Positions 1-64,000 of a DNA stretch of 64,000 bases are shown here, one piece after another. Under the pieces are notes generated by a model. It did not search any database. It was not told the DNA's origin and saw nothing but the letters and a program-made list of their open reading frames with translations. The stretch is from Longimicrobiales bacterium (GTDB lineage Bacteria > Gemmatimonadota > Gemmatimonadetes > Longimicrobiales > Gaopeijiaceae). The position numbers and the translations under genes were made by a program. Position 1 is the first letter of the stretch. Every line of letters starts with the position of its first letter. Location: the NCBI GenBank assembly GCA_028278645.1, contig JANQDZ010000065.1, positions 1-64,000 on the forward strand. The letters are read 5' to 3'.

Positions 1-245
1 CGAAGGAGCCCACCTCGACCAACGACGGCAGAGAGGTCTCCCGCTCGAACCCTTTCCCTCTCCATCCACTGGACGATCCCCTCCAGGCGAGCAGGGAACT
101 CATCCCACAAACCTGCCAGCGGGTCGGACTCCGGAGCCGAAAGGGTGGCGGTTCGCTCCTCCGTCCCGCCCGAGAAGAGGGAAACCCTCGTGGTGGTGGA
201 TCCCGGATTCACCACCAGGACCTTCGAAGCGTCCCCAGAGTTCAT
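1..245 (-). CDS. buk: Butyrate kinase family protein (N-terminal part, runs off the window)
   Basis: Translating the minus strand from an ATG at 243-245 gives an open frame of 81 codons to the window edge. It opens with VLVVNPGSTTTRVSLFSGG and reaches AVVGRGGLLR. The NPGST phosphate-binding loop plus a VVGRGG segment about 80 residues in is the N-terminal signature of butyrate and branched-chain fatty acid kinases (ASKHA fold), which interconvert acyl phosphate and ATP. A purine-rich AAGGAGAG lies a little over ten bases upstream of the ATG. Only the first fifth or so of a roughly 350-residue family is visible, so intactness, exact substrate and any phosphotransbutyrylase partner cannot be judged. 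The family call is firm; substrate is open (butyrate, isobutyrate or a longer branched acid). Confidence 0.85.
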   Translation of the reverse strand, partial: MNSGDASKVLVVNPGSTTTRVSLFSGGTEERTATLSAPESDPLAGLWDEFPARLEGIVQWMERERVRAGDLSAVVGRGGLL

Positions 246-616
246 TCAGTCTCTCTCCTTTCCCGAGGCGGTTCGTTCCGATCTGTCGTCCGATGTCCCA
301 AGGCCGGGACAGATCGTCGGCAGAATTGTCTCAAGGGAGCGGGGGGAGGTCGGTGGTTCCAGGCGGCGCTCCGAGCCGAGCTTGCGAGACGACCGAGCGA
401 AGCGAGGTCACCACATAGCCAAAGCTACGTCGAGGAGGGCCAACGAAGAAGATTGGGCCGCGCCGCCGTAACCCATCATCGACGTAGCCCGTTTCCACTT
501 TTGGCATGGGCGCACCCCTCTCTCCAATCAGGCTTCCGCTCCTTCCAGGGCGGATCCACAACCCCCGAAATACCCCGGGCATGGACCTTGCCACAACCCG
601 TTAACGATCTTGGGTG
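246..616. other. Intergenic region without a convincing gene; several inverted repeats
   Basis: No reading frame here looks like a protein. Visible structure: GATCTGTC at 280-287 facing GACAGATC at 308-315 (with a competing GTCCC/GGGAC inside), 35-70 bases upstream of the butyrate kinase start, so a possible operator or leader hairpin. GCTACGTCGA at 424-433 faces TCGACGTAGC at 479-488, a perfect 10-bp inverted repeat around a 45-base centre that contains a smaller GGCCAA/TTGGGCC pairing. The stretch 365-405 is rich in CGAGC/GCGAG words and looks like a dispersed repeat. Function is unknown. Confidence 0.45.
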
Positions 617-644
617 TTGCCGACTTAATTAACGGTGATAATAT
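617..644 (+). promoter_or_regulatory. Candidate extended -10 promoter of the MarR gene
   Basis: TTGCCG at 617-622 is followed after 16 bases by TAATAT at 639-644. The latter is preceded by TG-A (636-638), giving the extended -10 form TGnTAATAT. Transcription would begin near 651, about 60 bases before the preferred MarR start. This makes GTG 635 and ATG 647 unlikely starts, since they lie in or before the promoter. Confidence 0.6.
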
Positions 645-657
645 TTATGGCCGTTAA
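629..657. promoter_or_regulatory. Inverted-repeat operator over the MarR promoter
   Basis: TTAACGG at 629-635 and CCGTTAA at 651-657 form a perfect 7-bp inverted repeat separated by 15 bases. It brackets the -10 element and the predicted transcription start. AT-rich half-sites about two helical turns apart are typical for dimeric MarR proteins, so negative autoregulation is the likely role. That role is inferred from position. Confidence 0.6.
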
Positions 658-660
658 TGT

Positions 661-678
661 GGAGCGGCACACCGCTCC
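661..678 (+). other. Short hairpin in the 5' leader of the MarR gene
   Basis: GGAGCGG (661-667), loop CACA, CCGCTCC (672-678): a perfect 7-bp stem in the predicted untranslated leader, about 22 bases before the AGGGGAA ribosome-binding site. It may stabilise the leader or tune translation; no T tract follows, so it is not a terminator. Confidence 0.45.
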
Positions 679-712
679 GGGGAGCAGAACCTCCGCGGCA
701 AGGGGAACCACA

Positions 713-1300
713 GTGGGAATCATCAACGACTTTCTTGGCAGCGTCCGAATCCTCTCCACCACCATTGATGAGTGGATGGAGGAGGAGCTAAAGGAATCCA
801 CGAAAGACAGGGTGACGCCTTCCCAACTGCGGGTGTTGAAGCTTGTGGCCAGGACCAACGCCCGCCGAATCGGAGATGTGGCCGACTTCCTTGCCGTGAG
901 CAACGCAGCCGCCAGCAAAGCCGTGGACCGACTGGTCCGCCGCGGCCTCGTCCGCCGGGCAGAAGCCGCCGCGGACCGGAGGGCGGTGGAGCTCTCGTTG
1001 ACCACGGAAGGCCGAACCCTTCTGGCCCAATATGAGGCCGCAACAGCCCAGGTCTTGAAAGAGGTCTTCGGATCCTTGCCCCAGGACCAGCTCGCCGACA
1101 CGGCCGAGTTCCTGGATCAGCTGTCGACGCGGATGGTGAAAGAGGGACGGACCCGGGACGGCATTTGTCTCCGTTGTGGGATCCATTTCAGAGACCGCTG
1201 CCTCCTTCGCCAGACCGTAGGCCGGAATTGTTATTTCCACCTTCATCGGGACCCTACGCGGAACTCCAACGACACCTTGGTGACGGTGGGGGAAGAGTAG
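713..1300 (+). CDS. MarR-family winged-helix regulator with a C-terminal Cys4 tail
   Basis: 195 residues from GTG 713, which has AGGGGAA at 701-707 six bases upstream. The frame stays open to 635, but that stretch holds the promoter. Residues about 35-105 form the MarR winged helix: SQLRVLKLV, a recognition helix with VSNAAASKAVDRLVRRG, and a wing with the DRRAVELSLT pattern. Unusually, residues 150-178 carry C152, C155, C163 and C173 (C-x2-C-x7-C-x9-C) followed by HLH. This could hold zinc or an Fe-S cluster, or act as a thiol switch. An inverted repeat over its promoter suggests autorepression. The next gene downstream is a cation antiporter, a possible target; that link is inference only. 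Confidence 0.85.
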   Translation: MGIINDFLGSVRILSTTIDEWMEEELKESTKDRVTPSQLRVLKLVARTNARRIGDVADFLAVSNAAASKAVDRLVRRGLVRRAEAAADRRAVELSLTTEGRTLLAQYEAATAQVLKEVFGSLPQDQLADTAEFLDQLSTRMVKEGRTRDGICLRCGIHFRDRCLLRQTVGRNCYFHLHRDPTRNSNDTLVTVGEE

Positions 1301-1435
1301 GAGACTCGGATAAGGGAGAAGAATAGAAGAAAATTTCCTCGGGAATCAGGTCATCCAGCCGATCCAGACCTGGTTCTCCTATCCCCAGGTTGGTAGTGGC
1401 AGTAAGCCAACCGCAAACCCTACCCCGATAATTCG

Positions 1436-1466
1436 GCGGGGTCCCTCCATTGGGGAGGGTCCCCGC
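1436..1466 (+). other. Long GC-rich hairpin upstream of the antiporter gene
   Basis: GCGGGG-T-CCCTCC, loop ATTGG, GGAGGG-T-CCCCGC: twelve base pairs broken by a single T-T mismatch. No T tract follows, so it is a poor intrinsic terminator. It may be mRNA structure downstream of the MarR gene or part of the antiporter leader. Confidence 0.55.
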
Positions 1467-1492
1467 TCCTGCCTATAAAAGAGTCAAATGTC

Positions 1493-1516
1493 GCCGGGCT
1501 TCGGCCCCTTTTTTTT
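1493..1516 (+). terminator. Candidate Rho-independent terminator with UUCG loop
   Basis: GGGC at 1496-1499, tetraloop TTCG, GCCC at 1504-1507, then eight T at 1509-1516. The stem is short, but UUCG loops are unusually stable. It could end MarR transcription or attenuate transcription entering the antiporter gene 97 bases downstream. Confidence 0.55.
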
Positions 1517-1612
1517 CCCAAAAAACCAGGGTGGGTCCAGGATCCGATTTTCACGGCCGGCCAGGGGCATTACTCTTGGGTCATCGGGCATACCCCCATA
1601 AAACCGGGCAAA

Positions 1613-2956
1613 ATGGCCAGAGTCCTTACCCTCATAGCGTTCATTGCCGTGACCCACGCCCTGGGCCTGCTCCGGGCGCCAGGAACCGCAACGGGGTCCG
1701 CGACGCTCTTTCTCGGGTTCCTTCTCCTAGCCTCATACCTGGCGGGGAGAGCGGCGAAGGTCATCTCGCTCCCTCAGATCACGGGCTATCTGGTCATAGG
1801 GATCCTCGTTGGCCCATACGTTTTCGGGATTCTCACAGTGGAGATGGTGGAAGAGTTCCGGTTCGTGAATGGAGTAGCCCTGGCCCTCATTGCCCTGTCG
1901 GCAGGCGGGGAGCTTCGAATCGAATCCCTACGGGAACGGCTGCGAAGCATCGTTGTCATCACCGCTTCCCAAATCATCGTCATGTTTTTCTTCGTGGCGG
2001 CGGCAGTCTTCCTGGCCCGCGGATCCATCGATTTCCTCCAAGGTCAGCCGGACACAGTAGCCATCGCCGTGGCACTCCTCTTTGGCTTGGTTGCCGTGGC
2101 CAAGTCCCCGGCCACGACGGTCGCCGTCATAACAGAGGAGCGAGCGAGGGGGGTTCTCACGGACACGGTGTTGGGCATCACGGTTCTCAAGGACGTGATC
2201 ATCCTGATCCTGATCGCGGTGTTGATCCCCTTCTCGGCGGCCATCGTGGACCCGGCAGGAGGATTCAGCCTCGACAAAGCTCAGCAAATCCTGCTGGAGA
2301 TTCTGGGGTCCATGGCCTTGGGTGTGGCCATGGGTTGGTTGGTCACGATCTACCTTAGGCAAATCCGGGCGTACCGGATCTTATTCGTCCTCGGAGTGGC
2401 CTTCCTCTCCGTCTACTTGGCGGACCACCTCCATTTGGAGGAGATCCTCATCGCCATGGCCGCCGGATTTTATGTGCAGAACTTCTCCCGCCAGGGTCGG
2501 CGGCTCCTACACGCTCTGGAGGTGAATTCCCTACCGGTCTATGCCTTGTTCTTCGCCATCGCCGGCGCCGATCTCGACATCACTGCCCTGAAAACGGCCT
2601 GGGTGTTGGCGACGTCCATTATCCTCGCCCGGGTGGTGGCGCTATGGATCAGCACCTACTCCGCAGCACGCTTGGTGGGAGATCCGCCGGTGGTCCGGCG
2701 ATATGCCTGGATGGGATTCCTGGCTAAGGCGGGAGTGACCCTGGGTATCGCAAATAAAATTGAGGAGAACTTCCCGATCTGGGGTACCTCGGTGGCAACG
2801 GTGATCATAGCGATGATCGCCGTGAATCAGCTCATGGGCCCGCCCGCGTTCCGGTGGTCTCTGGTGAAGGCCGGAGAGAGCAACCAGCAACCTACGCCTC
2901 GCCAGTTCAGAGCCAGGAAGTCATCAGGCACCGGGGCCCGTCATTTGGAAACCTGA
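1613..2956 (+). CDS. CPA2-type cation:proton antiporter (Kef/NhaP-like membrane protein)
   Basis: 447 residues with about twelve hydrophobic segments. The core follows the monovalent cation:proton antiporter-2 pattern: SLPQITGYLVIGILVGPYVF near residue 50, a long chain of short helices, and repeated small-residue segments. No C-terminal TrkA-N/RCK domain is present (the tail after the last helix is about 30 polar residues), so this is a stand-alone exchanger rather than a full KefB/C. It would swap Na+ or K+ for protons across the inner membrane. ATG 1613 has only a weak ribosome-binding site. Its 3' end overlaps the convergent diguanylate cyclase gene by 16 bases. Ion specificity cannot be read from the sequence. 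Confidence 0.85.
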   Translation: MARVLTLIAFIAVTHALGLLRAPGTATGSATLFLGFLLLASYLAGRAAKVISLPQITGYLVIGILVGPYVFGILTVEMVEEFRFVNGVALALIALSAGGELRIESLRERLRSIVVITASQIIVMFFFVAAAVFLARGSIDFLQGQPDTVAIAVALLFGLVAVAKSPATTVAVITEERARGVLTDTVLGITVLKDVIILILIAVLIPFSAAIVDPAGGFSLDKAQQILLEILGSMALGVAMGWLVTIYLRQIRAYRILFVLGVAFLSVYLADHLHLEEILIAMAAGFYVQNFSRQGRRLLHALEVNSLPVYALFFAIAGADLDITALKTAWVLATSIILARVVALWISTYSAARLVGDPPVVRRYAWMGFLAKAGVTLGIANKIEENFPIWGTSVATVIIAMIAVNQLMGPPAFRWSLVKAGESNQQPTPRQFRARKSSGTGARHLET

Positions 2957-4143
2957 TTCCTTCCCCCTTCTTTGGCTCGGTAGAGTGCCTGGTCGGCCTT
3001 CTTGAGGACCGTCTCGGGAGACGGGTCCCGACCTGACGAGTCAGCTACCCCAATGCTGATGGTGACCGAAAGGAGCTTCGGCTTTTGCTTGCCGGCGCCG
3101 CGCCAGGCGCTGGGATCCACGGGTTTTTTCCTAGGTCTTCGCCAGCTCCGTAGAGTGAAGGTGGCATCTTCAACCGATCGCCTGACTTCTTTGAGATGAG
3201 GTAAGGCTTTCTGGATGTTCTTTCCGGGGAAGAGCACCGTGAATTCCTCCCCGCCATACCGGTAGACCCGTCCCCTACCCGGTACCTTCGAGAGCCGAGC
3301 CGCCACCATTCGTAACACCTGATCCCCGACGTCGTGGCCATACCTGTCGTTGAACTTCTTGAAGTGGTCGACATCGACCATGGCCGCGGCATATTCGCCG
3401 GAGATTCCATTCAGGTCCCTCAGCAGAGCGCGCCTGGCTGGGAGTCCCGTGAGGTCGTCCTTATACGCCATGGCATAGGACGTCGCCATAACCGAAAGGC
3501 CCAACGCGAGACCCGCCCCGGTCAAGCATACACCCACTAATCCCGGATCGGTGGCGTAGCGGAGGGCCAGGGCCAGAATGAGAAGACTCCAGAAGATCCC
3601 CCTCTCCACGGGCCCTTCCCTGAAAAACGCGGCAACCAAAGTGGTGGGAACAGCGAAGGCGAAAGCCAGAAGCACCGGCTGCGGCAACCCAGACCACTCG
3701 GACCAGCCCGGGGGAAGGGGCATGAGAGCAAGGAATGACGCGAGGTCGCCCGGAGCCAGTTCGAGGAGGAGCATCCCGAAAAGAAACACCACCAGGAAGA
3801 CCATCATCTGGAGCAAGCCCCCGGTGGAGAACACCCCCCGGTCCTGGGAAAGGGCCAGGATCCCCATGGAAACCACAAGGAGTGTCCCGACCAGGAAGAA
3901 CCCTGTCAGGTCTGCTGTGGCTTGGGAGAACACCAGCAACATCGCGCTGAGGCCGAATACGAAGAGGACTACTCTGCTACGATGAAAAAAAGCTCCCAGC
4001 AGAAGAACGATGCCGAAGGCCACCCATGGGTAGGTCTCACCCAACATGGCGGTGAAATCCTCGGGCCCCAAGCCGAGAATCAGAGCCACGATCGCAGCCA
4101 AAATGATACCGCCGGGGACAACCCAACCGATGAGTCGTGTCAT
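2941..4143 (-). CDS. Membrane-bound diguanylate cyclase (GGDEF)
   Basis: 400 residues. Residues 1-220 contain about seven hydrophobic helices with no recognisable sensor family. Residues about 225-400 form a GGDEF domain starting at DDLTGLPARR, with MVDVDHFKKFNDRYGHDVGD for metal and substrate binding and an active-site YRYGGEEF. The enzyme would make cyclic di-GMP from two GTP. The usual RxxD product-inhibition site five residues before GGEEF is absent (that stretch reads VPGRGRVYRY). An insertion rich in Arg, Lys and Pro lies in the second half of the domain. The gene stands alone, converging on the antiporter. The membrane part probably senses an unknown signal. Confidence 0.9.
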   Translation of the reverse strand: MTRLIGWVVPGGIILAAIVALILGLGPEDFTAMLGETYPWVAFGIVLLLGAFFHRSRVVLFVFGLSAMLLVFSQATADLTGFFLVGTLLVVSMGILALSQDRGVFSTGGLLQMMVFLVVFLFGMLLLELAPGDLASFLALMPLPPGWSEWSGLPQPVLLAFAFAVPTTLVAAFFREGPVERGIFWSLLILALALRYATDPGLVGVCLTGAGLALGLSVMATSYAMAYKDDLTGLPARRALLRDLNGISGEYAAAMVDVDHFKKFNDRYGHDVGDQVLRMVAARLSKVPGRGRVYRYGGEEFTVLFPGKNIQKALPHLKEVRRSVEDATFTLRSWRRPRKKPVDPSAWRGAGKQKPKLLSVTISIGVADSSGRDPSPETVLKKADQALYRAKEGGRNQVSK

Positions 4144-4255
4144 GACCTGGCACGCTAACAGAGCCCGCGGGTAGCCACAATGGCGCCGTGCCGGTTTCTC
4201 AAGTCGATCCCGGATAAACCTCGGAAACTGCGTTTGGACTCAGAGGGGACCAACC

Positions 4256-4630
4256 ATGTCATACCTGGCCTACAAGCTCATCCACCTCCTGGGTATCTTT
4301 TCCATGTTGGCGGGCCTCGGGGGAATGGCGGCCCACGCGGCCGCGGGCCATGCCAAAGAGGACAACAAAAACCACCGGACTCTCATGTTCCTACATGGCT
4401 TCGGGGCCCTGGTGGCTTTGACGGGAGGATTTGGTCTCCTGGCCAGGCTCGAGCTGGAGTCCGACGGCGTGTTCCCCGGGTGGATATGGACAAAGCTCGG
4501 ACTCTGGCTGGTCTTCGGTGGCCTTGTGGCCATTCCCTACCGGAAACAAACCCTGGCCCGGAACCTCCTCTTTATCCTTCCGGTCCTCGCATTCCTCGGA
4601 GCCTACCTGGCTAACTACAAACCGTTCTGA
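4256..4630 (+). CDS. Small four-helix membrane protein
   Basis: 124 residues from ATG 4256, with GAGGGGA just upstream. Four hydrophobic segments: about 5-27, 45-62, 74-92 and 102-120. The opening YKLIHLLGIF, a conserved-looking HGF segment in helix 2 and the KLGLWLVFGG helix resemble SirB-like and CopD-like small membrane proteins whose histidines can bind haem or metal. I do not assign a function. It is divergent from the diguanylate cyclase gene and converges on the amidohydrolase gene nine bases away. Confidence 0.7.
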   Translation: MSYLAYKLIHLLGIFSMLAGLGGMAAHAAAGHAKEDNKNHRTLMFLHGFGALVALTGGFGLLARLELESDGVFPGWIWTKLGLWLVFGGLVAIPYRKQTLARNLLFILPVLAFLGAYLANYKPF

Positions 4631-4639
4631 CGATCCCGG

Positions 4640-6364
4640 CTACTCCTCCCGCCGATACTTGATCTCGCCGCCCACGATGGTGTAAACCACCTCCGCGGTG
4701 GGAATCTCCTCCGCCGGAATCGTCATGATGTCCTTGGAGAGGACCACGATATCGGCGTACTTCCCGGGCGTGAGGGATCCCTTCACGTCCTCCTCGAACG
4801 CCGAGTAGGCTCCGTTCAGCGTGTAGGACTGCAGCGCCTCCTCCCTCGTCATGACCTGATCGGGGAAGAAAACCTCACCGTTGGGCATGATGCGCGTCAC
4901 GGAGGCATAAAAGCTGGGAATCGGATCCACGTTTTCCACCGGCGTATCGGTGCCGTTGTTCACCACCGCCCCAGAATCGATGAGGTCCCTCCACAGGTAG
5001 GCACCACTCTCAGCTCTTTCGTCCCCCAATTTTTCGTAAACCCAAGGCGCGTCGCTGGTGCAATGGATCGCCTGCATGGAGGGAATCACATCCAGCTCTG
5101 CGAACCTGCCGACATCGTCGGGGTGGAGGTGTTGGGCGTGCTCGATCCGCCACCGCAGATCCTCACCCATGACGCCGGCCTCTTCAAATGCTTGTTGGTA
5201 GAGATCCAGGATTTCCCGGTTCCCCCTGTCCCCGATTGCATGGGTGTTCACCTGGAACCCGTGTTGGATGGCCACCCGAGCCGTCCCCATGATGTCCTCC
5301 AGGGTTTCCAACACCAGCCCGCTGCTTTCGTGGTCCTCGTAGGGTTCCAGCAACCAGGCCCCATGGGCTCCGAGGGCACCATCGACCTGCCGCTTGATGG
5401 AGCGAACGGTGAGATAGTCGTTCCCTTCGGGCAGCATCTTGTATTGGGGGAGCCTCTCGGCCATGTCCTCATTGGACTCCCGGCGAACCATGACGTATAG
5501 GCGAACCGGGAGGTTCCCTTCGCCTTCGAGCTTCTTGAAGAAGTCGATGGTTGCGAAGTCAGCGCCGGCGTCGTGGAAGCTGGTCACGCCCTTCGAGAGA
5601 GCGTCCTCGCCGGCCAGGCGGACCGCTTCCCGGGCCTCCGCATCGACCTCTTCAGCGCTCAATCCCTCACGGGAATGGGCGATGGCACGATCGACCAGGC
5701 GCTGGGCCGTTTCCCGCAGTAGGCCCGTGGGTTGACCGGTGGCGTCCTTCACAATGGTCCCGCCGGGAGGGTCGGGGGTGGTGGCATCGATTCCGGCCAA
5801 GTCCATTGCCAGAGCGTTGGCGAACGCCGCATGTCCGCTGGCGTGCCCCAAGTCGACCGGGTTTTCAGGGGACACGGCCGTCAGCGATGCGTGGAGAGGA
5901 ACTCCGTCCACGTTGGGCATCGGGACTTCGTCCCATTTCTCCTGGTGCCAGCCCCGGCCGAGGATCCATTCCCCTGGCTCGGCATTGGCTGCGGCCTCAC
6001 CCACCATGCGGACGATCTCGTCCCAGGTCCGGGCCTGGTTGAGATCCAGAACCATCTTTGACTGGCCCAGACTCATCCAGTGGCCGTGCGCCTCCACAAA
6101 GCCGGGGATGGCCAACTGCCCCTCCAGATCGACGATCCGGGTTTCGGGGCCGATAAACTCGGCGACCTCATCCGAGGTACCCACGGCAAGGATCGTATGC
6201 CCTTTGATCGCGACGCCGCCGGCTTCCGGTAAAGTCGCGTCGACTGTCACGACCTTCCCGTTCACCAGCACCATGTCGGCCACCTCGCCGTCGTTCGATC
6301 CTTCACATCCGAAGAGCGGTGTGACCACCAAAACCAAAATGGAAACCGCCCATTTTAAACGCAT
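4640..6364 (-). CDS. YtcJ-like amidohydrolase lipoprotein
   Basis: About 574 residues from ATG 6364; the frame is open to GTG 6379 and also contains ATG 6370. I prefer 6364 because it gives a textbook lipoprotein signal, MRLKW, a hydrophobic core, then the lipobox LFGC. The enzyme should be tethered to a membrane facing the periplasm. The rest is the Amidohydro_3 fold: FVEAHGHWMS metal-binding motif, FHDAGAD, NTHAIGDRGNR, IEHAQHLHPDD and NGTDTP near the end. These supply the His and Asp ligands of a metal-dependent hydrolase of cyclic amides or related bonds. The natural substrate is unknown for most of this family. It is a single gene downstream of the rhomboid gene on the same strand. Confidence 0.87.
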   Translation of the reverse strand: MRLKWAVSILVLVVTPLFGCEGSNDGEVADMVLVNGKVVTVDATLPEAGGVAIKGHTILAVGTSDEVAEFIGPETRIVDLEGQLAIPGFVEAHGHWMSLGQSKMVLDLNQARTWDEIVRMVGEAAANAEPGEWILGRGWHQEKWDEVPMPNVDGVPLHASLTAVSPENPVDLGHASGHAAFANALAMDLAGIDATTPDPPGGTIVKDATGQPTGLLRETAQRLVDRAIAHSREGLSAEEVDAEAREAVRLAGEDALSKGVTSFHDAGADFATIDFFKKLEGEGNLPVRLYVMVRRESNEDMAERLPQYKMLPEGNDYLTVRSIKRQVDGALGAHGAWLLEPYEDHESSGLVLETLEDIMGTARVAIQHGFQVNTHAIGDRGNREILDLYQQAFEEAGVMGEDLRWRIEHAQHLHPDDVGRFAELDVIPSMQAIHCTSDAPWVYEKLGDERAESGAYLWRDLIDSGAVVNNGTDTPVENVDPIPSFYASVTRIMPNGEVFFPDQVMTREEALQSYTLNGAYSAFEEDVKGSLTPGKYADIVVLSKDIMTIPAEEIPTAEVVYTIVGGEIKYRREE

Positions 6365-6444
6365 CACCATAGCTCGCACCCGGTTCTAGATGGAATCAGG
6401 GTTTATCGAAAACGTTCTTGAAAGATCGCGAATGAAGTTGGTGG

Positions 6445-6478
6445 GGCACCTCTTCCGGTGCCAGGGGGCCATTTTTTT
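6445..6478 (+). terminator. Terminator-like hairpin oriented against the flanking genes (weak)
   Basis: GGCACC (6445-6450), loop TCTTCC, GGTGCC (6457-6462), and a run of seven T at 6472-6478. Read on the plus strand it resembles a terminator, although the T run starts nine bases after the stem. Both flanking genes run on the minus strand, where the hairpin is followed by no T run. Confidence 0.3.
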
Positions 6479-6485
6479 GAACTAG

Positions 6486-7262
6486 TTAGTGAGGAGCCGC
6501 AAACCGGTCAAGCATGGCCCTTTCTTCCTGCGTGAGAGCTCCTGCCCCAGCGTCCTTCGCCTTCTGTAAAAGACGTTGGACCTCTTCCCGATTCAACTCG
6601 TGGAGGTCTTCAACACGAATCGCCTTCCAACGCCGAAGCGCGCTGCCGTCCCCACCTCTGCGAACGGATTTGGCCAGTTGGTCTTTCGGGGTGGCCATGG
6701 GTTTCCACTGCTGGAAATACTTCCTCTTCCTCCAGCGCAGATAGGCGTAACCTCCGGCAAAACCTCCCAGGTGGGCGAAGTGAGCCACGCCCGCGTCCGA
6801 CCCGGAGATCCCGCTGTAGAGGGCCACGGCCGCCAGGACCCCAACCAACCATCGGGCTTCCACAGGCAAGATGGCCCAGATATAAATCCGTTCCCTCGGC
6901 CAGAAGTACGCAAAGCCCAAGAGGACACCAAAGACCGCCCCTGACGCCCCGACTACCAGACCGTATCGGGCAAAGAGGAAAGAAGCAGCCGCCCCACCCA
7001 GGCCGGAGATGATGTAGAGGTTCAGGAATGACCTGGAACCCAGCTGGAGCTCCAGCCGGGGCCCGAAAAAAAACAACCCGATCATATTGAAGAGGATGTG
7101 CATGAAGTTGGCATGCACGAACATGTAGGTGAAGACACCCCAGGGCTGAACCAGGATGAATCCCGGAGCCAGCGCCAAACGGCCTCCGTCGATGGTCCCG
7201 GAGGACGTCAGAAGGAAGACAACAACGTTGGCAATGAGAAGCCGGCGGACCCAGGGGGTCAT
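6486..7262 (-). CDS. Rhomboid-family intramembrane serine protease
   Basis: 258 residues with six predicted membrane helices. The catalytic serine is S107 in GASGAVFG and the catalytic histidine is H164 in HFAHLGGFAGG. The conserved HxxxN of helix 2 is H55-N59 in HILFNM. These are the full active-site elements, so the protein should cleave transmembrane segments of client proteins. After the last helix a basic stretch leads into a soluble tail of about 75 residues with charged helices. It lies between the zinc-ribbon gene and the amidohydrolase gene on the same strand, with spacings of 236 and 121 bases, so it is probably transcribed on its own. Confidence 0.92.
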   Translation of the reverse strand: MTPWVRRLLIANVVVFLLTSSGTIDGGRLALAPGFILVQPWGVFTYMFVHANFMHILFNMIGLFFFGPRLELQLGSRSFLNLYIISGLGGAAASFLFARYGLVVGASGAVFGVLLGFAYFWPRERIYIWAILPVEARWLVGVLAAVALYSGISGSDAGVAHFAHLGGFAGGYAYLRWRKRKYFQQWKPMATPKDQLAKSVRRGGDGSALRRWKAIRVEDLHELNREEVQRLLQKAKDAGAGALTQEERAMLDRFAAPH

Positions 7263-7498
7263 ATCTTCGTCCTAGACCTCAACAGTTTTCTGGCCCCGAC
7301 AGGCGAACTTGGGGCCCACGTCGGTCCTCGATCCTTACGAAACATCTTCACCCACCGGTTTCACCCCGGTAAGGGGCGGGAGATCCACCCACAACCCCGG
7401 TGGCAACGCTCGGTGCGGGGGAGCAAATTAGGCTGGCTTCCCCCCACCGGCGACCCCGGGATCCAAACGAGGACAAAAGGAGCCCGGGGTACCCAGGA

Positions 7499-8557
7499 TC
7501 ATTCGGCTGGGGGAGGTGGGCCTCCCTCGACCCTGTTCCTCCACTTTGATCGAAGGCCACGGGGATCCAGCTCTTCGTCCATGATCCGGGCCAGCTCCTC
7601 CTCGCGGCGCCACATGAACTCCAGGCCCCTGGCCTCAGCCTCCAAGGCCCTCCGCTCGACCCCCTCGTTAAGGGAGACTTCCAGGGCCACCGCCTGCGGG
7701 AAGGTCAGCTCCCTGAGAAATGGCCCGTCCCTGAGCACCGATTCCATGAAGGCGTCGGGAGACCCTGCCCCTTCCACCTCTCGGACGGCCTCTTCCACAG
7801 CTTTCTCCCCGGCCCCGGTGATGTTCTGATACGCCAGTACACGCCGTAGCACGCTCTCGGCCTCATAACCCTGAAGGTGATAGATCTTTTCGGGAGTCCA
7901 CGGGTCACACCGGGGACAGGGGACACCAAGGGCCAGCTGGCCATTCTCGTCCAGCGTCGGGCAGAACCACCACGAGAGGTCGAACCGAGCAGCCCGCAGA
8001 AAACTCCCGCATGACGGGCACTTCAACCGTCCAAACCAAGCCGCCCATCCAAACCGTCTCCACCGGAGCACCTCGGCGGTCATCCCTTCCTCGAAGCGGA
8101 CCTTGAAGTTCCGGTCCCCCAGGCCCACGCTCTCAGCCACGGCCGCCAATGCCCCGTAGGCGTAGGCGCTCAGCTTTGCGCCGGTGCTCCGGTATGCCTT
8201 CTCCCTCGTCAGGACGTCCCGTCCGTATCTCCACCACGCCCTTTCCTGAAGGGTGGCGTTCCCCACTTGAATGAGGATCATCTCGCCGATGGCCAGAAGG
8301 GTGATGTTCTCCGTTCGGACGAGGACCTGTCCCCTGTCCCGGGCCACCCTCTCCAGGGCAGAGAGGGCGCCGCCCTGGTCCTCGGGCGGCCAGAGATTCC
8401 AACGGTAACAGGAATCGCAAACCACCCAAATCCGACCTCGGCCAGAATCGAATGCCAGCCTCCATGCAGGCGGGAGGGTCCCGAACCGCCACCCGTCCGA
8501 GAAGGGTGTGTGGCAGAACAGACACCTCCGATAGCCCTTATTCTCCTTACCGCTCAC
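7499..8557 (-). CDS. Uncharacterised zinc-ribbon protein, paralogue of the 54888-55931 gene
   Basis: 352 residues from GTG 8557, chosen because GGAGGG (8567-8572) sits nine bases upstream and homology to the paralogue begins at residue 9; the frame is open to 8632. N-terminal zinc ribbon: C12-x2-C15-H, then C47-x2-C50 within GRIWVVCDSCYRWNL. Shared with the paralogue are RLAFDSxxGR, a VRTENI/WRYG block, an AVREVExAG block and a C-terminal ALEVxLNExxERRALExE helix ending in an acidic tail. This copy has an extra internal cysteine cluster (CPSC, FCP, CPRC) in place of the paralogue's membrane segment. I do not recognise the family and assign no function. Confidence 0.75.
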   Translation of the reverse strand: MSGKENKGYRRCLFCHTPFSDGWRFGTLPPAWRLAFDSGRGRIWVVCDSCYRWNLWPPEDQGGALSALERVARDRGQVLVRTENITLLAIGEMILIQVGNATLQERAWWRYGRDVLTREKAYRSTGAKLSAYAYGALAAVAESVGLGDRNFKVRFEEGMTAEVLRWRRFGWAAWFGRLKCPSCGSFLRAARFDLSWWFCPTLDENGQLALGVPCPRCDPWTPEKIYHLQGYEAESVLRRVLAYQNITGAGEKAVEEAVREVEGAGSPDAFMESVLRDGPFLRELTFPQAVALEVSLNEGVERRALEAEARGLEFMWRREEELARIMDEELDPRGLRSKWRNRVEGGPPPPAE

Positions 8558-8647
8558 GTCAACGATCCCTCCAACTATCCGCCCCGTGGTCTCTTCATGC
8601 GGGGGGCCCCGTGAGCCGCGGGGACCCACCATCGGCGTGCCCTCCCC

Positions 8648-9766
8648 TCAGCTGTCGGGAGATCCCTCCAGCAACCCATCCAGCGGCCTCGCCTCGGAGC
8701 CATTTTCCGTGCAAAGGGCATATTGATTCTCCCGGGCACCGTACATGGCCACACCGGCGTGCTCCCCCTTCTTGTTTAAGACGAAAAACCGGATGTCAAA
8801 GTTCGGCTCGCCCTGCTCGTTCAGGAGTCTGTGCTCGACGGTGTTCGATTTGATGCGCCGGAGTGCTTCCATCCCGGCGTCTTTCGGGTGTTTACCCTGC
8901 CGCATGAATTCGACGATCAGGAACGATGTGAGGTTGTACAGGTTCGCCTCTCCCCGGCCGGTGGACCCGGCGGCCCCCACGTCGTCGTCCACGTAAAGAC
9001 CCGCCCCGAGGATCGGCGAGTCCCCCACCCGGCCTGGAATCTTCCACGCCAGCCCGCTGGTCGTGGTGACGCCACAGATTTCCCCCTGGACATTGATGGC
9101 ATTGCAGTTGGTCGTGCCCCAGAAGGAATCGGCGTCCAGGAGTCCCTCCTTCACCATTTCCCTTCCCACGGAGTAGCCGATTCGGCTCCGTTTGACAGGA
9201 TCCAAGAAGTGTTCCGGATCGATTCGCCTCTTCCACTCCAACCATCGCTCCCTGGATCTGGGGGTGTTCAAGTCATCCTCGATCTGGAACCCGAGCTGGC
9301 GAGCGAAATTCTGGGCTCCCTCTCCCACCAGAAGATGATGATCCGTGTTTTCCATCACGGCCTTCGCCACCAGGGACGGAGTCCTCACGCCCTCGAGGGA
9401 AGCCACACCCCCGGCCTGCTTCTTCGGTCCGTGCATGCAGCAGGCGTCCAACTGGACCACCCCGTCGGCGTTGGGAAGCCCCCCATATCCGATCCCTGAC
9501 TCTTCCGGATCGAGCTCCGGGATATTCACGCCAGCCATGAGGGCGTCCAACACGTCCTCGCCGGCTGTGATTCCGCGGAAAGCTCTCTCTACCGAGTTTT
9601 CCGGGCCTCCGTTTTTGTAGCGGTAGCCGCTTATGTCCGAGACCACCAGAGGCCGGACTCTCCCGGATGGATGGACGGCAGGTGCTCCCAGGATAGCAGC
9701 GGGTGTTGCAGCTACCACCCCCGTCGCCACCGACGCCGCTACGAACTCTCTTCGACTGATTCCCAT
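8648..9766 (-). CDS. Tat-exported glycosylasparaginase-type Ntn-hydrolase
   Basis: 372 residues. The start SRREFVAASVATGVVAA is a twin-arginine signal, so the enzyme is folded before export. The mature part matches N4-(beta-N-acetylglucosaminyl)-L-asparaginase: LDACCMHGP near the substrate pocket, then WGTTNCNAINV where the second Thr is the expected autocatalytic cleavage site and nucleophile, then TSGLAWKIPGRVGDSPI and GAGLYVDDDVGAAGSTGRGE. The usual (H/G)DT before the nucleophile reads GTT, so the preceding Asp is replaced by Thr. The family splits Asn-linked sugars or isoaspartyl-type amide bonds; the substrate here is not known. It stands alone, 90 bases upstream of the zinc-ribbon gene. 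Confidence 0.85.
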   Translation of the reverse strand: MGISRREFVAASVATGVVAATPAAILGAPAVHPSGRVRPLVVSDISGYRYKNGGPENSVERAFRGITAGEDVLDALMAGVNIPELDPEESGIGYGGLPNADGVVQLDACCMHGPKKQAGGVASLEGVRTPSLVAKAVMENTDHHLLVGEGAQNFARQLGFQIEDDLNTPRSRERWLEWKRRIDPEHFLDPVKRSRIGYSVGREMVKEGLLDADSFWGTTNCNAINVQGEICGVTTTSGLAWKIPGRVGDSPILGAGLYVDDDVGAAGSTGRGEANLYNLTSFLIVEFMRQGKHPKDAGMEALRRIKSNTVEHRLLNEQGEPNFDIRFFVLNKKGEHAGVAMYGARENQYALCTENGSEARPLDGLLEGSPDS

Positions 9767-9872
9767 CTCACCTCCAGAAGATTGATCATCCTGTGAACGA
9801 CCCAGTCCCCTTTACCGCCCAACCTTTTCCATCCATCCTTCTGGGTCCCCACAAGGAGCCCAAATTTCGGTT

Positions 9873-10655
9873 ATGGAAAGCCTAGCTTCGATCCTGGCCA
9901 TCAACCTCGGCACGGCCTGCGTCCTGATGGCCATAGTCTGGATGGTAAGCGTCCGGATCGAAGACGCCAGCATCGTCGACATCGTGTGGGGCGCCGCCGG
10001 CGCCCTTCTGGCCATCACCTCGTTCATTATGGCGAACGGTGATCCCTCCCGGAAACTCCTGGTCGCCAGCATGACCGTGTTGTGGGGTACCCGTCTAGCC
10101 GTGCATATCGGTGCGAGGAGGTGGGGGAAGGGCGAGGACTTCCGGTATGCCGCCATGCGGGCCAACCGTCCGGAGACCTTCCCTCGCCGGAGCCTCCTGA
10201 CCGTCTTCCTCCTCCAGGCCTTCCTCATCTGGACCGTCAGCCTCCCGGCCCAGGTGGCGCAGGTTCCGCCCGTACCCCGCGGACTCACTGCCTTAGATCT
10301 CGCAGGGCTGTTGGTGTGGGTGGTCGGGTTCGGATTCGAATCGGTATCGGACCGTCAACTTCGCCGCTTCCTGGCCGACCCGAAGAATGAAGGGAAGGTC
10401 ATGGACAAAGGCCTATGGAGATACTCCCGACATCCCAACTACTTCGGCGATTCTCTCATATGGTGGGGACTCTTCTTGGTGGCCGCTGCGACGCCCGGTG
10501 GGTGGATCACCGTCTTCAGCCCAATCCTCATGACCTTCCTCCTCATGAAGGTCTCGGGAGTCCCCATGCTGGAAAGGGCACTGGCCGAGCGCCGGGAAGG
10601 ATACCGTGAGTACATGGAGCGGACGAACTCCTTCTTCCCCTGGCCCCCTCGATAG
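9873..10655 (+). CDS. DUF1295 membrane protein (steroid 5-alpha-reductase-like fold)
   Basis: 260 residues with about seven hydrophobic helices. The C-terminal signature LWRYSRHPNYFGDSLIWWGLF is the conserved DUF1295 / isoprenylcysteine methyltransferase-like motif, which lines a cofactor site in the steroid reductase superfamily. The N-terminal part carries DASIVDIVWG, also typical. Members are NADPH- or SAM-linked membrane enzymes acting on lipids or steroids, but most bacterial ones have no assigned substrate. It is a single gene, divergent from the asparaginase gene and convergent with the small membrane gene after it. Confidence 0.87.
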   Translation: MESLASILAINLGTACVLMAIVWMVSVRIEDASIVDIVWGAAGALLAITSFIMANGDPSRKLLVASMTVLWGTRLAVHIGARRWGKGEDFRYAAMRANRPETFPRRSLLTVFLLQAFLIWTVSLPAQVAQVPPVPRGLTALDLAGLLVWVVGFGFESVSDRQLRRFLADPKNEGKVMDKGLWRYSRHPNYFGDSLIWWGLFLVAAATPGGWITVFSPILMTFLLMKVSGVPMLERALAERREGYREYMERTNSFFPWPPR

Positions 10656-10703
10656 AGAGCCCGGCCGGAACCGACCAACCACCAAAAGCGACCCGAACGG
10701 CGG

Positions 10704-11006
10704 TCAGGGCCGCGGGTCTTCAGCCACCAGGGCTTCCAGATCCTCCCGGGCCTCTTCCAGCATCCTGTGCTGGCGTCGAGTGAGGATCGCCGAGAATAGA
10801 ATCAGGCACGCCAGAAGGCCCAGTCCGACCCAGGCTCTGACAACGAGGTCCTGCCTCCCAGCCTCTCGGGCCAGAAGCAACGCCTGGATCAACACCAGGC
10901 CGAACACCAAGGAAACCACCAAGACCGCACCCAGGACGATCTTGCCCGAACGCTTCGACCGGCGTATCCGCAGGTCCAGCCTCTTCAGCCTGGGTGGGTC
11001 GGCCAT
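10704..11006 (-). CDS. Small two-helix membrane protein downstream of ilvE
   Basis: 100 residues. A basic N-terminus (RLKRLDLRIRRSKRSGK) is followed by two hydrophobic segments at about 24-46 and 59-76, then an acidic helical tail. It begins three bases after the ilvE stop codon, so it is almost certainly cotranscribed with and translationally linked to ilvE. No family is recognised and nothing ties it to amino-acid metabolism except position. Confidence 0.65.
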   Translation of the reverse strand: MADPPRLKRLDLRIRRSKRSGKIVLGAVLVVSLVFGLVLIQALLLAREAGRQDLVVRAWVGLGLLACLILFSAILTRRQHRMLEEAREDLEALVAEDPRP

Positions 11007-11009
11007 GGG

Positions 11010-11939
11010 TCAGAACACAGGGTCCAGCCAGCCCCACTCGTCCGGCGCCTCACCTCGGACAGTCTCAAGGAACCGTTTCTGGATGGATAGCGTCACAGGC
11101 CCGGCCCTCCCCTCTCCAACCACGATCTTGTCCACGCTCCGGATGGGGGTGACTTCGGAGGCCGTGCCGGTGAAGAAGAGCTCGTCGGCAGTATAGAGAG
11201 CCTCCCGGGCCACCAGCCCCTCCCTTACCTCGATTCCCAGATCCCTGGCAATATTGATCACGCTGTCACGGGTGATCCCAGTGAGGTTGGTTCCATCCAG
11301 GAAGGGGGTCAGGAGAGCTCCGTCCCGTACCAGGAATACGTTCTGGCCGCTTCCTTCCGAAATGAGGCCATTGGGGCCCACGGCGATGGCCTCCACATAC
11401 CCGTTGGCCATTGCCTCCATCTTCATGAGCTGGGCCGCGTTGTAGTGGCCCGCAGCCTTCGATTGAACGGGGAACGTATTGGGGTGGGCCCGCATCCAGC
11501 TGGAAACGCAGACGTCCACCCCTCGTTCCAGCGCCCCTTCCCCCAGATAGGTCCCCCAGGGCCATGCGCAGATGTAGGTCTCCACAGGGCTGGCTGACGG
11601 ATCCAGCCCCGCCGACCCGTAGCCACGGATGACCATTGGGCGGATATAGCAATCTTTGAGCTCGTTTTTCCGGACGACCTCCCGGCAGGCTTCCGTGAGC
11701 TCCTCGAGGCTCCGCTCGGGGGCCATCCGATAGATCTTGCAGGAGTCGAGGAGCCGCCTCATGTGAGGGCCCAGGCGAAAGATGGCGGGCCCGGACGGAG
11801 TATCGTAGCAACGGATCCCTTCGAAAACAGACGACCCGAACTGGACCGCCAGACTGAGGATATGTGTCTTGGCGTCTGCCCAGGGGACAAACTCGCCGTC
11901 CTTCCAGATCCAGTCAGCCCCCGTCAGTCCTGTGGACAT
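11010..11939 (-). CDS. ilvE: Branched-chain amino acid aminotransferase
   Basis: 309 residues, the usual length for IlvE. Class IV PLP aminotransferase features: ILSLAVQFGSSVFEGIRCY near the N-terminus, KAAGHYNAAQLMK containing the PLP lysine region, ISEGSGQNVFLV binding the cofactor phosphate and GITRDSVINIA downstream. It transfers the amino group between glutamate and the 2-oxo acids of valine, leucine and isoleucine in the cytoplasm. A 75-base gap with a strong hairpin separates it from the SDR gene upstream. The small membrane gene follows after three bases. No other branched-chain synthesis gene is in view. Confidence 0.93.
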   Translation of the reverse strand: MSTGLTGADWIWKDGEFVPWADAKTHILSLAVQFGSSVFEGIRCYDTPSGPAIFRLGPHMRRLLDSCKIYRMAPERSLEELTEACREVVRKNELKDCYIRPMVIRGYGSAGLDPSASPVETYICAWPWGTYLGEGALERGVDVCVSSWMRAHPNTFPVQSKAAGHYNAAQLMKMEAMANGYVEAIAVGPNGLISEGSGQNVFLVRDGALLTPFLDGTNLTGITRDSVINIARDLGIEVREGLVAREALYTADELFFTGTASEVTPIRSVDKIVVGEGRAGPVTLSIQKRFLETVRGEAPDEWGWLDPVF

Positions 11940-11977
11940 GGTTCTCTCCTGATTCGCCCTGAACCGGTGTTACGTCA

Positions 11978-11996
11978 GGGGAGCGAGCCGCTCCCC
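11978..11996. other. Perfect 8-bp hairpin between the SDR gene and ilvE
   Basis: GGGGAGCG, loop AGC, CGCTCCCC. No T tract follows on the minus strand, the strand of both flanking genes, so it is either a weak terminator after the SDR gene or structure in the ilvE leader, about 40 bases upstream of the ilvE start. Confidence 0.45.
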
Positions 11997-12013
11997 CTTT
12001 CTGCTCAGTGATG

Positions 12014-12802
12014 TTAAAAAAGGGACTTGATCCAGCCACCGTCCACTGGAATGGACTGGGCCGTGATATAGCTCGCCTGTTCGGAGGCCAGAAAAGCAAC
12101 CAGGGATGCCGGCTCATCGGGTTCCCCTACCCTCCCCATGGGAATCTCGCCATGCCAGGTTTCCCAAATATCCTCAGGCTCCACGCCTTTTATCTCGGCT
12201 CGTCTCATGGCCAGCTCCGTGAGGCGATCGGTCCGGGTGAAACCCGGGAGGACGTTGTTCACGGTGATCCCGTCCTTGGCAGTCTCCGTGGCCAAGGTTC
12301 TGGCAAATCCCGTCACCGCCGCACGGACCGCGTTGGACAGAATGAGGTTGTCGGACGGCTGTTTGACCGCGATGGAGGTGACGTTGATGATCCGACCCCA
12401 GCCACGCGCACGCATGCCCGGCAACACCCCCCGAACCAGGTTGAGGACACTGAACAGGTTTTGCCGCACAGCCTGTTCCCACACCTCGGGCGTATGGGCC
12501 TCAAAAGGGCCGGCCGGCGGACCGCCGGTGTTCGTTACCAGGACGTCCACACGCCCGAAGCTGTCATGGGCCAGGGAAACCACCCGTTCCACCCCAGCCG
12601 GATCGGTCAGATCGGCCGGAGTTGCCTGAACTCGTGATCCCGCCGCCTCCAGCTCCGCCTGTACCTCGCGCAAGGAACTTTCGGTTCGCGCGCAGATAAC
12701 GAGGTCCATTCCCTCGGCGGCGAGGGCTTTTGCCACGGCCCTCCCGATCCCGGCGCTTGAGGCCGCAGCAAGAGCCACCTTCCCTTTCAGTCCGAAATCC
12801 AT
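12014..12802 (-). CDS. Short-chain dehydrogenase/reductase (FabG-like)
   Basis: 262 residues of a classical SDR. The cofactor loop is AASSAGIGRAVAKALAAEG (the GxxxGxG motif is degenerate at its first Gly), followed by NTGGPPAGP in place of NNAG and a DLTD motif at the adenine ring. In the catalytic Ser-Tyr-Lys region the usual YxxxK is replaced by QPSDNLILSNAV, so the Tyr is not evident while INVTSIA carries the Ser. The C-terminus SYITAQSIPVDGGW is typical. This variant, with GGPPxGP and lacking the Tyr, is a known SDR subgroup of uncertain chemistry. It follows the cupin gene by 43 bases, so the two probably form an operon. Confidence 0.83.
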   Translation of the reverse strand: MDFGLKGKVALAAASSAGIGRAVAKALAAEGMDLVICARTESSLREVQAELEAAGSRVQATPADLTDPAGVERVVSLAHDSFGRVDVLVTNTGGPPAGPFEAHTPEVWEQAVRQNLFSVLNLVRGVLPGMRARGWGRIINVTSIAVKQPSDNLILSNAVRAAVTGFARTLATETAKDGITVNNVLPGFTRTDRLTELAMRRAEIKGVEPEDIWETWHGEIPMGRVGEPDEPASLVAFLASEQASYITAQSIPVDGGWIKSLF

Positions 12803-12845
12803 TGTCTGCTCCTGAGTCCCGGAATGTGTCCGAAGTACCTAGGCC

Positions 12846-13217
12846 TCACCTCCGGAAGTAATCGTCGGTCCCGTCGAGCCAGTCCTGCCGAGGCGGGCTG
12901 AAAACATCTACGTCCAGGCAGTCCTCGAGGGCTTCGGCCTGATGAGGAACCATGGACGGGATGTGCAGCACCTCCCCGGCCCGGAGGACCAGCTCCTCCT
13001 TGCCCTCGCCGATCCAGAACTTGAGGGTACCCTGGAGAAGGTAGGTGATCTGCTCGTTCTCGTGTGAGTGCATGGGGACCACGGCCCCCTTTTCGAGGAA
13101 AACCTGGGCCAACATGGCTCGTTCTCCCGAAATCACCTTCCGCTGGATGACGTCGGTGACCCTCTCTTTTTCCATTTTGTCCCAAACGAAATGTCTCACT
13201 CCGCCGGTTCCGGACAT
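12846..13217 (-). CDS. Single-domain cupin protein
   Basis: 123 residues from ATG 13217, preceded by a strong AAGGGGGGG site; the longer frame to 13289 has no comparable signal. Cupin motif 1 is VPMHSHENEQITYLLQG (two His, Glu and Gln positions for metal) and motif 2 is LHIPSMVPHQAEALEDC with the final His ligand. Such small cupins bind Fe, Mn or Ni and act as dioxygenases, isomerases or sensors; no substrate can be inferred. It lies just upstream of the SDR gene on the same strand and is divergent from the unrecognised gene at 13402. Confidence 0.85.
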   Translation of the reverse strand: MSGTGGVRHFVWDKMEKERVTDVIQRKVISGERAMLAQVFLEKGAVVPMHSHENEQITYLLQGTLKFWIGEGKEELVLRAGEVLHIPSMVPHQAEALEDCLDVDVFSPPRQDWLDGTDDYFRR

Positions 13218-13401
13218 CGTCCCCCCCTTGTGGTTTTCGAAGAAAGCCCCGAAGAAGCTGAATAACGGCCGGTTCCGGGCAACTAGCAAGCCCCTTCACC
13301 AAGAAAGGTACGGGAGTTGCGGTAGATGGCGGAGCAAGTTGATCTGTGACCCCGGGTTCTCACGGACCTGGGGGGCATTTCGTCTCGACGAGAGGCAGAC
13401 C

Positions 13402-14370
13402 GTGTCAGCTCAGGCCATACCCACTGATCGTGCCCTTGAACTGGTCTTGGACAGACTAGGGTGGGTCAGGGATTATGGCATCTGGCCCCACGGACCCCGG
13501 GACCTCTGGACCGACGCCCTGGGTGTCATTTGCTTGACGTCCCTCCATCATACCCTCAAAGAGGACTGGGTACTTGCCGAGGCGGAATGGGTGGCCCAGG
13601 AGGTGGACCGGGTCTTGGGCAGGAGGAAGGGAATCCGGACAGCGGAAAGGGTGGACGGACAAGGGCAAACCTTCCGATCCTTGGCCCTGTGGGTATATGC
13701 GCTCCACAGATTAGGCCAGGTCCTCCCCCAATACCGCCATAGGGCCCTGGCTCTGGTCAGGGAGATCCATGCCCCCTTCGTCCGGCCTGGAGCGGGGATC
13801 ATCCCTCGAATGAAGGAGGACCTCTCTCACCCCTTCCCAGGCTCTGGGCCCGGCTTGTTGGAAGTCTTCTTGGGTCTGGCCGTGTATCGCCAGGTGGGGG
13901 AACACGCGTTGCGACCCGAAATCGAAGAGCTGGAGGGCATGGTGCTGAAGAGCTACCAGTCCCTGGCTCCTGATCACGGGGTAGATTTGGGGCTTCTCCT
14001 CTGGATCACCCACTTCTTCCCTGATGAAACCTGGGCGATGGCCCTCCGGGAACGGGCTCTGACCGCCATGGACAGCCGTTGGGTAGACCCCCCGGGGTAT
14101 TTCCGCCGGAACCTTCCCGAACCCTGGGACGGACCGGTGCGATCCAATCGTTTGGCCCTCAGCAACTTCAGCGCTTCCATCGGCCTTCAAGCTCAGGGGG
14201 TATGGGACACCCGCGTGAAACGGCTCCACCAATACTTCCTGGAAGAGTACCGGTGGGAAACCGACATGGATGATGCCCTGGCCCCGATCCTCCTCTGCAT
14301 CTCGCTCAGGCCCGGACTGTTCTTCTCGGACCAGGCCAACTCAGACCTTCCTCCGGCCCCCGCCCTTTAA
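13402..14370 (+). CDS. Unrecognised alpha-helical protein, possibly an alpha/alpha-toroid
   Basis: 322 residues from GTG 13402 with GAGAGG six bases upstream; the open frame extends to 13045 but that part is antisense to the cupin gene. No signal peptide or membrane helix. The sequence is almost entirely amphipathic helices with regularly spaced Trp, Tyr and His, for example GIWPHGPRDLWTDALG, TFRSLALWVYALHRLG and GYFRRNLPEPWDGPVRSN. This recalls the alpha/alpha-barrel shape of some glycosidases, terpene cyclases and epimerases, but no catalytic motif was recognised and I assign no function. Its last 30 bases overlap the convergent DUF2784 gene. Confidence 0.65.
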   Translation: MSAQAIPTDRALELVLDRLGWVRDYGIWPHGPRDLWTDALGVICLTSLHHTLKEDWVLAEAEWVAQEVDRVLGRRKGIRTAERVDGQGQTFRSLALWVYALHRLGQVLPQYRHRALALVREIHAPFVRPGAGIIPRMKEDLSHPFPGSGPGLLEVFLGLAVYRQVGEHALRPEIEELEGMVLKSYQSLAPDHGVDLGLLLWITHFFPDETWAMALRERALTAMDSRWVDPPGYFRRNLPEPWDGPVRSNRLALSNFSASIGLQAQGVWDTRVKRLHQYFLEEYRWETDMDDALAPILLCISLRPGLFFSDQANSDLPPAPAL

Positions 14371-14730
14371 ACGCCTGCCCCTCCAAACCAGGGCTCCGTA
14401 CAGAAGAAGGTTCACCAAACCCACGGCGATCCCGAGTTGGACTTGCATTTCCCGAGTCAGTCCGGACGGATAGAGGATCGGGATGAGGTAGTGCTCAACG
14501 AAGCCTCCCTCATATCCGGCCTCCCCACCCAGGCGCCGGAAACGGACCTCCAGGGGCGTGAGGGGACAAACGCGGCCTGAGAGTTCTATAAAAACGCCCC
14601 ACACCGCCGCCGGGAGGTGGAAGAACGGCACCCACCGCCGCCAAAACGCCAGCGCCCCCCCGAAGACCACGAAGAGGACGAAGGCCAGATGGACGGCCAC
14701 GAGAAGGTCGGCGAGAATGCGGTAGGTCAT
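14341..14730 (-). CDS. DUF2784 family membrane protein
   Basis: 129 residues from ATG 14730. It opens with RILADLLVAVHLAFVLFVVFGG, continues with a FHLPAAVWGVFIELSGRVCPLTPLE segment and ends with helix 4 and a basic tail. The combination of an early H-x-x-F-V helix and a G-x-x-CPLT-x-LE stretch is the DUF2784 pattern. Four membrane helices; role unknown in all members I can recall. It converges on the preceding gene with a 30-base overlap and is divergent from the SDR gene at 14933. Confidence 0.8.
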   Translation of the reverse strand: MTYRILADLLVAVHLAFVLFVVFGGALAFWRRWVPFFHLPAAVWGVFIELSGRVCPLTPLEVRFRRLGGEAGYEGGFVEHYLIPILYPSGLTREMQVQLGIAVGLVNLLLYGALVWRGRRLKGGGRRKV

Positions 14731-14932
14731 GGGCCCTAGAAGGGTGTCGCTGAAAGTGGGCGAGCCGTCATCCTGAAGATTCACCTCTTTTCGGCGAGGA
14801 GCCAGGATTGTGATCCGGGAACCAACCTGACCCCGTCGCGCTTGTGATATGGAAGCTCTCATGGGACATTGTGTCGTCCTCCTGCGGGGCGACCCCCGGA
14901 ACCCGTTTCGATCCCGTAACCCCCACCCAGAC

Positions 14933-15718
14933 ATGACGATCATGAACCGTATCAAGGGAAAGACCGTCCTCATCACCGGCGCTTCCTCGGGAATCGGAGA
15001 AGCCTCCGCCCGGTCCTTCGCCTCCTACGGAGCGAACCTCATTCTCTGTGCCCGACGAGAGGAGAGGTTGGTCCAGATGAAAGAGGAGCTGGAGACGGAA
15101 CACGAGATCTCCGTCCGAATTCGAGGCCTCGACGTCCGTGAGCGGGAGGCGGTTGAAGCGTTCGCCAGGGAACTTGTTGCGGAAAAAACCGTACCCGATG
15201 TCCTGGTGAACAACGCAGGGAAGGCCCTGGGCCTGCATCTCCTCCACGAAGGACTGGTGGAAGATTGGGAGGAAATGCTCGATACGAACGTAAAAGGCCT
15301 CCTCTACATGACCAGGTCCATCCTCCCGGCAATGGTGGAAAGGGACTCGGGGCACATTGTAAATATCGGGAGTGTCGCAGGGCACCAGGTGTATCAGAAA
15401 GGTGCCGTCTACAACGCGTCGAAGTTCGCCGTGAAGGCGCTGAACGAAGGAATGGCCCTGGACCTCCTGGGCACAGGAATCAGGGTAACAAGTATCGATC
15501 CCGGGTTGGTGGAAACGGAATTTTCAAAAGTCCGGTTCCATGGTGACGAGGAGCGAGCCGAGACGGTGTATGAGGGTTACACCCCCCTGACCGGCGACGA
15601 CATCGCGGACATAATCACCTTTGTAGTGAACACCCCTGAACACGTGAACATCCTGGACTTAATAGTCCTTCCCACCGCACAGCGGAGCGCCCACATGGTG
15701 CACAAGGAAACGTCGTAG
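14933..15718 (+). CDS. Short-chain dehydrogenase/reductase (YdfG-like)
   Basis: 261 residues from ATG 14933; the frame is open to 14849 but similarity to SDRs starts at the chosen Met and neither start has a strong ribosome-binding site. Cofactor loop TGASSGIGEASARSFA, then CARREERL (NADP-preferring Arg), LVNNAGKALG, catalytic Ser in NIGSVAGHQVYQ and YNASKFAVKALN with Tyr and Lys. All catalytic residues are present. The closest recalled relatives are NADP-dependent 3-hydroxy acid or serine dehydrogenases (YdfG group). The stop is two bases before the MFS start, so the two genes form an operon. Confidence 0.88.
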   Translation: MTIMNRIKGKTVLITGASSGIGEASARSFASYGANLILCARREERLVQMKEELETEHEISVRIRGLDVREREAVEAFARELVAEKTVPDVLVNNAGKALGLHLLHEGLVEDWEEMLDTNVKGLLYMTRSILPAMVERDSGHIVNIGSVAGHQVYQKGAVYNASKFAVKALNEGMALDLLGTGIRVTSIDPGLVETEFSKVRFHGDEERAETVYEGYTPLTGDDIADIITFVVNTPEHVNILDLIVLPTAQRSAHMVHKETS

Positions 15719-15720
15719 GG

Positions 15721-16917
15721 TTGGAGATTCGCCGGCCCTCGCCCTACCTGATCGTACTCTCTCTCTGGTTGCTGGTCTTCTCGGCCAGCAGCCAGATCAT
15801 GATCATCTCCCCGATCCTGCCTCAGATCGGGGAAGAGTTGACCATCGCCGACACCCTTCTCGGCACCCTGATCACGGCCTACTCACTCATGGTGGGCCTC
15901 TTTGCCATCATCTCCGGGCCCATCTCGGACCGAATTGGCCGGAGGCGAATCCTGCTGATGGGAACCGGGATCATGTCGGTTTCCCTGGTCTGCCATTTTT
16001 TTGTGGTGGACTACTTCTCCTTCCTGGCCGTGCGGGTGTTCTCAGGAGTAGCTGGTGGCATCCTCAGCGGTGCCGCTGTTTCCTACATAGGTGATTATTT
16101 CCCCTACAACCGGCGAGGATGGGCCCTTGGCTGGGTCATGAGCGGCTCGGCCTTCGGACAGATCTTTGGGATCCCCCTGGGGGTGGTCCTGGCAGGCCAG
16201 TTCGGGTTCAAGGCGCCTTTCTACCTCTTTGCCGGCACCATGGGCCTGACCTTCGCCCTCTTGTTCCTCAGGCTCCCGCAACCTCCCGTACGGAAGCGGG
16301 AAGGCCAATTGACAGTCAAGGGCGCCATTACCGACTACTGGGCCATGCTCCGCCAAAAGGAGATCGCCGCCGCTTCAGTGGCTTTCTTCCTCATGTTCCT
16401 GGGCGTTTCGGTCTACGTGGTCTACTTCCCGGCCTGGCTCGAGGGGAGCCACGGGTTCTCGCCCAACCAGGTGGCGAGCCTCTTCTTCGTAGGGGGAATC
16501 GCGAACGTTTTGACGGGGCCCCAGGCCGGGAAAATCTCCGACCGAATCGGCAGGAAGCTCATCGTCCTGCTCTCCTGCGTCGGGCTGTTCTTCGTCATGC
16601 TGGCTACGACGGTGGTGTTGAAAGCCAACTGGATCGCATACCCACTCTTCTTCTTCACCATGGTTCTGGTGGCGATGAGGATCAGCCCGTTCTCCGCTCT
16701 CCTCACGGCTCTGGTCTCCGACCAAAACCGTGGTTCTCTCATGAGCCTCACCGTGGCCCTGGGCCAGGTCGGCTTCGGACTGGGGGGAGCCATTGCGGGC
16801 CCCCTCTACGCCGACCTCGGATACGCTTCCAACACCGTTCTGGGAGCCATGGCGGTTCTGGGCATGGGTCTCATGGTGTGGTTCATGGTCCCGGAACCCA
16901 AAAAAGAAGGGGACTAA
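15721..16917 (+). CDS. Major facilitator superfamily transporter
   Basis: 398 residues from a TTG at 15721, two bases after the SDR stop, with AAGGAAA upstream. Twelve membrane helices in two bundles. The helix 2-3 loop reads GPISDRIGRRRIL, the MFS signature, and is echoed by GKISDRIGRKLIVLL between helices 8 and 9. Helix 4/5 contains GWVMSGSAFGQIFGIPLG, similar to the antiporter motif C of drug:proton exporters. It is most likely a proton-driven exporter of a small organic compound in the inner membrane. Coupling to the SDR gene hints at export or uptake of that enzyme's product or substrate, which is inference. Confidence 0.88.
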   Translation: MEIRRPSPYLIVLSLWLLVFSASSQIMIISPILPQIGEELTIADTLLGTLITAYSLMVGLFAIISGPISDRIGRRRILLMGTGIMSVSLVCHFFVVDYFSFLAVRVFSGVAGGILSGAAVSYIGDYFPYNRRGWALGWVMSGSAFGQIFGIPLGVVLAGQFGFKAPFYLFAGTMGLTFALLFLRLPQPPVRKREGQLTVKGAITDYWAMLRQKEIAAASVAFFLMFLGVSVYVVYFPAWLEGSHGFSPNQVASLFFVGGIANVLTGPQAGKISDRIGRKLIVLLSCVGLFFVMLATTVVLKANWIAYPLFFFTMVLVAMRISPFSALLTALVSDQNRGSLMSLTVALGQVGFGLGGAIAGPLYADLGYASNTVLGAMAVLGMGLMVWFMVPEPKKEGD

Positions 16918-17003
16918 AGGACTTAAACTCCGTGCCTGCGTCCCGCCGATTCATTACCATGTAGTCCAGGAATCTCTGTCTGCCCCTTCAAGGAACGCGA
17001 TTC

Positions 17004-18008
17004 ATGTCCGAAGGTGTGGAAAACAAAGCTCAGGTCCTCCTCGTCGAAGACAATCTCACCGACGCGACCTTCATCCGGACGATCCTGGAGAAGGACGGCG
17101 ATATCCGAGTCACCCTCTCCCAGGACGGAATCCGAGGTTGCCAGCTGGTGGAATCAAACCGTTGGGACCTGGTGGTCACCGACTTCAACCTCCCGGGCCG
17201 AGACGGGATCGAAGTCATATTGGCGTGTAAGTCTCATCAGCCGGACACCCCGATCATCGCTCTATCCGGGTACCCAGGATCGGACCACAGGGAAGGAGCT
17301 TTGAGGGCAGGTGCAGGCGAATACCTAGAGAAGCCCCTTGATGGGGATGAGCTCATCTCTGCCACCAGGCGACTGCTGGAGCTCAAGAGTGAAGCTGATT
17401 CCCGCACCAAAGTGGTCCTTGCCGTTGGCGCCTACCCTGGAGATGTAGAGTTGGGGTGCGGCGGAACGCTGATGAAACAGGCCATGCGGGGAGATGACGT
17501 GCATGTGGTTGTCATCTCCACCGGAGCCGTGGGCACCGAAGCGGAGGAGCGGGTCCAGGCCACAGAGAGGGCCTGTAGGGTAATGGGAGCCCAACTCCAC
17601 CTTCCCGCCGACGACACGCCTGAGCTGCCCGATTCGGACACGGTCCTGATCAAGGTCAAGGACGTGGTGCACATGTTGAAGCCGGATCAGGTGTTCGCCC
17701 CGTCCTTCCAGGACGTCAGGGAGAGTCGTCAGCAGGTTTACACCGCGGCGGAAATCGCGACGGCCGAAGTCCCGAGCCTGCTCTGTTATCAAGCCGCCAC
17801 AACAACCTTGGAGTTCCGTCCAACCCACTTCGAGGACGTGTCGGATTTCCTGGATCAGAAGATGGCTTCCCTCACCTATTACCAACACCTGGCCGAGGGA
17901 CGGCCTCACCTCCATCCCAGCTTGGCCAGAGCCACTGCCCAGTACTGGGGACGGTTCCTGGGCTACGCCGACGTGGAGCCTTTCGAGGTCATTCGACAGA
18001 ACCTCTGA
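17004..18008 (+). CDS. Response-regulator receiver fused to a degenerate PIG-L (LmbE) deacetylase domain
   Basis: 334 residues; AAGGAA lies eight bases before ATG 17004. Residues 9-125 form a complete receiver: acidic E15/D16, phosphoacceptor D60 in VVTDFNLPG, S88 in ALSG and K110 in EKPL. Residues 136-330 match PIG-L/LmbE N-acetylglucosamine deacetylases (VVLAVGAYPGDVELGCGGTL). The zinc and base motif AHPDDxE has become A-Y-P-G-D-V-E (residues 143-149), losing the His ligand and the first Asp. The usual H-x-D-H segment reads FQDVRESRQQ, without His. Phosphorylation is likely to switch a non-catalytic binding domain. No kinase gene is adjacent, so the partner is unknown. Confidence 0.88.
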   Translation: MSEGVENKAQVLLVEDNLTDATFIRTILEKDGDIRVTLSQDGIRGCQLVESNRWDLVVTDFNLPGRDGIEVILACKSHQPDTPIIALSGYPGSDHREGALRAGAGEYLEKPLDGDELISATRRLLELKSEADSRTKVVLAVGAYPGDVELGCGGTLMKQAMRGDDVHVVVISTGAVGTEAEERVQATERACRVMGAQLHLPADDTPELPDSDTVLIKVKDVVHMLKPDQVFAPSFQDVRESRQQVYTAAEIATAEVPSLLCYQAATTTLEFRPTHFEDVSDFLDQKMASLTYYQHLAEGRPHLHPSLARATAQYWGRFLGYADVEPFEVIRQNL

Positions 18009-18042
18009 GCCGGAAAGCTTCACTCCGGCCCCGGGCAGCGGT

Positions 18043-18048
18043 TAAAAT
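18043..18048 (+). promoter_or_regulatory. Possible -10 element upstream of accA
   Basis: TAAAAT matches the consensus TATAAT at five of six positions and is the only AT-rich box in the 100-base gap before accA. The possible -35, CTTCAC at 18018-18023, is poor and 19 bases away. A GCCGGA/TCCGGC hairpin just upstream may end the preceding transcript. Confidence 0.35.
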
Positions 18049-18108
18049 ACCCGGATCAATCCGAAGTAGGTCTTCCCCACGAAGCCTGATGGGAAAGGGG
18101 AGTGCGGT

Positions 18109-19074
18109 TTGGCCACTCCATTACACCTGGAATTCGAGCGGGACATTGTCGAGCTCCAAAAACAGATCGACGGACTTCTCAAGACGGCCGAAGAGAAGGG
18201 ACTGGACGTCTCAGACGAAGTGCGGGTCCTCGGCAGGAAGCTGGAGATCCTGAAAGAGGAGATCTTCCAGAACCTCACGCCGCTGGAACAGGTCCAAGTG
18301 GCTCGGCACCCAAAACGGCCCTATACGCTGGACTACATATCCCGAATCTTCACGGATTGGGTCGAGCTATTCGGAGACCGTGGGTACCGGGACGATGGGG
18401 CCGTGGTGGGCGGATGGGCCCGATTGAACGGTGACTCCGTCATGGTCGTCGGCCACCAGAAGGGTCGCGACATGAAGGAGAACCTCTGGCGGAACTTCGG
18501 ATCTCCCCACCCTGAAGGGTACCGAAAAGCCCTCCGTCTCATGTCCCAGGCGGAGAAGTTCCGCAGGCCCATCATCACCTTTATCGATACACCCGGCGCA
18601 TACCCCGGAGTCGGGGCCGAAGAACGGGGTCAAGCCGAAGCCATCGCGCGGAACCTGCGGGAGATGGCCCGCCTGAAAGTCCCCGTCATCTCCCTGGTCA
18701 TCGGAGAGGGAGGGTCGGGGGGGGCGCTGGCGCTTGGCGTCACCAACCGGATCCTGATGCTGGAGCATTCGATCTACTCGGTGATATCTCCCGAGGGGTG
18801 CGCGGCGATCCTGTGGCGGACGGCGGAGGAGCGGGAGAAGGCAGCCCGGGCTCTGAAGCTCACCTCCCACGAGCTCTTCACCCGGGGTATTGCCGACGAG
18901 GTGATCCCTGAACCCCCCGGCGGTGCCCATGCAGACTGGGACGAGGCGGCCCGGCGGGTGAAGGAAGTCCTCCTGAAACACCACGAAGAGCTGAAGAAGC
19001 TCGACGAATCGGCCCTGGTGCGGGACCGCCAGTCCAAGTTCGAAGCCATCGGGGAATGGGAGGGAAAGGTCTAG
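18109..19074 (+). CDS. accA: Acetyl-CoA carboxylase carboxyltransferase subunit alpha
   Basis: 321 residues, the normal AccA length, from TTG 18109 with GGGGAG six bases upstream. AccA features: an N-terminal coiled segment with LHLEFERDIVELQKQI, ARHPKRPYTLDYI, GHQKGRDMKENLWRNFG, TPGAYPGVGAEERGQAEAIA, GEGGSGGALALGV and SVISPEGCAAILW. Together with AccD (not in view) it moves the carboxyl group from biotin to acetyl-CoA to make malonyl-CoA, the first step of fatty acid synthesis. A C-terminal part of about 50 charged residues follows the conserved core. ricT begins 46 bases downstream and probably shares its transcript. Confidence 0.96.
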   Translation: MATPLHLEFERDIVELQKQIDGLLKTAEEKGLDVSDEVRVLGRKLEILKEEIFQNLTPLEQVQVARHPKRPYTLDYISRIFTDWVELFGDRGYRDDGAVVGGWARLNGDSVMVVGHQKGRDMKENLWRNFGSPHPEGYRKALRLMSQAEKFRRPIITFIDTPGAYPGVGAEERGQAEAIARNLREMARLKVPVISLVIGEGGSGGALALGVTNRILMLEHSIYSVISPEGCAAILWRTAEEREKAARALKLTSHELFTRGIADEVIPEPPGGAHADWDEAARRVKEVLLKHHEELKKLDESALVRDRQSKFEAIGEWEGKV

Positions 19075-19119
19075 GGGCCGGCAACGGATTCCCAAGGCCT
19101 TCCTCAGGGCTGCCAGGGC

Positions 19120-20025
19120 ATGGCTAGCTTCGTCGAGATTCGGTTCAAGGGCACCCGGCGGGATTATTACAACAACCGGGGGTTGGATGTAGAACCGGGC
19201 GCCTACGTCCTCGTGGAAGCCGACCGCGGCGAGGACCTCGGTGAAGTCACAGCCATGGGGAGTATCGCCGAGCGCAAGTGTGCTTCTTCCTCGGGCGGCT
19301 GCGCCACGCCGACTCCGGACAAACGGATCCTCCGCATAGCCGAACCCTCGGAAGTCGATCGCCTGGTCGAACTCCGCACCGACGAGGAGAGAGTCCGGGA
19401 CGAAGCGACTACTCTCGTCACGCGTCACGGCCTGAAGATGAAGGTCACCGAGGCCGAGTGGCAGTTTGATCGAAAGAAGCTCATCATCTACTTCACCGCG
19501 GAACGGCGGGTGGATTTTCGGGAGCTGGTACGGGATCTGGCCAGGACCTTCCGGACGCGCATCGAGCTCAAACAAATCGGGGTCAGAGATGAAGCCGCCC
19601 TTCTGGGTGGCGTGGGTCGTTGCGGTCGAGAACTCTGCTGCTCCACCTGGCTTCCGGAGCTCAAGCCGGTAAGCCTCCAGTTGGCCAAGGATCAAAGGCT
19701 CTCACTGAACCCGGCCCAGATCTCAGGATGTTGCGGCCGCCTGATGTGTTGTTTGATGTATGAGCATCAAACGTATGTGGAAGCACGGCGACGGTTCCCC
19801 AGAGAAGGGAAAACGCTCCGCACCAGTCAGGGGCAGGAGAAGGTGGTGTCGGTGGACATCTGGAGAGAGCGTGTCGTCTTGAGGGGGCAGGAAGGGGAAC
19901 GCCGGACGGTCACGCTCGAAGAGTTGAGGGGCGAGATGGGACGAGGCGGAGAACCCCGGTCCTCTCAACGCGACGACAAAAAGAAATCGAAAAAGAAGAG
20001 AGACAAGAAACGTGGACCCGAATAA
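19120..20025 (+). CDS. ricT: PSP1-domain protein RicT (YaaT)
   Basis: 301 residues. The PSP1 domain occupies about residues 50-210 and carries the diagnostic cysteines GRCGRELCCSTWL and GCCGRLMCCLMYE. The N-terminus has the VLVEADRGEDLGEV strand pair and two more Cys in KCASSSGGC. In Bacillus, RicT works with RicA and RicF as an Fe-S complex that aids RNase Y in mRNA processing and affects biofilm and sporulation; here RicA/RicF are not visible. The tail is very basic (KKKSKKKRDKKR). Its last 14 bases overlap the metG start in another frame, so translation is likely coupled. Confidence 0.92.
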   Translation: MASFVEIRFKGTRRDYYNNRGLDVEPGAYVLVEADRGEDLGEVTAMGSIAERKCASSSGGCATPTPDKRILRIAEPSEVDRLVELRTDEERVRDEATTLVTRHGLKMKVTEAEWQFDRKKLIIYFTAERRVDFRELVRDLARTFRTRIELKQIGVRDEAALLGGVGRCGRELCCSTWLPELKPVSLQLAKDQRLSLNPAQISGCCGRLMCCLMYEHQTYVEARRRFPREGKTLRTSQGQEKVVSVDIWRERVVLRGQEGERRTVTLEELRGEMGRGGEPRSSQRDDKKKSKKKRDKKRGPE

Positions 20026-21541
20026 GCGGTTCTACATCACCACCGCTATCGACTATGCCAACGGCTCCCCGCACCTGGGACACGCCGTCGAAAAGATCGG
20101 GGCCGACGTGGTCGCCCGATACCATCGCCGGAAGGGCGAGGACGTCCATTTCGTCATCGGGATGGACGAGCATGGCCAAAAAGTCCTTCAAAGCGCCGAC
20201 GCGGCTGGCGTCAGCCCTGCGGAATGGGTGGACGCGATTGCCGAAGAGTTCACGGAGGCCTGGAAGGTCCTGAATATCAGCCACGACGATTTCATCAGGA
20301 CCACCGAGGACCGGCACCACCGAGGTGTCCAGGAGATCATCCGACTGATCGAGGCCAATGGTGACTTCTACCAGGGAACCTATTCCGGGTACTATTGCGT
20401 CGGGTGTGAGGGCTACAAGACGGAAGACGAGTTGGTTCAGGAGGAAGGAGAGGAGCTCCGATGCCCGACTCATCCGTCTCTGGAAGTCCAATGGATGGAG
20501 GAGGAGAACTGGTTCTTCCGCCTTTCGGCGTACACGGAGCCCCTCCTGAAACTCCTGGATGAACGACCGGAGTTGGTACAGCCGGAGATACGGCGGAATG
20601 AAATCCGGAAGGTCCTGGAAGGCGGGCTCGAAGACATCTCCGTGTCTCGGTCTCGGTTGCCGTGGGGGGTGCCGTGGCCCGAGGACCCGGACCACATCGT
20701 CTATGTGTGGCTGGACGCCCTGACGAACTATCTGACCGCCATCGGTTTTCCGGGAGAGGAATACCAGGCCACATGGCCCGCCGACGTCCACGTCATCGGA
20801 AAGGACATCACCCGCTTCCATTGCATTTACTGGCCAGCGTTCCTCCTGAGTGCCGGTATCGAGCTCCCGAAAACGGTTTGGGCCCACGGGTTCGTCACCT
20901 ATGGAGGCCGGAAGTTGTCAAAATCGGCCGGCGTCACATTCGAACTTCCAGAGGCCATCGACCGACACGGGCCAGATGCGCTACGGTATTACCTCCTTCG
21001 GGAGGTTCCCTGGAACGGAGACGGTGACATTACCCGTGAGCGCTTCGACGAGCGCTACACCACGGAGCTGGCCAACGACCTCGGAAACCTGGCTAATCGG
21101 TCCCTATCCATGATCGAGAAGTACCGTGGAGGAGTAGTCCCTTCAGCCCCACCCCGATCGCTGGATGAGTCTTGCGAGAAGGCCGTGGAACGATACGAGC
21201 ACGTCATGGACGACGGGCTTCTGCATCAGGGCATCCACACCGCCATGGACCTCGTCTCGGAAGCCAACGGGTTCATCGAGCGCCAGGCCCCATGGAGTCT
21301 AGCAAAGGACCCGGCCGGGGCTCCGGAGCTGGACGCTACCCTGGCCTCATTGGCCCGGGCTCTACTGGTGGCCGCCACCCTTCTGCACCCCTTCATGCCG
21401 GAACGGATGGGCGAGCTCTCACGGCGTCTCGGGACCCCCGAACTTCCGACTTTGGGCCTGGTTTTGAGCCTGGATTTAAGCGGTAACAGCGTGATCCGGG
21501 GGGAACCTTTGTTTCCCAGGCCGGACCTCCAGACGAAGTGA
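20012..21541 (+). CDS. metG: Methionine--tRNA ligase (short form)
   Basis: 509 residues from GTG 20012 inside the ricT 3' end. Class I synthetase motifs: YANGSPHLGHAVEKIGADV (HIGH-type HLGH) and GRKLSKSAG (KMSKS-type). The connective insert has a knuckle with CVGC and a later CPTH, so one zinc ligand may be His. WLDALTNYLTAIG and FHCIYWPAFL are typical of MetRS. The C-terminal dimerising tRNA-binding domain found in many bacterial enzymes is missing, as in other short MetRS forms. The product charges tRNA-Met for initiation and elongation. Confidence 0.95.
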   Translation: MDPNKRFYITTAIDYANGSPHLGHAVEKIGADVVARYHRRKGEDVHFVIGMDEHGQKVLQSADAAGVSPAEWVDAIAEEFTEAWKVLNISHDDFIRTTEDRHHRGVQEIIRLIEANGDFYQGTYSGYYCVGCEGYKTEDELVQEEGEELRCPTHPSLEVQWMEEENWFFRLSAYTEPLLKLLDERPELVQPEIRRNEIRKVLEGGLEDISVSRSRLPWGVPWPEDPDHIVYVWLDALTNYLTAIGFPGEEYQATWPADVHVIGKDITRFHCIYWPAFLLSAGIELPKTVWAHGFVTYGGRKLSKSAGVTFELPEAIDRHGPDALRYYLLREVPWNGDGDITRERFDERYTTELANDLGNLANRSLSMIEKYRGGVVPSAPPRSLDESCEKAVERYEHVMDDGLLHQGIHTAMDLVSEANGFIERQAPWSLAKDPAGAPELDATLASLARALLVAATLLHPFMPERMGELSRRLGTPELPTLGLVLSLDLSGNSVIRGEPLFPRPDLQTK

Positions 21542-21575
21542 TGAAAAGGGGGTTGCGGAAAGGGGGCGGGCCCCG

Positions 21576-21605
21576 GTTGACAGCGTTCGGGAATCTCGCC
21601 TAGGT
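21576..21605 (+). promoter_or_regulatory. Candidate sigma-70-type promoter of the M23 peptidase gene
   Basis: A perfect TTGACA at 21576-21581 is followed after 18 bases by TAGGTT at 21600-21605. It is in the 162-base gap after metG and roughly 100 bases before the M23 start. The -35 is strong, the -10 weak. Confidence 0.5.
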
Positions 21606-21703
21606 TGTTTTTCCAAACATCAAAGAGGTCGCACGACCGCCGCTCTGGGAAGTGGTAGGCCCGGGGTCGGTGTGTACGTTCAGGAGCCACGAGTCGCCCG
21701 CGC

Positions 21704-22633
21704 ATGAGCGAAAAAAAGTGGACACTTCTCCTTCTTGGAGAAAACCAGGAAGGGATCCGCCAGTATACGATATCACCCCGGTTCGTACGGTGGGTTTTCG
21801 GGGGGCTCGCCTTCTTTTCCTTTGTCATATTGATCTGTGCCGGGCTGCTTCTTTTTAACGGGAGCTCCTTCATCCGCGCCACAAACCTGGCCCGAGAAAA
21901 CTCCCTCCTGACGGAAGAACTCGAGCGGTTCCGATCGAGAGTGGACGGGCTTGAAGCCACCATCTCTCAACTGGGGGAACAGGACAGCCGGGTCCGCCGT
22001 TTGGCCGGCCTGGACGCCATGGACGAGGAGATCCTCGAGGTTGGGATCGGGGGTCCAGGTCTGGAGACCCCGGAGGGTCGCCCGCTGTGGCCGCTGGACT
22101 CGGTATTGAGCAATGAAGCGTTCGCGGTCGAATATGACCTCAGCGCCCTGGAGCGCCGCGCCCGCTTGCTCTCCGAGAGTCTAGCCGAGGCGTCGGACAG
22201 CCTTTCGGCTCACAACGACCTCCTCGAGGCGACGCCGTCCATCTGGCCGACGGTGGGGACCCTCAGCAGCCGCTTCACCAACTCCCGCATCCATCCCATC
22301 CACCATCGAGCCCTCCCGCATCAAGGAGTGGACATCTCGGCATCCTCCGGCACGCCGATTGTGGCAGCGGCCAAAGGGACGGTGACGTTCGCCGGCTGGA
22401 GAAGGGGATTGGGGAATACGGTGGAGATCGACCACGGATACGGGTACGTGACACTTTACGGCCACGCATCCAAGCTGCTGGTGGGCAGGGGCGAGAGGGT
22501 CGTGCGCGGTGAGGTCATCGCCAATGTAGGGAGCACGGGGATTTCCACGTCCCCCCACCTGCACTATGAAGTTCACGTCAGCGGTGTCGCCGTGAACCCC
22601 ATGAATTACGTTATTGGGAGCATCCTCCCCTAG
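21704..22633 (+). CDS. Membrane-anchored M23 peptidoglycan endopeptidase
   Basis: 309 residues. A single N-terminal membrane helix (about 30-52) is followed by a coiled coil (about 60-100), a linker, a second helical pair (about 145-180) and an M23/LytM domain (about 195-305). Zinc and active-site residues are visible as LPHQGVDISA (HxxxD) and SPHLHYEVHV (HxH). Supporting elements are GTPIVAAAKGTVTFAG and YGHASKLLVGRGERVVRG. The active-site residues appear intact, so it should cut peptide cross-links of the cell wall from the periplasmic side, unlike inactive EnvC-type activators. The layout is like MepM-type endopeptidases. Confidence 0.9.
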   Translation: MSEKKWTLLLLGENQEGIRQYTISPRFVRWVFGGLAFFSFVILICAGLLLFNGSSFIRATNLARENSLLTEELERFRSRVDGLEATISQLGEQDSRVRRLAGLDAMDEEILEVGIGGPGLETPEGRPLWPLDSVLSNEAFAVEYDLSALERRARLLSESLAEASDSLSAHNDLLEATPSIWPTVGTLSSRFTNSRIHPIHHRALPHQGVDISASSGTPIVAAAKGTVTFAGWRRGLGNTVEIDHGYGYVTLYGHASKLLVGRGERVVRGEVIANVGSTGISTSPHLHYEVHVSGVAVNPMNYVIGSILP

Positions 22634-22739
22634 GTGCCTGTCCCGGTACTGGCGGGAGGCCCGCCTTCCCGATCTTGATGGCGGAGGCGGGAATTCTTAC
22701 TTTCCGGCCGCTTTTACACAGTGAACTAGGGAGTGTCTT

Positions 22740-23519
22740 ATGAGGCGTAGTTGGCTTTTTCTGGTTTTGGTCGGATCTCTTTCCGCATCAGCCTGCGGGC
22801 CCGGCCAGGTGGCAGTGACTTCGGAGCTCGAGGTCCCTGATCCGGAGATGGAAGGGGCCATGGTCACCCGACCTATCGCCGACCTCGAGGTCCAGTTCAT
22901 TCCCTTCGACCGTGACCAGGTCTTCGATTCCCTGACCGCGGCTTTTCCGACCCCTGAGCCGGAGATTCCCCCGGACCTCCTGGCTGCCCAACAGGAGATC
23001 GCCGAAGCCCAGGCCGAATGGCAGGCGGCAGAAGCGGCCTGGGGAGCCGGCCGGGACCGACTCCAGCAGATCAGTGATGAGTTGGAAACCCTCAACCAGG
23101 CTGAGTCCAGGTACGTGACCCTCTACAACGAGTTCATGGACCGGGAAAGGGCGGTGGCCCAGGCGGAACGGGCCAAGGACGCAGCCTTCCGGACGTTCAC
23201 CGGGTTGCAGGAGGGATTCATCCAGCGCCGGGACTCCATGCGGATCATCAGAGACCAATGGGCCGACGAGGCGTTTGCATCGATCTTTGACGTCTTCGCT
23301 GCCAAAGCTCAAGAAGCGGGCTTGGATTTTGTCGTGGACACTACCGACGCCCAGGGCTACACCCTCACCGACGTCGCTCCTGGGCAGTACTGGGTGTACG
23401 CCTACTATGAGCAGGCTTACACGGAGCTGTACTGGAACCTCCCCATCACGGTGGAGAGAGGGGCTCCCGTTGAGGTCCGCTTGAACCCTGAGACTGCGCT
23501 GGTCCGTCCGGTCTTCTAG
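22740..23519 (+). CDS. Predicted lipoprotein with long coiled coil
   Basis: 259 residues. Signal MRRSWLFLVLVGSLSASAC ends in a lipobox with Cys19, so the protein is lipid-anchored. Residues about 75-185 form a long charged coiled coil rich in Glu, Ala and Gln (LLAAQQEIAEAQAEWQAAEA is its start). The last 65 residues look like a small beta-sandwich with YTLTDVAPGQYWVYAYYE, similar to carboxypeptidase-regulatory or prealbumin-like folds. No family name is recognised. It ends before a very strong terminator and is probably a cell-envelope structural or adaptor protein. Confidence 0.75.
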   Translation: MRRSWLFLVLVGSLSASACGPGQVAVTSELEVPDPEMEGAMVTRPIADLEVQFIPFDRDQVFDSLTAAFPTPEPEIPPDLLAAQQEIAEAQAEWQAAEAAWGAGRDRLQQISDELETLNQAESRYVTLYNEFMDRERAVAQAERAKDAAFRTFTGLQEGFIQRRDSMRIIRDQWADEAFASIFDVFAAKAQEAGLDFVVDTTDAQGYTLTDVAPGQYWVYAYYEQAYTELYWNLPITVERGAPVEVRLNPETALVRPVF

Positions 23520-23571
23520 GAAGGCCCCCGGGGAGAACGCTCACCCCGGAGCATCGGTTCCGAGATCGATC

Positions 23572-23616
23572 CGGCCCCCGGAGTTGCTTGCGCAGCTCCG
23601 GGGGCCGCCTTCTTTT
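23572..23616 (+). terminator. Strong Rho-independent terminator after the lipoprotein gene
   Basis: A 16-bp stem, CGGCCCCCGGAGTTGC at 23572-23587 against GCAGCTCCGGGGGCCG at 23592-23607 with one G-T pair, loop TTGC, followed by CCTTCTTTT. It ends the M23-lipoprotein unit and overlaps the leader of the next gene, which starts six bases after the T-rich tail. Confidence 0.85.
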
Positions 23617-23621
23617 CCGCC

Positions 23622-24224
23622 ATGCTCGAATCCTTCCCGGCAATCATTCCGGCCGCAGGACAATCTCAGAGGATGGGCACTCCCAAACCGCTTATGGACG
23701 CCGGGGGGGTGACCTTCCTGGCCCGTGTGATCTCGAGTCTAAGGGAGGGAGGGGCCGAGCCTCCCTTGGTTGTGGTCCGGACCTTGGATTCGCCTGTGGC
23801 GGCCGAGGCCAGGCTTTCCGGCGCCCACGTCGTTCTGAACCCTGATCCGTCTCCCGGCCCCATCTCCTCCCTTCAGGCGGGCCTCCGGGCCCTCCCCGGG
23901 GGGACCCCGGCCGTTTTCCTCGCTCCGGTCGATCACCCCGTTTTTTTGCCTGAGACCATCCGGGCCCTCCTGAGGGGGTTCCAGGAGGCACGGCCGCCCC
24001 TTGCGGTCCCCAGTTTCCGGGGGAGGCGGGGCCACCCGATACTCCTGGGGGAGGCCCTGTTCTCGGAACTCCTGGAGGAAGACCTGCCCGACGGGGCTCG
24101 AACGGTCATTCGCCGTTATCTTGTGGAGCGACTGGAGGTTCCGGTTGAGGACCCAGGAGTCCTGGCCGACATCGACACGCCGGAGGACTACCGGAGGTTT
24201 TTTCCTTCAGCTGGCCCCGGATGA
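23622..24224 (+). CDS. MocA-like molybdenum cofactor cytidylyl/nucleotidyltransferase
   Basis: 200 residues of a MobA-like nucleotidyltransferase. The nucleotide loop is IIPAAGQSQRMGTPKPLM, the metal site is APVDHPVF in the position of PxDxP, followed by PSFRGRRGHPILL, GARTVIRRY and a final VLADIDTPEDYRR. That DIDTPEDY ending is typical of MocA-type proteins, which add CMP to the molybdopterin cofactor used by xanthine dehydrogenase-type enzymes. The following xdhC genes support this. No molybdenum hydroxylase structural gene is in the window, so the client enzyme lies elsewhere. Confidence 0.85.
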   Translation: MLESFPAIIPAAGQSQRMGTPKPLMDAGGVTFLARVISSLREGGAEPPLVVVRTLDSPVAAEARLSGAHVVLNPDPSPGPISSLQAGLRALPGGTPAVFLAPVDHPVFLPETIRALLRGFQEARPPLAVPSFRGRRGHPILLGEALFSELLEEDLPDGARTVIRRYLVERLEVPVEDPGVLADIDTPEDYRRFFPSAGPG

Positions 24225-24255
24225 GCTCATCAATGGACACTCACCTTCCCCTGGA

Positions 24256-25128
24256 ATGTCAAAAACCCCTTTTCTGACACTGGCAAGCGCGTCGGCTCAG
24301 TTGCTGGAGGCCATGGATGCCGGAGAGAAGGCCGCGGTTCTGGCCCTCGTCTCCCACCCGGATGGAACCAGGTCCGGAGAGCGGGTCCTGGTCCGGGAGG
24401 GGAAGCTGATCGGATCTTTCGGCGACCCGGTGGCCGATGAGGGAGCGAGAGATCTGGCGCTAAAAGGACTCTCGGGAAATGTGGCCGTGGAATCCGGCGT
24501 CTACCCCCTTCCCCTGGAAGAGGGGGGGGAGGCATCGGTCTATTTGGAGCTCCACCACCCATCCGCGGAGATGGTGATCGTGGGAGCCGGGCACCTTGCC
24601 CAACCCCTGTGCACCCTCGGTGCCCTTTTGGGTCTGCGAGTCCGGGTCTTGGACGACCGACCCGAGTTCGCCACACGAGAGCGGTTTCCCGAGGCCAGCG
24701 ACGTCCGGCGCGTGGACTTTTCCGACCCTTTTCAGGAGGTCAAGCTACATCCGTGGAGCCACGTCCTCCTTGTCACCCGGGGCCACCGCTACGATTTCGA
24801 ATGCCTCCGGAAGGTCCTCCAACACGAGGTCCTGCCAGTTTATATCGGAATGATCGGAAGCCGACGGAGGGTCAGAGCTACTTTCGGCGCCCTTCTGAAG
24901 GAGGGGTTCCCGCGGGAGGTCCTGGCTCATGTGAGGGCCCCCATCGGCTTGGACATCGGGGCCGAAACACCGGCCGAGATCGCGGTCAGCGTGGTGGCAG
25001 AGATCGTGGAGGAGTGGCGGGGAGGGTCCGGACGGCCCCTGAGAGAGGTGGAGAGAGTCCTGGAGCGCTTCACGGCCGAACCCGAACAGAATGATGGGGG
25101 CACTACGGATGCTGGAGGCGGTCCATGA
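24256..25128 (+). CDS. XdhC-family molybdenum hydroxylase maturation factor
   Basis: 290 residues from ATG 24256, 31 bases after the mocA-like stop; the frame continues upstream through the mocA gene but without similarity. Residues about 105-245 are the XdhC Rossmann domain: MVIVGAGHLAQPLCTLGALL, VRVLDDRPEFATRERF, VTRGHRYDFECLRKVL, IGMIGSRRRV and PIGLDIGAETPAEIAVSV. The N-terminal 100 residues resemble a reduced XdhC_CoxI domain without its usual cysteine. XdhC proteins bind sulfurated molybdenum cofactor and insert it into xanthine dehydrogenase-like enzymes. The stop overlaps the next start by four bases. Confidence 0.88.
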   Translation: MSKTPFLTLASASAQLLEAMDAGEKAAVLALVSHPDGTRSGERVLVREGKLIGSFGDPVADEGARDLALKGLSGNVAVESGVYPLPLEEGGEASVYLELHHPSAEMVIVGAGHLAQPLCTLGALLGLRVRVLDDRPEFATRERFPEASDVRRVDFSDPFQEVKLHPWSHVLLVTRGHRYDFECLRKVLQHEVLPVYIGMIGSRRRVRATFGALLKEGFPREVLAHVRAPIGLDIGAETPAEIAVSVVAEIVEEWRGGSGRPLREVERVLERFTAEPEQNDGGTTDAGGGP

Positions 25129-25475
25129 CCAACGAAGACCGGGAGATTTTCGAAGGGATTCTTCAGGCCCAAGCCGAAGGGAAGCCCTGTGCGCTGGCCA
25201 CCGTGGTATCGACCCGCGGCTCCACGCCCAGGAAAAACGGCGCGAAGATGCTGGTGGATCCAGCTGAAGGCCTTATCGGAACCGTGGGGGGAGGCTGCGG
25301 GGAGGCCGAGGTGATCACGGCTGCTGGAAAAGCCCTGGAAACAGGCCTCCCGGTCATCGTGGAGGTGGATCTCACCGACGACCCCCTCTCCTGGACCGGC
25401 TCGGTGTGCGGCGGCCTCCTCCGCGTCTTCGTGGAGCCCATATACCCGGAAGGCCAAGAACCGAACGGTGAGTGA
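25125..25475 (+). CDS. Stand-alone XdhC_CoxI domain protein
   Basis: 116 residues. It contains the full XdhC/CoxI N-terminal signature: LATVVSTRGSTPRKNGAKML, GTVGGGCGEAEVI and SVCGGLLRVFVEPI, with the Cys residues that bind the molybdenum-bound sulfur. Normally this domain precedes the Rossmann domain in one chain; here it is a separate gene downstream, with ATGA overlap to xdhC, so the two products probably assemble. The DUF402 gene overlaps its end by eight bases. Confidence 0.88.
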   Translation: MTNEDREIFEGILQAQAEGKPCALATVVSTRGSTPRKNGAKMLVDPAEGLIGTVGGGCGEAEVITAAGKALETGLPVIVEVDLTDDPLSWTGSVCGGLLRVFVEPIYPEGQEPNGE

Positions 25476-25998
25476 ACTGCCGGCCACGGTTCGAATCGAC
25501 TATCTCCGGCCGCCTGACCGCCGGGAGGTGTTCGTTCAGAGGCTCCTCCTGGACACACCCGAGGTGAAGATCACCCTGGCCGAATCGGTCCCTTTCGATC
25601 CCCCTATCCTGATCCACGATGAGATCGCCCTGGAAGCCGGATCCGATGCGGTCTGGTTCACCTTCCCGGGTAAGTGGCACGACGTTGGCCGATTCCACAG
25701 GGCCGACGGAGGATTCACCGGGATCTACGCCAATATCCTAACGCCCCCCAGATTCCTGCCGGGAGGAGTCTGGGTGACTACCGATCTGTTCCTGGATGTC
25801 TGGATAGATGCGGAAGGAGCCTTCTCAATCCTGGACGAAGACCAGCTGCAGGAAGCCGAAGCGATGGGGTGGGTTGAGGAATCCCAGGCCAAGAGAGCCA
25901 GAGAGGAAGCGCGGTGGATCGAAGCGGAGTACCGGGCCGGCCGATGGCCTCCGCCGATCGTAGAGGAGTGGACACTCGACAGGGCCCGTCAGTCTTAG
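25468..25998 (+). CDS. DUF402 family protein
   Basis: 176 residues from GTG 25468, overlapping the previous gene by eight bases. Central DUF402 barrel: DAVWFTFPGKWHDVGRFHRADG, then GIYANILTPPRF, TTDLFLDVWIDAEGAFSILDEDQL and EAEAMGWV. DUF402 members include FomD-like nucleoside-phosphate hydrolases; the catalytic Tyr and metal-binding Asp/Glu pattern (YxN, DxxxD, DxDQ) is visible. The C-terminal helix is highly charged. Its stop codon overlaps the stop of the convergent 65-residue gene. Its place in a molybdenum-maturation operon may be accidental. Confidence 0.85.
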   Translation: MSELPATVRIDYLRPPDRREVFVQRLLLDTPEVKITLAESVPFDPPILIHDEIALEAGSDAVWFTFPGKWHDVGRFHRADGGFTGIYANILTPPRFLPGGVWVTTDLFLDVWIDAEGAFSILDEDQLQEAEAMGWVEESQAKRAREEARWIEAEYRAGRWPPPIVEEWTLDRARQS

Positions 25999-26192
25999 CC
26001 GCCCTCCCTCCAGGCGGCGCAGAGCCGATCCATATCCAGGTAGGTGTCCTTCAGCAGATTGGCGTCTTCCTGCAGCCCGTCGATCAAACGATCGTACCCC
26101 TCCAGGGAATCCCCTGGGACGTCCAGGTCCATCTGATAGAAGGTGCCGGAATCGGCAAAGAGAAGTCGTACCTTCACCTTGTCGCTGCTCAT
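25995..26192 (-). CDS. Small protein of the DsbA-VKOR operon
   Basis: 65 residues from ATG 26192, whose ATGA overlaps the VKOR stop. It reads as a compact alpha/beta protein beginning VKVRLLFADSGTFYQMDL and continuing with YDRLIDGLQEDANLLKDTYL. No cysteines, no signal peptide and no recognised family. Overlap with VKOR strongly implies cotranslation. Its stop shares bases with the stop of the convergent DUF402 gene. Confidence 0.7.
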   Translation of the reverse strand: MSSDKVKVRLLFADSGTFYQMDLDVPGDSLEGYDRLIDGLQEDANLLKDTYLDMDRLCAAWREGG

Positions 26193-26683
26193 TTGGATTC
26201 TCCGATACGCTTCGCCTCTGGTATGGCGGCCAGCAGGGCCAACACCATGAGGATAGCCGAGATCACGCACCACTGACACCATGCGCGGATGACAAATGCT
26301 TCCAGGTAGGTGAGATAGGCACTGAACGCCACGCCGATGATCCCACCGCCCAGGAGCGCCAGCGGGATTAACCTCGATCCCTTGGAGCCCGGCTGAAGTC
26401 CGGCCAGGCTGAACGCCATCAAGGCCAGGTATCCCACGACTCCAAGGGCCGCAACAGGGATAGGCCCCATCCTGGAGTAGGGGCTGCTCTGTACGGCCTC
26501 GCAGTTGCCAACGCCACAAATGAGCTGGCCGACGAGGCCAAAGGAATAAGCCAGCATGTAGAGGGAGACCAAAAGCCCAGTAAGAGCGAGGATGGCCAGG
26601 GCCATCCGATTCCGAGGAGGAAGGAAGGATTCAGAATCAGCAGCCGTGCCCGCAGCCGGCCCATCCGATTCGGATTGGTTCAC
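26189..26683 (-). CDS. VKOR-family quinone-linked disulfide-forming protein
   Basis: 164 residues with four or five membrane helices. The loop cysteines are C56 and C61 (ICGVGNCEAVQSSPYS) and the active-site pair is C136-x2-C139 (AWCQWC). The Ser/Tyr patch after C61 is typical of VKOR. Bacterial VKOR replaces DsbB: it takes electrons from DsbA and passes them to quinone. The DsbA-like gene lies 14 bases upstream, so the pair forms a complete oxidative folding module. A soluble N-terminal tail of 26 residues precedes helix 1. Confidence 0.92.
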   Translation of the reverse strand: MNQSESDGPAAGTAADSESFLPPRNRMALAILALTGLLVSLYMLAYSFGLVGQLICGVGNCEAVQSSPYSRMGPIPVAALGVVGYLALMAFSLAGLQPGSKGSRLIPLALLGGGIIGVAFSAYLTYLEAFVIRAWCQWCVISAILMVLALLAAIPEAKRIGESK

Positions 26684-26697
26684 GTTTGGCTCCCCAC

Positions 26698-27429
26698 TCA
26701 GTTGGCGGCGGCTTCGCTCAGAATCTCCTCGATGGCCCGTTTGATGGTCTCGAAATAATAATTCGGGAGGCTCCGGCTCATACCCCCCTCGGCTCCAACC
26801 AGGACGGCCGGCGTCCCGCCCAGGCCCAGGGCCCTGGCCATCTCCCAGTTCGCCGACACCTCTTGAGCATACCGGTCGCTATTGAGGCAAGCCTTGAACT
26901 CCCGGCCGTCCAACCCGACGTCCTCCCCGTATTCCTCGAAGCTGCCGAGCTTGTCGCTTTCCATGGCCCAGGTGATCTGACTCCGATAAAGACGATCGTG
27001 ATATTCCCAGAATCGGCCCTGGTCGCCAGCGCACCGGGCGGCCCGGGCGGCCAGGAAAGCTCCGGCCTCAGGGGTAGGGTCCAGGACAAAATCGTAGAAG
27101 ATCAACCGAGCCTTCCCCGTACTGATGTACTCCTCCTCCAGGCGGGGCCGTTCCCGCAGAGAAAATTCGCCGCAATGGTTGCATAGGTAGTCGCCGAAGA
27201 CCACCACCATGACCGGTGCCTCAGGATCGCCCTTCACCACCGGGACGGCCATGTCCCGGAGGAGCCGCATGTCGTCCCGGACTTCCTCCAGGTTCACCAG
27301 GGTGGTTGCCGGAGTGCCCATGGCCTTCGATACCAAGTTATATCCCAGGGCTCCGATTCCGATGAGGGCCACCGCACCGAACACCATGTAGAACCCCCGG
27401 AGGCTCCCACCCGCCTGTCTTTCACTCAT
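26698..27429 (-). CDS. Membrane-anchored DsbA-like thioredoxin-fold oxidoreductase
   Basis: 243 residues. One N-terminal membrane helix (about 13-34) anchors a periplasmic thioredoxin fold. The active site is C83-N-H-C86 in FGDYLCNHCGEFSLRERP and the cis-proline loop is ALGLGGTPAVLVG. The Helix-rich insert between them has one extra Cys in DGREFKACLN and one in ARCAGDQG, both common in this DsbA_4/DSBA-like group. It should oxidise cysteine pairs in exported proteins and be recharged by the VKOR gene that follows after 14 bases. Confidence 0.91.
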   Translation of the reverse strand: MSERQAGGSLRGFYMVFGAVALIGIGALGYNLVSKAMGTPATTLVNLEEVRDDMRLLRDMAVPVVKGDPEAPVMVVVFGDYLCNHCGEFSLRERPRLEEEYISTGKARLIFYDFVLDPTPEAGAFLAARAARCAGDQGRFWEYHDRLYRSQITWAMESDKLGSFEEYGEDVGLDGREFKACLNSDRYAQEVSANWEMARALGLGGTPAVLVGAEGGMSRSLPNYYFETIKRAIEEILSEAAAN

Positions 27430-27524
27430 GTCGTATCCTCTGTTCCGGTCACACCGCCGGTCCGCTTGTTCCCGGCAAAGCTCATCCTACCCCGATGGCT
27501 CCCCGATTGGTTCCCGGAATCCGG

Positions 27525-27547
27525 GGTCCCATCTTGGGACCTTTTTT
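27525..27547 (+). terminator. Plus-strand terminator within a minus-strand gene region
   Basis: GGTCCC (27525-27530), loop ATCTT, GGGACC (27536-27541), then six T (27542-27547): a compact, well-formed intrinsic terminator read on the plus strand. A CCCGGAATCCGGG hairpin lies just before it. The neighbouring HAD and DsbA genes are both on the minus strand; the nearest plus-strand gene ends about 1.5 kb upstream. Confidence 0.65.
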
Positions 27548-27557
27548 GTCGCCCCAT

Positions 27558-28241
27558 TTAGTCCAATAAAGCTTCGAGGGACTCTCTCAGATCTTCCAGG
27601 TTTTCCAATACCCGGTCCGGCTCCTCGGCGGCCAACCGCTCCACGCCGTGCCGCCCTGTTGCCACAGCCACAGTCCTGGTTCCACCGTACTTCCCGCAGG
27701 CCACATCCCTGGGCGTGTCTCCCACCACCACCACCGAGGCGGGCGGGAAGTTCCGGTCCCACGCCTCGGCGGCCCTTTGAATGGCCACGGCGGGAAGGTC
27801 CTCCCTCACCTCGCTGTCGGACCCGAATCCCCCGACCCGGAAGTAGCCCGCCAAGCCCACCGAATCCAGCTTGAGGCGGGCTCCTTCCGCGATATTCCCC
27901 GTCAGAAGGCCCAGAGCCACATCGTCCATGCCGTTCAAGTGTTCAAGGAGAGGTGACACGCCGGGAAGCACTTTCATAGGATTCTCGGCCAGCCCTACCT
28001 CCAACTCCCCCAGGTATCTTTCCCATAATCGACCGAACCCGGCCTCGATCTCCTCGTCCGGCACCCCATCCAGGCGAAGTAGCTCCCGAGCGATTTGTGG
28101 ATCCGTCTTCCCGGAAAAGTCATGTCCTCCTATGGGCCCGGTTGTTCCAAAGACAGCCTCCATGGCCAACTCGAAAGCCGCTTTCGCCGGTCCACCCCAG
28201 ACCAGGGTCCCGTCGATATCGAAGAGGAGGAGTCGTCTCAT
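27558..28241 (-). CDS. HAD-superfamily phosphatase (phosphoglycolate phosphatase-like)
   Basis: 227 residues. Motif I is LLLFDIDGTLVWGG with both catalytic Asp, motif II is LGLLTGNIAEG with the Thr, and motif IV is VVVGDTPRDVACGKYGG, preceded by a Lys in the EVREDLP region. The cap is the helical C1 type. Substrates could be phosphoglycolate or another small phosphate; the motif set fits GPH-like HADs with a TGN motif II. It is the last gene of the gyrA run, with ATGA overlap to the P1 peptidase gene. Confidence 0.88.
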   Translation of the reverse strand: MRRLLLFDIDGTLVWGGPAKAAFELAMEAVFGTTGPIGGHDFSGKTDPQIARELLRLDGVPDEEIEAGFGRLWERYLGELEVGLAENPMKVLPGVSPLLEHLNGMDDVALGLLTGNIAEGARLKLDSVGLAGYFRVGGFGSDSEVREDLPAVAIQRAAEAWDRNFPPASVVVVGDTPRDVACGKYGGTRTVAVATGRHGVERLAAEEPDRVLENLEDLRESLEALLD

Positions 28242-29143
28242 GAGACCCCGCGCCGAATAGACTCCTCCGTCAGCATCCGAGCAGCTACGCCAAGGGAGAG
28301 GAGGTCCTCAGGCGAATAGGCACGGGTATCGACTGCGGTGGAAACGGAAAAAACGAGATCCCCGTCAAAAGGGGTATTTACCGGCGAGATGGCCCTGGGA
28401 TAGGCCCCGGCAGCCATCTTCGCCACCTTCCCCAAGTCCACTCGGGATAGTGGGAGGTCGGTGGCCAGGATAGTGAGGGTCGTGCTGGTACCCGGCAGTC
28501 CAGGGCTTGTGGTTAAGCCGTTCAGGAGCGCTTGGTCCGTTCCCGGGAAGCCGTCATCAGCAGCCCGGGGGCCCGCCAAGACCGATCCGTCCTCCGCTAG
28601 GACCTCACCAAGGGCATTTACGACCGTCAGGACCCCGAGGGTGCCGTCCTTCCACTCCTGGGCCACACTCCCCACCCCACCGTGAGAGGAGACCTCGGGC
28701 CCCAGGATTTTTCCCACCGTCGCCCCTGCGCCAACCCCAACTCGACCCTCAAGGACCGGTTGACCAGAGGCCATCTCAGACGCCTTGCGCCCCTCCGCCT
28801 CCCCTGGACGTTCAACACCCGGCGCCAAATCGAAGATCACGGCGGCAGGCACCAGGGGTACCGGTTCCACGCCGGTTTCGAACCCCTCTCCCCTCTCGGC
28901 GAGAGCCTCCATCACCCCATCGGCAGCGGCCAAGCCGAAGGCCGATCCACCGGTTAGAAGGATGGCATTCACACGGTCCACCAGGTGATGCGGGGAGAGG
29001 ACGCCCAACTCTCTGGTTCCCGTAGCCAGCCCTCGGACCTCTACCGCACCGCGGAAGGGGCCCATCACCACCGTGCACCCGCTCCCTCCTCCAGGCACTT
29101 CCGCGTGGCCAACCCTGATCCCGGGGACGGAGGTCAGCGTCAT
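28238..29143 (-). CDS. P1-family peptidase (DmpA-like)
   Basis: 301 residues. It starts SVPGIRVGHAEVPGGGSGCTVV, the usual P1 opening, and contains ILLTGGSAFGLAAADGV, GVGAGATVGKILG and GTSTTLTILATDLPLSR, which is the region where P1 enzymes cut themselves to expose an N-terminal nucleophile. Length and motif order fit DmpA/L-aminopeptidase D-esterase and beta-peptidyl aminopeptidases. The exact nucleophile cannot be decided by eye. The gene overlaps both the threonine dehydratase gene upstream and the HAD gene downstream by four bases each, so it belongs to one translationally coupled operon. Confidence 0.9.
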   Translation of the reverse strand: MTLTSVPGIRVGHAEVPGGGSGCTVVMGPFRGAVEVRGLATGTRELGVLSPHHLVDRVNAILLTGGSAFGLAAADGVMEALAERGEGFETGVEPVPLVPAAVIFDLAPGVERPGEAEGRKASEMASGQPVLEGRVGVGAGATVGKILGPEVSSHGGVGSVAQEWKDGTLGVLTVVNALGEVLAEDGSVLAGPRAADDGFPGTDQALLNGLTTSPGLPGTSTTLTILATDLPLSRVDLGKVAKMAAGAYPRAISPVNTPFDGDLVFSVSTAVDTRAYSPEDLLSLGVAARMLTEESIRRGVS

Positions 29144-30120
29144 GATGGCCCCTCGTTCAGTTGGTTGTGGACCGAGCGGTCCAGATTCCCGCCGCTGAGG
29201 ACCACGGCAACCCGGCGACCCCTCGTCAGGCTCGGGTCGGAGAGGAGGGCTCCCACCACGGCCGCTCCCGAGACTTCCACCACGAGTTTCCTGTCGTGAA
29301 GGAGACGTCGGGTCGCCTCAAGGATGGCATCGTCATCTACCAGCACCACGCCGTCGAGAAGGTCCTGGGCGTGAAGGTAGGTATAGTCGCCCACCCTGAC
29401 CGGCTTCAGGCCGTCGGCGATCGTGTCGGTCCCGTCCAGGGTCACGGGGCCACCGGCCTCCAAAGCAGCGTGCATGGTGGGAGCTCCCTTGGCTTCCACC
29501 CCGAGCACCGTGGCCCGTGGAAGAAGAGCCTTGACTGCCACGGCCGTTCCAGAGACGAGGCCGCCCCCGCCGATGGGGGCCAGGACCAGGTCCACCTCTG
29601 GCCATTCCTGGGCGATCTCCAGACCCACCGTTCCCTGGCCGGCAATGATGAAGGGATGTTCGAACGGCGGGACTACCGTGAGCCCCTCCTCCTTCGCCAT
29701 GGCTTCCGCCCGAGTTTTTCGCTGGATCGACGTTGTGCCCTCCAGCACTACTTCAGCGCCGAGGCGCCTCGCACCGTCGATCTTCACCTCAGCTGCTGTG
29801 GTTGGCATGACGGCCACTGCCCTTACGCCGTTTTCCCGGGCGGCGAAAGCCAGGGCCTGGGCATGGTTCCCGGAGGAATAGGTGATAACCCCTCGGTCCA
29901 GCTCAGCTTGTGGTAGCTGGGAGAGGAAGTTCAGGGCGCCCCGCATCTTGAACGATCCGGTTTTTTGGAGGGATTCGCACTTCAGACGAATCTCCCCCCC
30001 GAGCTTCTCGGAGAGCTCCGGGAACGGAAGGAGAGGCGTCCGAAGTGCCATCCCGTCGATGCGGGAGGCGGCAGCCCGGACATCGTCCAGGGTCACCAAT
30101 TCGGTCCAGGCCGATGTCAT
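29140..30120 (-). CDS. Threonine ammonia-lyase / serine racemase-type PLP enzyme
   Basis: 326 residues of a fold-type II PLP enzyme. The Schiff-base lysine is K58 in [12 protein letters not shown], the substrate loop is [15 protein letters not shown] and the phosphate loop is [10 protein letters not shown]. There is no C-terminal ACT-like regulatory domain, so it resembles catabolic TdcB or serine racemase (about 320-330 residues) rather than isoleucine-inhibited IlvA. It converts threonine or serine to 2-oxo acids and ammonia, and may also racemise serine. It sits between gyrA and the P1 gene with four-base overlaps on both sides. Confidence 0.9.
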
Positions 30121-32636
30121 TGCCCGGGGGCCATGCCCGGATGCTCGTCAGCCTCCTCCATCTCGTCGGCGTCATCGGCGATGACCCTGGCCACATCCAC
30201 CACCTGGTCGGCCTCGTCGAGGTTCACCAAGCGCACACCCTGAGTCGCCCTGCCGATGGTGCGAATCTCGGCTACCCGTTGACGGTTCACCACTCCATTC
30301 CGGGTGATGAACACGAGCTCATCCGTTTCCACGACGGATTTGATGGCGACGACCCTCCCCGTCTTCTCCGTCGTTTTGACATTGATCACGCCCTTCCCTC
30401 CCCGCTGCTGGAGGCGGTACGCGTCGACCAGTGTCCTTTTGCCCATCCCCCCTTCGGTGACCACCAGGAGGGTGGATTCCGGCCGGCGTAGGGTCACCAT
30501 CCCGACGACTTCGTCCCCTTGGCTCAGGTTGATCCCCCGAACCCCCGACGTCGCCCGCCCGATGGGACGGGCGTCCTGCTCGCCGAACCGAATCGCCATT
30601 CCGCTGCGGGTGCCGAGAATCACATCCACGTCCCCGTTGGTGACACGTACGTCGATGAGCTCGTCCCCCTCGCGGATGTTTATAGCGTTCAGGCCGACGG
30701 CCCTGATGTTCCCATAGGCCGAGAGGGCCGTCTTTTTCACCAATCCCTTGCGGGTGGCGAACAGAAGGAAAAGGTCGTCGCTGAACTCCCTGACGGGAAC
30801 CACCGCTGCGATATCCTCGTCCAGCGACATGTTGAGGAGATTCACGATGGGCTTGCCGCGGGAATGGCGGCCCGCCTGAGGGATCTCCCAGACCTTCAAC
30901 CAGTAACATTGTCCCGACCGGGTGAAGATCATGAGGTAATCGTGGGTGGAGGCCACAAAGAGGTGCTCTACCCAGTCCTCCTCTTTTGTGCCCATCCCCC
31001 GTAGCCCCCGGCCTCCCCTCCTTTGAGCCCGGTACGCGTCGATCTCGATGCGCTTCACGTAGCCCTGGCGGGAAACCGTGATGACCATGTCCTCCTCGAC
31101 GATGAGATCTTCCTCGCTGAGGATAACCCCTCCGGGCAGAATCTCGGTTCGGCGCTCGTCCCCATACTTCTCGGCGAGCTCGCCGAGCTCCTCCACGATG
31201 ATCCCCATCCGTCGGTCCCGACTGGCCAGGATTCCTTCGAGGTCCTCGATGCTGGTCCGGAGTTCTTCCAGCTCGGTGTCCAGCTTCTCCATCTCGAGGC
31301 CGGTGAGGCGGGCCAGGCGCATGTTCAGGATTGCTTCTGCTTGTCTTTCACTCAGCTCGAAGGCGGCGCGAAGGGCAATGGAGGCGGTCTCGGTGTCTTC
31401 CGATCCTCGTATGATTTTGATGACCTCGTCGATGTTGTCGACGGCGATCTTCAAGCCCTCCAGGATGTGCTCCCGCTCCCTCGCCTTCCTTAGCTCGAAC
31501 TCGCTCCGGCGGACCACGACTTCATGTCGATGGTCGATGAAGTGGAGCAGCATCTGTCGGAGGCCCATGACCCTGGGCACCCCATCCACCAAAGCCAGGA
31601 GGATAGTTCCGAAGGTCGTTTGCATCTGGGTGTGCTTGTACAAACGGTTCAAGACCACTCTCGGGATGGCGTCCCGTTTGAGCTCGATGACGATCCGCAG
31701 TCCGTCCCGATCCGACTCGTCCCGCATGTCCCGGATGTCCGGGAGCTTTTTGTCCCGCACCAGTTGAGCGATCTGCTCGATGAGCCGGGACTTGTTCACC
31801 ATGAACGGGATTTCAGAGACAACGATCCGCTCGCCCCCACCCTTCACTTCTTCCACCTCCGTCCTGGCCCGCATGACGATGCGGCCGCGGCCGGTCCGGT
31901 AGGCATCTTTGATCCCTTCCGTCCCACAGATGAAGCCACCTGTGGGGAAGTCCGGCCCGGTGACGTGCTCCTCCAGCTCGTCCTGGGGAAGCTCCGGGTT
32001 TTCTATCAGCGCGGTGGTGGCGCTGACCACCTCTCTGAGGTTGTGAGGAGGAATGTTGGTGGCCATCCCCACCGCGATGCCCGAGCTACCGTTCACCAGG
32101 AGGTTCGGGACCTTCCCAGGGAGGACGGTGGGCTCATCGATGCGGCCATCGAAGTTGGGGACGAAGTCGACCGTCTCTTTGTCGATGTCCTCCAACAGCT
32201 CCATGGCCAACTGCCTCAGCCGGGCCTCGGTGTAGCGGTAGGCCGCAGCCGAATCTCCGTCCACCGAACCGAAGTTCCCCTGCCCGTCCACAAGGGGATA
32301 GCGGAGGGAAAAGTCCTGGACCATCCGAACCATGGAGTCGTAGACAGCCATGTCACCGTGAGGATGGAACTTCCCCAGCACCTCACCTACCACCGTGGCG
32401 GACTTCTTGTACGCTCTGCTGGGACTGAGACCCAACTCCCGCATGGCGTAGAGGATACGACGATGGACAGGCTTCAGCCCATCCCGGACATCAGGGAGAG
32501 CCCGCTGGACGATGACGCTCATGGAGTAGTCGATGAACGACTCCCTCATCTCGTCTTCGAGGAGGCGGGGGAGAACCTTCTCTCCGGCATCCATGCCCGA
32601 GGTTCCTGGGACGTCTCCGTTTTCCAGATTATCCAT
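30117..32636 (-). CDS. gyrA: DNA gyrase subunit A
   Basis: 839 residues. Breakage-reunion domain: [33 protein letters not shown] and the catalytic Y135 in [10 protein letters not shown]. The C-terminal six-bladed wrapping domain includes the GyrA box QRRGGRG in blade 1, which marks it as gyrase rather than topoisomerase IV, and a related QQRGGKG later. Paired with GyrB (not in view) it introduces negative supercoils using ATP. At the position of E. coli Ser83, the main quinolone contact, this protein has M96, while the Asp87 equivalent D100 is kept. gyrA heads a run of four genes joined by four-base overlaps. Confidence 0.97.
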
Positions 32637-32929
32637 TCGCTTCTTTCATCGATGAACGGTCAGGGAACCACCTTCCGAACCTCCGAAGGGACCCGTCGGG
32701 AAAACTGGCAGAAAGGGGACCATCAAGAGCCGTAATCGTCACTCAGGCTGCCTCCGGGTGGACCCGGGATTCAGCCCCGGTGAACCGACGCTCCTGATCA
32801 CTCTGAAGTGCTTGAAAAATAACGAGAAACGGCGGTTTTTGGAACCGCGGAGAGGGGGTGGAAATGGCCGTGGCGGAACCCCTTCTGCCAGGGGTCCGGG
32901 CCCGGGTGGAATGGCTCCGCCGAAAACCC
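32637..32929. other. Intergenic region between the glycosyltransferase and gyrA genes
   Basis: 293 bases on which both neighbours are read leftward. It should hold the gyrA promoter, but no clear -35/-10 pair was found. Apart from the terminator at 32815-32848 there is a CCCCT/AGGGG hairpin near 32879-32894. No tRNA or small protein gene is evident. Confidence 0.45.
32815..32848 (-). terminator. Candidate terminator of the uvrA-glycosyltransferase operon
   Basis: Read on the minus strand: GCGGTT, loop CCAAA, AACCGC (32832-32848), followed by a T-rich tail with TTTCTCGTTATTTTT. It lies 82 bases after the glycosyltransferase stop and before gyrA. Confidence 0.6.
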
Positions 32930-33943
32930 TCAGGCCACGGCCACAAAAGACTCCAACTCGACGCGCCCAGCAGCGGCCAGGACCCCTCTGATCTCTTCCC
33001 TTCCATCCCCTTTTCCCACTGCGGCAACCGAGAAAACGCCGTTCAACGAGAGGGCAGCTTCGGGGGTCATCACCCGGACACCATGGATCGTCTGACCCAC
33101 CTTCCGCGGATCCAGGTCCACAAAAGCAGCCAGGGTCCCGCCCTGGGCCAGCAACTCTCGAGCGAAGGCCTTTCCCACCGGCCCAGCCCCCCAAACGGCT
33201 ACCCCCTGCCCCGAATGCAGAAGCGTCCGGAGGAGAAAGTGGACTTTACATTTCCTGAATGCTGTGGCGGCGTAATCGGAATGGGTCCGGGAGAGTCGAT
33301 CCTCTCCCTCTCTCCACCGAAGCAGCACTTCCGGAACCTTCTCGAATCGGCCCCCGCCTTCCCATAACCTCAGAACCAGGTCGTAATCCTCCGGCCAGCC
33401 CATGGCCCGATAACCCCCAATGAGCCCCACGGCATCAGCCCGCATCAAGAACGTGGGGTGGGGGAGGGGGCACTCCACAAACAGATCTCGGACCAGCTCA
33501 TCGTGACGCACGAGCCCGTTGATCCATCTCTCGTACCGAAGAGCCCCGTCCCGAACCTTCTCCCGCGGGAAGTAGACAACGCCGGCGCCGCAAAGGACGA
33601 TCCGCCGGTCGGATTGCATGAGGTCCATCTGCCTTTGGAAGCGCTGGGCAAAAGCCCCATCGTCCGCGTCCATCCTGGCCAGGTAGGCTCCCCTTGCCTT
33701 CGCCCTGGCCAGCTCCAGGGCAGCTACGATTCCCTTCTGTTCAGTACAAAAAACGCGAACCCGCGGATCTTCCTGGGCATGGGCACGGAGGATCTCGCCC
33801 GTCCGGTCTGTGGATCCATCGTCCACCACCACGATCTCAAAATCCGCGAATGTCTGCCTCGCCAGGGACTCCAGGGCCTTCTGTACCACGGCCTGGCCGT
33901 CTCGAACAGGGAACAGGACGGAGAGGGGAGGATTGGCACTCAC
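32930..33943 (-). CDS. Family 2 glycosyltransferase with C-terminal Rossmann-like domain
   Basis: 337 residues from GTG 33943, which overlaps the uvrA stop as GTGA; the frame is open to 34066, inside uvrA. GT-A domain at residues 1-230: SVLFPVRDGQAVVQKALESL, VVVDDGSTDRTGEIL, ARMDADDGAF (the DxD metal site) and GYRAMGWPEDYDLVLRLW (the ED catalytic base). After about residue 245 a separate segment reads GVAVWGAGPVGKAFARELL and AAFVDLDPRKVGQTIHGV, a nucleotide-binding Rossmann-like fold. The cytoplasmic enzyme probably adds a sugar to a lipid- or protein-linked acceptor. Why it is coupled to uvrA is unknown. Confidence 0.87.
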   Translation of the reverse strand: MSANPPLSVLFPVRDGQAVVQKALESLARQTFADFEIVVVDDGSTDRTGEILRAHAQEDPRVRVFCTEQKGIVAALELARAKARGAYLARMDADDGAFAQRFQRQMDLMQSDRRIVLCGAGVVYFPREKVRDGALRYERWINGLVRHDELVRDLFVECPLPHPTFLMRADAVGLIGGYRAMGWPEDYDLVLRLWEGGGRFEKVPEVLLRWREGEDRLSRTHSDYAATAFRKCKVHFLLRTLLHSGQGVAVWGAGPVGKAFARELLAQGGTLAAFVDLDPRKVGQTIHGVRVMTPEAALSLNGVFSVAAVGKGDGREEIRGVLAAAGRVELESFVAVA

Positions 33944-36765
33944 AAGAGAGACCCCAGGAAGCGTCCGGTAACACTTTCCGGCACCTGAGCGATGTCTTCG
34001 GGACGACCCATGGCCACCACCTCGCCACCACGGATTCCGGCACCAGGGCCCAGGTCCACGACCCAATCCGCCGTCTTGATGAGATCCAGGTTATGCTCGA
34101 TGACTACCACGGTGTGGCCCGCCTCGAGGAGTCGATTCAGGACAGCGAGGAGTTTTTTCACGTCCGTTCCCGACAATCCGGTGGTGGGTTCGTCCAGGAC
34201 ATACAGTTTCCTTCCTTTTTTCCCGGCTCCTCCCGCCAGCTCCCTCGCGATCTTCAACCTCTGAGCCTCCCCTCCGGAAAGGGTGGGAGCCGGTTGCCCC
34301 AGTCGGAGGTACCCCAGGCCGACCTGTTGAAGGTGCCAGAGGGTTTGGCCCAGCTTGTCCTCTCTGATGAAGAAGCGTATTGCTTCGTCCACCGTAAGCT
34401 CCAGGATCTGGGCCACGTTCAGTCCTTTGAACACCACATCCAGGAGCTCTGGTTTATAACGGGACCCACCGCAGATTTCACAGGGCACGAAGACATCCGC
34501 CATGAAGATCATCTCCACTTCCACCCTGCCGGCCCCTTTGCACGCCTCGCAGCGACCTCCGTCGACGTTAAAAGAAAAGGCCCCCGGGCCGTATCCCTTT
34601 TGACGGGCCAGCGGGAGATTTGAGAAGATCTTCCGGACTTCGTCCCAAGCCTTGATATAGGTTACCGGATTGGAGCGGGGCGTTCTGCCGATGGGTGACT
34701 GGTCGACGAGGACGACCTCATCCAGCAGGCTCGTACCCTCCAGGGCTTCATACTCTCCCACCGTCTCGCCCAGATGCTCCTTTGCCGAAGTCTCCCCTCC
34801 TCCGAGCTCCTTCTCCAGGGCCCGGAATAGAACGTCGTGAACCAGTGTGGACTTCCCCGACCCACTCACCCCGGTCACGGCTGTGAATGCTCCCAGAGGA
34901 ATCTCCACATCCACGCTCTGGAGGTTGTGGAGCAGAGCTCCCCTCAAGCTCAGACGGGCACCGTCGACCCTTCTCCGCTCCGCAGGAACAGGGATGGCTT
35001 CACGCCCCGCAAGGTAAAGACCCGTGACTGTGTCAGCGTTCTCGAGCTGGGCGGGCCGGCCCTCAAAAACCACTTCCCCACCCTTCTCCCCTGATGCGGG
35101 CCCGAGCTCCACGACATGATCCGCCGCCCGAAGGGCCATGGAGTCGTGCTCGACCACAACCACGGTGTTTCCGACATCCCGCAACCGGGCCAGGAGTTGG
35201 AGGAGGGCGTCGGTGTCACGGGGATGGAGGCCAATGGTGGGTTCGTCCAGAACATAAAGGGCATCCACGAGGCTGGAGCCGAGGGAATTGGCAAGATTGA
35301 TCCGCTGCCCTTCTCCCCCCGAGAGGGTACGGGTTTGACGATCCAGCGTCAGATACCCGAGGCCCACTTCCACGAGGAATCCTAGGCGGGACTGAAGCTC
35401 CCGCAGGATGCTCTCTGCAATGCGGCCCTCAATATCAGAGAGTTCCAAGCCGCCCACCCAGAGGCGAAGCTCATCGAGAGGGAGGGAGGACACCTCGGCG
35501 ATGGTCCGGCCGCCCACCCGGACCCACAGTGCTTCCGGGCGAATCCGTGACCCTCCGCAGGCTCGACAGGGCTTCGCGCTCTGGTACTGCCTCAAGAACA
35601 CCCTGATGTACCGTTTGTACCGTTTCCGCTCCCTGGACCGGAGGAAGGGTATAACCCCCCGAAAACCCTTCCCTCCGTACAGGACCGCGGTTTTGAAGTC
35701 CTCTGGCAGCTCGTGCCACGGGGCATAGATGGACAAGCCTTGTTCCTGTGCGAACTGCCGAAGCCCTCCCTGCTCTCGGAAGTACCGAGGTTTGGTCCAG
35801 GGGTCCACCGCACCGTCCTGGACGGACCGCTGCGGGTTCGGAAGGATCAGATCCTCGTCGTATTCGAGGGTGGCGCCGAAGCCCGTGCACTCCGGGCATG
35901 ACCCATAGGGGTTGTTAAAAGAGAACAGCTGGGGAGTGGGATCCGGGAATTCTCTCTCCGGGTGCCGTGGACACCGGAAGTGCTCCGTGAGCTCTAGGAC
36001 TTCCGAGAGGTCACCGCGGGACCCTACCCCGGCGTCGACGATCACGGCTTCTCCTTCACCCTCGGCAAACGAGGTCCCGATGGAGTCAGCCAGTCGATCC
36101 CGGGCTTTCGGCGCTACCTTCAATCGGTCCACCACGACCAAAAGCCGCGAAGCTGCCGTGAGGTCCACTCCCAGGACGGTCGGGTCCTGAGGTTCTTGGA
36201 CCCCGAGATCCACCGCCTCCCCGTCGGCCAGGACTCGGAGGAACCCCATGGCCAGGAGGTTCTCCACCACCAACGCATGGTTAACCCTTTCGCTGAGATT
36301 CAGCGGGAAGGTGACCAGGATGCGGGATCCTTCAGGAAGGCTCATCACCCGGTCCACAGCCGTGGAGACGGTATCCGGCCGAACCTCCTCACCGCAGTCC
36401 GGGCAGCTGGTTCGTCCTACCCTTGCCCATAGGAGGCGTAGGTAGTCAAAAACCTCCGTGGCCGTGCCCACGGTGGACCGGCTGGACTTAGTGGGGTTCT
36501 TCTGCTCGATGGCCACGGCCGGTGCGATCCCCTCGATCAGGTCCACCGAGGGTTTTTCCATCCTATCCAGGAACTGCTTGGCGTAGGTAGAGAGGGACTC
36601 CACGTACCTTCGCTGGCCCTCCGCGAAAAGAGTATCCAGAGCCAGGGATGACTTCCCCGATCCGGACGGCCCCGTAATGACCGTGAGGGCCCGTCGAGGG
36701 AGATCCAGGTCCAGGTTTTTGAGGTTGTGTTGCCGGGCGCCCCGGATTCGGATTTTCTGGTCCAT
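33940..36765 (-). CDS. uvrA: Excinuclease ABC subunit A
   Basis: 941 residues, full UvrA length. Two ATPase modules: Walker A GPSGSGKSSLALDTLFAEG near residue 32 with its late signature TLSGGEGQRINLA, and Walker A GVSGSGKSTLVHDVLF near residue 640 with TLSGGEAQRLKIA. Zinc modules: CPEC with an upstream FRCPRH, and CEAC...CEIC around the insertion of the second module. SLSTYAKQFLDRM is the diagnostic N-terminal stretch. UvrA finds DNA lesions and loads UvrB in nucleotide excision repair. No LexA-type box was recognised in the 106 bases before the his promoter. The glycosyltransferase gene is coupled through a four-base overlap. Confidence 0.97.
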   Translation of the reverse strand: MDQKIRIRGARQHNLKNLDLDLPRRALTVITGPSGSGKSSLALDTLFAEGQRRYVESLSTYAKQFLDRMEKPSVDLIEGIAPAVAIEQKNPTKSSRSTVGTATEVFDYLRLLWARVGRTSCPDCGEEVRPDTVSTAVDRVMSLPEGSRILVTFPLNLSERVNHALVVENLLAMGFLRVLADGEAVDLGVQEPQDPTVLGVDLTAASRLLVVVDRLKVAPKARDRLADSIGTSFAEGEGEAVIVDAGVGSRGDLSEVLELTEHFRCPRHPEREFPDPTPQLFSFNNPYGSCPECTGFGATLEYDEDLILPNPQRSVQDGAVDPWTKPRYFREQGGLRQFAQEQGLSIYAPWHELPEDFKTAVLYGGKGFRGVIPFLRSRERKRYKRYIRVFLRQYQSAKPCRACGGSRIRPEALWVRVGGRTIAEVSSLPLDELRLWVGGLELSDIEGRIAESILRELQSRLGFLVEVGLGYLTLDRQTRTLSGGEGQRINLANSLGSSLVDALYVLDEPTIGLHPRDTDALLQLLARLRDVGNTVVVVEHDSMALRAADHVVELGPASGEKGGEVVFEGRPAQLENADTVTGLYLAGREAIPVPAERRRVDGARLSLRGALLHNLQSVDVEIPLGAFTAVTGVSGSGKSTLVHDVLFRALEKELGGGETSAKEHLGETVGEYEALEGTSLLDEVVLVDQSPIGRTPRSNPVTYIKAWDEVRKIFSNLPLARQKGYGPGAFSFNVDGGRCEACKGAGRVEVEMIFMADVFVPCEICGGSRYKPELLDVVFKGLNVAQILELTVDEAIRFFIREDKLGQTLWHLQQVGLGYLRLGQPAPTLSGGEAQRLKIARELAGGAGKKGRKLYVLDEPTTGLSGTDVKKLLAVLNRLLEAGHTVVVIEHNLDLIKTADWVVDLGPGAGIRGGEVVAMGRPEDIAQVPESVTGRFLGSLL

Positions 36766-36871
36766 CCCACGATCATAGCGGAGGTAAGCTCACCGGGATA
36801 CCCAGGAGTTTTCCAGAATCAACCGGGCCGAGGGGAGGACGTACCCGGTGGAGGGAGAGGGGTTCGGCCGG

Positions 36872-36900
36872 TTGACGAAATGCCACCCCGGATCTAGACT
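36872..36900 (+). promoter_or_regulatory. Promoter of the histidine operon
   Basis: TTGACG at 36872-36877 and TAGACT at 36895-36900 with an ideal 17-base spacer. Transcription should start around 36906-36908, at or next to the ATG of the leader peptide at 36907. The leader would then be translated from a leaderless or nearly leaderless mRNA, which fits the absence of a ribosome-binding site before it. Confidence 0.7.
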
Positions 36901-36906
36901 CTTTCC

Positions 36907-36990
36907 ATGCGATATCAGGCGACGGTTCGGCACCATCATCACCATCACTCGACCCCGACGGGTCGTGTGGCGGAGGTGGTTTGCCCCTAG
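36907..36990 (+). CDS. hisL: Histidine operon leader peptide (27 codons, six consecutive His)
   Basis: ATG 36907 opens a 27-codon frame ending at TAG 36988-36990. It starts MRYQATVR, then CAC CAT CAT CAC CAT CAC at 36931-36948 encodes six consecutive His, and it finishes STPTGRVAEVVCP. The run of His codons, the position between a promoter and a terminator hairpin and the following complete his operon match classical his attenuation (E. coli HisL has seven His in a row). When His-tRNA is scarce, ribosomes should stall on the His codons and prevent formation of the terminator at 37019-37052. The peptide itself probably has no other function. Confidence 0.88.
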   Translation: MRYQATVRHHHHHHSTPTGRVAEVVCP

Positions 36991-37008
36991 CCAGAGCCTG
37001 AGCAAACC
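36978..37008 (+). promoter_or_regulatory. Upstream hairpin of the his attenuator
   Basis: GGTTTGC (36978-36984) pairs perfectly with GCAAACC (37002-37008) around a 17-base loop containing the leader stop codon. In addition GGTGG (36975-36979) can pair with CCACC at 37016-37020, which overlaps the foot of the terminator. These are candidates for the pause and antiterminator structures. The exact alternative folds need a folding calculation. Confidence 0.55.
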
Positions 37009-37018
37009 AAAATCCCCA

Positions 37019-37052
37019 CCGCGGCCCGTTCCCGACGGGCCGCGGTTTTTTT
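37019..37052 (+). terminator. his attenuator terminator
   Basis: CCGCGGCCCGT (37019-37029), loop TCCCG, ACGGGCCGCGG (37035-37045): an 11-bp perfect stem, followed by seven T at 37046-37052. hisG starts 14 bases later. The position between leader peptide and first structural gene identifies it as the attenuator. Confidence 0.9.
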
Positions 37053-37065
37053 ATGGAGAAGCAAA

Positions 37066-37929
37066 GTGTTACGCATAGCAATTCCCAACAAAGGCCGGCT
37101 CGCCGACCGAACCTTGATCCTCTTCGAGAAGGCGGGGTTGAAGGCAGATTCGAAGGTGGACCGAGCCCTGGTTGCCAACCTCGGATCGGAATTCCGGGCG
37201 ATCTTCGTCCGAGCCCAGGACATCTCCGAGTTCGTAGCCGACGGTGCGGCGGACCTCGGCGTCACAGGTGCCGATCTGGTGGCCGAGTCGGAACAATCGG
37301 TGGAGGAGCTTCTGGATCTAGAGTACGGGACGTGCCGTTTGGCGGTGGCGGTCCGGGAGGATAGCCCGATCCGGGGAGCCCGCATGATAGAGTCTGGCAC
37401 ACGAGTCGCCACCTCCTTCCCCCGGGTCACAAAGAAGTTCTTCGAAGGCCTCGGAATCCCCATCCAGGTGGCCCCGGTCTCCGGGGCAGCCGAAATCGCA
37501 CCCCACCTCGGTGTCGCCAACGTCATCGTCGATCTCGTTTCCACAGGATCCACCCTCAAGGTGAACGGCCTCAGGGAGGTGGAGACGATCCTCAATTCCT
37601 CAGCTTGGCTCATCGCCAACCGAGAAGCCGTGGAGGATCCCGAGAAGGGTGGGAGGATCACCGAACTGGTAACGGCCCTCGAGTCAGTAATCCGTGCACG
37701 ATCGAAGAGATATCTGATGGCCAACGTTCCGCGGGAGCGTTTAGAGGAGGTGAAGAAGGTAATCCCGGGCCTCTCGGGACCCACCATCGTGGAGATCCAG
37801 AACGGTGACGGGTGGGTGGCTGCCCACGCGGTGGTGGATGACGACCAGATCTACCAAACCATCATCCGGCTGAAGGCCCTGGGGGCCGAAGGGATTCTGG
37901 TTTCGACCATAGAGAGGCTGATGCCATGA
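37066..37929 (+). CDS. hisG: ATP phosphoribosyltransferase, long form
   Basis: 287 residues from GTG 37066 with TGGAGAAG upstream. LRIAIPNKGRLADRTL opens the protein and the PRPP loop region reads VNVIVDLVSTGSTLKVNGL. It has the C-terminal ACT-like regulatory domain (about residues 210-287, with KKVIPGLSGPTIVEI), so it is the self-sufficient, histidine-inhibited long form that needs no HisZ. It joins ATP and PRPP in the first step of histidine synthesis. First structural gene after the attenuator; hisD begins ten bases after its stop. Confidence 0.96.
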   Translation: MLRIAIPNKGRLADRTLILFEKAGLKADSKVDRALVANLGSEFRAIFVRAQDISEFVADGAADLGVTGADLVAESEQSVEELLDLEYGTCRLAVAVREDSPIRGARMIESGTRVATSFPRVTKKFFEGLGIPIQVAPVSGAAEIAPHLGVANVIVDLVSTGSTLKVNGLREVETILNSSAWLIANREAVEDPEKGGRITELVTALESVIRARSKRYLMANVPRERLEEVKKVIPGLSGPTIVEIQNGDGWVAAHAVVDDDQIYQTIIRLKALGAEGILVSTIERLMP

Positions 37930-37939
37930 GGCAAAAACC

Positions 37940-39235
37940 ATGAACCTCAAGATCGACAAGAACCTATTCGACCTGACCGCCCAGGAGACCCGGGACCTGT
38001 TCGACCGGAGACCCTCCGACGAACCCGAGCTCCAGGAGCTGGTACGGAAACTCCTGGGAAGAGTGCGAAAGGACGGCGATCGGACCCTTGAAGCCATGGC
38101 CCAGGAGTTCGACGGGGTGATCCTGGAGGAGATGGAGGTGCCCCGAGACCGTTGGGAGGACGCCCTCTCCGAGCTGAATCCCGAACTACGAAGCAACCTC
38201 GAACTGGCGGCGGCAAACATCCGGACTTTCCACCGGGCCCAGATCCCCGAGGAGCTGCAAGTTACAGTCCGACCTGGTGTTACCCTTGGTCGGCGGGCCG
38301 TTCCCCTTCCACGTGTGGGAGTGTATGCCCCCGGTGGGCGGGCGGCTTATCCGTCCAGCGTTCTCATGGGCGTTGTCCCGGCCAAGGCGGCAGGGGTGGG
38401 GGAAGTGATCCTCTGCTCCCCACCGGGCCCATCGGGCATGCCACCTCCAGAGGTCATGGCCGCTGCGGCCATCGGTGGCGCTTCCCGGCTTTTCGCCCTG
38501 GGAGGGGCAGGAGCCATCGGCGCCATGGCCTATGGAACCGACCAGGTCCCGGCTGTGGACGCCATCGTTGGACCGGGAAACCGATATGTGACCGAAGCCA
38601 AGCGACAGGTGGCAGGGGATGTCCTCATCGACTCACCGGCCGGGCCTTCGGAGGTCTTGGTCGTGGCAGACGCCGACGCCGACCCCCGACTCTGCGCGCT
38701 GGAGCTCATCTGCCAGGCAGAGCACGACCCGGACGCCGCTGTGGCGCTGGTCACCGACTCTTCAACCTTGATGGGGGCCGTAAGGAATGCGCTGGCTGCT
38801 GAGGTAGAGAAAGCCCCTCGCAGGGAAATCGTCGAGGCCGCCCTGGAGACCCAAGGAGCCCTGGTGCTCGCTGAGCGTTGGGAGGACGTTCTGGGTTTTG
38901 CACGGGACTACGCCGCCGAACACCTGGCCTTGTTCACCGCCAACCCGCGATCGGACATGGAGGCGGCGCAGACGGCTGGCACCGTCTTCCTGGGCCAGGC
39001 GGCGGCGGTGGCATACGGGGACTACATTACAGGAGCGAACCATGTCCTCCCGACCGGGGGACTGGCGCGCTCGTTTTCGAGCCTTTCCACGCTCCACTAT
39101 CTCCGAATGTACACATGGCAGGAGATCACAGCCGACGCGGCTTCAGCCATGAGTGAAGCCGTGGAAAGAATGGCGGAATCGGAAGGGCTTCCCGGCCACG
39201 CGGAAGCGGCCCGGGCCAGAAAACAAACCACATGA
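37940..39235 (+). CDS. hisD: Histidinol dehydrogenase
   Basis: 431 residues, typical HisD length. Landmarks: GRRAVPLPRVGVYAPGGRAAYPS, the NAD/dehydrogenase stretch GGAGAIGAMAYGTDQVPAVD, GPGNRYVTEAKRQVAG, DSPAGPSEVLVVAD, QAEHDPDA carrying the zinc-binding Gln and His, and GANHVLPTGGLARSFSSLS near the end. It oxidises histidinol to histidine in two NAD-dependent steps, the last reactions of the pathway. It lies between hisG and hisC, with a 57-base gap before hisC, the only sizeable gap in the first half of the operon. Confidence 0.96.
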   Translation: MNLKIDKNLFDLTAQETRDLFDRRPSDEPELQELVRKLLGRVRKDGDRTLEAMAQEFDGVILEEMEVPRDRWEDALSELNPELRSNLELAAANIRTFHRAQIPEELQVTVRPGVTLGRRAVPLPRVGVYAPGGRAAYPSSVLMGVVPAKAAGVGEVILCSPPGPSGMPPPEVMAAAAIGGASRLFALGGAGAIGAMAYGTDQVPAVDAIVGPGNRYVTEAKRQVAGDVLIDSPAGPSEVLVVADADADPRLCALELICQAEHDPDAAVALVTDSSTLMGAVRNALAAEVEKAPRREIVEAALETQGALVLAERWEDVLGFARDYAAEHLALFTANPRSDMEAAQTAGTVFLGQAAAVAYGDYITGANHVLPTGGLARSFSSLSTLHYLRMYTWQEITADAASAMSEAVERMAESEGLPGHAEAARARKQTT

Positions 39236-39292
39236 CGACTCAAAACCCGGAGCCATCGACAGGATGGCCCCCCTGGAACCGTCGAGGACCCA

Positions 39293-40372
39293 ATGACTCC
39301 ATTCCCCCGGGACGACTATCGCCCCCTCCGGCCTTACGATCCCGGCCGAATCCCGGCAGCGGTGGACCTGAGTGACAACACCAACCTTTGGGGAGCCCAC
39401 CCGGCCGCCATGGAAGTGGTCAGGAAAGCGCCGCCCGAGGCTCTCTCCCGATATCCGTCGGTCTACGGCTCGGCTCTAAAGGAAGCCGTGGCGGGAAAAT
39501 TCGGAGTCCCGGAGGAAAGCGTGGTTACCGGCTGCGGCTCTGACGATCTCCTGGATTCAGTATTCCGGGCCGCCACCCTACCCCCTGGGAGGATGAGCTA
39601 TCCTTCACCTTCCTTTTCCATGGTGAGGATCTTCGCCCGTATGAACGGGATGGAGTCGAACGCCGTGGACTGGCAGTTGGCGGAGGCCGATCCCGGGAGG
39701 CTCCTCCTGGACGAGCCCGATCTCGTCTACATCTGTAGGCCCAACAATCCCACGGGTGTCTCCCTGGACGGGGACTGGCTTCGTGGCCTACTGGCCCTTG
39801 GTGGGTCCGATGGCCCATTGGTAATCCTGGATGAGGCCTACGCCGACTTTTTCCAGGACAGCTTTCTGGAAGAGGCCCCTTCGTGGGACCGCCTCCTCGT
39901 CCTCCGAACCTTCTCCAAACTCTACGGGCTTGCCGGTTTGAGGGTGGGTTTCGCGGTGGGCCCCGAAGCCCTGGTCCGAGAGGTCGAGAAGTCGCGCGGA
40001 CCGTACAAGGTGAGTCAGGTGGCCGAGAGGGCAGCGGTAGCGGCGCTGGAGGACCATTCCGGTTGGGCGATGGCCACCAGAGACGAAGCCCTGGAAAATC
40101 GGGAACGCCTGGTTCGGGAGCTGGAGGTCAGGGGCCTCCACCCCATCCCCTCCGAGGCGAACTTCCTGCTGATCCCTACCGACCCCGCCGGCGCCGTGGA
40201 GGTCAACAACGCTTTGAGGGACCGGGGCGTCGCAGGGCGGCCGTTCAGAGGTCTTTCGGAGATCGGCGATGCCCTCCGGGTCACCGTCGGACCTTGGGGC
40301 ATGATGCAGCGATTCCTGAATGCCCTCGACCAGCTGTTCGAGACACCGGAGCCCGGGGGAACACCTTCATGA
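39293..40372 (+). CDS. hisC: Histidinol-phosphate aminotransferase
   Basis: 359 residues. Fold-type I PLP enzyme: VDLSDNTNLWGAHP at the start, GCGSDDLLDSVFRA binding phosphate, CRPNNPTGVSLDG, VILDEAYADF and the PLP lysine in RTFSKLYGLAGLRVG. It moves the amino group of glutamate to imidazole acetol phosphate. ATG 39293 has CGAGGA six bases upstream. Its stop overlaps the hisH start as ATGA. Confidence 0.94.
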   Translation: MTPFPRDDYRPLRPYDPGRIPAAVDLSDNTNLWGAHPAAMEVVRKAPPEALSRYPSVYGSALKEAVAGKFGVPEESVVTGCGSDDLLDSVFRAATLPPGRMSYPSPSFSMVRIFARMNGMESNAVDWQLAEADPGRLLLDEPDLVYICRPNNPTGVSLDGDWLRGLLALGGSDGPLVILDEAYADFFQDSFLEEAPSWDRLLVLRTFSKLYGLAGLRVGFAVGPEALVREVEKSRGPYKVSQVAERAAVAALEDHSGWAMATRDEALENRERLVRELEVRGLHPIPSEANFLLIPTDPAGAVEVNNALRDRGVAGRPFRGLSEIGDALRVTVGPWGMMQRFLNALDQLFETPEPGGTPS

Positions 40373-40962
40373 GGGTTTCTCTTTTCGACTACGGAGCCGG
40401 AAACCTCCATTCCCTGGCAAAGGCACTGGAGGCAGGCGGGGCCGGCGTAACGATCACTACCAGTTGGGATGAGGCTCTGGATCAAGACGCGCTGGTCCTT
40501 CCGGGTGTAGGATCCTTCGGCGCCGCCGTCCGGTCCTTGGGTGAGAGCCGGAATCGGATCCGGGAATCCCTGGAAGCCGGGTACCCTTGCCTGGGGATCT
40601 GCCTCGGGATGCAGCTCCTGTTCGAGTCGTCTGAGGAAGGAGAGGGGGAAGGGATCGGACTGATTTCGGGGAGCGTTCGACGACTCCGTTCCCGGATCGT
40701 GCCTCAGATGGGCTGGAATGATGTGAAACTCACCTCGGATCCCGTTTTTTCAGGCTTGGAGGGGTTGGTGGCCTACTACGCCAACTCGTTCGTCTGTGAG
40801 CCCCAGGATCCGGGTCAGGTCATCGCCACCACGAAGTACGAGGCGGAGTCCTTCGCCGCTGGGGTCCGGAAGAGGAGAACCTGGGGAGTCCAGTTCCATC
40901 CCGAGAAAAGTTCGGCTCCCGGTCTGAGGCTCATCAAGAACTTCCTGGGAGAGGTCTCATGA
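40369..40962 (+). CDS. hisH: Imidazole glycerol phosphate synthase, glutamine amidotransferase subunit
   Basis: 197 residues from ATG 40369, which overlaps the hisC stop. Class I amidotransferase triad: nucleophile Cys in YPCLGICLGMQLLF, and His-Glu in WGVQFHPEKSS. VSLFDYGAGNLHSLAKAL is the usual HisH opening and PQMGWNDVKL a family landmark. It releases ammonia from glutamine and channels it to HisF to form IGP and AICAR. The frame extends far upstream inside hisC, but only this start fits the family. hisA follows with a four-base overlap. Confidence 0.95.
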   Translation: MRVSLFDYGAGNLHSLAKALEAGGAGVTITTSWDEALDQDALVLPGVGSFGAAVRSLGESRNRIRESLEAGYPCLGICLGMQLLFESSEEGEGEGIGLISGSVRRLRSRIVPQMGWNDVKLTSDPVFSGLEGLVAYYANSFVCEPQDPGQVIATTKYEAESFAAGVRKRRTWGVQFHPEKSSAPGLRLIKNFLGEVS

Positions 40963-41672
40963 TCGCAGCACCGGCCGTGGATCTTCGCGAGGGAAGGTGC
41001 GTGCAACTCGTGGGAGGTATCCCCGAGGAGGAGAGGGTTTCCCTTCCCGATCCCGTGGCCCAGGCCCGCGACTGGTGGGATATGGGCTTCAAAACTCTCC
41101 ACATCGTCGACTTGGACGCTGCCCTTTCCCTCGGAGAGAACCGGTCCACCATCGGGAAGATCATTCAGAGCACGGAAGCCACCGTACAGGTCGGGGGAGG
41201 GGTTCGGGACCGGAAGGCGATACAGGAAACGCTGGCCCAGGGCGCACATCGGGTCATCATCGGGACCCGAGCAATCGACGACACACCTTGGCTCAAGGCG
41301 TTGGCTCAGGAGTATCCACATCAGGTCACGGTGGCGGCAGACATCCGGGAGGGGATCGTGCTGAGGCGGGGCTGGACCGAGTCCACGGATCTACCGGTGC
41401 AGGAACTCCTCGACCGCTTGGCACCCCTTCCCCTGGCAGGGGTGCTTTGCACCGACGTGGGTCGAGAAGGACGCATGGAGGGCATCGATCTTCCAGCGGC
41501 GACGGCAGTCATCAAAGGAACCACCCACCCCGTCTGGGTTTCCGGCGGGATCACGACTCTGGACGAGCTCCGGGCCCTGGATAGGGCGGGAGCCGCCGGC
41601 GCCGTGCTGGGAATGGCCATCTATACCGGCACCCTCGATCCAGAGGCGGTCGCCAGAGAGTTCGGATCATGA
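40959..41672 (+). CDS. hisA: Phosphoribosylformimino-AICAR isomerase
   Basis: 237 residues of a (beta/alpha)8 barrel. Catalytic Asp near the N-terminus in IAAPAVDLREGRCVQLVGG; second catalytic Asp in VLCTDVGREGRMEG. Phosphate-binding strands are VQVGGGVRD and VWVSGGITTLDEL. It opens the ribose ring of ProFAR to PRFAR. The start ATG overlaps the hisH stop and the stop overlaps hisB, so translation is coupled on both sides. Confidence 0.95.
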   Translation: MIAAPAVDLREGRCVQLVGGIPEEERVSLPDPVAQARDWWDMGFKTLHIVDLDAALSLGENRSTIGKIIQSTEATVQVGGGVRDRKAIQETLAQGAHRVIIGTRAIDDTPWLKALAQEYPHQVTVAADIREGIVLRRGWTESTDLPVQELLDRLAPLPLAGVLCTDVGREGRMEGIDLPAATAVIKGTTHPVWVSGGITTLDELRALDRAGAAGAVLGMAIYTGTLDPEAVAREFGS

Positions 41673-42205
41673 CAAGACTCAAAAGAGAGACCAAAGAGAC
41701 CACAGTCACCCTGTCCATCGATCGGAACGGCGGTGAGATCAGGGTGGACACTGGCGACAGGTTCCTCACCCATATGGTGGAAACCCTGGCCCGATATGCA
41801 GGGCTGGGGCTGGAGCTGGATGCATCGGGGGACCTCCGCCACCACCTGATCGAGGACGTGGGGATAAGCCTCGGCACCGCCCTCCGGAAGGAAACGCCCG
41901 AGACCGCCGCCCGATACGGGTGGGCGGCCGTGCCCATGGATGAAGCGTTGGCGGAGGCAGCCGTGGACGTGGGAGGTCGGCCCTATTATGTAGGGCCCCT
42001 GCCCTCTCGGTTGTACGAACACTTCCTCCAAAGCCTCGCTGTGAACATGGGGGCTACCCTTCACGTTCGAGTCGTCCGGGGGAAGGACAAACACCACATG
42101 GTGGAAGCCGCCGTAAAGGCATTCGGCCTCGCTCTCCGTCAGGCGCTGGAAGAGGGGGGCACGGTCTTCTCCACCAAGGGGTCGGTGACCTTGGAGGTCG
42201 AGTGA
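41669..42205 (+). CDS. hisB: Imidazoleglycerol-phosphate dehydratase, compact form
   Basis: 178 residues, about 20 shorter than the usual monofunctional enzyme and without the phosphatase domain of enteric HisB. Metal-binding motifs are present but shortened: [15 protein letters not shown] in place of the FFDHM motif, [15 protein letters not shown] where most bacteria have DLxxDDHHTVED, [15 protein letters not shown] and a closing FSTKGSV. The DLRHHLxED form recalls archaeal IGPDs such as those of Thermococcales. It dehydrates IGP to imidazole acetol phosphate. Histidinol-phosphate phosphatase must come from another gene; none is in this operon. Confidence 0.9.
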
Positions 42206-42384
42206 TGGTGTCAGTTGGGAGCCTTCACCGCCCGTTCCCGGAGGAAGAGTTGGCCGCGGAGGTCCGGGCTGGAGCGAGGGCCTGGCCTTTCCCGAGCGAA
42301 CTTCCAGGAGCGAAGCGGATGGCTGGAGAGCGAGGGGAACGGACCAGGTCCTCGCTCCACAAACCACGCGGCTCACGATGTTGA
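42205..42384 (+). CDS. Small open frame between hisB and hisF (uncertain)
   Basis: 59 codons from an ATG that overlaps the hisB stop (TGATG), ending seven bases inside hisF. This TGATG arrangement is typical of translational coupling, and the frame fills the only 170-base gap in the tightly packed second half of the operon. The product starts [16 protein letters not shown] and ends rich in Arg, Gly and Ser. No family is recognised. It may simply keep ribosomes running from hisB into hisF, or be a remnant. Confidence 0.35.
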
Positions 42385-43130
42385 GACCCCGGATCATCGT
42401 CTGCCTGGACGTGGACCACGGCCGGGTCGTGAAGGGGGTGAAGTTCAAGGGCCTCCGCGACGTGGGGGATCCGGTCGAGCTCGCTCGGCGCTACGAAGCC
42501 GAGGGCGCTGATGAGATCGTGTTCCTGGACGTCTCCGCCTCCGCCGAGGGCCGGGGGACCCTGTTGGCCACCGTCCAGCGGACTGCGGAAGTTCTCTTTA
42601 TCCCCCTGACGGTGGGCGGCGGGGTCAGGGAAGTGACCGACATGGGCGACCTCCTACGGGCCGGAGCCGACAAAGTCAGCATGAACTCTTCTGCGGTGGC
42701 GAGACCAGGACTGATCACTGAAGGAGCGGAGCTCTTCGGAAGCCAGTGTATCGTGGCCAGTATCGACGCTGCTCGGGAAGGTGACTCATGGCGGGCCTAC
42801 ACCCACGGCGGGAGAACCCCTACGGATCTGGACAGCGTCGAATGGGCCCGGCGCTGTGCGGAACTCGGGGCCGGAGAGATCCTTCTCACGAGCATGGATA
42901 GGGACGGCGTCCGAACCGGATACGACCTGGAGCTCACCCACCAGGTGGCGGACTCCGTCGCCGTTCCGGTCATTGCATCAGGAGGAGCGGGAGGAGCCGA
43001 CCATATCCGAGAGGCCTTCAATAAAGGGCAGGCTTCGGCAGCTTTGTTGGCCGGCATTCTTCATGACGGCCTCACCACAGTCGGTGCCATCAAGAAAGAG
43101 TTGGCCCAGGAGGGCGTGGAGATCCGATGA
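42378..43130 (+). CDS. hisF: Imidazole glycerol phosphate synthase, cyclase subunit
   Basis: 250 residues, (beta/alpha)8 barrel. Catalytic Asp pair: [18 protein letters not shown] and [18 protein letters not shown]. Phosphate loops are [16 protein letters not shown] and [13 protein letters not shown]. Together with HisH it turns PRFAR and ammonia into IGP and AICAR. ATG 42378 lies 172 bases after the hisB stop. The stop overlaps the hisIE start by four bases. Confidence 0.96.
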
Positions 43131-43804
43131 TCCAAAAACCAAAAATGACGGACCGAGCCCTCCGGACAATGGACGATCTGAGCTCCTTGAAGTTCTGGGA
43201 AAACGGCCTTCTGCCGGTGGTTGCTCAGGATCTGGGCACGGGATCGGTACTCATGGTGGCCTTCGCAAACCGGGAAGCTCTGGAGAGAACCCTCGAAACC
43301 GGGCAGATGCACTACTGGTCCCGTTCCCGCCAGGAGTTGTGGCACAAGGGAGCAACGTCCGGAAACTTCCAGAACCTGGTTTCCCTCCACGAGGATTGTG
43401 ACGCCGACACCCTCCTCGCTCTGGTGAACCAGGTTGGTCCGGCGTGTCACACCGGCGAGGCCACATGTTTTGGGGAATTGCCGGAGGAGGACGGGGACGC
43501 GTCCGACCCGGAAGCCGACGGCAACCTGGAATCCGTCCTCCCCGCTCTGTGGGAGCGCCTGGAGGATCGGGCACTTCGCCGTCCTGAAGGCAGCTACACG
43601 GTGAGGCTCCTGGAAAATGAAAACCTCCGCCTCAAGAAGCTGGGAGAGGAAACGGCGGAGCTTCTCACCGCCCTGGCGAAAGAGGACGGCCATCGGATTC
43701 CTGAAGAGGCCGTGGACCTGCTTTACCACCTGATGGTGGCGCTGAAGGCCGCAGACGTGACCCTGGATGAAGTCCTGACGGTTCTGGAATCCCGAATGGT
43801 ATGA
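43127..43804 (+). CDS. hisIE: Bifunctional phosphoribosyl-AMP cyclohydrolase / phosphoribosyl-ATP pyrophosphatase
   Basis: 225 residues. HisI part (about 15-125): [31 protein letters not shown] and [12 protein letters not shown] with the metal-binding Asp and Cys residues. HisE part (about 140-225): [32 protein letters not shown] and [13 protein letters not shown] with the acidic residues that hold Mg. It carries out steps 2 and 3 of histidine synthesis. This completes the pathway except for histidinol-phosphate phosphatase. The ABC exporter gene starts within its last four bases. Confidence 0.95.
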
Positions 43805-45600
43805 GTCTGGAGACCGAACTCCACGAAGAGGAGGCCCTGGGGAAGGCTTACGACGCCCGCCTCATGAAACGCCTCCTCAAGTACCTGGCACCTTATTGGT
43901 GGTTGGTTGGGCCTGCCGTACTCATCCTTGCCGCAGCCTCGGCTCTGGAGATCGTTGGTCCCTGGCTCACCAAAATCGCCCTGGATGAAGCGATCCCCGA
44001 CGGAAACGGACGCCTGCTCTCCTTCCTGGCTATGGGTTTCCTGGGCGCCATGGTGGTCAGCTTTTTCCTCCAATACACCCAGAGGATCCTCACCGCCTGG
44101 TTGGGCCAAAGGATCATGTACGATCTCCGAAAGGAGATCTTCGCCAAGCTCCAGAGGCTGGATCTGAGCTTCTACGACCGGAACCCGGTCGGCCGCCTCA
44201 TCACCCGTATCACCAGCGACGTCGAAACCCTCAACGAGCTTTTCGCTTCAGGAATCGTGACCGTCTTTGGGGACGTCTTCACGCTGACCTTCATCGTGGC
44301 GGCGATGCTCGGGATGGACTGGAAGCTGGCGCTGGTGGCATTCAGCGTACTTCCATTCGTCGCCTGGACCGCCTTCCTGTTCAGGGCCCGGGTGCGCAGC
44401 GCTTACCGGGACATCCGGGTTCGATTGGCCCGAATCAACTCGTTTCTTCACGAGCGTTTTACGGGTATCCGGGTGGTCCAGCTCTTCAACCGGGAGGAAA
44501 AGGACGCCCGGGAACACCACAGGGTAAACCTGGATTACCTGGAGGCCCATCTCCGATCCATCACTTACTACGCTCTTTTCTTCCCGGTCATCGAGCTCTT
44601 CACTGCCATCGCACTGGCCCTGATCATTTGGAACGGAGGAAGCTCGATCCTCGAGGGCACAGTAACCGTCGGCGTGGTCACGGCCTTTCTTCAGTATGCC
44701 GGCCGTTTTTTCCGACCGATCCAGGACCTTTCGGAGAAGTACAATCTTCTCCAAGGGGCCATGGCCTCATCCGAACGCATCTTCAAACTCCTGGACGAGG
44801 ATATCGAGATCCTCGATCCTAAGGCGCCGATTCCCCTCCCTGCCTCCACCCGAGGGGAGATTGAGTTCCGGGACGTCTGGTTCGCATATGCACAAACGGA
44901 GGACGGGGAACCGGATTGGGTTTTGAAGGGAGTGAGCTTCAGGGTCGATCCAGCCGAGAAGATCGCCGTCGTGGGCCATACCGGGGCCGGGAAGACCACC
45001 CTGGTCAACCTCCTCATGCGCTTCTACGAGCCCCAACGAGGATCCATCCTTCTTGACGGAGTGCCCATTCGGGACGTGAGCCTCAAGGACCTGCGGGACC
45101 GTATCGGCCTCGTACTCCAGGACGTTTTTCTTTTCAGCAGGGACGTGGGGTACAACATCCGCCTGGGCTCGGAAGAGATCGGAGACACACAGATCCAGAG
45201 TGCGGCTCGGCGGGTGGGAGCAGACCGTATCGTAGGATTACTTCCAAGGGGCTACGACCAACCTCTGGGAGAGAGGGGAGCCTCCCTTTCGGTCGGGGAG
45301 AGGCAACTCCTTTCCTTCGCTCGGGCCCTGGCGTTCGACCCGAGCATCTTGATCCTGGACGAGGCCACCAGCTCGGTGGATTCCGAAATCGAGGCTCAGA
45401 TCGAGGAAGCCACGAGCGAATTGATGAAAGGGAGAACCTCACTTGTCATCGCCCACCGTCTTTCGACGGTCCAAGGAGTGGATAGGATCCTGGTATTTCA
45501 CCACGGGGAACTGAGGGAGATGGGATCTCACCAAGAACTCCTGGACAGGGGCGGACTCTATGCCCGTCTCCATGAGCTCCAATTCGCACCAGCCGTCTGA
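43801..45600 (+). CDS. ABC exporter, fused membrane and ATPase domains (MsbA/BmrA-like)
   Basis: 599 residues. Six membrane helices within residues 30-320, then an ATPase domain: Walker A VGHTGAGKTTLVNLL, Q-loop VLQDVFLFS, signature LSVGERQLLSFARAL (Val in place of the second Gly of LSGGQ), Walker B SILILDEATSSVDSE and the H-loop IAHRLSTV. Such half-transporters act as homo- or heterodimers that export lipids or drugs. Its ATG overlaps the hisIE stop, so it is expressed with the his operon and probably under the same attenuation, although no link to histidine is evident. A GGGGA/TCCCC hairpin at about 45627-45641 follows the stop. Confidence 0.92.
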   Translation: MSLETELHEEEALGKAYDARLMKRLLKYLAPYWWLVGPAVLILAAASALEIVGPWLTKIALDEAIPDGNGRLLSFLAMGFLGAMVVSFFLQYTQRILTAWLGQRIMYDLRKEIFAKLQRLDLSFYDRNPVGRLITRITSDVETLNELFASGIVTVFGDVFTLTFIVAAMLGMDWKLALVAFSVLPFVAWTAFLFRARVRSAYRDIRVRLARINSFLHERFTGIRVVQLFNREEKDAREHHRVNLDYLEAHLRSITYYALFFPVIELFTAIALALIIWNGGSSILEGTVTVGVVTAFLQYAGRFFRPIQDLSEKYNLLQGAMASSERIFKLLDEDIEILDPKAPIPLPASTRGEIEFRDVWFAYAQTEDGEPDWVLKGVSFRVDPAEKIAVVGHTGAGKTTLVNLLMRFYEPQRGSILLDGVPIRDVSLKDLRDRIGLVLQDVFLFSRDVGYNIRLGSEEIGDTQIQSAARRVGADRIVGLLPRGYDQPLGERGASLSVGERQLLSFARALAFDPSILILDEATSSVDSEIEAQIEEATSELMKGRTSLVIAHRLSTVQGVDRILVFHHGELREMGSHQELLDRGGLYARLHELQFAPAV

Positions 45601-45648
45601 GGGAATTCGCGGAAAGGTAGGCTGGGGGATTTGCTCCCCTTGTGGGAA

Positions 45649-47109
45649 TCAGCGGAGAGTCCCGACCACTCCCCCCGTATCGGGAGGGGGAATCGCCGAC
45701 AGCGGTTTTTCCGGCTGCAAGCCCAATTGGGCAGGGACCGCGAGGTCAGGAAAAACCAGGGTGTCTTCCGGGGTGGGCTCCCCCTCCGGCGGCGCCTCAC
45801 CCAGGACCTCGTATCGCTTTGAGATCGGTACGACTTCCCCACCCACACGCATCACGGGCTCCAGCCAGGAGGGGAGCCCACCCTTAGGCATGAGAGCCGA
45901 CTCGGTGTACCGGCTACCAGGATTCCAGAGGATCCACTCCGTCACGCCTGCGTCATACGTCGCCTGGATCTGGGCCCTGATCTCCGGGGCATCATAGGGC
46001 GGCTGGCCCAGGGAGAAGTCCTGGAGCCAGGGGCGCACCAGGCCCGCCCCTTCCACAAGGGCCGAGCGGGAAACAGCGTCGCGGAGGGCCCTACGGACGA
46101 TCTCGTACGGGTAGGCGTTGGGGGTTTCGTACCCGAAACTTCCCGGCCAATAGTGAGACGGATAAACCATAGGGAGCACGGCATCGACCTGATCGACCAT
46201 GGACTCCCACACCTGGCCAATCCCCACGTCTCTCCGGTAAGAGGTCGTAACGCCGAAGACGTCGGCGGTTACCAGGGCGCCTTCTTTTGCCAGTGCCTCC
46301 CTTGAGTATTTAAGGAAACCTCGGACAGCTTCCGCTCGGGTGCGGCCTTCAGATCCCGGGAAGACGGCCCTCCCCATGAAGGCTTCGGGAGAATCGGGGA
46401 ATCTCACATAGTCCCACTGGATCTCCGGAAAACCCGCCGCGGCGACCTCCTTGGCCAAGGCCACGTGGTATTCCCAAACCCTCCGATCGTGGAAGTTCAG
46501 CCAGCGCACGCTGTCTTGATCGAACCAAACCCCACCGGCAGAGTCCTGAATCGCCAAGTCCGGCCGACCGTCCGAAAGGAGGGGGTCCTTCGCCACGACG
46601 ATGCGGGCGATGGGGTAGATCCCAGCCTCCTTCAAGCGCTCCAACATGCCCGGCAGGTCTCGGATGCGGATCTCACCGGTGGCACCCACCTCCCGGGCCA
46701 ACGGAACTTCACTGGCGTGGCTGACATACCCCGTGGCGTCCTTGATATCGATTACGAAGGAATTCACCTCGGTGCGACGGGCCAGGGTGATTAGGGCCTC
46801 CCTACGGCGCGTGGACCCTGACGCCCAAGCGTTCAAATAAATGCCCCTGACATGCTCCGGCCGGGGGAACGCCTCGTTGGCCCGACGGCCCCTAGGTTGG
46901 GTCTCCTCACCGCCGTACTCAGTCTCCCCGATGGAATCCGAAGGCGGCACCGAATCCGGCAGGAAGAGAGAGTCGGCGGTCCGAAGGGAATCTGGAGACC
47001 GGAGGGATTCTTCAGGAACCGAGGCCGCGTCGCCATCCCCTCCCGGCCCGGAATCCCCACCACAGGCCGTCAAAGCCAGGGGGAGAAGAAGAAGGAATCG
47101 GGTTCGCAT
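45649..47109 (-). CDS. DUF4015 lipoprotein, putative glycoside hydrolase
   Basis: 486 residues. Lipoprotein signal MRTRFLLLLPLALTAC with lipobox LTAC, then an acidic, Ser/Pro-rich linker to about residue 75. From there a TIM-barrel: VRGIYLNAWASGSTRR, VNSFVIDIKDATGYV, IYPIARIVVAKDPLL, WLNFHDRRVWEYHV, FPEIQWDYVRFPDSP, VTADVFGVTTSY, VDAVLPMVYPSHYWPG and EWILWNPGSRYT. The DIKD and QWDYVRFP strands hold the likely catalytic acids. DUF4015 proteins are grouped with glycoside hydrolases acting on envelope or exopolysaccharides; the substrate is unknown. It converges on the ABC exporter gene. Confidence 0.88.
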   Translation of the reverse strand: MRTRFLLLLPLALTACGGDSGPGGDGDAASVPEESLRSPDSLRTADSLFLPDSVPPSDSIGETEYGGEETQPRGRRANEAFPRPEHVRGIYLNAWASGSTRRREALITLARRTEVNSFVIDIKDATGYVSHASEVPLAREVGATGEIRIRDLPGMLERLKEAGIYPIARIVVAKDPLLSDGRPDLAIQDSAGGVWFDQDSVRWLNFHDRRVWEYHVALAKEVAAAGFPEIQWDYVRFPDSPEAFMGRAVFPGSEGRTRAEAVRGFLKYSREALAKEGALVTADVFGVTTSYRRDVGIGQVWESMVDQVDAVLPMVYPSHYWPGSFGYETPNAYPYEIVRRALRDAVSRSALVEGAGLVRPWLQDFSLGQPPYDAPEIRAQIQATYDAGVTEWILWNPGSRYTESALMPKGGLPSWLEPVMRVGGEVVPISKRYEVLGEAPPEGEPTPEDTLVFPDLAVPAQLGLQPEKPLSAIPPPDTGGVVGTLR

Positions 47110-47227
47110 CAGAGGTCCTTGTTGTTAGCACCACGGGTCCGTGGCCAGGAATATAACCCTCCCAAAGGTTCGACCCCTTAGATGCCATCTGGATCCCCAG
47201 CCAAGGAGAGCGGTACCTTTCAGCAAC

Positions 47228-47428
47228 ATGAACTATCAAGTGACCATCCGTTACGGACAGAAGAGCCAGCGGTACCTCACGCTCCCCGTTGAGTCGGAGG
47301 ATCTTGCGGATGCCCTGCGAGCAGCAGCCGACGGAATCCCGGTGGACATCCTCCCCGAGGCCGACCTGGTGGAGATCCGGGTGGCGCCGGATTTTGAGAA
47401 GAGCTCCTCGGACCCAGAAGACCCGTGA
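47228..47428 (+). CDS. Small conserved-looking protein of unknown function
   Basis: 66 residues from ATG 47228. It reads as a small beta-alpha-beta protein, NYQVTIRYGQKSQRYLTLPV, then a helix EDLADALRAAADGIP and a final strand VDLVEIRVAPDF-like, ending in an acidic tail. No cysteines, no signal peptide. The ribosome-binding site is weak. It is divergent from the DUF4015 gene and 174 bases ahead of the prohibitin gene. No family is recognised; the composition looks like a real protein. Confidence 0.55.
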   Translation: MNYQVTIRYGQKSQRYLTLPVESEDLADALRAAADGIPVDILPEADLVEIRVAPDFEKSSSDPEDP

Positions 47429-47602
47429 AGCCGGTCGAGACGGCGTCAGGCAGGCACATCCACACCTGGTCGAGGCAGTCGGGAGCCTCCATCGGTGGAA
47501 GACGTGACAGTCGGTTTTCGTACTGAGAATAAGGGTCTCTCTCGCCATCTAAGGCTCGAGGGTCCTCGGATCAACTTTCTGTAGCACCTAAGGAGGAATG
47601 TC

Positions 47603-48493
47603 ATGGGTCTAGCGATCCTGGCCATAATGGTCATCGCAATCGGGGCGATGCTTAGAATCCTGGCTCCCAGCATGGGAGAAAAGACCGGATCGGTTCGACT
47701 CCTTTCCTACGTCATCATGCTGTTCGGAATGGGCCTGGCCGTCATGAACGCCGTAGTCCTCATCCAGGTCGGGGAGGTCGGGGTCAAACACTTCCTGGGC
47801 CGGGTGTCCCAGAACCCGCTGGGGCAGGGCGTGCATATCGTGAATCCGTTCGCGTCCATTGAAAAGATGTCCATCCGGGAACAGGCCTTCCCAACCGATG
47901 GAGGGATCGAGAGCATCGAGGCCCAAACCTCGGAACAACTGAATGTGAATCTGGAGATCTCCATGCTGTACCGGATCGACGGAGCCAACGCTCCCGATCT
48001 CTACCAGCGCATCGGGACCGAAAGGCAGATCACCAGCCGTATTGTCCTGAACGCTGTCCGGAATGGGGTGCGGGACGCCGTGGCCACCAAGTCCATCAAC
48101 GAGATCTTCTCCCCCAACCGTCGTGAAGTAGCCAACGACATGAAGCGAGAGATCCAGGCCAAGGCCGGAGACCGGATCGAGGTTATCGACGTCTTCGTCC
48201 GGGACGTTCAGGCGCCACCCAGGGTCCGGGAAGCCATCGAAGAGAAGCTCCAGCGGGAACAGCAGGTAGCTGCCGAGGCATTCCAGACCGAGATCATCCA
48301 GGAGCGGGCCCGGCAGCAGGCTGAGGAGGCCAAGGGTATCGCCGAAGCCCAGAGGATCATCTCCGAGGGCCTGACGCCTGAGTACCTGACCTTCTTCTAC
48401 ATCCAACAGTTGACCGCCATGCCCGACAACACGGTCGTTTATGTTCCGACGGAGGGCGGGATCCCTCTGATCCGGAACCTCGGCGGCCGTTAG
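47603..48493 (+). CDS. Prohibitin / SPFH-domain membrane scaffold protein
   Basis: 296 residues with an excellent AAGGAGG site before ATG 47603. Two hydrophobic segments (about 1-17 and 29-50) are followed by an SPFH/Band 7 domain: VGEVGVKHFLGRVSQNPLG, GVHIVNPFASIEKMSIREQ, LNVNLEISMLYRID and NAVRNGVRDAVATKSINEIF. A coiled coil (about 205-255, EKLQREQQVAAEAFQTEIIQ) precedes a short C-terminal part. Prohibitins form large ring-shaped membrane assemblies and in bacteria often team with FtsH-type proteases. The zinc peptidase-like lipoprotein gene follows 30 bases later. Confidence 0.92.
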   Translation: MGLAILAIMVIAIGAMLRILAPSMGEKTGSVRLLSYVIMLFGMGLAVMNAVVLIQVGEVGVKHFLGRVSQNPLGQGVHIVNPFASIEKMSIREQAFPTDGGIESIEAQTSEQLNVNLEISMLYRIDGANAPDLYQRIGTERQITSRIVLNAVRNGVRDAVATKSINEIFSPNRREVANDMKREIQAKAGDRIEVIDVFVRDVQAPPRVREAIEEKLQREQQVAAEAFQTEIIQERARQQAEEAKGIAEAQRIISEGLTPEYLTFFYIQQLTAMPDNTVVYVPTEGGIPLIRNLGGR

Positions 48494-48523
48494 GCGGCCG
48501 CCAGAGACCGAAGGATTCCAGCG

Positions 48524-49678
48524 TTGACCGGAGCACGAGGAGAGCCCGAGCGGAACGGGCCCGGCGAAGGCCGGGCCCGCCGCATTCCCCGTCCCATCCT
48601 GGTGGGAGGTGTTCTTTTACCTATGGCCCTCCTCCTTTTTTCCTGCTCGGGATGCTCCCCGGTGTACCTGGCCAAGGCCGGGTGGGCGGAGATGAAGATC
48701 CTGAAGGGCCGGCGACCTCTGGACGAAGTCATCAACGACAAAAAGACGACGGAGGAAACCCGGCACAAGCTCCGACTGGCCAGACAGGCCCGTTCCTTCG
48801 CCATTCACCAGCTCGGGCTGGACGCGGGGGATTCCTACACCAGCTTCACCCAACTGGAATCCGATACCCTGGCCTGGGTCCTCTCAGCGGCCTATAAGGA
48901 CCGTTTGGAGTCCAAGACCTGGTGGTTCCCCATCGTAGGGCGGGTACCCTACAAAGGGTATATGAGCCAGAAGGGTGGGGAAAAAGCCGAACGCAAGCTG
49001 CAGGAGGAAGGCTTCGACACGTACCTCCGGACCACGTCGGCGTTCAGCACCTTGGGATGGTTCGCGGACCCCATTCTCTCCACGCTCCTCAAGTACGACG
49101 ATGTGGAGTTCGTGACCACGATCATCCACGAACTCACGCACAATCATCTCTTCGTCTCGGGCAAGGTCCGATTCAACGAGAGCTTCGCGACGTTCGTGGG
49201 GCGAGCGGGGGCCATCAGGTTCTTTTGCGGGCCGGAAGGGACGCCCCAGTCCCCCGACTGCCTCACGGCGATCCGCCGGGTGGACGACTACAACAACTTC
49301 TCCTCCTTCCTGAACGGCTTTGTGTCCGAGCTGGAGGAGATCTACTCCTCCCCGACCCTCACAGTCGAGGAGAAGATCGAAGCCAGAGAAGCGTTGCTCC
49401 TTCGGGAAAGGGAGCAGTGGGGAGGGCCTCCAAGGTCCGAGGAGTTTCCCCTCATCGCGGGTTTCGTAAACAGGCCCCTGAACAACGCCATCCTCATGGG
49501 TCGCATACGCTACTTCCACCGGCTCGGGGGATTTTCCCAGGTCCTCAAAGACCACGACGACGACCTCCGAGCAGCAATCGGCTACTTCAAGGAGGGTGTG
49601 GAGTCCGTGGAAGATCCATTCGATCTCCTTCCTCCCGACGATTCCATCAGCATCCGGGGAGTACCACCAGGAAGCTGA
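48524..49678 (+). CDS. Putative zinc aminopeptidase lipoprotein (PF10023 type)
   Basis: 384 residues from TTG 48524. A basic N-terminus leads into a hydrophobic core and a lipobox-like LLFSCSGC, so the protein is probably lipid-anchored. The PF10023 family signature follows: YLAKAGWAEMKILKGRRPL, FSTLGWFADPILSTLL, TTIIHELTHNHLFVSG with the HExxH zinc site, and FNESFATFVGRAGA providing the Glu ligand. These are gluzincin-type residues, so peptidase activity is plausible although few members have been tested. It follows the prohibitin gene by 30 bases and is followed by leuS after 154 bases. Confidence 0.88.
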   Translation: MTGARGEPERNGPGEGRARRIPRPILVGGVLLPMALLLFSCSGCSPVYLAKAGWAEMKILKGRRPLDEVINDKKTTEETRHKLRLARQARSFAIHQLGLDAGDSYTSFTQLESDTLAWVLSAAYKDRLESKTWWFPIVGRVPYKGYMSQKGGEKAERKLQEEGFDTYLRTTSAFSTLGWFADPILSTLLKYDDVEFVTTIIHELTHNHLFVSGKVRFNESFATFVGRAGAIRFFCGPEGTPQSPDCLTAIRRVDDYNNFSSFLNGFVSELEEIYSSPTLTVEEKIEAREALLLREREQWGGPPRSEEFPLIAGFVNRPLNNAILMGRIRYFHRLGGFSQVLKDHDDDLRAAIGYFKEGVESVEDPFDLLPPDDSISIRGVPPGS

Positions 49679-49832
49679 AGAGGTATGGCCTTCCTCGCCC
49701 GCCCGGCCTCGAATCCCTCCGTCGAGGCCGTTGAACCCGACACCCCCCCCAACTAACTTGGCGGTTTATCGTTTCGGGGAAATCGGGGCGGCGAACGCCG
49801 TGCCGACCCTTGAACCAGGGACCCAGAGTTCG

Positions 49833-52349
49833 ATGGAACAGGACCGACAGGACGTTTATTCCCCCGGCGAGATCGAGGGAAAATGGCAGGCCGCCTGGGA
49901 CGATCGGGGAACGAACAGTTTCACCGAAGAGATGTTCAGGAGTGCTCAGGAGCCGTTCTATAACCTCATGATGTTCCCCTATCCCTCTGCCGAGGGGCTT
50001 CATGTAGGGAACATCTATGCGTTCACCGGCGCCGACGTCCACGGCCGGTATCAGCGGCTTACCGGGAAGGCGGTCTTCGAACCCATCGGGTTTGATGCCT
50101 TCGGGATCCACTCCGAAAACTTCGCCCTGAAGCAGGGGGTCAATCCTATGGATCTGACCCCGAAGAACGTCGCGAACTTCACCCGGCAGCTCCGCCGAAT
50201 CGGGGGGATGTTCGACTGGGATCACACGGTAAACACCTCCGAGCCGGATTATTACCGGTGGACCCAGTGGATCTTCGTCCAGCTGTTCAAGGCCGGCCTG
50301 GCCGAACGGAAGGAAGCGCCGGTCAACTGGTGCCCGGACTGCATGACGGTTCTGGCAAACGAGCAGGTGATCAACGGTCTCTGCGAGCGCTGCGACACGC
50401 CGGTGGAACAGCGACGGATCGCCCAGTGGTTCTTCCGGATCACCGACTATGCCCAGCGGCTGTTGGACAACCTGAAGAACATCGACTGGTCCGAGACCAC
50501 GCTGAAGGCCCAGGAGAACTGGATCGGTCGGAGTGAGGGCGCGACGCTGAAATTTCCGGTGTTGGCCACCACCACGGAGGGACCTGAGGGCCCACTCCCC
50601 CCCGGGGTGACGGCTTGGGTACCCGCCGAGGGTACGCCACCCATTTCGGTCTTCACCACCCGACCGGACACGGTCAACGGAGCCACGTATATGGTCCTGG
50701 CCCCGGAGCACCCCCTGGTGGCGGAGATCACCACCCCCGACCGGAAGGCCGAAGTGGAGGCCTATCAGGAAGAGGCGGCCAAGCTGGACCTGGTTGCCCG
50801 GCAAAAGGTGGACAAGACGAAGACCGGGGTGTTCACCGGGGGCTACTGTACAAACCCGGCCACGAACCAGCCCATCCCCATCTGGATCGCAGACTACGTC
50901 CTCATCGAGTACGGCACGGGGGCCATCATGGCGGTGCCGGGCCATGACCAGAGGGACTTCGAGTTCGCCGAGGTCTTTGACCTGCCGATCCCAAGGGTTG
51001 TCGCAGGCCCAGGGGACGACGCCGACACCCCCCTCGAGGAGGCCTACGTCGGCGACGGCGTCCTGGTGAACTCGGGCCACTTCGATGGACTCCCTTGGCG
51101 GGAGGGGGCCCGGGCCATCGTAGAATGGCTGGAGAAGAGGGAGTTGGCGGAACCCCAGGTGAACTACCGCCTCCACGACTGGTGTATCTCCCGACAGAGA
51201 TACTGGGGCCCTCCCATTCCCATCATTCATTGCGACAAGTGTGGCCCGGTGGCGGTCCCCGAAGCAGATCTCCCGGTTGTCCTCCCAAGACTGGAAGACT
51301 TCAAGCCGGACGACTCAGGGGTGAGCCCCCTGGCCCGAGTGGAAGAGTGGTATAAGACCGAGTGCCCCGAATGTGGTGAGGGTGCCCGTAGAGAGACGGA
51401 CGTGTCGGACACCTTCCTAGACTCGTCCTGGTACTTCCTCAGGTATCCGTCCACCGACCATGAGGACATCCCCATGGATGCGGAGATCACCAAACGGTGG
51501 CTCCCGGTGGACTGCTACATCGGCGGTGAAGAACACGCGGTCCTGCACCTCCTCTACGCGCGGTTCATCACCATGGCCCTAAAGGACATGGGGCAGGTGG
51601 ATTTCGAGGAGCCGTTCCTGAAGTTCCGCAAGCACGGCCTCATCATCCGTGAGGGGGCCAAGATGTCCAAGAGCAAGGGGAACGTGATCGTGCCGGATCC
51701 CATCATCGAGGAGTTCGGTGCCGACACGTTCCGCATCTATCTCATGTTCCTGGGACCCTTCGCGGAAGGCGGGGACTACCGGGACGAGGGCATTCAAGGA
51801 CCCTTCGGGTTCCTGCACCGCCTGTTCGATACGGTGGTGTCGGCCATCGCAAATTCCCAACCCGACACCCCTCCCGATCCCCAGGTGGAGCAGAAGCTAC
51901 ACAAGACGATCAAACAGGTTTCCGAGCAGATTCCCAACCTCCAGTACAACACCGCCATCGCCGCCATGATGGAGTACCTGAACGCCGCCAGAGCCGGGGG
52001 ACGACAGGCCGTCCGGGCCGAAGTGGAAGCTCTGGTTCCCCTCGTCGCCCCGTTCGCGCCCCACCTGGCAGAAGAGCTGTGGGAGCGGTTGGGTAACGAA
52101 CAGTCGGTGTTCGAGGGAGCCAACTGGCCGGCCTTTGATCCTCAGAAGGTGGCCGAGGAAACAGTGAAGATCGCGGTGCAGGTGAACGGGAAACTCCGCG
52201 GCACCGTGGAGGCCCCCGCCGGTTCGAGCCAAGAGGAGGTGGAATCTCTTGCTCGGGCTCAGGAGAACGTCACCCGACACCTGGACGGAACAACGGTGCG
52301 CAGAGTCATCTTTGTCCCCAATCGCCTACTGAACTTTGTGGTGGGATGA
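49833..52349 (+). CDS. leuS: Leucine--tRNA ligase
   Basis: 838 residues from ATG 49833; the frame is open to 49596, inside the peptidase gene, but similarity begins at the chosen Met (YSPGEIEGKWQAAWDD). HIGH-type motif GLHVGNIYAFTGADV, editing domain with FTTRPDTVNGATYMVLAPEH and GTGAIMAVPGHDQRDFEFA, zinc-binding CPDC/CERC and CPECG segments, LDSSWYFLRYPS, and KMSKS motif GAKMSKSKGNVIVPD. It charges tRNA-Leu and proofreads misacylated products. The C-terminal anticodon-binding and editing-support regions are complete. Confidence 0.96.
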   Translation: MEQDRQDVYSPGEIEGKWQAAWDDRGTNSFTEEMFRSAQEPFYNLMMFPYPSAEGLHVGNIYAFTGADVHGRYQRLTGKAVFEPIGFDAFGIHSENFALKQGVNPMDLTPKNVANFTRQLRRIGGMFDWDHTVNTSEPDYYRWTQWIFVQLFKAGLAERKEAPVNWCPDCMTVLANEQVINGLCERCDTPVEQRRIAQWFFRITDYAQRLLDNLKNIDWSETTLKAQENWIGRSEGATLKFPVLATTTEGPEGPLPPGVTAWVPAEGTPPISVFTTRPDTVNGATYMVLAPEHPLVAEITTPDRKAEVEAYQEEAAKLDLVARQKVDKTKTGVFTGGYCTNPATNQPIPIWIADYVLIEYGTGAIMAVPGHDQRDFEFAEVFDLPIPRVVAGPGDDADTPLEEAYVGDGVLVNSGHFDGLPWREGARAIVEWLEKRELAEPQVNYRLHDWCISRQRYWGPPIPIIHCDKCGPVAVPEADLPVVLPRLEDFKPDDSGVSPLARVEEWYKTECPECGEGARRETDVSDTFLDSSWYFLRYPSTDHEDIPMDAEITKRWLPVDCYIGGEEHAVLHLLYARFITMALKDMGQVDFEEPFLKFRKHGLIIREGAKMSKSKGNVIVPDPIIEEFGADTFRIYLMFLGPFAEGGDYRDEGIQGPFGFLHRLFDTVVSAIANSQPDTPPDPQVEQKLHKTIKQVSEQIPNLQYNTAIAAMMEYLNAARAGGRQAVRAEVEALVPLVAPFAPHLAEELWERLGNEQSVFEGANWPAFDPQKVAEETVKIAVQVNGKLRGTVEAPAGSSQEEVESLARAQENVTRHLDGTTVRRVIFVPNRLLNFVVG

Positions 52350-52381
52350 AGACCTTACTCCCGACCTCAAGAGAACCATGA

Positions 52382-52422
52382 AAGAAGGCCGCCTCGGACA
52401 TCATCCGTCCGGGCGGCTTCTT
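52382..52422 (+). terminator. Hairpin between leuS and tkt, probable terminator
   Basis: AAGAAG-CCGCC-CGGA pairs with TCCG-GGCGG-CTTCTT over about 15 bp, with a bulged G on the left arm and a short internal loop. It lies 32 bases after the leuS stop and 21 before the tkt start. The T content after the stem is modest, so termination may be partial. Confidence 0.5.
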
Positions 52423-52443
52423 CACGCTACGGAGTCAAACCGA

Positions 52444-54465
52444 ATGCCATCCCTCGAAGGCCCCTCCCGAGACCAGCACCTCGTCGACGCAATTCGTGTC
52501 CTCTCCATGGACGCCGTTCAGAAAGCCAATTCGGGACATCCGGGTGCCCCCATGGGTCTGGCTCCCCTGGGATACGAGGTCTGGACCCGGCACATGCGGC
52601 ACAATCCCCTCGATCCCACATGGCCGGACCGGGATCGTTTTGTCCTGTCGCTGGGTCACGCGTCGATGTTGATCTACTCCCTCCTCCACCTCACCGGGTA
52701 CGACCTCAGCCTGGACGACATCAAGGAGTTCCGGCAGTGGGGATCCAGAACACCGGGGCACCCCGAGTACGGGATCACGCCGGGGGTGGAGACCACAACA
52801 GGCCCCCTGGGCCAGGGGGTGGCGAACTCTGTCGGGATGGCGATGGCGGAGCGTTGGCTGGCCGATCGCTACAACAAGCCAGGGCATGAGATCGTCGATC
52901 ACTTCACCTACGTGTTCTGCTCGGATGGCGACCTCATGGAGGGGATCTCCCATGAAGCCGCAGAGATAGCGGGCCATCAGCAGCTCGGGAAGCTGATCTG
53001 GATCTACGACGACAACCAGATCTCCATCGAGGGGGATACGGACCTCGCCTCCAGCACCGATCAGGAGCTCCGGTTCCGCTCGTATGGGTGGCACGTTCTG
53101 CGGGTGGGCGACGGAAACGACCGGGCGGCCATGGACAAGGCCCTTCAGGACGCCCGGGCTGAAACGAAAAAACCCACCCTCATCATTCTCCGGACCCAGA
53201 TCGCGTTCGGTAGCCCCAACAAAGCCGGAAGCGAAAGCAGCCATGGGGCTCCTCTCGGTGAGGAGGAGATCAAGGCGACCAAGGAGAACCTGGGCTACCC
53301 CTCCCAGGATGCTTTTTACGTCGATCCGGGAGCCTTGGCATGGTGCAGAGACGAGTGTCAGATCCGGGGCAGGAAATTCCAGGAGGACTGGGAAGAACGG
53401 TTCGGTGAGTACCAGGCCGAGTTCCCCGACGAGGCAGCCGAGTTCGAAGGCGTCATGGCCGGACAGCTACCGGAAGATTGGGACGCCGACGTTCCGGAGT
53501 TGGTGGAACTGGAGAAGGCACAAGCCACCCGAGTTTCTTCGGGTACCGTTCTCCAAACCCTGGCGGGGCGGATACCGAATCTCATCGGAGGGTCGGCAGA
53601 CCTGGCCGGATCCAACAAGACCGACATCAAGGGAGGCGGGGACCTGCTGGCTCACAACCCGGGCGGCCGCATCATCCATTTCGGGGTCCGTGAACACGCC
53701 ATGGCGTCGATGCTGAACGGAATGGCGCTCCACGGAGGCGTTCGCCCGTTTGCAGGGACCTTCCTGGTGTTCTCCGACTACATGCGACCGGCCATCAGGA
53801 TGGCTGCCCTGATGGAGATCCCCGTCACGTACGTGTTCACCCATGACTCCATCGGCCTCGGTGAGGACGGCCCGACCCACCAGCCGGTAGAGCACCTCAT
53901 GACGCTCCGGGCCATCCCGAACCTCATTGATCTCAGGCCCGGTGACCCCGCCGAAACAGCGGTCGCCTGGAAGGTCGCTATGGAACAGGAAGACCGCCCG
54001 TCGTTCCTTTCCCTGACGAGGCAGGGGATACCCTGTCTGGAACGGACCAACGCCAACGGCGCGGAGGATCTGCGGATGGGTGGTTATATCATGCAGGAGG
54101 CCACCGGCGGCACCCCGCAGCTCATCCTCATGGCCAGCGGGTCGGAGCTCCACATGGCCGTGGAGGCCCGGGCCGGATTCGAGTCCGAAGGCGTTTCGAC
54201 GCGGGTAGTGAGTATACCGAGCTGGCATCTGTTCATGGCTCAGGACCAGGAGTACCGGGATCGGGTGCTACCGCCCGAGATCTCATCCAGGGTTTCAGTG
54301 GAAGCTGGTACGACCCTGGGGTGGGAGCGCTGGTTGGGGGCCGATGGGAAGGCCGTCGGCATCGACCGGTTCGGGGCCTCCGCGCCGTGGTCTGTCCTCT
54401 TCCAAGAATTCGGGATCACTTCTGCTGCTGTTGTGGAAGCGGCCAGGGAGGTCCTGGGACGGTAG
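52444..54465 (+). CDS. tkt: Transketolase
   Basis: 673 residues from ATG 52444; the frame continues to 52336 through the leuS stop and the hairpin, which is unlikely to be coding. ThDP-binding motif VFCSDGDLMEGISHEAAEIA continues to a DDNQISIEG metal ligand. NSGHPGAPMGLAPLGYEVW, FGVREHAMASMLNG and HDSIGLGEDGPTHQPVEHL are transketolase landmarks with the substrate-binding His residues. It moves two-carbon units between sugar phosphates in the pentose phosphate pathway. The small frameshifted membrane gene starts shortly after its stop. Confidence 0.96.
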   Translation: MPSLEGPSRDQHLVDAIRVLSMDAVQKANSGHPGAPMGLAPLGYEVWTRHMRHNPLDPTWPDRDRFVLSLGHASMLIYSLLHLTGYDLSLDDIKEFRQWGSRTPGHPEYGITPGVETTTGPLGQGVANSVGMAMAERWLADRYNKPGHEIVDHFTYVFCSDGDLMEGISHEAAEIAGHQQLGKLIWIYDDNQISIEGDTDLASSTDQELRFRSYGWHVLRVGDGNDRAAMDKALQDARAETKKPTLIILRTQIAFGSPNKAGSESSHGAPLGEEEIKATKENLGYPSQDAFYVDPGALAWCRDECQIRGRKFQEDWEERFGEYQAEFPDEAAEFEGVMAGQLPEDWDADVPELVELEKAQATRVSSGTVLQTLAGRIPNLIGGSADLAGSNKTDIKGGGDLLAHNPGGRIIHFGVREHAMASMLNGMALHGGVRPFAGTFLVFSDYMRPAIRMAALMEIPVTYVFTHDSIGLGEDGPTHQPVEHLMTLRAIPNLIDLRPGDPAETAVAWKVAMEQEDRPSFLSLTRQGIPCLERTNANGAEDLRMGGYIMQEATGGTPQLILMASGSELHMAVEARAGFESEGVSTRVVSIPSWHLFMAQDQEYRDRVLPPEISSRVSVEAGTTLGWERWLGADGKAVGIDRFGASAPWSVLFQEFGITSAAVVEAAREVLGR

Positions 54466-54481
54466 AATCGGAGGACTCACG

Positions 54482-54789
54482 ATCCTCTATGTCCTTTTCC
54501 TGGGCCTCTTCGCCCTGAACGTCTTCGGAGAAGGGCACACCTTCTGGCAGACCCTGGTGCCCCTGCTCATGCACCTCATCCCCAACGTCTTGGTGCTCGC
54601 ACTCCTTCTCCTGGCTTGGCGATGGGAATGGATCGGCGCCGTGGCCTTCGCCGGCTCGGGCCTGTTCTACATCATCTGGGCATGGGCAAATTTCATATCT
54701 CTTCCTATGTCCTCATCTCGGGCCCCCTCTTCCTGGTAGCGGCGCTTTTTCTGGTTGGTTGGATAGGGAGGTGTCAGGTGCGGGGGTGA
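54482..54789 (+). pseudogene. Small four-helix membrane protein, split by a -1 frameshift at a slippery heptamer
   Basis: The zero frame reads ILYVLFLGLFALNVFGEGHT, three helices, then WAWANF and soon stops at 54737-54739. The -1 frame continues with HISSYVLISGPLFLVAALFL and stops at 54787-54789, giving the fourth helix expected for a DUF7670-like family (name from memory). The switch point A-AAT-TTC at 54688-54694 fits the X-XXY-YYZ rule for -1 slippage. There is a perfect GGAGGA site at 54470-54475 but no normal start codon near it; ATC 54482 is correctly spaced, and the nearest standard in-frame start is TTG 54431 inside tkt. A missing G in the GGG at 54684-54686, by mutation or sequencing error, would also explain the shift. 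Confidence 0.6.
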
Positions 54790-54838
54790 CTCCCGACAAC
54801 CCCTGAAGACAGACTAGATTTGGGACGTAATCAAGGCA

Positions 54839-54869
54839 GGCGGGAACAAGCGGTTTCCGCCGGTCTTTT
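54839..54869 (+). terminator. Terminator-like hairpin just before the second zinc-ribbon gene
   Basis: GGCGGGAA (54839-54846), loop CAAGCGG, TTTCCGCC (54854-54861), then GGTCTTTTG. An 8-bp stem with one G-T pair and a short T run. It could end the tkt transcript or attenuate the zinc-ribbon gene, whose ATG is 18 bases further on. A poor promoter (CCGACA at 54793, TAGATT at 54815) lies upstream. Confidence 0.5.
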
Positions 54870-54887
54870 GAGAGAACCCGTCTGGTC

Positions 54888-55931
54888 ATGTATTCCACTT
54901 GCATGTTCTGCCACCAACCTCTCGGGGAAAACCAGCTCGTGGAGCATTTCCCTGTGGGTCGCCGTCTGGCTTTCGACTCTGCCAAAGGTCGACTCTGGGT
55001 CGTGTGCAGGAAGTGCGAGCGTTGGAACCTCTCCCCAATCGAGGAACGGTGGGAGGCCATCGAAGACTGTGAGAGGCTCTTTCACAGCACCCGTATGCGG
55101 GCCTCATCCGAAAACATCGGGATGGCTCGGCACCTAGAAGGCACCGAGCTGGTTCGAATCGGCGTACCACTGCGTCCCGAATTTGCCGCGTGGCGATACG
55201 GGGACCAGTTCGGCCGGCGCCGAAAGAAAGCCGTCCTTTTCGGAGTCGGGGTCGGAGCGGTAGTCGGGACGGTGGCTATAGCAGGAGTGGCCACCGGTGT
55301 GCTTTCCGGCGCTCTGCTGGGCCAGTCCGGGAACTTCGTGAACATCATCAGGAACTCCCGCACCCTGGTGCGGCTTAAGGATGAGAACGGAAAGGTCTTG
55401 AAGTTAAAGGCCCCCGATCTGGAAAAAGCCAAGCTCCTTTCCGCCGGGGAAGACGACGACTGGGTCATCGAGATCAAGCGGGGCAAGCTGGACAAACGGT
55501 GGGAGGGGACCGAAGCGGTGAAGGTCGCCAACCGACTCATCACCGGAATCAACCGGGCAGGGGCTGGAAAAGGCGTCGTCCAGGACGCGGTACGGGAAAT
55601 CGAGGACGCCGGTCACCCCATGGAATTCCTCAGGCGGATCTCCTTGGAAAGGAAAGACGAGTCAGACAACATCTGGACTCGACCGGTTGGTGACGGCTCT
55701 TGGAAACCGATCAAGGAAAAGCACTACGGCATCGTTCATCGGTTGCCCCGACCTTCCAGGCTGGCTCTCGAAATGGCGCTGCACGAGGAACAGGAGCGGC
55801 GAGCCCTTCAGGGTGAGTTGAAGGCTTTGGAAGCGGTATGGAAACAGGCCGAAGAAATCGCAGCCATCTCCGACAGTCTCCTCCTCCCGGAAGGGGCAGA
55901 CGACTTCCTGGAAGAGCACAGGGACGCCTGA
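54888..55931 (+). CDS. Uncharacterised zinc-ribbon protein with membrane segment, paralogue of the 7499-8557 gene
   Basis: 347 residues. Residues 1-50 form a split zinc ribbon, C5-x2-C8-H and C40-x2-C43, the second pair in GRLWVVCRKCERWNL. Shared with the paralogue are RLAFDSxxGR, a block ending WRYG, DAVREIEDAG and the C-terminal helix ALEMALHEEQERRALQ. Unlike the paralogue, residues about 112-143 form a Gly/Ala/Val-rich hydrophobic hairpin that could cross or dip into the membrane, followed by a small beta-rich module starting VRLKDENGKVLKL. A TDP-like or enzyme motif was not found. Family and function are unknown to me; it precedes a thiol-redox gene cluster by 118 bases. Confidence 0.75.
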   Translation: MYSTCMFCHQPLGENQLVEHFPVGRRLAFDSAKGRLWVVCRKCERWNLSPIEERWEAIEDCERLFHSTRMRASSENIGMARHLEGTELVRIGVPLRPEFAAWRYGDQFGRRRKKAVLFGVGVGAVVGTVAIAGVATGVLSGALLGQSGNFVNIIRNSRTLVRLKDENGKVLKLKAPDLEKAKLLSAGEDDDWVIEIKRGKLDKRWEGTEAVKVANRLITGINRAGAGKGVVQDAVREIEDAGHPMEFLRRISLERKDESDNIWTRPVGDGSWKPIKEKHYGIVHRLPRPSRLALEMALHEEQERRALQGELKALEAVWKQAEEIAAISDSLLLPEGADDFLEEHRDA

Positions 55932-55934
55932 CCC

Positions 55935-55956
55935 GAAGCCCGGAATCCGGGCCTTC
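55935..55956 (+). other. Hairpin after the zinc-ribbon gene
   Basis: GAAGCCCGG, loop AAT, CCGGG-C-CTTC: a nine-pair stem with one bulged C, directly after the stop codon. No T run follows, so termination is uncertain. Confidence 0.4.
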
Positions 55957-56049
55957 GCCCATCCGCCCTGGAATCCCCCCCCGATTTCCAGTACACTCCT
56001 CTCCGTCAGGCTTCGTTAACCCGACTTCAATCAGGAGCTTACGACGCTC

Positions 56050-58266
56050 GTGCGCTTCTTGAAGAGAGATTTTCGCCAGCGGCTGAATGCGACCTCGTCG
56101 GTCGGTTTGATGGCTTCGGCCGGCCTGTTCTCGTTTCTGGGATTGGCCGGCGCCCCGGACCTCGTTTCCGGACAGGAATTCAACAGCCCCCAAAGTGACG
56201 CCTTCCTGGTTTCGGAGGTGTCCAGCATCCAAGCCGGGACCCCATTCACGGTGGCAGTCCGGTTCGAGATGAACCCCGGTTGGCACAACTACTTCCCCAA
56301 CGTGGGAGATACGGGGCTCCCTACCGAGATCGACTGGGCCCTCCCCTCCGGCTTCGAAGCGGGTGAGATCCACTGGCCAGTTCCGTCCCAGTACCGGTCG
56401 GGTCCCCTTTTGGATTATGTCTACAGCGACGGTTTGGCCCTCATGGTGGTAATCACACCTCCGGTCGACCTTCCCGCAGGCGGGAATGTGACGATCGAGG
56501 CCAACGTCGAATGGCTCATCTGCGAGGCCCTCTGCGATCCCGACTTCGCCGAGGTTTCCTTGGAGCTCCCGGTAACCGAAGGGACCCCTGGGCTCGACCC
56601 CCGATGGGCGGATCTGTTTCAAACCGCCCGGGCCCGCCTCCCGAAGTCCGTGCCGTCCTGGACGGCCAATGCCGATCTGACCGAAGGGGGATACACCCTC
56701 TCGATCCAGTCGTCTGACGAAAACCTCTCTGTCCCGGACTCCGTGTACTTCTTTTCCTGGGATGCGGGAGTGGTAGAACCTGCGGCGGCCCAGGTGATGG
56801 TGGCGGAAGGGGGCAGCCTGACCCTGGAATTGGCCCGATCCGCTTATGCCACCGAAACAGCCGCCACCCTGAGAGGCATCCTGAAGGCCGAGGATGGCAG
56901 CAGTTGGAGCGCGGAAGAGATGGTGTCGGGCCTCCTCGTCGAAACGGCAGTGGAAGGGGTTCCCCCTCCACAGGAGGCCGGCTCGGCAGCTGACCCCTCC
57001 GCCACGGCCCTTTCGGGAGCGGCCCAGGCCGGCGGGTCCGAAGGCTTCACCCTGACCCTCGCGCTGGTTTTTGCATTCCTGGGCGGGATCCTTCTGAACC
57101 TCATGCCCTGCGTTTTCCCAATCCTGTCTCTGAAGATTCTCGGGGCCGCCAGCCAGGGTGGAGAAGACAGGGTTCAGGTCAGGAACCAGGGCGTCCTGTT
57201 CGCCCTGGGTGTGATCTTGGCGTTCCTGGCCCTGGCTGGGCTTCTGATCGCTCTAAGGGCGGGAGGCAATCAGTTGGGGTGGGGATTCCAGCTCCAGTCT
57301 CCGACCTTCGTCGCCTTCATGGCAGCCCTGTTCTTCGCCATCGGATTAAACCTGATGGGCCTCTTCGAGGTGGGAGCGGCCCTCACACGGATCGGCGGCA
57401 GGATAGGCGAGTCTGGTAGCCCCGGTGAATCCCTTGCATCAGGGGTGTTGGCCACGTTTATCGCCACCCCCTGCACCGCTCCATTCATGGGAGCGGCGCT
57501 AGGGTTCGCCCTCACTCGGTCCATCCCGGAAACCCTTCTCATCTTCGGATTCCTGGGATTCGGGATGGCCCTGCCCTACCTGATTCTTTCTCTGGCCCCG
57601 GGGCTCTTGGAGAAACTTCCGAGGCCGGGCCCGTGGATGGAGACGCTCAGGCATGTCATGGCGTTTCCCATGTTTGCCACCGTCATCTGGCTCATTTGGG
57701 TCTTCGGCCAGCAAACGGGGATCGGTGGCGCCACCTATCTGCTCTCGGCCCTCCTTTTTGTCACGTCCGCCGGATGGATGGTGGGAAGGTGGCAAAGGAC
57801 CGATAAAAGGAGCGGGATCGTCGCCCGGGCAGTGTCTTTGGTGATGTGGGCCATCGCCATCGGTCTGGTGGCCCGGGGCGCCGCCCAGGAAGCCCCCCTC
57901 ATGGCCGTCACCGAGGGCTGGACTCCCTACTCCCAAGCAGAGGTGGATCGCACGCTGGCCGAGGGAACGCCGGTATTCCTGGACTTCACGGCCGCCTGGT
58001 GTCTCACCTGTCAGGTGAACGAGCGGGTCGTGTTGGACACCGATGATGTCCAGCAGGCCTTCCAGGATCGGAACGTCGCCCTCTTCAAAGCGGACTGGAC
58101 CAGGTACGATCCCGAAATCACCGAAGCCCTGGAGGCCCTGGGTCGAAGTGGAGTCCCGGTATACGTGCTCTACCGGGGTGGATCGGGCTCGGAGCCCTAC
58201 ATTCTTCCGGCGCTTCTCACGGAACAGATCGTGCTGGATGCCCTGGAAGAGGTTCTTTCACCCTGA
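56050..58266 (+). CDS. Thiol:disulfide interchange protein DsbD (ScsB-like)
   Basis: 738 residues from GTG 56050. Signal peptide to about residue 40, then a periplasmic N-terminal domain (NPGWHNYFPNVGDTGLPTEI, EWLICEALCDPD with two Cys) of the DsbC/ScsB type. Eight membrane helices follow with the paired cysteines NLMPCVFPILSLKIL and FIATPCTAPFMGAAL. The C-terminal thioredoxin domain has its active site in DFTAAWCLTCQVNERVV. DsbD carries electrons from cytoplasmic thioredoxin across the membrane to reduce periplasmic thiols and cytochrome c maturation partners. It heads a plus-strand group with a redoxin and a VKOR-DsbA fusion. Confidence 0.93.
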   Translation: MRFLKRDFRQRLNATSSVGLMASAGLFSFLGLAGAPDLVSGQEFNSPQSDAFLVSEVSSIQAGTPFTVAVRFEMNPGWHNYFPNVGDTGLPTEIDWALPSGFEAGEIHWPVPSQYRSGPLLDYVYSDGLALMVVITPPVDLPAGGNVTIEANVEWLICEALCDPDFAEVSLELPVTEGTPGLDPRWADLFQTARARLPKSVPSWTANADLTEGGYTLSIQSSDENLSVPDSVYFFSWDAGVVEPAAAQVMVAEGGSLTLELARSAYATETAATLRGILKAEDGSSWSAEEMVSGLLVETAVEGVPPPQEAGSAADPSATALSGAAQAGGSEGFTLTLALVFAFLGGILLNLMPCVFPILSLKILGAASQGGEDRVQVRNQGVLFALGVILAFLALAGLLIALRAGGNQLGWGFQLQSPTFVAFMAALFFAIGLNLMGLFEVGAALTRIGGRIGESGSPGESLASGVLATFIATPCTAPFMGAALGFALTRSIPETLLIFGFLGFGMALPYLILSLAPGLLEKLPRPGPWMETLRHVMAFPMFATVIWLIWVFGQQTGIGGATYLLSALLFVTSAGWMVGRWQRTDKRSGIVARAVSLVMWAIAIGLVARGAAQEAPLMAVTEGWTPYSQAEVDRTLAEGTPVFLDFTAAWCLTCQVNERVVLDTDDVQQAFQDRNVALFKADWTRYDPEITEALEALGRSGVPVYVLYRGGSGSEPYILPALLTEQIVLDALEEVLSP

Positions 58267-58298
58267 CACCCGGGTCGGCAGCCGCAGGCCGGTCGCTT

Positions 58299-58324
58299 CG
58301 GCCCGGTTGCTCTGGGCCGGTTTT
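58299..58324 (+). terminator. Candidate terminator after the DsbD gene
   Basis: CGGCCC (58299-58304), a nine-base loop, GGGCCG (58314-58319), then GTTTTCT. The six-pair GC stem and short T run lie 33 bases after the DsbD stop. Confidence 0.5.
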
Positions 58325-58404
58325 CTCGGCCCGGAAGGTTCGATCCGGCACTTGAGGATTACATTCACGGCCCCATGGCCGTGGTTACACATAGGAATGG
58401 TTTG

Positions 58405-59025
58405 ATGAGAGTCTTTGCAGCCTTGTTGGTCTTAGGTCTCGCGGCGCCCCAGCTGGCTCCGGACCTCGGTGCCCAGCTACAGGACCCGGAGATCAGAGCT
58501 CCGGCTCCGGCTTTCACCCTCCCAGACACCGAAGGGGGTGAACATTCCCTCACAGACTACGCCGGGGAGTGGGTGGTGCTGGAGTGGCTGAACTACGGCT
58601 GCCCCTTTGTGCAAAAGCACTACGGGAGCGGGAACATGCAGAAGCTCCAAGCCGAGTACGGTCAAAAGGGCGTGATCTGGCTTTCCGTAGTCTCCTCAGC
58701 ACCGGGTGAGCAAGGGTACTACGTGGCTTCGGAGATGGCCGCAATGAACGAGGCAAACGGGAACCAAGCCGAAGCAGTGCTTCTTGACCCGGAGGGCAAC
58801 GTGGGCCGGGCATACGGGGCCCGGACCACCCCTCAGATGTACGTCATCGATCCCGAGGGCACTCTTCTCTACAACGGTGCCATCGACGACCGCCCGTCCT
58901 CACGTCTGTCGGATATCGACGGCGCTCACAACTACCTGGTCCAGGCTCTCTCGGAAGCCATGGCGGGAAACCCCGTGAGCCAACCAACGACCCAACCTTA
59001 CGGCTGCTCCGTCAAGTACAACTAA
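58405..59025 (+). CDS. Exported redoxin / AhpC-TSA-like protein with a single active-site Cys
   Basis: 206 residues from ATG 58405, which starts a clean signal peptide MRVFAALLVLGLAAPQLAPD; the frame is open to 58375. The thioredoxin-like fold begins APAFTLPDTEGGEHSLTDYA, with the redox centre EWLNYGCPFVQKHYGSGNM: one Cys followed by PF, as in peroxiredoxin-like proteins. TTPQMYVIDPEGTLLYNGAI holds the cis-Pro. A second Cys occurs near the C-terminus (PYGCSVKYN) and may act as resolving Cys. It should reduce peroxides or transfer thiol electrons in the periplasm, plausibly fed by the DsbD gene just upstream. Confidence 0.87.
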   Translation: MRVFAALLVLGLAAPQLAPDLGAQLQDPEIRAPAPAFTLPDTEGGEHSLTDYAGEWVVLEWLNYGCPFVQKHYGSGNMQKLQAEYGQKGVIWLSVVSSAPGEQGYYVASEMAAMNEANGNQAEAVLLDPEGNVGRAYGARTTPQMYVIDPEGTLLYNGAIDDRPSSRLSDIDGAHNYLVQALSEAMAGNPVSQPTTQPYGCSVKYN

Positions 59026-59111
59026 GGGCCGGAGCCCGCCACACCCGGTCATCTTGCCCCGAGAGGGAAACCCCCGTAGTCATGGTGGTCTGATTTCCGG
59101 GTATTCTCGAA

Positions 59112-60368
59112 ATGGAGCTTTCCATGGAACGATCCCTGACCCTGAACGGAGTCACGCTGCCGCGGATCCTGAGTTTTATCTCGGGCCTGGGTATGATCGT
59201 GGCTTCCGTCATGACCATAGAGCACTACTTCGCAGCCAACTTCCCCGAGACGATCTTCGAGGGGTCGTTTTGCGACATCAACGCGTTCTTCAATTGTGAC
59301 AGCTCGGCGTTCTCCGAAATCTCCCAAATCAGAGGGGTGCCCCTGGGCTTCTTCGGGGTCATCGTCGGAGCCCTGGTTCTGCTCGGCACGCTGTTTCCCT
59401 CGCCCAAGTTCGAGCGGAGCAACAAGAGCATCTCGCTCATCAATGTGATCGGGGTGGTGACACTCCTCGCATACTCGGTCTTTGTCCTGGGAAGCCTCTG
59501 CCTGCTCTGCAGCGGATTCTACCTGTGCTCCATCATCAGCTTCGTCCTTTTCTGGAAGTACGGGATTGATGGAGATGCCAAAGGGTTCTTCGGGAAGTGG
59601 GCTCGGCCATCGATCCTACACTTGCTCACGTTCGGAGTGGTGACCATGGTGGGGGCTTACGGTTTCGCCCATTTCCACGAAGCGAAAGCCGACGCCCAAA
59701 CCGGCGGGGTCCAGGCCCGGATAATCGACCAATACTTCAGCCTTCCCGAGGTGGGGCCCCCTAGTGTTCTCTCGGACACCTGGGCGATCCAATCCACCGA
59801 AGAGTTCGACGAAGCCCCGGTTCAGATCGTGGAATATGCCGACCTTCTTTGTCCCGACTGCAAGAGGCTGGCAGATCAGCTCGGGCAACTCGCGGAAGAG
59901 TTCCCCGGGAAGATGAATGTGGTCTTCCAGCCGTTCCCTCTGGAAGCCGTCTGTAACGACGTCGTGGAGAAAGACCTCCATCCGGAAGCGTGCAACATCC
60001 ACTACCTGGCCGCCTACGATACCGAGAAGTTCAAGGACATCTACGACCACGTTTGGGGGAACTGGCCTCCGCCTCGGGGAGCCGAACGGGTGGACTGGAT
60101 CCGGGAATTGGGGGAGCAGTTCGGCGTCTCGGAAGGGATGACCGATCCGGACACGCAAACCCGTGTACACGAATTGATACAGACCGGGAAGGAGTACGAG
60201 AAGACGGCCGAAGAGTACTCCTACGGAATCCGATCCACACCCACCATGATCATCAACGGGCGGATGGTCATCGGGACCCTTCCGTACGACCAGCTCCGAG
60301 CCATCATCGAGGAGATAATCGCCAGGGCAGAAGGCGGGAGCCAATTCCTCGAAGCCTGGGAGGGATAA
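59112..60368 (+). CDS. VKOR-DsbA fusion protein
   Basis: 418 residues. Residues 15-185 are a VKOR membrane domain with loop cysteines C54 and C62 (SFCDINAFFNCDSSAFS) and active-site C130-x2-C133 (SLCLLCSGFY). After a linker, residues 225-418 form a periplasmic DsbA/thioredoxin domain with C247-P-D-C250 and the cis-Pro loop GIRSTPTMIINGRMVIG. Such fusions make disulfides in one chain and pass electrons to quinone. This is the second VKOR/DsbA set in the window; the other, at 26189-27429, is split into two genes and has a CNHC active site. ATG 59112 and 59124 are both possible starts. Confidence 0.93.
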   Translation: MELSMERSLTLNGVTLPRILSFISGLGMIVASVMTIEHYFAANFPETIFEGSFCDINAFFNCDSSAFSEISQIRGVPLGFFGVIVGALVLLGTLFPSPKFERSNKSISLINVIGVVTLLAYSVFVLGSLCLLCSGFYLCSIISFVLFWKYGIDGDAKGFFGKWARPSILHLLTFGVVTMVGAYGFAHFHEAKADAQTGGVQARIIDQYFSLPEVGPPSVLSDTWAIQSTEEFDEAPVQIVEYADLLCPDCKRLADQLGQLAEEFPGKMNVVFQPFPLEAVCNDVVEKDLHPEACNIHYLAAYDTEKFKDIYDHVWGNWPPPRGAERVDWIRELGEQFGVSEGMTDPDTQTRVHELIQTGKEYEKTAEEYSYGIRSTPTMIINGRMVIGTLPYDQLRAIIEEIIARAEGGSQFLEAWEG

Positions 60369-60382
60369 TATAAGCCGGTAGG

Positions 60383-60514
60383 ATGGTCCTGCTCCTGGCT
60401 TTCCTGCCCCAGATCCTGTACGCCTACCATTACGGCCAAACCGATCTTCAAGAGCTCGTGAAGCTCCTGGCCGGCGTGGAAGGAATCGGGGTTCGGGTCA
60501 GGGAAATGGAATAA
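60383..60514 (+). CDS. Possible 43-residue protein after the VKOR-DsbA gene
   Basis: ATG 60383 opens 43 codons: MVLLLAFLPQILYAYHYGQT, then an amphipathic helix LQELVKLLAGVEGIGVRV and a TAA stop at 60512-60514. A GTAGG lies directly against the start codon, too close for good initiation. It would have a short hydrophobic N-terminus. It could be a tiny membrane protein, or chance. Confidence 0.3.
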   Translation: MVLLLAFLPQILYAYHYGQTDLQELVKLLAGVEGIGVRVREME

Positions 60515-60527
60515 GGTTGGGGCCGGA

Positions 60528-61088
60528 TCAGAACCCCCAACGTTGGGCCAACTGAACCGTGTAGAGGCTCGCTTTCAGCCCCTCCACATTCCGGATCCGC
60601 TTCCAGCCAAACTCGATCGACAAAGACCTCGAGACCCGGGTCGAGCCGGAGACGCTGGGCACAAAGCCAATTTTCCGGGTGCCCTCCCCGAACTCCGATG
60701 TCAGGTCAAAAACCCCCATTCCGAGCCCCAGGGCGAGCCGTCGGCCCGGGGACCCTACGGCATAGGTGGGGAGGATGTAGACGGCACGGAAGTCACCAGC
60801 CTCGGTCGTTCGGCCGGCCCGGAAGGGTTGGACATCGACGGTCAGCAGCGCCGCCGAGGTCGCGCGGGTCAACCCCAACTTTGCCCCAAAAACCGGACCG
60901 AAGTCCCACGCGTCCTCCCGACGTTTGTTGTCAACCGCACCAGCGCCCGCGGTGAGGCTGAAGGTGAAGTAATTGGACCTGATCTCCTGGGGAGGCGCCC
61001 CTGCCTGGGCGGAGAGGGCAGTCGGCAGGTCGGCCAGTAATGCGGAAAGAGCCAAAACGGCGGTCAGAGCGGCCTTTCTCTGTTCCAT
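60528..61088 (-). CDS. Small outer-membrane-type beta-barrel protein
   Basis: 186 residues. Cleavable signal peptide ending ADLPTALSAQA. The mature part alternates hydrophobic and polar residues in about eight strands (YFTFSLTAGAGAVDN, FGPVFGAKLGLTRA, RRLALGLGMGVFDL, SLSIEFGWKRIRN) and ends TVQLAQRWGF with the terminal Phe typical of BAM-assembled barrels. No family name is recognised. It converges with the possible small gene at 60383-60514 and lies 135 bases downstream of the ThDP gene on the same strand. Confidence 0.75.
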   Translation of the reverse strand: MEQRKAALTAVLALSALLADLPTALSAQAGAPPQEIRSNYFTFSLTAGAGAVDNKRREDAWDFGPVFGAKLGLTRATSAALLTVDVQPFRAGRTTEAGDFRAVYILPTYAVGSPGRRLALGLGMGVFDLTSEFGEGTRKIGFVPSVSGSTRVSRSLSIEFGWKRIRNVEGLKASLYTVQLAQRWGF

Positions 61089-61223
61089 AAGATCCTCAGC
61101 GACAGGTGATGCGGCCCACGCGTTTGCTCCTATACGACGCGATGGGGACTTCCACCGTTAAACACTTGCACTAACTTTGTTCCTCGTGGAATGAGCCGAG
61201 CCTCCAGGGGCAGGAAAACACCC

Positions 61224-63086
61224 TCATCCCATCAGCCTCCGCTTGATGGCCCTCCCCACGAACCGAACCTGATCTTTGAGAGGGAGCCGCAGGAGGTTCG
61301 TCTTCACCACGCCCTCGGTAAAGAACGTCTTTCGTGAGTAGTCGATGGCCACGTCCACCAGGACCGGCTGCCCCGATTCAGCTATGGCCTTGGCCTGATC
61401 GATCACGGCAGGGATGTCTTTGTCGGAAGAGAGCTCGAGAAAGGCCACTCCCACCCCGGCGGCCAGGCTTTTGAGATCGTAGTCCGCCACACTGCTGGCC
61501 ACCTTCCGGCTGAGGGCCGTGTCCTGGAACTGGGCGATCTGAGCCAGTTCCTTGTCTCTCAGGACATACACCATCGTGCCGACCTCGGCTTGGGCGGCCG
61601 TCAGTATCTCCAGCCCCGTCATGAGGAAGGCTCCGTCTCCGGCCAAGGCGACGGTGGGAGAACCGGGCATGCCGAGTTTGGCCCCGATGGCGGCCGGAAC
61701 GGAGTACCCCATGCAGGAAAAATCCACCGGGGCGAGGAACTTCCCGGGGCTGTCCAACCTCAAGCACTCCATGGCCAGGAAGGTCCCGTTCCCACTATCC
61801 GTCGTGTAGATAGCTTCGCTACCCAACCGCTCCTGGAGGGTTTTGAGAAGGAGGGCCGGGGTCACCCTGGGGCCTCCCACGGTTCTGAGCCAATCTTTCC
61901 AGACGGCCTCATGCCCCACCCTGATACTCCGGCGAAGCTCCTGGTCAGGCCTCCGCTCCGACTCGCCGGCTCCTTCCCCTGCCCCGCCGGGACCTTCCAG
62001 CTCAACCAACAAAGCCAGGAGAAACTTTTTGGCATCGGCCTCGACGGTTACCTCCGCCGGGTAGTTCTTCTCAAACACGCCCGGGTCAAGGTCCACATGG
62101 AGAAGCGGACCGGGCATGGTCAGGCCATAGGAGCCGGTACCCACCTCGGCAAAACGACAGCCGACGGCTAACACGACGTCGCAGCTTTGGGCCACCTTCC
62201 GAGCAAACTTCGGCGCGGCCTCGCCGAATCCGGGCCAGAGAAAAAGCGGGTGCGTTTCCGGGAAAATGCCCTTGCCTTGGAAGGTGGTGGACACGGGGGC
62301 TTCCAGAAGTTCGGCCACCCTGAGCACCTCTGCCGTTGCTCCTGCCGCCCCGGCCCCGATGTAGAGGAGGGGGCGCCGGGCAGAAGCCAAAGCCTTCGCT
62401 GCCTCCTCCACGCCAGCGGAAAAGGCTGGAGAGAGATCCCCCGAACCGGTCCCGCCCGGGGAGTCGGCCCCAGCCTCCGGCGAACCTCCAGCACCATCAT
62501 CCCTCGGCGGAACCTCTGCAACATCATCCCCCGACATGACCTCCCGGTCGCCGTCCGTCGGCACCGGGCCAACTCCCGAACCAGACACCAGGTAGAGGTT
62601 GGCCGGAACCTCCACGAACACCGGCCCAGGCACCCCTTCCCGGGCCGTCCGGCAGGCCTCCCGTACGGTCCCGTACAGGTTCTCCGCCTTCATCACCAAA
62701 TAGCTGGCCTTCACCACGGGTTTAACCAGGGACTGCTGGTCCACGTCGTGGAGCTGGAAGGCGCGACCCGTGTCTCGACGGATCCCGCACCCGAGTACGA
62801 TCAGCGGGACATGGTCCATGTATGCTTCAGCGATCCCTGACATGGCGTGGGTGAGGCCTGCCCCCGGGACCACATTCACACATCCCAAACGCCCCGACGC
62901 CCGCCAAAGCCCGTCCGCCATAAACGACGCGCTCTGTTCGTCGGTCACCAGGACCGCGTGAACCGATTCGGACTCGGCTAGCGCATCATAGAGCTCGATG
63001 TTGTGGGTCCCTGGAATCCCAAAAGTGAAAGGGACCCCCTCGTCCTCGAGAGCCTGGACCACCACGGACGCTCCGGTCTTCTTCAT
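61224..63086 (-). CDS. ThDP-dependent enzyme of the acetolactate synthase superfamily
   Basis: 620 residues. N-terminal PYR domain with FGIPGTHNIELYDAL and the catalytic E50 in VLVTDEQSASFMADG. Central domain with LYIGAGAAG and LLHVDLDPGVFEKNYPAEV. C-terminal PP domain with VALAGDGAFLMTGLEIL; the Mg-binding pair usually written NN reads R-D (VLRDKELAQIAQFQ). An acidic, Gly/Ser/Pro-rich insert of about 55 residues (about 173-225) sits between the PYR and central domains. It is not a standard IlvB: no small subunit gene and no FAD-domain landmarks. Reaction unknown, perhaps a decarboxylase or carboligase. Its ATG overlaps the GMC oxidoreductase stop by four bases. Confidence 0.85.
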   Translation of the reverse strand: MKKTGASVVVQALEDEGVPFTFGIPGTHNIELYDALAESESVHAVLVTDEQSASFMADGLWRASGRLGCVNVVPGAGLTHAMSGIAEAYMDHVPLIVLGCGIRRDTGRAFQLHDVDQQSLVKPVVKASYLVMKAENLYGTVREACRTAREGVPGPVFVEVPANLYLVSGSGVGPVPTDGDREVMSGDDVAEVPPRDDGAGGSPEAGADSPGGTGSGDLSPAFSAGVEEAAKALASARRPLLYIGAGAAGATAEVLRVAELLEAPVSTTFQGKGIFPETHPLFLWPGFGEAAPKFARKVAQSCDVVLAVGCRFAEVGTGSYGLTMPGPLLHVDLDPGVFEKNYPAEVTVEADAKKFLLALLVELEGPGGAGEGAGESERRPDQELRRSIRVGHEAVWKDWLRTVGGPRVTPALLLKTLQERLGSEAIYTTDSGNGTFLAMECLRLDSPGKFLAPVDFSCMGYSVPAAIGAKLGMPGSPTVALAGDGAFLMTGLEILTAAQAEVGTMVYVLRDKELAQIAQFQDTALSRKVASSVADYDLKSLAAGVGVAFLELSSDKDIPAVIDQAKAIAESGQPVLVDVAIDYSRKTFFTEGVVKTNLLRLPLKDQVRFVGRAIKRRLMG

Positions 63087-64000
63087 GAGAGGGTCTCCAG
63101 GACTCCTTCAGCTACTCGGTCGGCAAGTGCCATGATGGTGAGATAGGGATTTATCTCCAGGGCATCAGGGAAGAGGCTGGCGTCGGCCACCCTGAGCCAG
63201 GGATAGCCGTGGACCCTCCCCCAGGAGTCCGTCACCGAATCTTCGATGGATATCCCCATCCCTGCACCGCCCATGAGGTGGGCCGCAGAAACGGACACCG
63301 ATCCCGGAAGGAAATACTTGGCCAGGATCCTGGCGTCGATCCGATCCACTTCGGCCTTCTCCACCCGCGTCGGATCCGCCAGGGGCGCATGGACCCGAAC
63401 GGCGCCAGCCGCGAAAAAGATCCGGGCAGCCGCTCGCGTGGCTGCAGCCATGGCCTCCTTCACTTCCTTGGTGAACCGGTAATGAACCACGGGATTCCCG
63501 GCCCGGTCGGCTGTCACCCGATTGTGCGGGATGGCTCGGTCACAAGCCAGAACCAGGATCATCTGGAGCCGAGGGTAGGCGTTCATGAACACGGCGTGGT
63601 CGGGTCCAAATCCGGTCAGGTTCTTCGCCGTGACGAAGGGAAAGTACATACATGTCTCAAGGACATACTTCTCCTCCACGCTTCGGTCCACGAGGAAACT
63701 CTTGGGGTGCCCGACGTCGTTGGTGATGTCTTCGGGGTGCTCTGCCACCAGGATGAAAGCAGGATGGCAGGTGAAGCCCTGACCGAGCTTGGGTAGGCGG
63801 GAACCGAACCCGCTGTGGAGGAGGAGGGGTGGCGTCCCTAGGACCCCTCCCGCCAACACCACCACATCAGCCTTCACCAAATACTCCCCGGGCTCCCACT
63901 CGGGCGGATCACCCATCTTCCCTGCGGACTTCGGCCCGATCCTCACCTTTAGTTGCCGGTCACCTAATTCCAGCACGTCGGCTCGAGTAATGACCTCCAC
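63083..64000 (-). CDS. GMC-family oxidoreductase (C-terminal part, start beyond window)
   Basis: 305 residues without a start codon inside the window. DVVVLAGGVLGTPPLLLHSGFG is the second GMC signature. The substrate domain follows, and the C-terminus has SAAHLMGGAGMG with the catalytic His and DALEINPYLTIMALADRVAE with the partner Asn. GMC enzymes are FAD-dependent alcohol or polyol oxidases and dehydrogenases. The stop overlaps the start of the ThDP enzyme gene by four bases, so the two are one transcription unit and may act in the same pathway. The FAD-binding N-terminus lies outside the window. Confidence 0.9.
   Translation of the reverse strand: MEVITRADVLELGDRQLKVRIGPKSAGKMGDPPEWEPGEYLVKADVVVLAGGVLGTPPLLLHSGFGSRLPKLGQGFTCHPAFILVAEHPEDITNDVGHPKSFLVDRSVEEKYVLETCMYFPFVTAKNLTGFGPDHAVFMNAYPRLQMILVLACDRAIPHNRVTADRAGNPVVHYRFTKEVKEAMAAATRAAARIFFAAGAVRVHAPLADPTRVEKAEVDRIDARILAKYFLPGSVSVSAAHLMGGAGMGISIEDSVTDSWGRVHGYPWLRVADASLFPDALEINPYLTIMALADRVAEGVLETLS

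Follow-up and report, generated by a model that had tools for sequence, protein, structure and literature searches.

A putative histidine operon attenuator with a predicted leaderless leader gene in the Gemmatimonadetes

How does a bacterium of the Gemmatimonadota adjust transcription of its histidine operon to the supply of histidine? The 64-kb stretch of DNA analysed here (the window) raises this question, as a short frame with six consecutive His codons lies just ahead of hisG, and the start codon of this frame falls at the predicted 5' end of the transcript with no recognizable ribosome-binding site. Our preferred reading, to which we assign a probability of about 0.88 from sequence comparison and RNA folding, is that the region represents a ribosome-mediated transcription attenuator of the his operon, and that its leader gene is leaderless. 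The HisL-type attenuation recognized in the original prediction is supported by the comparison with relatives, in which leaders before hisG were found at 95 of the surveyed loci.

The leader region and the operon downstream of it

The elements of the leader region, all on the forward (+) strand, are:

36872-36877 (+): -35 element TTGACG; TTGAC is conserved in relatives
36895-36900 (+): -10 element TAGACT; most relatives have TAnnnT, at conserved spacing
about 36906-36908 (+): predicted transcription start (+1), on or beside the leader ATG, placed from the promoter position
36907-36990 (+): leader frame MRYQATVRHHHHHHSTPTGRVAEVVCP, 27 codons and the stop codon TAG, without a Shine-Dalgarno motif
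36931-36948 (+): six His control codons, CAC CAT CAT CAC CAT CAC
36937-36978 (+): hairpin 1:2, arms 36937-36955 and 36960-36978, which takes in His codons and sequesters the antiterminator strand
36957-37030 (+): antiterminator from folding, 36957-36974 paired with 37013-37030, with an apical hairpin 36977-36984/37002-37009
36977-37009 (+): hairpin TGGTTTGC/GCAAACCA around the leader stop codon; present also in the same genus (L002), not general
37018-37052 (+): intrinsic terminator, 13-bp stem 37018-37046 and T-run 37046-37052
37055-37059 (+): GGAGA, the Shine-Dalgarno motif of hisG as judged from the sequence

The promoter and the ATG at 36907 are present where they had been predicted, with a spacer of 17 nt between the -35 and -10 elements and with the ATG 6 nt past the -10 box, and the 27-codon frame with its His run was likewise recovered at the positions given above. 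The run of six CAY codons is the sole one in the window and was seen in none of 100 shuffles. The region thus has a short leader frame rich in codons for the amino acid of the operon and an intrinsic terminator between this frame and the first structural gene. The genes that follow, assigned by profile matches, are:

37066-37929 (+): hisG, GTG start, long form with a C-terminal domain (TIGR00070 and TIGR03455)
37940-39235 (+): hisD (TIGR00069)
39293-40372 (+): hisC (TIGR01141 best match, below the curated cut-off)
40369-40962 (+): hisH (TIGR01855)
40959-41672 (+): hisA (TIGR00007 best match, slightly below the cut-off)
41669-42205 (+): hisB, IGP dehydratase (NF002114 best match, below the cut-off)
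42378-43130 (+): hisF (TIGR00735)
43127-43804 (+): hisIE (NF002747)
43801-45600 (+): MsbA-like ABC exporter (profile match), overlapping hisIE by 4 nt

The order of the operon is hisG-D-C-H-A-B-F-IE followed by the exporter gene, and the genome from which the window derives has one hisG. In at least 15 relatives, a homolog of the exporter shares contig and strand with hisG and lies about 6-17 kb downstream of it, and control of the exporter by the his attenuator is plausible from this arrangement.

The DNA upstream of hisG was read at 110 hisG loci, comprising the own genome, 29 relatives and 80 further loci, and two automatic leader calls that were judged spurious (L057 and L123) were removed before counting. 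A His-rich leader frame was identified at 95 of the 110 loci, with 52 leaders in family f7, 29 in f1, eight in f2, four in f6 and one each in f4 and f5. Eight further leaders in additional genomes of families f1, f4, f6, f8 and f9, where the downstream sequence is different or unrelated, bring the distribution to eight families of the class. At least four His residues within nine codons are present in 93 of the 95 leaders, and the other two frames of the same DNA nearly always contain 0-2 His. The nearest named relatives of the hisG gene belong to Gemmatimonadetes metagenome-assembled genomes (86-65% identical), and in the nearest relative (HisG 86% identical) HYHHHH is kept and the promoter and its spacing are identical. 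Loss of the His run in close relatives, which the original prediction had named as contrary evidence, was not seen; the run survives.

Leaders are missing, among other loci, at contig ends, in genus g12, in a few single genomes, in family f3 and in f11, the last being the only other class sampled. A search for displaced leaders in the 3 kb before hisG was negative for family f3, genus g12 and two single genomes. In family f3 and in some genomes of family f6 (loci L066, L067, L230, L231 and L232), a divergent HisG directly follows a HisZ-like frame and has no His leader. Likewise, five f3 genomes (region set L239-L242, L246, L247) have no His leader in the 3 kb upstream, and none was found near hisG at the HisZ-type loci of f6. 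The attenuator and the HisZ-type regulatory form of the enzyme look like alternatives to each other.

The start of the leader gene

At 71 of the 95 loci, the leader start codon lies 4-10 nt past the end of a strict promoter, defined as five of the six positions of TTGACA, a spacer of 16-18 nt and TAnnnT; none of the 95 hisG starts is so placed. The mean distance from promoter to leader start is 7.3 nt, so that +1 is expected 0-3 nt from the start codon. A Shine-Dalgarno-like motif precedes six of the 95 leader starts, against a random background of 8.6%, and 20 of the 95 hisG starts. The two marks of a leaderless leader gene, a predicted +1 at or next to the start codon and the lack of a Shine-Dalgarno motif, are thus found together.

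We also considered the possibility that the attenuator is real and its leader gene is not leaderless, such that the transcript starts farther upstream and the frame is read from a weak or non-canonical ribosome-binding site. The promoter pattern taken alone occurs in the region at the chance level (two in 18 kb, with 2.5 expected), so that the motif by itself is weak evidence, and this speaks for the possibility of another start. However, the position of the promoter relative to the leader ATG, unlike the frequency of the motif, is conserved across relatives: in every relative that has a TAnnnT box, 5-10 nt separate this -10 element from the leader start, whereas among 997 other ATG or GTG codons of this DNA only one has a strict promoter so placed. 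Moreover, the Shine-Dalgarno motifs at the leader starts do not exceed the background level, and the his leader is the only frame in the 64-kb window that has the strict promoter pattern before it. We therefore consider a start farther upstream unlikely and favor the leaderless reading, for which the sequence evidence is strong. The original claim of initiation at the very 5' end, with no ribosome-binding site, is supported to within about 3 nt by the conserved promoter-to-ATG distance. In three of the his leaders (L026, L092 and L098), the start codon at the predicted 5' end appears to be GTG; initiation there would be of the leaderless GUG type.

Three alternative structures of the leader RNA

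The whole leader region folds much better than shuffled sequence (z = -6.1). The RNA was folded stage by stage, as it would exist at each state of ribosome position and transcription, and the mutually exclusive hairpins sought here came out as three exclusive states keyed to the position of the ribosome. With no ribosome, the His codons are part of the long hairpin 1:2, which leaves the 5' arm of the terminator free, such that the terminator can form. With the RNA masked up to 36945-36957, mimicking a stalled ribosome, the antiterminator forms at about -39.8 kcal/mol by using the 5' arm of the terminator before the 3' arm is made, and the predicted hairpin TGGTTTGC/GCAAACCA (36977-36984/37002-37009) is found nested inside it. 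With the ribosome at the stop codon, the terminator alone can form (-27.1). Within the window, folding thus yields an antiterminator that excludes the terminator depending on where the ribosome is; comparative support for this feature is modest in close families and mixed in distant ones. In the full-length RNA, the terminator form is more stable than the antiterminator form (-46.0 versus -40.1), and the antiterminator would therefore have to form ahead of it to take effect, as is the case in other attenuators. The terminator with its seven T residues is present as originally described, except that the stem consists of 13 bp with a 3-nt loop rather than 11 bp, and that 13 rather than 14 bases separate the T-run from the GTG of hisG at 37066.

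The three structures derive from folding, and we infer coupling, stalling and read-through from the known enteric mechanism. Transcription would start at the ATG of position 36907 or at most about 3 nt from it, and a ribosome would load on the 5'-terminal start codon with no need of a Shine-Dalgarno motif and trail the RNA polymerase. If charged tRNA-His is scarce, the ribosome would stall on the codons at 36931-36948 and open hairpin 1:2, and the freed strand 36957-36974 would then pair with the 5' arm of the terminator (37013-37030) before the 3' arm exists. The antiterminator once formed, the polymerase would read into hisG. If histidine is plentiful, the ribosome would reach the stop codon at 36988-36990 and cover the antiterminator strand, and the terminator at 37018-37052 would halt transcription. 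If the leader is not translated at all, hairpin 1:2 would form first and the terminator would win again. Under this model, the his operon should be transcribed only under histidine shortage.

An alignment of the relatives that was built without structure information contains three conserved blocks: GACGGGYCG in the leader strand, CGGCCCGTC as the 5' arm of the terminator and GACGGGCCG as its 3' arm. For the 5' arm there are thus two possible partners that are nearly identical, as a switch requires. A test of duplex energies in the main set, pairing each leader strand with its own or swapped terminator arms, gave no separation (p 0.34), as the GACGGG/CCCGTC core is nearly invariant and makes such a test non-discriminating; column-wise pair counts were used in its place. 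The terminator pairs are kept in 99% of the cells, and 24 cells show double changes versus 3.2 in shuffles (reached in 0 of 500). For the antiterminator, in which the leader strand pairs with the 5' arm, 83% of the cells are paired versus 37-51% when the strands are slid against each other, and double changes were counted in 29 cells versus 20.9 in shuffles (reached in 11 of 500).

The search for covarying stems that the original prediction suggested thus gave a divided answer: on the aligned sequences, the terminator is proven by covariation, whereas the antiterminator is supported, mostly by conservation, with weak covariation. There are telling single cases, such as ACAGG with CCTGT in L053 and GCGGG with CCCGC in L014 and L107, and in L003, which is outside the alignment and was inspected by eye, AAGGG occurs with CCCTT. 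In the divergent families, pairing between leader and terminator is good in L220, L226 and L062 and not convincing at other loci, and we therefore do not claim a conserved antiterminator in these families.

These patterns also bear on the idea that the His-rich peptide is functional in itself, for example in metal binding or in trans, with the terminator as a separate feature. Leader peptides that act in trans are known, as exemplified by peTrpL of S. meliloti (PMC7298713). Yet the leader is located directly before hisG in family after family, the spacing of the His residues varies, with interruptions by A, N, P, T or S, and the C-terminal part of the leader follows the RNA-pairing strand GACGGGYCG. 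This pattern agrees better with selection acting on codons and RNA than with selection on a protein, and we think it very improbable that the peptide is what matters. Direct sensing of uncharged tRNA or another ligand by a T-box or riboswitch-like element, with the small frame incidental, is the least credible alternative, since the His-codon frame is conserved and the other two frames are not, and since no Rfam family reaches its gathering threshold in the window, even if histidine T-boxes are common in the Firmicutes (PMC9413887).

Related leaders and implications for the Gemmatimonadota

Enteric his leaders are equipped with a ribosome-binding site, and their RNA has six pairing segments. 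The attenuator proposed here resembles enteric hisL (RF00514) in its run of His codons in a short frame, its mutually exclusive antiterminator and intrinsic terminator and its location ahead of hisG, but differs in that the leader has no Shine-Dalgarno motif, lies at the predicted 5' end and is associated with three switching hairpins. The RF00514 His_leader covariance model scores 17.2 bits on the leader (E 0.97), below the gathering score of 49. T-box identity was rejected, there being no gathering match and no T-box even among the weak Rfam matches.

The original prediction was right that his leaders are less often described outside the Proteobacteria, yet candidates in the Firmicutes have been published, namely in the Bacillus cereus group, Peptostreptococcaceae and Erysipelotrichales (PMC9413887) and upstream of hisS and hisZ in bacilli (PMC2965389). 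As described, these share with the present leader a His leader peptide (theirs with 3-5 His in a row), a terminator and an antiterminator, but belong to another phylum. In the literature searched, we found no description of leaderless initiation for the Firmicutes his candidates. For the histidine operons of Actinobacteria, one comparative study reported no conserved upstream RNA structure (PMC1262725). Leaderless leader peptides are known from Streptomyces, with leuL, trpL, ilvL, metL and thrL (PMC8079986), and from Sinorhizobium, with trpL (PMC7298713). As predicted here, these genes begin at the 5' end of the transcript and carry control codons of their pathway, but they serve other amino acids (Leu, Trp, Ile, Met and Thr in the former, Trp in the latter). 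A search for leader peptides, attenuation and leaderless genes in the Gemmatimonadota retrieved nothing relevant from a literature that excluded most subscription journals. Attenuation of his operons and leaderless leader genes are each known separately, and so is the mechanism; what appears to be undescribed is the lineage and the joining of his attenuation with a leaderless leader gene.

A second leader of the same layout was observed in the own genome (L194; G000:C18:10837-12333, reverse strand), about 280 nt upstream of leuA, where TTGACT-17-TAGCCT-9-ATG is followed by the frame MRLRNAREPNHCRALAIESWDRSGPLAVLLFSLLPLLLTLGAT with its stop codon and then by a GC hairpin and a T-run. Furthermore, Leu/Ile/Val-rich leader peptides, such as MPFALVLVLLLLVLLLSIPAQEGSAARAKTT ending at a stop codon, precede leuA in several Gemmatimonadota families (L253, L255, L257, L258, L259, L264, L265, L266, L193, L197 and L198). 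A T-run comes after these frames, in most cases together with a visible GC hairpin, and the leaderless promoter spacing is seen in some of them only. No Trp leaders were found before trpE, and no convincing Leu/Ile/Val leaders before ilvB. The last 3 kb of the window contain an acetolactate-synthase-like frame (61323-63077, reverse strand), which matches in two pieces.

We tentatively hypothesize, at somewhat less than even odds, that leaderless initiation is built into the his switch throughout the class, the distance from the -10 box to the ATG being held such that the 5'-terminal AUG takes up the first ribosome, which may couple to the polymerase from the first nucleotides, with no need for a ribosome-binding site or an upstream pause. 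The conserved promoter-to-ATG spacing across dozens of genera is strong sequence evidence for leaderless mRNAs in the Gemmatimonadota, and these loci form a natural series in which the coupling of a leaderless ribosome to RNA polymerase can be studied. Annotation of hisG can also be anchored on the leader, and the leader is usable for an RNA family model. Our findings provide computational evidence for his attenuation beyond the Proteobacteria and Firmicutes and a clear amino-acid switch for a phylum in which almost no gene regulation has been studied. This his switch is conserved across the greater part of a bacterial class and has apparently not been described there before.
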